Source: Rhodospirillaceae bacterium (GTDB lineage: Bacteria > Pseudomonadota > Alphaproteobacteria > Rhodospirillales > Magnetovibrionaceae). From it: 12,986 nt of DNA. Position 1 is the stretch's first letter, and each line of letters opens with the position of its first letter. Positions 1 to 12,986 of the stretch are shown here, piece after piece. The notes beneath the pieces are model-generated. The model made no database searches and was not told the DNA's origin. It saw only the letters and a list, made by a program, of their open reading frames with translations. Made by a program: the position numbers and the translations under genes. The stretch covers positions 15,355 through 28,340 of the forward strand of contig NVTL01000016.1 of assembly GCA_002401565.1 (NCBI GenBank), read 5' to 3'.

Positions 1-384
1 TCGGCACCGGGGCGGATTTCTCCTGTGAAGCTTTTGAAGCTTTTGCGCGGCTGGCTGCATAATCATGTGTTGGGCGATGATCAAGAGTATGCGCGTTATA
101 TCACCGCAGGCTATGGCCGTCGCAAGGTAGACTTAACCGAACGCTTAAGCGAAAAAACGGATGATCCTGTGTCCCCATCTGATTCTGAGCGGTCAGATAA
201 AGACGATGTTTTGGTGACGGTGCAGATACAGGTTCCGGCAGATAAGGTCGCCACCTTGCGTAGATGTGCTTTGTTGTTGCGCCTTAATGGGGAACCCGCC
301 GTTGAGATCGAAAGAATGACCGATCCTTTAACGTCAATGACCGAACAAGAAGCTTTGGACCTTGCGCGGGTCGTATTGGCTTAA
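1..384 (+). CDS. Hypothetical protein, possibly 5'-truncated by the window edge
   Basis: I do not recognise this protein. A GTG at 25 gives 119 residues, but the frame is open back to base 1, so the real start may lie outside the window. From the GTG, the N-terminus is short, basic and leucine-rich (residues 1-13). An acidic, serine-rich linker follows at about residues 42-60. The C-terminal half (about 61-119) looks like a small alpha/beta domain, with an alternating beta stretch (VLVTVQIQVP) followed by predicted helices. There is no obvious signal peptide or metal motif. A GGGGCGGA stretch about ten bases before the GTG could serve as a weak ribosome binding site. The gene converges on the YkgJ-family gene with only nine bases between the stop codons. 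Confidence 0.55.
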   Translation, partial: SAPGRISPVKLLKLLRGWLHNHVLGDDQEYARYITAGYGRRKVDLTERLSEKTDDPVSPSDSERSDKDDVLVTVQIQVPADKVATLRRCALLLRLNGEPAVEIERMTDPLTSMTEQEALDLARVVLA

Positions 385-392
385 CCAATGCG
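372..392. other. Short hairpin over a stop codon at a convergent gene junction
   Basis: CGTATTGG (372-379) pairs with CCAATGCG (385-392), giving eight pairs with one G-T wobble. The five-base loop CTTAA contains the TAA stop of the upstream + strand gene. No T-tract follows on either strand, so it is not a textbook intrinsic terminator. It may shield the 3' end or assist transcription arrest between the two converging genes. Confidence 0.35.
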
Positions 393-393
393 C

Positions 394-1149
394 CTAATCT
401 AAAATCTTCTGCCAATCTTGGGCGCACGCGACGTAGCGTTTGTGTTCGTCTGAAAATTCAGTCCGCTCGGCAGTTTGGTCTGCAAAATGCAGCATCACCG
501 AAGCTTGTTTTTTAGCCAGTTTGAAAATATCAACGTCGGCGAGCCTTGGCACCAAAGTTGAAAAATTCAAAATCAGATGTCCACCCTTTGGCCGATTGGC
601 GACTTTTTCCAAGTCCATGCGCAGTTTTGGCGCGCCATCAATCATCAAATTGGCGAACGGCTTTAAAATTTTAGAGTCCGCGATGAGTACCTGCCGTTCG
701 TCTTCAAAATTTTGGCGTTCGGTAATGTGTTTGTCGTCGTAAATCAACGGCGCCGTATCCGACACGTCGCAGTCCCAATCGGGCTTGGGAATCAAAAGAT
801 CAAGCTGATCACTTTCGGCCCGCGCGCCTGATAACGGCATGGTGCGGCACCGTTGCGGTTTGCTTTCATGAATGGTGCACAGGCCATCGTTTTGCAAGGC
901 TGGGCAGCTGATATGGGTTGGCACATACGATACGGGAAAGACCCGAACGGCGGCGCGTTTGCGTTTTTTGAGCTTGAGCTCAATGCCCAGTTCGCGGGTT
1001 AAGTCATACGACTTTCCACCGGGGCGGACGGGCATCCAAAACAGAAAAAGCGGAAATATATCGGCGTGGGCCAACGCGTCAGAAATCGAAAGCGGCAACC
1101 AGCCGTGGCAACATTTTCCACAGGCGGTGCAGTCGAAATGACGCTTCAT
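394..1149 (-). CDS. YkgJ-family CxxCxxCC cysteine-cluster protein
   Basis: This 251-residue cytoplasmic protein belongs to the YkgJ-type CxxCxxCC family, which is predicted to bind zinc or an iron-sulfur centre and has no settled biochemical function. The N-terminus carries the signature CTACGKCC (C7, C10, C13, C14). A second cysteine group lies at C82, C91 and C101, within a CPAL..GLC..H...P.RC pattern typical of the family. The remaining C-terminal part (about 110-251) is family-typical but has no motif that I can assign. There is no signal peptide or membrane segment. It sits 21 bases downstream of the YchJ-like gene on the same strand, so the two are probably co-transcribed. This places two small cysteine-rich metal-binding proteins together. 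The family call is firm and the function is open. Confidence 0.88.
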   Translation of the reverse strand: MKRHFDCTACGKCCHGWLPLSISDALAHADIFPLFLFWMPVRPGGKSYDLTRELGIELKLKKRKRAAVRVFPVSYVPTHISCPALQNDGLCTIHESKPQRCRTMPLSGARAESDQLDLLIPKPDWDCDVSDTAPLIYDDKHITERQNFEDERQVLIADSKILKPFANLMIDGAPKLRMDLEKVANRPKGGHLILNFSTLVPRLADVDIFKLAKKQASVMLHFADQTAERTEFSDEHKRYVACAQDWQKILD

Positions 1150-1170
1150 TTAAGCCCTCGCTAGGTTTTC

Positions 1171-1656
1171 TTATTTTCCACAGCACTTTTTATATTTTTT
1201 GCCGGACCCGCACGGGCAAGGCTCGTTACGGCCGACTTTTTGCACACGGCGGGGTTCGCCTTGGGGATTGATTTTTCCGTCTACATAAACCCATTCGCCA
1301 TTTTCGCGGCGAAAATCAGACAGTTCACGGTGCACGTTCAGGTCGCCATTTTCCATGAATTTTGCGGAAAACAGAACGGTTCCGGTTTCGTCATCGACGC
1401 CGCCGTCCTTGCATTCGCGAATTTCCAAACCGACCCATTCGGTGCCTTTGGACTGAGCTTTGGCCGCCGACTTGTTATAGGTCGACTTAATTTCCGGAGC
1501 ATGGGTGTTGGCCACATGATCAAAATTGCCTTTAACATGAGCGGTATAGCGCGACCGCATCAAGGCCTCTGCGGTTTGGGCGGTGGTTGTGCCATCCAAA
1601 ATGGGGCCACAGCAGTCGTTAAAATCAACACCAGAATTGCAAGGGCAGTCGGTCAT
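1171..1656 (-). CDS. ychJ: YchJ-family protein with SEC-C motifs at both ends
   Basis: This 161-residue YchJ/UPF0225-type protein has an N-terminal SEC-C-like zinc motif (C4, C6, C15, C16; CPCNSG...DCC), an NTF2-like core containing the family signature [11 protein letters not shown] at about residues 31-41, and a canonical C-terminal SEC-C motif (C147, C149, C158, C159; [14 protein letters not shown]). SEC-C motifs bind zinc and occur at the C-terminus of SecA; the cellular role of YchJ is not established. I chose the ATG at 1654-1656 because the zinc motif begins directly after it, as in family members, and because GGAAAG lies nine bases upstream. An in-frame ATG eleven codons further out (1689) would add a tail the family does not need. 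It lies between the RpiR-family gene and the YkgJ-family gene on the same strand. Confidence 0.88.
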
Positions 1657-1713
1657 GTTTAGGTTCTTTCCATCAAGTTTAGGGGCCAATCTAAACCGAA
1701 CGTGTCGCGAAAC

Positions 1714-2589
1714 CTAGATGAATTTTTTAAACAGTTTGGTGGTATCAAACAGGTCTTCTAAGTCTTTCATGCGATCTTGGGTTTCGTCCCAGTTTTCGGT
1801 CTGCACAGCCGAGATGACCGTTTCTAAAATGGACAAGGTGACAACGGATGAATCCCACGCCGAGGGGGCTTCGATGCGACAATGAAAACTGTGGGTGGCG
1901 TGTTTGGCGGCGGGTGAGCCCCATTGATCGGTAAACAAGATCAGCGTGACGCCTTTGGATTTCGCCATTTCGGCCAATCGTAAAATATCGCGTTCGTATC
2001 GGCGTACATCAAAAACCACCAACACATCGCCTTCGCGCATGTTCAAAACATAATGCGGCCAGGTGTTGGAATTGGACGCCACCAACGTTAAATGATCGCG
2101 AATAACCTGCATGTGCGTGAAAAAATAATCGGCCAAAGATCTGGATAGTCGTCCCCCGACCACGTGAATAGAGCGGTCCTTGTCGGCTAACAATTTCACC
2201 ACAGCGTCGAATTCCTGGGGGTCAATTTGGCGCAAGGTTTGGCGCATGTTGTCCATCACAGCATCTGCGAATCGGTTTAAAATATGGGTATCAGGGGCAC
2301 TTTCCGCCCAGCGATTATGCTTGGCAATGGGGTTCGAAAGCGTGGCTTCGACCTCTGAACGTAACGCGGCTTGAAGCTCTGGAAAGCCTTTAAATCCGAG
2401 CTTTTTCGCCATGCGGACAACGGTTGGTGTCGACACGTCAGAGGTTTCGGCAATGGCCGTGATGCTGCCCAGGCCGGATGCTGGGTAATTTTTGCGAATG
2501 GTGTTCGCCAATTGCCGTTCTGCACGGGTGAGATCGTCAAATTTAGCCCGAATGCGTTCCGCAACGGTAAAATCTCGCGTGTCGTTCAT
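1714..2589 (-). CDS. MurR/RpiR-family transcriptional regulator (HTH + SIS)
   Basis: This 291-residue regulator has the two-domain layout of the RpiR family. An N-terminal winged-helix region spans about residues 7-80, with the recognition segment near 43-62 (AIAETSDVSTPTVVRMAKKL). A C-terminal SIS domain spans about 128-262 (IHVVGGRLSRSLADYF, then GDVLVVFDVRRYERD and GVTLILFTD). SIS domains of this family usually sense phosphosugars, but members next to amino acid or amine catabolic genes are known. The gene is divergent from the amidohydrolase-TRAP-ligase operon across 184 bases containing palindromic boxes, so it is the probable regulator of that operon and perhaps of itself. GGGGAG lies about eleven bases upstream of the ATG. 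Whether it represses or activates, and its ligand, cannot be read from sequence. Confidence 0.9.
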   Translation of the reverse strand: MNDTRDFTVAERIRAKFDDLTRAERQLANTIRKNYPASGLGSITAIAETSDVSTPTVVRMAKKLGFKGFPELQAALRSEVEATLSNPIAKHNRWAESAPDTHILNRFADAVMDNMRQTLRQIDPQEFDAVVKLLADKDRSIHVVGGRLSRSLADYFFTHMQVIRDHLTLVASNSNTWPHYVLNMREGDVLVVFDVRRYERDILRLAEMAKSKGVTLILFTDQWGSPAAKHATHSFHCRIEAPSAWDSSVVTLSILETVISAVQTENWDETQDRMKDLEDLFDTTKLFKKFI

Positions 2590-2608
2590 GATTTCTCAAG
2601 CTCCCCTA

Positions 2609-2618
2609 TAAAGCTTTA
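2609..2618. repeat. 10-bp perfect palindrome in the regulator's 5' leader
   Basis: TAAAGCTTTA is a perfect palindrome lying 20 bases upstream of the RpiR-family start codon. It differs from the TTTCNGAAA boxes further upstream. It could be a second operator or chance in an AT-rich leader. Confidence 0.25.
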
Positions 2619-2680
2619 AATAAAGCATTCTTGGCTCTGTGAGAAGGAGTATGAATGAAATTTATCCACCATAAAAGTTC

Positions 2681-2733
2681 TTTTAGAAATATTTGTTTCA
2701 GAAATGTACTTGACACACGGCGTATTTCTGAAA
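2681..2733. promoter_or_regulatory. Putative operator: three TTTCNGAAA-like palindromic boxes
   Basis: Three copies of a nine-base palindrome lie in the divergent region: TTTTAGAAA (2681-2689, one mismatch), TTTCAGAAA (2696-2704) and TTTCTGAAA (2725-2733). Boxes 2 and 3 also form a larger perfect inverted repeat: TTTCAGAAAT (2696-2705) against ATTTCTGAAA (2724-2733). The box centres are 15 and 29 bases apart. A TTGACA element (2710-2715) sits between boxes 2 and 3, and box 3 covers the spacer just before the likely -10. This is the arrangement expected for repression of the + strand operon by a dimeric or tetrameric regulator, and the adjacent RpiR-family protein is the obvious candidate. The pattern is directly visible; the assignment of the protein is inferred. 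Confidence 0.6.
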
Positions 2734-2742
2734 AAATATAGT
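2710..2742 (+). promoter_or_regulatory. Putative sigma-70-type promoter of the catabolic operon
   Basis: A perfect -35 hexamer, TTGACA, lies at 2710-2715. The -10 is ambiguous: the best hexamer, TATAGT (2737-2742), has an over-long spacer of 21, while better-spaced hexamers such as AATATA (2735-2740) match the consensus poorly. The AT-rich tract that follows leads to a GGGGG ribosome binding site at 2765-2769. The suboptimal spacing would fit a regulated promoter. Confidence 0.45.
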
Positions 2743-2773
2743 CAAATAAAATAGAAAAAATATTGGGGGTATC

Positions 2774-3535
2774 TTGTCCGTGACTTCGTCGCACGATAAT
2801 TTTGATTTGATCAACGTTGCTGGCAAAGGCGGCGTTGTGTTGGTGTGCGAACATGCTTCGAACTTGATTTTGGACGAGTACAAAAACTTAGGCCTCGACG
2901 ATGCGGCCCTGCAAAGTCACATCGCGTGGGATATTGGGGCGTTTAACGTTGCGAAGACCTTGTCTAAACTGTTGGATGCGCCGTTGATTGCGCCCAGTGT
3001 TTCGCGATTGATTTATGATTGCAATCGCCCCGCCGATGCCAAAAGTGCGATCCCCACCAAAAGCGAAGTTTATGACATTCCGGGCAATGTTGATCTTGAC
3101 GATGGTGAACGTAAAGACCGCGAAGACAAATTTTACAAGCCGTACCGCAAGGCCTTAGTCGACATCCTTGATCGGGCTAAAAATGAAGGCGACGCTCCTG
3201 TTCTGATCACCATCCATTCGTTCACGCCTGTTTTTGAAGGTCAAAAACGTCTGCTCGATTTGGGTATTTTGCATAATGTGGATACGCGGATGGCCGATCT
3301 GTTGCTGGATGTTCTTGAAAAAGACGGCAACTTGACGGCTCGACGTAACGATCCATACGGCCCGGCTCATGGCGTAACCTATACCTTGTCCGAACATGCG
3401 GAACCTCGGGGCTTGCTGAATGTCATGATCGAAATTCGCAATGATCTGATTTTGGATGAAGCGGCTCAACAAAACATGGGAAAGCAATTGGCGACGTATA
3501 TCAAAGCGGCCTTAAACCAAGGGGGAACATCCTAA
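2774..3535 (+). CDS. N-formylglutamate amidohydrolase-like protein, candidate gamma-glutamyl amide hydrolase
   Basis: This 253-residue cytoplasmic metal-dependent amidohydrolase belongs to the N-formylglutamate amidohydrolase family. Family motifs seen in order are VLVCEHASN (about 21-29, with candidate metal ligands E26 and H27), SHIAWDIGA (48-56), SRLIYDCNRP (77-86), ITIHSFTP (145-152, H148) and MIEIRNDLI (218-226). Relatives hydrolyse N-formyl-glutamate in histidine breakdown, but no hut genes are present here. It leads an operon with a GS-like ligase, ALDH and Fe-ADH, so I infer a role in removing glutamate from a gamma-glutamylated product. TTG at 2774 follows GGGGG by four bases. The GTG two codons later (2780) has a ten-base spacing and is equally credible. 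Its TAA overlaps the next ATG (TAATG), which implies translational coupling. Confidence 0.85.
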   Translation: MSVTSSHDNFDLINVAGKGGVVLVCEHASNLILDEYKNLGLDDAALQSHIAWDIGAFNVAKTLSKLLDAPLIAPSVSRLIYDCNRPADAKSAIPTKSEVYDIPGNVDLDDGERKDREDKFYKPYRKALVDILDRAKNEGDAPVLITIHSFTPVFEGQKRLLDLGILHNVDTRMADLLLDVLEKDGNLTARRNDPYGPAHGVTYTLSEHAEPRGLLNVMIEIRNDLILDEAAQQNMGKQLATYIKAALNQGGTS

Positions 3536-4038
3536 TGGGATTTTTCCGTAAATATATACACGTTGTGGACGCCGTGAACTACCGCATTGGGCGGGTCATG
3601 ATGTACAGCCTGTTTGGTTTGTTTGGCGTCTTGCTGTGGTCGTCGATTTCAAAAACTTTCTTTTTGCCGTCGCCGTGGACCTTGGAAGTCGCGCAGTTTT
3701 TCATGGTCGCTTATTACATCATGGGCGGGCCGTATTCGATCCAATTGGGCGCCAATGTGCGTATGGATTTGCTGTATGACCGTTGGTCGGCAAATAAAAA
3801 AGCATGGGCCGATGTCTTTACGATTTTTGTGCTGATTTTTTATCTGGGTGTGCTGCTGTATGGCGCGGTGGACAGCACCGCTTATTCTCTTAAATATTAT
3901 GAACGCAGTCCAACCGCTTGGCGTCCCTATATGTGGCCGATTAAGGTTTTGATGTGTACGGGAATTTTTCTTATGTTGCTGCAGGCGATTTCGGAACTGT
4001 TTAAAGATATTCTAAAAATCAAAGGGGAAGAGCTCTAA
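3535..4038 (+). CDS. dctQ: TRAP transporter small permease (DctQ family)
   Basis: This 167-residue inner-membrane protein has four hydrophobic helices at about residues 19-40, 49-68, 90-112 and 134-155, the normal size and topology of the DctQ subunit. The stretch GGPYSIQLGANVRMDLLYDR (64-83) matches the family's conserved loop, in which a G.H/N.R.D pattern leads into the amphipathic region. With DctM it forms the sodium-driven transport channel that receives substrate from the periplasmic DctP protein. The start codon overlaps the stop of the amidohydrolase gene (TAATG), and its own stop overlaps the dctM start in the same way. It is named by family only; the substrate need not be a dicarboxylate. 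Confidence 0.92.
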   Translation: MGFFRKYIHVVDAVNYRIGRVMMYSLFGLFGVLLWSSISKTFFLPSPWTLEVAQFFMVAYYIMGGPYSIQLGANVRMDLLYDRWSANKKAWADVFTIFVLIFYLGVLLYGAVDSTAYSLKYYERSPTAWRPYMWPIKVLMCTGIFLMLLQAISELFKDILKIKGEEL

Positions 4039-5360
4039 TGTCTTATGAACTCATAGCCGTTTTGATGTTTTCGATGATGATGTTGATGATGATGACGGGG
4101 CAACGCGTGTTCGGTGCCATTGGTGGCGTTGCGGCCTTGGCGGCTTTGACGTTGTGGGGAACAGGCGGTTCAGACTTGCCATTTTCCGCGGCCATGAAAT
4201 TAATGAAATGGTATCCGCTGCTGACGTTGCCCATGTTCATTTTCATGGGCTACGTCTTGTCAGAATCAAAAATTGCCGACGATTTATACAAAATGTTCCA
4301 TGTGTGGATGGGGCCGTTGAACGGCGGCCTTGCGATTGGCACCATTGGTTTGATGGTTTTGATTTCTGCCATGAACGGCCTGTCTGTTGCGGGCATGGCG
4401 ATTGGGGCAACCATCGCCTTGCCGGAATTGTTGAGGCGGGGGTATGACAAAAAAATGGTCACGGGGGTGGTCCAAGCGGGATCATCGCTGGGCATTTTGG
4501 TGCCGCCGTCTGTGGTGTTAGTTTTGTATGCCATGATCGCCCGCCAACCTGTTGGACAGTTGTGGCTGGCCGGGGCCATTCCGGGCCTGATGATGGCGGT
4601 GATGTTTGTTTTGTATATTGCCATTCGGTGTTATTTCCAACCACACTTAGGACCGGCTTTGCCAGAAGAAGAACGTAATGTTCCGTTGCGGGAAAAGTTA
4701 CGTTTATTGCGTGCGGGGCTTTTACCGCTGGGTATTTTTGTGGTGATGATGGTGCCGTTTGTCAACGGTTGGACCAGTCTGGTGGAAAGTTCTGCAATTG
4801 GCGCGTTGGGGGCTTTATTTGCGGCAGTTGTCAAAGGCCGTATGAACAAAAAAGTTTTGGACGTCACGGTGCGACAAACTCTGGCGATTTCGTGCATGTT
4901 CATGTGGATCATTTTGGCCGCCATGGCGTTTGGCGCGGTGTTTGATGGTTTGGGCGCGGTCAAAGCGATTGAAAACCTGTTCACAGAACAAATGGGTTTA
5001 AGCCCCTGGACCATCCTGATCATGATGCAGTTGTCCTTTTTGGTGATGGGCACGTTTTTGGACGATACCGCCATGTTGGTGATTGTCGCCCCCCTTTATG
5101 TGCCGTTGGTGGCGGCGCTGGGTTTTGATCTGATTTGGTATGGCGTGTTGTACACCATCACCACCCAGATCGCCTATATGACACCCCCGTTTGGATATAA
5201 CCTGTTTTTGATGCGGGCCATGGCCCCACCGGAAATCAGTATTAAAGATATTTACGGGTCTATTCTGCCATTTGTTTTGGTGATGCTGTTCGCGCTGGGT
5301 CTGATTATGACCTTTCCCCAAATAGCGCTGTGGCTGCCGGATTATGTCTATTCTAAATAA
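4038..5360 (+). CDS. dctM: TRAP transporter large permease (DctM family)
   Basis: This 440-residue polytopic inner-membrane protein is the main transport subunit of a TRAP system, with about a dozen hydrophobic segments and the usual DctM length. Hallmarks visible are GLSVAGMAIGATIALPEL (114-131), the LGILVPPSVVLVLYAM signature (151-166) followed by QLWLAGAIPG (174-183), and the C-terminal MTPPFGYNLFLMRAM (381-395), where many family members have TPP.G.NLF. The start overlaps the dctQ stop (TAATG). A 68-base gap with no clear promoter or hairpin separates it from dctP. It is expected to couple uptake to a sodium gradient, together with DctQ and DctP. Confidence 0.95.
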   Translation: MSYELIAVLMFSMMMLMMMTGQRVFGAIGGVAALAALTLWGTGGSDLPFSAAMKLMKWYPLLTLPMFIFMGYVLSESKIADDLYKMFHVWMGPLNGGLAIGTIGLMVLISAMNGLSVAGMAIGATIALPELLRRGYDKKMVTGVVQAGSSLGILVPPSVVLVLYAMIARQPVGQLWLAGAIPGLMMAVMFVLYIAIRCYFQPHLGPALPEEERNVPLREKLRLLRAGLLPLGIFVVMMVPFVNGWTSLVESSAIGALGALFAAVVKGRMNKKVLDVTVRQTLAISCMFMWIILAAMAFGAVFDGLGAVKAIENLFTEQMGLSPWTILIMMQLSFLVMGTFLDDTAMLVIVAPLYVPLVAALGFDLIWYGVLYTITTQIAYMTPPFGYNLFLMRAMAPPEISIKDIYGSILPFVLVMLFALGLIMTFPQIALWLPDYVYSK

Positions 5361-5416
5361 GGATTTGGGGGGATTTCTTTCTAAAGTACGAATATCGAAT
5401 TTAAACTTTGAAGGTT

Positions 5417-5422
5417 AAGGAG
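5417..5422 (+). promoter_or_regulatory. dctP: Ribosome binding site deciding the dctP start
   Basis: A perfect AAGGAG lies six bases before the ATG at 5429. It would fall inside the coding sequence if the in-frame TTG at 5408 were used, so it settles the start in favour of 5429. That start also puts the twin-arginine motif at residues 4-5. Confidence 0.85.
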
Positions 5423-5428
5423 AAGAAT

Positions 5429-6478
5429 ATGATTACAAGACGTAAACTACTTACAGGTGCCGGTGCTGCCGGTGTTGTCGGTGTTGCTGCGTTAGCGGCA
5501 CCATCCGTAAAGGCGAAGTCGAACAAAACCATCAAATGGCGTATGCAAACGTACGCTGGTGCGGCTTTGGGTGAACATGTGATTAAACCTGCGATCGACA
5601 GCTTTAACAAAGTTGCCGGCAGCGACATGCAAATCGAATTGTTCTATGCGGATCAATTGGTGCCCACCGGTGAATTGTTCCGGGCCATGCAAAAAGGCAC
5701 CATTGATGCGGTTCAGTCTGATGATGACTCAATGGCATCACCAACCGAAGTCACCGTGTTTGGCGGATATTTTCCGTTTGCCAGCCGTTATTCTTTGGAT
5801 GTTCCCGTGTTGTTTAACCAGTATGGTTTGAACGAAATCTGGGACGCTGAATATTCTAAAGTTGGTGTTAAGCACCTTTCTGCGGGCGCTTGGGATCCTT
5901 GCCATTTTGCCACCAAAGATCCAATTCACAACTTGAAAGATCTTAAAGGCAAACGCATCTTTACGTTCCCAACCGCGGGTCGTTTCTTAAGCCAGTTTGG
6001 CGTTATTCCTGTAACGTTGCCGTGGGAAGACATCGAAGTCGCCATGCAAACCGGCGAATTGGATGGCATTGCCTGGTCAGGTATTACCGAAGATTACACG
6101 GTGGGTTGGTCTAAAGTGACCGATTATTTCCTCACCAATAATATCTCTGGGGCTTGGGCTGGTTCTTTCTTTGCCAACATGGATCGTTACAACGAACTTC
6201 CAGAACATCTGAAAGAATTGTTGAAACTCGCCATGGACAGCTCGCATTATTATCGCCAGTGGTGGTATTGGGGCGGTGAAGCTGCCTTGCGTGTTGGTGG
6301 TAAAGACATGAAATTGACCACGATTCCGGATGAAGAATGGGCAACCGTTGAAAAGGCGGCCCATAAGTTCTGGGATGAAATTGCTGCAGAATCACCAACC
6401 AAAGCTAAGGTTGTTGAAATCTTCAAAAAATACAATGCAGACATGGTCAAAGCTGGTCGTCCGTACCGTTACGGTTGA
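5429..6478 (+). CDS. dctP: TRAP transporter substrate-binding protein (DctP family), Tat-exported
   Basis: This 349-residue periplasmic binding protein captures the substrate for DctQM. The N-terminus has a twin-arginine signal (TRRKLL at residues 3-8, hydrophobic run to about 25, probable cleavage after the VKA at 27-29), so it is probably exported folded. Mature-domain landmarks are ADQLVPTGELFRAMQKGTID (74-93), LKGKRIFTFPTAGRF (172-186) and MQTGELDGIAWSG (206-218). In well-studied DctP proteins such as SiaP and TakP, the residue after the strand motif LKG.K.. is an arginine that grips the substrate carboxylate. By my hand alignment that position is F178 here, with R185 seven residues on. 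The rest is rich in Trp and Tyr. This hints at an unusual substrate. dctP is followed by a strong hairpin, which may raise its dose above the downstream enzymes. Confidence 0.92.
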   Translation: MITRRKLLTGAGAAGVVGVAALAAPSVKAKSNKTIKWRMQTYAGAALGEHVIKPAIDSFNKVAGSDMQIELFYADQLVPTGELFRAMQKGTIDAVQSDDDSMASPTEVTVFGGYFPFASRYSLDVPVLFNQYGLNEIWDAEYSKVGVKHLSAGAWDPCHFATKDPIHNLKDLKGKRIFTFPTAGRFLSQFGVIPVTLPWEDIEVAMQTGELDGIAWSGITEDYTVGWSKVTDYFLTNNISGAWAGSFFANMDRYNELPEHLKELLKLAMDSSHYYRQWWYWGGEAALRVGGKDMKLTTIPDEEWATVEKAAHKFWDEIAAESPTKAKVVEIFKKYNADMVKAGRPYRYG

Positions 6479-6493
6479 TCCATCGATCTTTGT

Positions 6494-6534
6494 GACAAGG
6501 CCCCTACCGTGGGGCCTTGTCCTTTCGATTTTTT
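6494..6534 (+). terminator. Intra-operon hairpin with T-tract after dctP (partial terminator or 3' stabiliser)
   Basis: GACAAGGCCCC (6494-6504) pairs perfectly with GGGGCCTTGTC (6511-6521): eleven pairs and a six-base loop (TACCGT). Seven bases later there is a run of six T (6529-6534), and the next gene's ribosome binding site starts at 6537. The stem is stable enough to terminate, but the T-tract is displaced and the downstream enzyme genes have no visible promoter of their own. The likely role is partial termination or protection of the dctP 3' end, giving more binding protein than enzymes. Confidence 0.7.
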
Positions 6535-6548
6535 ATAAGGTGAGTAAA

Positions 6549-7919
6549 ATGGCAGGCAAATTAACATTAGACGAACTGCGCCAAGCAGGAAAAAAAGGCG
6601 AGATTGATACGGTTTTAGCCGTGCTTGTCGACATGCAGGGCCGTTTGATGGGCAAACGCATGCACATCGATTTTTTTGTCGATGGCGCGTGGGCAGAAAC
6701 TCATTGTTGCAATTATTTGCTGGCCACCGATATGGAAATGGAAACTGTCGAAGGTTATAAATCGACGGGTTGGGAATCGGGTTACGGCGATTATATGATG
6801 AAGCCGGACCTAGACACCTTGCGCCGGATCCCGTGGTTAGAAGGCACCGCCTTGGTCATTTGTGACGTGTTGGATCACCACACAAAAGAACCTATAGCGC
6901 ATTCCCCACGGGCCATTTTGAAAAAGCAAATTGCGCGGCTAGAAGACTTAGGCATGAAGGCTTACATGGCGACCGAACTGGAATTTTTCCTGTTCAAGGA
7001 AAGCTTCGAAGAAGCCCAAGAGTCTGGGTACAGAAACCTCACGCCATCGAGTGCCTACAACGAAGATTACAATATTTTTCAGACCACCAAAGAAGAAGAC
7101 GTCATGCGCGCGATCCGCAACGGATTGAACGGCGCTGATATTCCGGTGGAAAATTCAAAAGGCGAAGCGTGCGCCGGACAGGCCGAAATTAATGTGCGTT
7201 ACGCCGAAGCCCTGTCCATGGGGGATCGCCACGCGATCATCAAAAATGGCTGTAAAGAAATCGCTTGGGCCAAAGGCCGTTCGGTCAGCTTTATGGCGAA
7301 ATGGAGCTATGACGCGGCGGGCAATTCTTCGCACGTTCATCAATCGCTGTGGAGCTTGGACGGCAAAACGTCGTTGTTTTATGATAAAGACAGCGCATAC
7401 GGCATGTCGGATTTGATGCGCCATTACTTGGCGGGCATGTTGAAACACGCCAGCGAGATCACATATTTTCTGGCGCCGTACATCAATTCTTACAAACGCT
7501 TTAGGGAAGGCACGTTCGCTCCGACCAAGGCGATTTGGGCTAAGGATAACCGCACCGCCGGATACCGCATTTGCGGTGCCGAAAGCAAAGCCGTGCGTAT
7601 TGAATGCCGGGTTGGGGGAGCAGATTTAAATCCATACCTCGCCATGGCGGCCATGTTGGCTGCGGGCATTGACGGCATGGAAAATAAATTGGAACTGGAG
7701 GCCGAAGCCCAAGGTGATGCTTACGCCAATCCGGACGCTCGGGAAATTCCAACCACGCTGCGCGATGCTATTGTTGAATTGGATAATTCCAAAATGTTGC
7801 GTTCCGCGCTTGGAAATGACGTCATCGATCACTATGTCCATGCTGGACGTTGGGAACAATATGAACAAGACCGTCGCGTCACGGACTGGGAAGTCCAGCG
7901 CGGCTTTGAAAGAGCTTAA
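6549..7919 (+). CDS. Glutamine synthetase-like amide ligase (candidate gamma-glutamyl-amine synthetase)
   Basis: This 456-residue member of the glutamine synthetase fold probably uses ATP to join glutamate to an amine. Catalytic-core motifs are present: metal ligands E143 and E145 in ATELEFFLF, GQAEINVRYAEA (210-221; E213, E220), NSSHVHQSL (259-267), the phosphate/glutamate region around NRTAGYRI (334-341) and RIECRVGGADLNPYLAMAAM (350-369). It differs from housekeeping GlnA. The N-terminal DGSS motif, whose Asp binds ammonium, is replaced around STGWESGYGDYMMKPD (72-87), and the NLYDLPPE adenylylation loop is missing near 388-403. Both differences suit a biosynthetically unregulated ligase for amines, like PuuA, GMAS or IpuC. 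I chose the ATG at 6549 because AAGGTGAG precedes it; the open frame upstream runs inside dctP. Fifteen bases separate it from the ALDH gene. Confidence 0.88.
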   Translation: MAGKLTLDELRQAGKKGEIDTVLAVLVDMQGRLMGKRMHIDFFVDGAWAETHCCNYLLATDMEMETVEGYKSTGWESGYGDYMMKPDLDTLRRIPWLEGTALVICDVLDHHTKEPIAHSPRAILKKQIARLEDLGMKAYMATELEFFLFKESFEEAQESGYRNLTPSSAYNEDYNIFQTTKEEDVMRAIRNGLNGADIPVENSKGEACAGQAEINVRYAEALSMGDRHAIIKNGCKEIAWAKGRSVSFMAKWSYDAAGNSSHVHQSLWSLDGKTSLFYDKDSAYGMSDLMRHYLAGMLKHASEITYFLAPYINSYKRFREGTFAPTKAIWAKDNRTAGYRICGAESKAVRIECRVGGADLNPYLAMAAMLAAGIDGMENKLELEAEAQGDAYANPDAREIPTTLRDAIVELDNSKMLRSALGNDVIDHYVHAGRWEQYEQDRRVTDWEVQRGFERA

Positions 7920-7934
7920 TTTAAGAGAAAAAAC

Positions 7935-9317
7935 ATGACAAATGTAATCAAATGTATCTCCCCCGTGGACGGTTCGGTGTATGTCGAACGTCCTATCGCG
8001 ACCTCAGGTGAAGCCAAAGCGATTGTTGATAAAGCCCATGCTGCTCAAAAAGAATGGGCCGCACGGCCGATGGCAGACCGCATCAAATTGGTCGAGGCTG
8101 GTGTTAAACGCCTTGGCGAAATGAATGACGATGTGGTTGTTGAACTGGCTCATATGATGGGCCGCCCGGTGCGCTATGGTGGTGAATTTGGCGGCGTTAA
8201 TGATCGTGCTGCTTACATGGGCAGCATCGCCGAAGAAGCCTTAAAACCCATTATTGTTGAAGAGTCCGATGCGTTTGAACGTCGCATCGTGCGCGAAGCT
8301 CACGGTGTGGTGCTGGTCATTGCCCCGTGGAATTACCCGTACATGACGGCGATCAATACCGTTGCCCCGGCTTTGATTGCGGGCAATACGGTGATCATCA
8401 AACACGCCAGCCAAACGGTTTTGGTTGGTGAACGCTTGGTCAAAGCATTTGTTGAAGCGGGTGTACCTGCTGACGTGTTCCAAAATATCTTTTTAGATCA
8501 CGACACAACGTCATCCTTGATCGCGGCCAGAAGCTTTGATTTTATAAACTTCACCGGCTCTGTTGGTGGTGGTCAGGCCATGGAAAAAGCAGCGGCGGGA
8601 ACCTTTGTTCCTGTTGGTTTGGAATTGGGTGGCAAAGATCCCGGTTACGTCATGGACGATGCCAATTTAGACGCGGCCGTCGAAACCTTGATTGATGGAG
8701 CGATGTTTAATGCTGGTCAGTGTTGTTGTGGGATTGAACGTATTTACGTGATCGAAAGCCTGTATGACGCATTTGTCGAAAAGGCTGTGAAGATTGTCTC
8801 GGGTTATAAACTGGGCAATCCATTAAAAGAAGAGACCACCATCGGTCCCATGGCGCACAAACGTTTTGCCGCCGAGGTCCGTAATCAAATTTCCGAAGCC
8901 ATCAGCGATGGCGCAACGCCCATGATCGATGCTGCATTATTTCCCGAAGACGATGGCGGAGCTTACCTGGCGCCGCAAATTCTCACCAACGTAAATCATT
9001 CCATGCGGGTGATGCGCGATGAATCCTTTGGTCCCGTTGTGGGCATCATGAAAGTCAAAGACGACGCCGAAGCTTTGGAACTGATGAACGATTGTGAATT
9101 TGGATTGACGGCGTCTATCTGGACGCAAGATGCCAGCCGTGCCGCCGCGATGGGCGCTCAGTTAGAAGTCGGCACGGTGTTTATGAACCGCGCCGATTAT
9201 GTTGATCCGGGCCTGTGTTGGACCGGGTGCAAAGCCACAGGCCGTGGCGGCGCTTTGTCTGTTATTGGGTTCCATAATCTAACCCGTCCAAAATCTTACC
9301 ACCTAAAGAAAGCTTAA
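7935..9317 (+). CDS. NAD(P)-dependent aldehyde dehydrogenase
   Basis: This 460-residue cytoplasmic enzyme oxidises an aldehyde to a carboxylate. All ALDH landmarks are visible: APWNYP (130-135, with N133 stabilising the intermediate), the Rossmann loop FTGSVGGGQAM (206-216), LELGGKDP with general base E230, the nucleophile region NAGQCCCGIER with catalytic C264 flanked by C263 and C265, and ESFGPV (363-368). It is slightly shorter than the usual 480-500 residues. It lies between the GS-like ligase and the Fe-ADH, four bases before the latter, so the pair probably act in sequence on one substrate, alcohol to aldehyde to acid. By the gamma-glutamylation model the aldehyde is a gamma-glutamyl-amino-aldehyde, the same kind of substrate used by PuuC. 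A weak AAGAG ribosome binding site precedes the ATG. Confidence 0.94.
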   Translation: MTNVIKCISPVDGSVYVERPIATSGEAKAIVDKAHAAQKEWAARPMADRIKLVEAGVKRLGEMNDDVVVELAHMMGRPVRYGGEFGGVNDRAAYMGSIAEEALKPIIVEESDAFERRIVREAHGVVLVIAPWNYPYMTAINTVAPALIAGNTVIIKHASQTVLVGERLVKAFVEAGVPADVFQNIFLDHDTTSSLIAARSFDFINFTGSVGGGQAMEKAAAGTFVPVGLELGGKDPGYVMDDANLDAAVETLIDGAMFNAGQCCCGIERIYVIESLYDAFVEKAVKIVSGYKLGNPLKEETTIGPMAHKRFAAEVRNQISEAISDGATPMIDAALFPEDDGGAYLAPQILTNVNHSMRVMRDESFGPVVGIMKVKDDAEALELMNDCEFGLTASIWTQDASRAAAMGAQLEVGTVFMNRADYVDPGLCWTGCKATGRGGALSVIGFHNLTRPKSYHLKKA

Positions 9318-9321
9318 CGTC

Positions 9322-10467
9322 ATGACCTTGACCGCAAATTGGAGCTACCCCACGGCCATTCGTTTTGGTGCGGGCCGCATTAAAGAACTCGCCAAAGCCT
9401 GCGAAGCCACGGGCATCAAACGTCCGTTATTGGTCACCGACCGGGGCTTGGCAAATCTGCCGATCACCCAAAATGCGCTGGACCTGTTGGACAAAGCAGG
9501 TTTGGGCCGGGCCATGTTCAGCGAAGTTGATCCCAACCCCAGCGACATTAACTTGGAAGCCGGCGTTAAAGTATTTAAAGCCGGAAACCACGATGGTGTG
9601 ATCGCCTTTGGGGGTGGTTCAGGCTTGGACTTGGGCAAAGTGATTGCTTTTCAGGCCGGACAAACCCGCCCGGTTTGGGATTTCGAAGACGTTGACGATT
9701 GGTGGACGCGTGCCGATGCGGACGCTATTGCCCCCATCATCGCCGTGCCGACCACCGCAGGCACCGGGTCCGAAGTGGGCCGGGCTGGGGTTTTGACCAA
9801 CGCCAAAACCCACGTTAAAAAAATCATCTTCCACCCTAAAATCCTGCCCGCAATCGTCATTTGCGATCCGGAATTGACCGTGGGCATGCCGACTGTGATT
9901 ACGGTCGGCACGGGCTTGGATGCGTTTATTCATTGCTTGGAAGCTTACAGCTCGCCATTTTATCATCCCATGAGCCAAGGCATCGCTTTGGAAGGCATGC
10001 GTTTGGTCAAAGAAAACCTGCCCAAAGTTTTTGCCGACCCGAACGATATCGAAGCCCGCAGCCATTTGATGAGTGCGGCCGCCATGGGCGCCACGGCGTT
10101 TCAAAAAGGTCTGGGCGCGATGCATGCCATGTCTCATCCCATCGGTGCCACGTATAATACGCACCACGGTATGACCAATGCGGTGGTGATGCCCGCCGTG
10201 TTGAAATTTAACCGTCCCGCGATCGAAGGCCGCATTGATGCGCTTGCCGCTTATCTGGGTATCGAAGGTGGGTTTGATGGGTTTTATGATTATGTCATGA
10301 AATTACGCGCGGATTTAGGCGTTCCCGCGACTCTAACCGATTTCGGCGTGCCCAATGATCGCCTTGATGATTTGGCGGCGATGGCTGTGGCCGATCCGTG
10401 CGCGGGTGGAAATCCTGTTGAACTGACCTTGGATGCGGCAAAATCCTTGTACAAGGACTGTTTTTAA
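9322..10467 (+). CDS. Iron-containing alcohol dehydrogenase
   Basis: This 381-residue group III (iron-type) alcohol dehydrogenase has the normal length for the family. The dinucleotide-binding region is GGGSGLDLGK (97-106), followed by PTTAGTGSEV (143-152). The metal site is complete by comparison with FucO: D200 and H204 in TGLDAFIHCLEAY, H268 in GAMHAMSHP and H282 in THHGM. The C-terminal DPCAGGNPVELTLDAAKSLY is also typical. It closes the operon, starting four bases after the ALDH stop, and has no separate promoter. It is the enzyme that makes this cluster differ from a polyamine (Puu) pathway, because it needs a hydroxyl on the substrate. Reduction of an aldehyde to an alcohol is the alternative direction, but the tight coupling to an ALDH favours oxidation. 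Confidence 0.94.
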   Translation: MTLTANWSYPTAIRFGAGRIKELAKACEATGIKRPLLVTDRGLANLPITQNALDLLDKAGLGRAMFSEVDPNPSDINLEAGVKVFKAGNHDGVIAFGGGSGLDLGKVIAFQAGQTRPVWDFEDVDDWWTRADADAIAPIIAVPTTAGTGSEVGRAGVLTNAKTHVKKIIFHPKILPAIVICDPELTVGMPTVITVGTGLDAFIHCLEAYSSPFYHPMSQGIALEGMRLVKENLPKVFADPNDIEARSHLMSAAAMGATAFQKGLGAMHAMSHPIGATYNTHHGMTNAVVMPAVLKFNRPAIEGRIDALAAYLGIEGGFDGFYDYVMKLRADLGVPATLTDFGVPNDRLDDLAAMAVADPCAGGNPVELTLDAAKSLYKDCF

Positions 10468-10474
10468 GTAAACG

Positions 10475-10522
10475 AAAAAGCCGGTGTTCTTTACTCTGTT
10501 TGATCAGATGAAGAACCCGGCT
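10475..10522 (-). terminator. Rho-independent terminator of the small - strand gene
   Basis: AGCCGG (10479-10484) pairs with CCGGCT (10517-10522), and GTTCTT (10486-10491) pairs with AAGAAC (10511-10516), with T10485 bulged. The loop is 19 bases. Read on the - strand, the stem ends in TTTTT (complement of 10475-10479). One arm lies inside the last codons of the 101-residue gene, whose stop codon (10491-10493) sits at the stem-loop boundary. No T-tract follows on the + strand, so it is not clearly a terminator for the operon ending at 10467. Confidence 0.65.
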
Positions 10523-10796
10523 GATTGCCTGTATCTGGGTGATCTGCAATCCACTGTTCAAGCTTTTGGGCTTCGGCGTGGTACATTTTACTTTCCGCAT
10601 TATCCCCGCCCATAGATTTCCCCAACAAACTGGCATGCAACATGTTGGCGCAATACAGGGGCGCAGACGATTGTTTGTGGTATTGGCGGGTGCATTTGCC
10701 ATCGACTTCGCAATACGACGTCCACATTGAAATGGCCCCTTCAATGTCGTCGGCTTGAAGTTTTTGCAAAAGACCTTCATAAGGAGGGGTATTCAT
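10491..10796 (-). CDS. Small conserved-looking hypothetical protein with three cysteines
   Basis: I do not recognise this 101-residue protein. It is predicted to be cytoplasmic and mostly helical: two helices at about residues 5-28 (resembling one TPR-like hairpin), a cysteine-bearing middle (C29, C35, C49; SYCEVDGKC then LYCANM), another helical pair to about 86, and a polar disordered tail rich in Ser, Gly, Asp and Gln. It has no signal peptide. Support for a real gene comes from AGGAT upstream of the ATG, a promoter-like pair on the same strand, and an intrinsic terminator at its end. It stands alone between the catabolic operon (convergent) and the histidine kinase gene (divergent). The overlapping longer frame in another phase lacks these signals. 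Confidence 0.7.
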   Translation of the reverse strand: MNTPPYEGLLQKLQADDIEGAISMWTSYCEVDGKCTRQYHKQSSAPLYCANMLHASLLGKSMGGDNAESKMYHAEAQKLEQWIADHPDTGNQPGSSSDQTE

Positions 10797-10828
10797 AGGC
10801 TATCCTAAATTAAAGGGTGGGATTCTCT

Positions 10829-10858
10829 AGTATATACCAATGTGCTGGAATGTCTCAA
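10829..10858 (-). promoter_or_regulatory. Putative promoter of the 101-residue gene
   Basis: On the - strand TTGAGA (complement of 10853-10858) is followed by TATACT (complement of 10829-10834) after 18 bases, or by TATATA after 16. The AGGAT ribosome binding site and ATG follow about 33 bases downstream. The same region holds an imperfect inverted repeat, TATACCAATG (10833-10842) against CAATGGTATA (10867-10876), that could bind a regulator of either divergent gene. Confidence 0.5.
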
Positions 10859-10907
10859 TTCTTAATCAATGGTATAGCGTGTAAGCGTGGGACTTTCAGG
10901 GGGCTGA

Positions 10908-12395
10908 ATGGGCGATAATCGCTATAAAGAACTGGTCGAACAGATCTCAGACTGGTTGTGGGAAGTCGATGAAAACGCTTGCTATACATACGCGAGCCCG
11001 AAAATTTATGACCTATTAGGACATGCGCCCGAAGATGTCATCGGTAAAACGCCCTTTGATTTGATGTCCGTGGAAGAAGCGGACCGCATTGGTAAGATTA
11101 TCGGGCCAATCTTTCAAAACAGAGAACCCTTTTCCCAGCTGGAAAATGTCAATCGGCATTTAGATGGCCGACGGGTCATTTTGGAAACCAGTGGCGTGCC
11201 GTTTTTTGATGAGGACGGTACCTTTAAAGGTTACCGCGGCATTGATCGTGACATTACCCACAGAAAACAAATTGAAACGGAATTGGCCGACAAAGCCACC
11301 GAATTAAAATCTCAACAATTCGCCCTAGATGTGCACGCCATTGTCAGCATCACCGATGTTGAAGGCAAAATCCATTACGCCAATCAGAAATTTTGCGACA
11401 TTTCGGGGTATTCTGTGACGGAATTACAGGGGCAAAATCACCGCATTATTAAATCTGACGAACATCCCCCCGAATTTTTCAAAGAAATGTGGCAAACCAT
11501 TTCCCAAGGGGATGTGTGGCAGGGCGAGATCAAAAACACGGCCAAGTGCGGCCGGGCGTATTGGGTGATGAGCACAATCGTGCCGTCGTTAAATGCCAAA
11601 GGCAAGCCGTTTCAGTATATTTCGATCCGCACCGATATCACCGAACGCAAAACGGCGGAGCTGAAGGCGATTACGGCCAACCGTACAAAATCGGATCTGA
11701 TGGCCAACATGAGCCATGAATTGCGGACACCCTTAAACGCCATCATCGGATTTTCCGCAGCCATCCGATCCCAAGTCTTTGGCGAGCTGGGGCATGCAAA
11801 ATACGCGGAATATATCGAAGACATCCATTATTCAGGTCAGCATCTGTTGGATTTAATCAACGATATTTTGGACGTGTCGGCCATTGAAGCCGGGGCCATA
11901 AATTTACAAGAAGAATTGGTCAGCATTTATGAGGTGGTCGAAACCTCTATTCGTCTGATCCGACCCAAAGCCTCACAAAATGCTATCACCATCAGTTCTT
12001 TGATTGATGAAAATACGCCGCGCATTTTTGCAGACGAACGGCGCTTGAAACAAATTTTCTTAAACTTGCTCAGCAATGCGGTGAAATTTACGCCCAAACG
12101 TGGGGATGTGATCACCAGTTCTTGGCTGAATGAAGTTGGCGATCTGGTGATTTCTGTCGCCGATACGGGCATTGGCATGGATGAAGCCGAAATTCGCACC
12201 GCGCTCAGCGTCTTTGGTCAGGTCGATAGCGGATTGGACCGTCAGCACGAAGGCTCTGGGTTGGGCTTGCCCTTAACCGTGGGGTTGGTTGAAACGCACG
12301 GTGGACGTTTGGACATCAAAAGCGACAAAGGCCATGGTACGCAAGTCTTGGTGACGTTCCCCAAAGATCGTTTGCGGCCCTGTTTTCCGGCTTAA
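10908..12395 (+). CDS. Soluble PAS-PAS sensor histidine kinase
   Basis: This 495-residue sensor kinase has no membrane segment, so it senses a cytoplasmic signal. Domains in order are PAS 1 (about 5-120, ending GYRGIDRDITHRK), PAS 2 (about 132-250, ending QYISIRTDITERK), the HisKA dimerisation helix with phospho-acceptor H270 in NMSHELRTPLNAIIGFS, and HATPase_c (about 372-485) with the N-box NLLSNAVKF (N390), G1 DTGIGMD (419-425) and G2 GSGLGLPL (449-456). PAS 2 carries the ISGYS, WQTISQGDVWQGEI and YWVMSTIVP patterns seen in flavin-binding Aer/NifL-type PAS domains, which suggests redox or oxygen sensing. No response regulator lies next to it in the window, so it may be an orphan kinase. GGGGGCTGA directly precedes the ATG. 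It converges on the rhodanese gene with one base between stop codons. Confidence 0.93.
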   Translation: MGDNRYKELVEQISDWLWEVDENACYTYASPKIYDLLGHAPEDVIGKTPFDLMSVEEADRIGKIIGPIFQNREPFSQLENVNRHLDGRRVILETSGVPFFDEDGTFKGYRGIDRDITHRKQIETELADKATELKSQQFALDVHAIVSITDVEGKIHYANQKFCDISGYSVTELQGQNHRIIKSDEHPPEFFKEMWQTISQGDVWQGEIKNTAKCGRAYWVMSTIVPSLNAKGKPFQYISIRTDITERKTAELKAITANRTKSDLMANMSHELRTPLNAIIGFSAAIRSQVFGELGHAKYAEYIEDIHYSGQHLLDLINDILDVSAIEAGAINLQEELVSIYEVVETSIRLIRPKASQNAITISSLIDENTPRIFADERRLKQIFLNLLSNAVKFTPKRGDVITSSWLNEVGDLVISVADTGIGMDEAEIRTALSVFGQVDSGLDRQHEGSGLGLPLTVGLVETHGGRLDIKSDKGHGTQVLVTFPKDRLRPCFPA

Positions 12396-12404
12396 ATCAA
12401 GCCG
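12388..12404. other. Hairpin spanning both stop codons of a convergent pair
   Basis: CGGCTT (12388-12393) pairs with AAGCCG (12399-12404) around a five-base loop. The stem-loop covers the TAA of the kinase gene and the TGA of the rhodanese gene. There is no T-tract on either side. It resembles the stop-codon hairpin at 372-392. Confidence 0.35.
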
Positions 12405-12720
12405 CGTTGACAATACCCAAACCGGCCCGTTTCCAACCGGAAATTCCGCCTTCTAAAACATAAGCTTTGCCGGGAGCTTTATCCTTCAAAGCAGAACCGT
12501 ACATAGTGGTCCGTTGACCCGAATGGCACATGAACACGGTGATTTCTTCTGCGCCATGATCTAAATCGACGGTATGCCAAGCCGAAAGCGGCATTGATAC
12601 AGATTTTGAAATGCTTTCGCGGGCATATTCATGAGGTTCGCGCACATCAATCAAACGCACGCCATTGGCTTTTAATTTTTCATGCAGCTCAAGGGGGGTG
12701 ATTGGGGTCAAGTCATTCAT
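12397..12720 (-). CDS. Single-domain rhodanese-like sulfurtransferase
   Basis: This 107-residue protein consists of one rhodanese domain, the size of GlpE/PspE-type single-domain sulfurtransferases. Family landmarks are RLIDVREPHEYARESI (22-37), the active-site loop CHSGQR with catalytic C65, which would carry the persulfide, and the closing LEGGISGWKRAGL (89-101). No signal peptide is seen, so it should be cytoplasmic. The six-residue loop fits sulfur transfer rather than the seven-residue Cdc25-like phosphatase form. The gene sits downstream of a strong - strand terminator that separates it from the next gene to the right, and its own promoter is not evident. The sulfur acceptor is unknown. 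Confidence 0.9.
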   Translation of the reverse strand: MNDLTPITPLELHEKLKANGVRLIDVREPHEYARESISKSVSMPLSAWHTVDLDHGAEEITVFMCHSGQRTTMYGSALKDKAPGKAYVLEGGISGWKRAGLGIVNAA

Positions 12721-12752
12721 GTTTTCAAAAAGCCTTACGCTAAGAATTAGAT

Positions 12753-12795
12753 AAAAAAATGGTCGAGTTCCGGGGGGAGTGGAACTCGACCATTT
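12753..12795 (-). terminator. Strong rho-independent terminator
   Basis: AAATGGTCGAGTTCC (12757-12771) pairs perfectly with GGAACTCGACCATTT (12781-12795): fifteen pairs around a nine-base G-rich loop. On the - strand the stem is followed by a run of seven T (complement of 12753-12759), three of which also pair in the stem. It ends the gene whose stop is at 12834-12836. The near-ideal structure suggests a heavily transcribed upstream gene. Confidence 0.92.
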
Positions 12796-12833
12796 AGGTT
12801 GGGAGGCTAGGCCTCACCAGATCTCACGCCGGA

Positions 12834-12986
12834 TTAAGCCGGAGTGTAGATCGAATACTTGTTGTAAAAATCAGCAAAAAGAGTGACTTTTGCAACGCCA
12901 GCCGCAATCAAAATAGCGGATGCAGAGGCACAAGCGATGATGGGGGTGTTGGTGAATTTTGTGGCTTCGCCGCGTTTGTCAATTGC
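12834..12986 (-). CDS. C-terminal end of a small membrane protein (cut by the window edge)
   Basis: The frame is open from the window edge to a TAA at 12834-12836, giving the last 50 residues of a protein whose start lies outside the window. After a polar basic stretch (AIDKRGEATKF) comes a hydrophobic segment, about NTPIIACASASAILIAAGVA, that could be one membrane helix, then an aromatic tail (LFADFYNKYSIYTPA). I do not recognise the family. Codon use looks like the neighbouring genes. The strong terminator 38 bases after the stop supports this being a real and well-expressed gene. Confidence 0.65.
   Translation of the reverse strand, partial: AIDKRGEATKFTNTPIIACASASAILIAAGVAKVTLFADFYNKYSIYTPA

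Follow-up and report, generated by a model that had tools for sequence, protein, structure and literature searches.

A very probable copy of the known eto (ethanolamine) operon in a Rhodospirillaceae draft genome, with a predicted RpiR operator pair and a stem-loop behind etoX

The window considered here is a stretch of 12,986 nucleotides from a Rhodospirillaceae bacterium (contig NVTL01000016.1), whose assembly is a 3.03 Mb draft, 86% complete. According to the window's ORF list, seven ORFs, all on the + strand, lie within outer coordinates 2774-10467. A preliminary description made from the sequence alone had recognized these as a seven-gene operon; all of its ORFs and protein families are confirmed, and to them must be added the divergent RpiR regulator at 1714-2589, which that description omitted and which is part of the operon as its eighth gene. 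The features of the locus are as follows.

1714-2589, - strand: RpiR-family regulator (HTH_6 + SIS); Pfam HTH_6 64 bits, SIS 80 bits; counterpart of MED193_10021
2682-2703, no strand assigned: predicted RpiR operator O1, TTTAGAAA-N6-TTTCAGAA, with 2 mismatches relative to TTCTGAAA-N6-TTTCAGAA
2710-2737, + strand: sigma-70-like promoter match (TTGACA and AAAAAT with a 16-nt spacer), lying between the two operators and overlapping them
2726-2747, no strand assigned: predicted RpiR operator O2, with 4 mismatches and its start 44 bp beyond that of O1
2774-3535, + strand: GGAH, predicted gamma-glutamylglycine amidohydrolase (FGase family, PF05013, 137 bits)
3535-4038, + strand: EtoV, TRAP small permease DctQ (PF04290, 71 bits)
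4038-5360, + strand: EtoW, TRAP large permease DctM (PF06808, 229 bits)
5429-6478, + strand: EtoX, TRAP ethanolamine-binding protein (DctP, 74 bits); 606 bits to 4uab/4xf5
6494-6521, + strand: terminator-like stem-loop of 11 pairs, in the gap between etoX and the ligase gene
6549-7919, + strand: GS-like ligase, predicted ethanolamine gamma-glutamylase (Gln-synt_C, 342 bits)
7935-9317, + strand: ALDH, predicted gamma-glutamyl-aminoacetaldehyde dehydrogenase (Aldedh, PF00171, 392 bits)
9322-10467, + strand: Fe-containing ADH, predicted gamma-glutamylethanolamide dehydrogenase (Fe-ADH, PF00465, 161 bits; PF25137, 148 bits)

The Pfam scores listed for FGase, DctQ, DctM, DctP, Gln-synt_C, Aldedh and Fe-ADH are each above the curated cut-off. 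The DctP reading frame probably begins at the ATG at 5429, behind AAGGAG, rather than at the TTG at 5408, and that of the ligase likely begins at ATG 6549; a 529-aa ligase ORF from 6330 was rejected as an artefact of upstream reading. The amidohydrolase starts either at TTG 2774, behind GGGGG, or at GTG 2780.

An operon of this kind has been described in Phaeobacter sp. MED193, where Westermann et al. (2023, PMC10132767) report a single operon, MED193_10021 to _10056, encoding in order RpiR, gamma-glutamylglycine amidohydrolase, EtoV, EtoW, EtoX, ethanolamine gamma-glutamylase, gamma-glutamyl-acetaldehyde-amide dehydrogenase and gamma-glutamylethanolamide dehydrogenase. Compared by the gene list given in that paper, the eight genes and their order are identical to those of the window, and the statement of the preliminary description that no characterized operon has exactly this set is not supported, although the enzyme steps in MED193 are themselves labeled as a predicted pathway in a figure legend of PMC10132767. 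According to the same source MED193 EtoX binds ethanolamine with a Kd of 7.9 μM but showed no binding of phosphorylethanolamine, phosphocholine and glycerol phosphates, phosphorylethanolamine raised five proteins of the operon, and roughly 5 to 10% of ocean bacteria carry etoX. Vetting et al. (2015) are cited there for Chromohalobacter salexigens and Agrobacterium C58; the C. salexigens pathway is called "demonstrated" in PMC10132767, whereas Krysenko et al. (PMC6529630) refer to an in silico prediction. We have little doubt that the window locus belongs with the known eto (ethanolamine) operon. The operon is already in print and the finding is hence already known; one genome is added, and the other additions are minor. 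For the window organism we infer everything, the substrates of the single enzymes and the regulation included.

Among solved structures the best match of the DctP protein is the sequence of 4uab/4xf5, with 606 bits and an E value of 1.5e-181, the next match scoring 68 bits. 4UAB is Csal_0678 of C. salexigens, a gammaproteobacterium (PMC2553793); this EtoX homologue was solved at 1.40 Å with ethanolamine, whose amine and hydroxyl are both held by Glu220 (PMC12410723). In the window protein E228 (numbered from TTG 5408) is most likely the equivalent of Glu220, because in the alignment to 4uab it pairs with the Glu of that chain whose number comes closest (alignment index 217). All 98 distinct near-full-length sequences, that of the window among them, have E at this position (an earlier tally of 102/103 rows contained four repeats); at the next nearest Glu, window residue E217, 94 of the 98 agree. 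Csal_0678 is described as being without the Arg that TRAP binding proteins use for carboxylates (PMC4646407); at the position where four other solved TRAP binding proteins (4yzz, 4yic, 4pet and 5cm6) have Arg the window has F185, and the 98 distinct relatives have F in 71 cases and Y in 27. The window thus has the features looked for in an eto operon, that is, eight genes in MED193 order, homology to Csal_0678, the likely binding glutamate and a binding protein without the carboxylate-binding Arg.

Ethanolamine is a common membrane head group. In the pathway predicted here, periplasmic ethanolamine would be captured by EtoX and imported by EtoVW, and the GS-like ligase would use ATP to join it to glutamate, giving gamma-glutamylethanolamide; the Fe-ADH would then oxidize the alcohol of this compound to the aldehyde, the ALDH would convert the aldehyde to gamma-glutamylglycine, and the FGase-type hydrolase would split the latter into glycine and the returned glutamate. 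Until ethanolamine or one of the intermediates appears, the operon is probably kept repressed by the RpiR-type protein, acting through the two operators that surround the promoter. Such a scheme of amine capping, oxidation of alcohol to aldehyde to acid and cleavage of the amide had been put forward in the preliminary description, with ethanolamine as the first-choice substrate; the scheme agrees with what PMC10132767 gives for the same operon, and the choice of substrate is supported both by that paper and by the match of DctP to ethanolamine-bound 4UAB. Support for 3-aminopropanol, also named as a substrate, was not found. The most likely substrate is ethanolamine, which the route would return as glycine, with glutamate recycled and without B12.

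Ethanolamine is far more abundant in nature than alaninol, and we consider it quite improbable that the same chemistry has as its physiological substrate another small 2-amino alcohol such as L-alaninol, which would give alanine, or several of these, even though the PDB lists a further entry with the 4uab sequence, 4xf5, which we take to be an alaninol complex. An unrelated ethanolamine receptor binds L-alaninol and serinol too (PMC12410723), whereas in MED193, with the closest described operon, it is the micromolar affinity of EtoX for ethanolamine and the rise of operon proteins on phosphorylethanolamine that are on record, alaninol not being mentioned among the analogues tested on EtoX in the available text of PMC10132767.

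The ligase scores 620 bits against 5dm3, presumably the C. salexigens ligase of the ethanolamine pathway, and 611 bits against 11zs. Its closest relatives, at 70-79% identity, come from records labeled Rhodospirillales, Thalassospiraceae, Hyphomicrobiales, Rhizobiales, Kiloniella, Gammaproteobacteria and others. Relative to the NCBIfam cut-offs it reaches 261 of 429 bits for GlnA, 241 of 470 for type III GS and 210 of 650 for PuuA, and both a glutamine synthetase of type I or III and a putrescine ligase (gamma-glutamylputrescine synthetase) were rejected on these scores. HutG N-formylglutamate deformylase was likewise rejected for the amidohydrolase, which at 26 of 279 bits falls far under the cut-off of the HutG model and whose sole PDB relative is 2odf, Atu2144 (E 3e-69). 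For none of the three enzymes, nor for the amidohydrolase, does a listed NCBIfam model pass its cut-off (for the ALDH the best 25 of 46 models are listed), and automatic annotation may therefore go on missing the pathway. Although the ALDH and Fe-ADH families are broad and the three enzymes lack a listed model over cut-off, it is highly unlikely that these genes are merely neighbors, with a ligase that makes glutamine or ligates polyamines and dehydrogenases that serve an unrelated alcohol. Against this stand ligase scores far under the GlnA, type III GS and PuuA cut-offs, the conserved eight-gene order and the operon described in MED193 (PMC10132767).

In order to gauge how widely the gene order is kept, a check that the preliminary description had proposed, the GTDB genome collection was scanned with the ligase, giving 148 relatives of which the best 80 were kept. 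The count was restricted to the 53 of these 80 loci with at least 5.5 kb upstream and at least 3.2 kb downstream of the ligase gene, 27 being left out, and neighboring genes were called by tblastn with identity cut-offs of 30-50%, which may miss diverged genes. All eight genes occur in the order and orientation of the window in 28/53 loci (among the best 80 of 148 relatives), with RpiR as the divergent neighbor in these 28; since so many loci keep all eight genes in order and orientation, the arrangement is not chance. DctQ, DctM and DctP all stand beside the ligase gene in 42 of the 53 loci, and the TRAP set is at least partly absent from the other 11, a point against the eto reading.

Several known systems resemble the window in part. 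The Puu (putrescine) pathway has a GS-like ligase, an ALDH and amide hydrolysis, all of which have counterparts here, together with the amine oxidase PuuB, in place of which the window has an ADH. The Ipu pathway of Pseudomonas sp. KIE171 reportedly leads from isopropylamine to L-alaninol via N-glutamylated intermediates. Ipu starts from an alkylamine and needs hydroxylation by monooxygenase subunits, whereas Pfam finds no such monooxygenase among the window's seven genes at 2774-10467. In Streptomyces coelicolor the GS-like GlnA4 is a characterized gamma-glutamylethanolamide synthetase, and its cluster SCO1610-1615 is like the window in comprising a GS-like ligase, predicted dehydrogenases and an FGase-family hydrolase; unlike the window, no TRAP transporter is reported for it in the available text and the regulator is a different one, EpuRI, while other Streptomyces carry a permease gene (PMC6529630).

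The preliminary description had further proposed that eut genes should be absent from genomes with this gene order. In the Eut pathway ethanolamine is converted to acetaldehyde by the B12-dependent ammonia lyase EutBC; the substrate is the same as that proposed here, and EutB has no match in the window's own genome, 86% complete. EutB is missing as well from all 38 genomes of relative loci examined (39 of the 80 loci had been chosen, with L053 missing). Absence of EutB alone is nonetheless weak support for the pathway because the base rate is low, with EutB in only 27 of 385 genomes of the class, and because one of these, G078, has the ligase together with EutB; strict exclusion between pathway and EutB was rejected on the same grounds. 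Some of the 38 EutB-free genomes carry the ligase without adjoining TRAP genes.

In the same 385 class genomes, with thresholds of E up to 1e-100 for EtoX and up to 1e-120 for the ligase, EtoX is found in 47 and the ligase in 42. The two occur together in 23 (p 3e-13, by a statistic that ignores kinship), of which 13 have the two genes adjoining and 9 have them apart, while in G365 they lie on different contigs. EutB accompanies EtoX in 5 genomes as compared with about 3.3 expected (Fisher p 0.35) and the ligase in G078 only (p 0.34), and no genome has all three. EtoX and the ligase are strongly associated, then, and the counts do not establish an exclusion of EutB. Among the 47 genomes with EtoX, EutB is present in 0/23 with the ligase versus 5/24 without a close ligase (p 0.05), an exclusion that is weak because the five EutB genomes fall in two genera only.

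Of the 24 EtoX genomes without a close ligase, whose number also counts against the eto reading, 5 have EutB and 19 have neither. It is possible, albeit doubtful, that the EtoX-type TRAP system is an uptake module to which different lineages couple different routes of ethanolamine breakdown, in which case those 19 genomes would use an unrecognized ligase or a third route. A lenient ligase search returned GS-family relatives in all 24, at about 28-42% identity and indistinguishable from ordinary GS paralogues; that all 19 genomes have some such gene, and that several are broken drafts, runs counter to the uptake-module reading. In two of the 19 (L114 and L115) GGAH, EtoVWX (DctQMP), ALDH and ADH are kept and a ligase gene was not detected in the stretch, and in five others of the 19 (L110, L111, L113, L118 and L119) RpiR and GGAH lie beside EtoVWX, the contig of L118 ending soon after EtoX. 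No common alternative pathway was seen beside EtoX in the ligase-less loci (32 loci clustered, with Pfam/NCBIfam on selected ORFs), nor beside the ligase in three of the TRAP-less loci (L018, L019 and L040).

The region between the divergent RpiR and GGAH genes was compared across relatives by searching 130 loci, of which the window and 50 others have the two genes divergent within 900 bp, giving 51 stretches that are all distinct. The words TTCTGAAA and TTTCAGAA recur in these 51 stretches, and the palindrome TTCTGAAA-N6-TTTCAGAA is found with at most 2 mismatches in 12 of them as compared with a shuffle mean of 0.03, a comparison that is partly circular as the motif comes from the same stretches. 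The 44-bp spacing, by contrast, played no part in choosing the motif. Two sites 44 bp apart, each with at most 4 mismatches, occur in 11/51 stretches and on average in 0.0 in 60 shuffles, although the 11 loci are not independent, since five are Kiloniella; such pairs number 13/51 at up to 5 mismatches (shuffles 0.03) and 18/51 at up to 6 (0.15), where pairs spaced by 15 or 29 bp turn up just as often, in 20 each. Roseovarius and Sulfitobacter loci are not found in the 44-bp lists. From these patterns O1 and O2 are predicted to form an RpiR operator pair, 44 bp apart. Counted from where O1 starts, TTGAC follows at 28 bp both in the window, as TTGACA at 2710, and in 5 of the 8 relatives displayed; sigma-70-like promoter matches in the region number 19 versus 11.7 expected by chance. 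No paper on such RpiR operators was met in the literature listings available.

Hairpins behind binding-protein genes are ordinary, and terminator-like matches in the region, among them the 11-pair hairpin at 6494-6521, number 21 against 13.1 expected by chance. Folding of the 70 nt that separate etoX from the ligase gene gives -27.5 kcal/mol (z -3.8). Over 64 loci the median z of this gap is -2.24, and 39 of them have z at or below -2; the medians elsewhere are -0.76 for DctM-DctP (98 rows, a few of them repeats), -0.14 for GS-ALDH (36) and 0.27 for ALDH-ADH (10). Hairpins that reach at least -10 kcal/mol in stability occur in 64 of 65 rows, one row being a second copy of the window; unlike the z-scores, this count has no shuffled control. 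On visual comparison the sequence of the hairpin varies greatly from genus to genus, and the stem-loop is conserved in structure more than in sequence. It perhaps protects the etoX mRNA or partly terminates transcription, and its role may be to raise the level of EtoX above that of the enzymes. Together with the predicted operator pair it makes regulation of the operon testable. In 17 of these rows, 5 or more of the 10 bases behind the hairpin are T. The signal peptide of EtoX has RR near its start.

Among the relative loci found by ligase or EtoX similarity, L114 (1375-8060) and L115 (5603-12054) each carry an operon with GGAH, DctQMP, ALDH and ADH genes, in neither of which could a ligase gene be detected, and the interval between the DctP and ALDH genes of both operons is too small to hold one. 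TRAP genes of the EtoX type that do not adjoin a ligase gene are also seen at L090-L094, representing five genomes, all of them positive for EutB, the large subunit of the B12-dependent ethanolamine ammonia-lyase route, and without a close ligase.

A diverged version of the eto genes is present at L099 (4031-12440), from a 1.4 Mb genome, with TRAP genes, ligase (50%) and ADH consecutive and the ALDH gene upstream; neither RpiR nor GGAH was detected at this locus. Genes for BKACE and a 3-hydroxyacyl-CoA dehydrogenase adjoin a close relative of the ligase (71%) at L019 (5952-10359), where none of the remaining eto genes was detected.

In the window, a predicted pair of RpiR operators (2682-2747) is placed around the -35 element with a spacing of 44 bp, and predicted pairs so spaced are found in 11/51 to 18/51 of the divergent RpiR-GGAH stretches, the count varying with stringency. 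A strong stem-loop (6494-6521) separates etoX from the ligase gene, and unusually good folding of the etoX-ligase gap is obtained for 39 of the 64 loci.

The window's own draft genome, G000, contains three more FGase-family genes, on contigs C111, C62 and C11, two of which score identically, as well as two other GS-family genes, spaced about 6 kb (C65:6534-14666), with identities of 29 and 31% to the window ligase. Genes of the window that lie outside the eto operon include:

1171-1689, a protein that resembles YchJ and bears SEC-C motifs
10908-12395, a sensor histidine kinase with a PAS domain, on the downstream side of the operon

Matches to the sensor kinase also lie near EtoX in L106, L117, L120 and L121.
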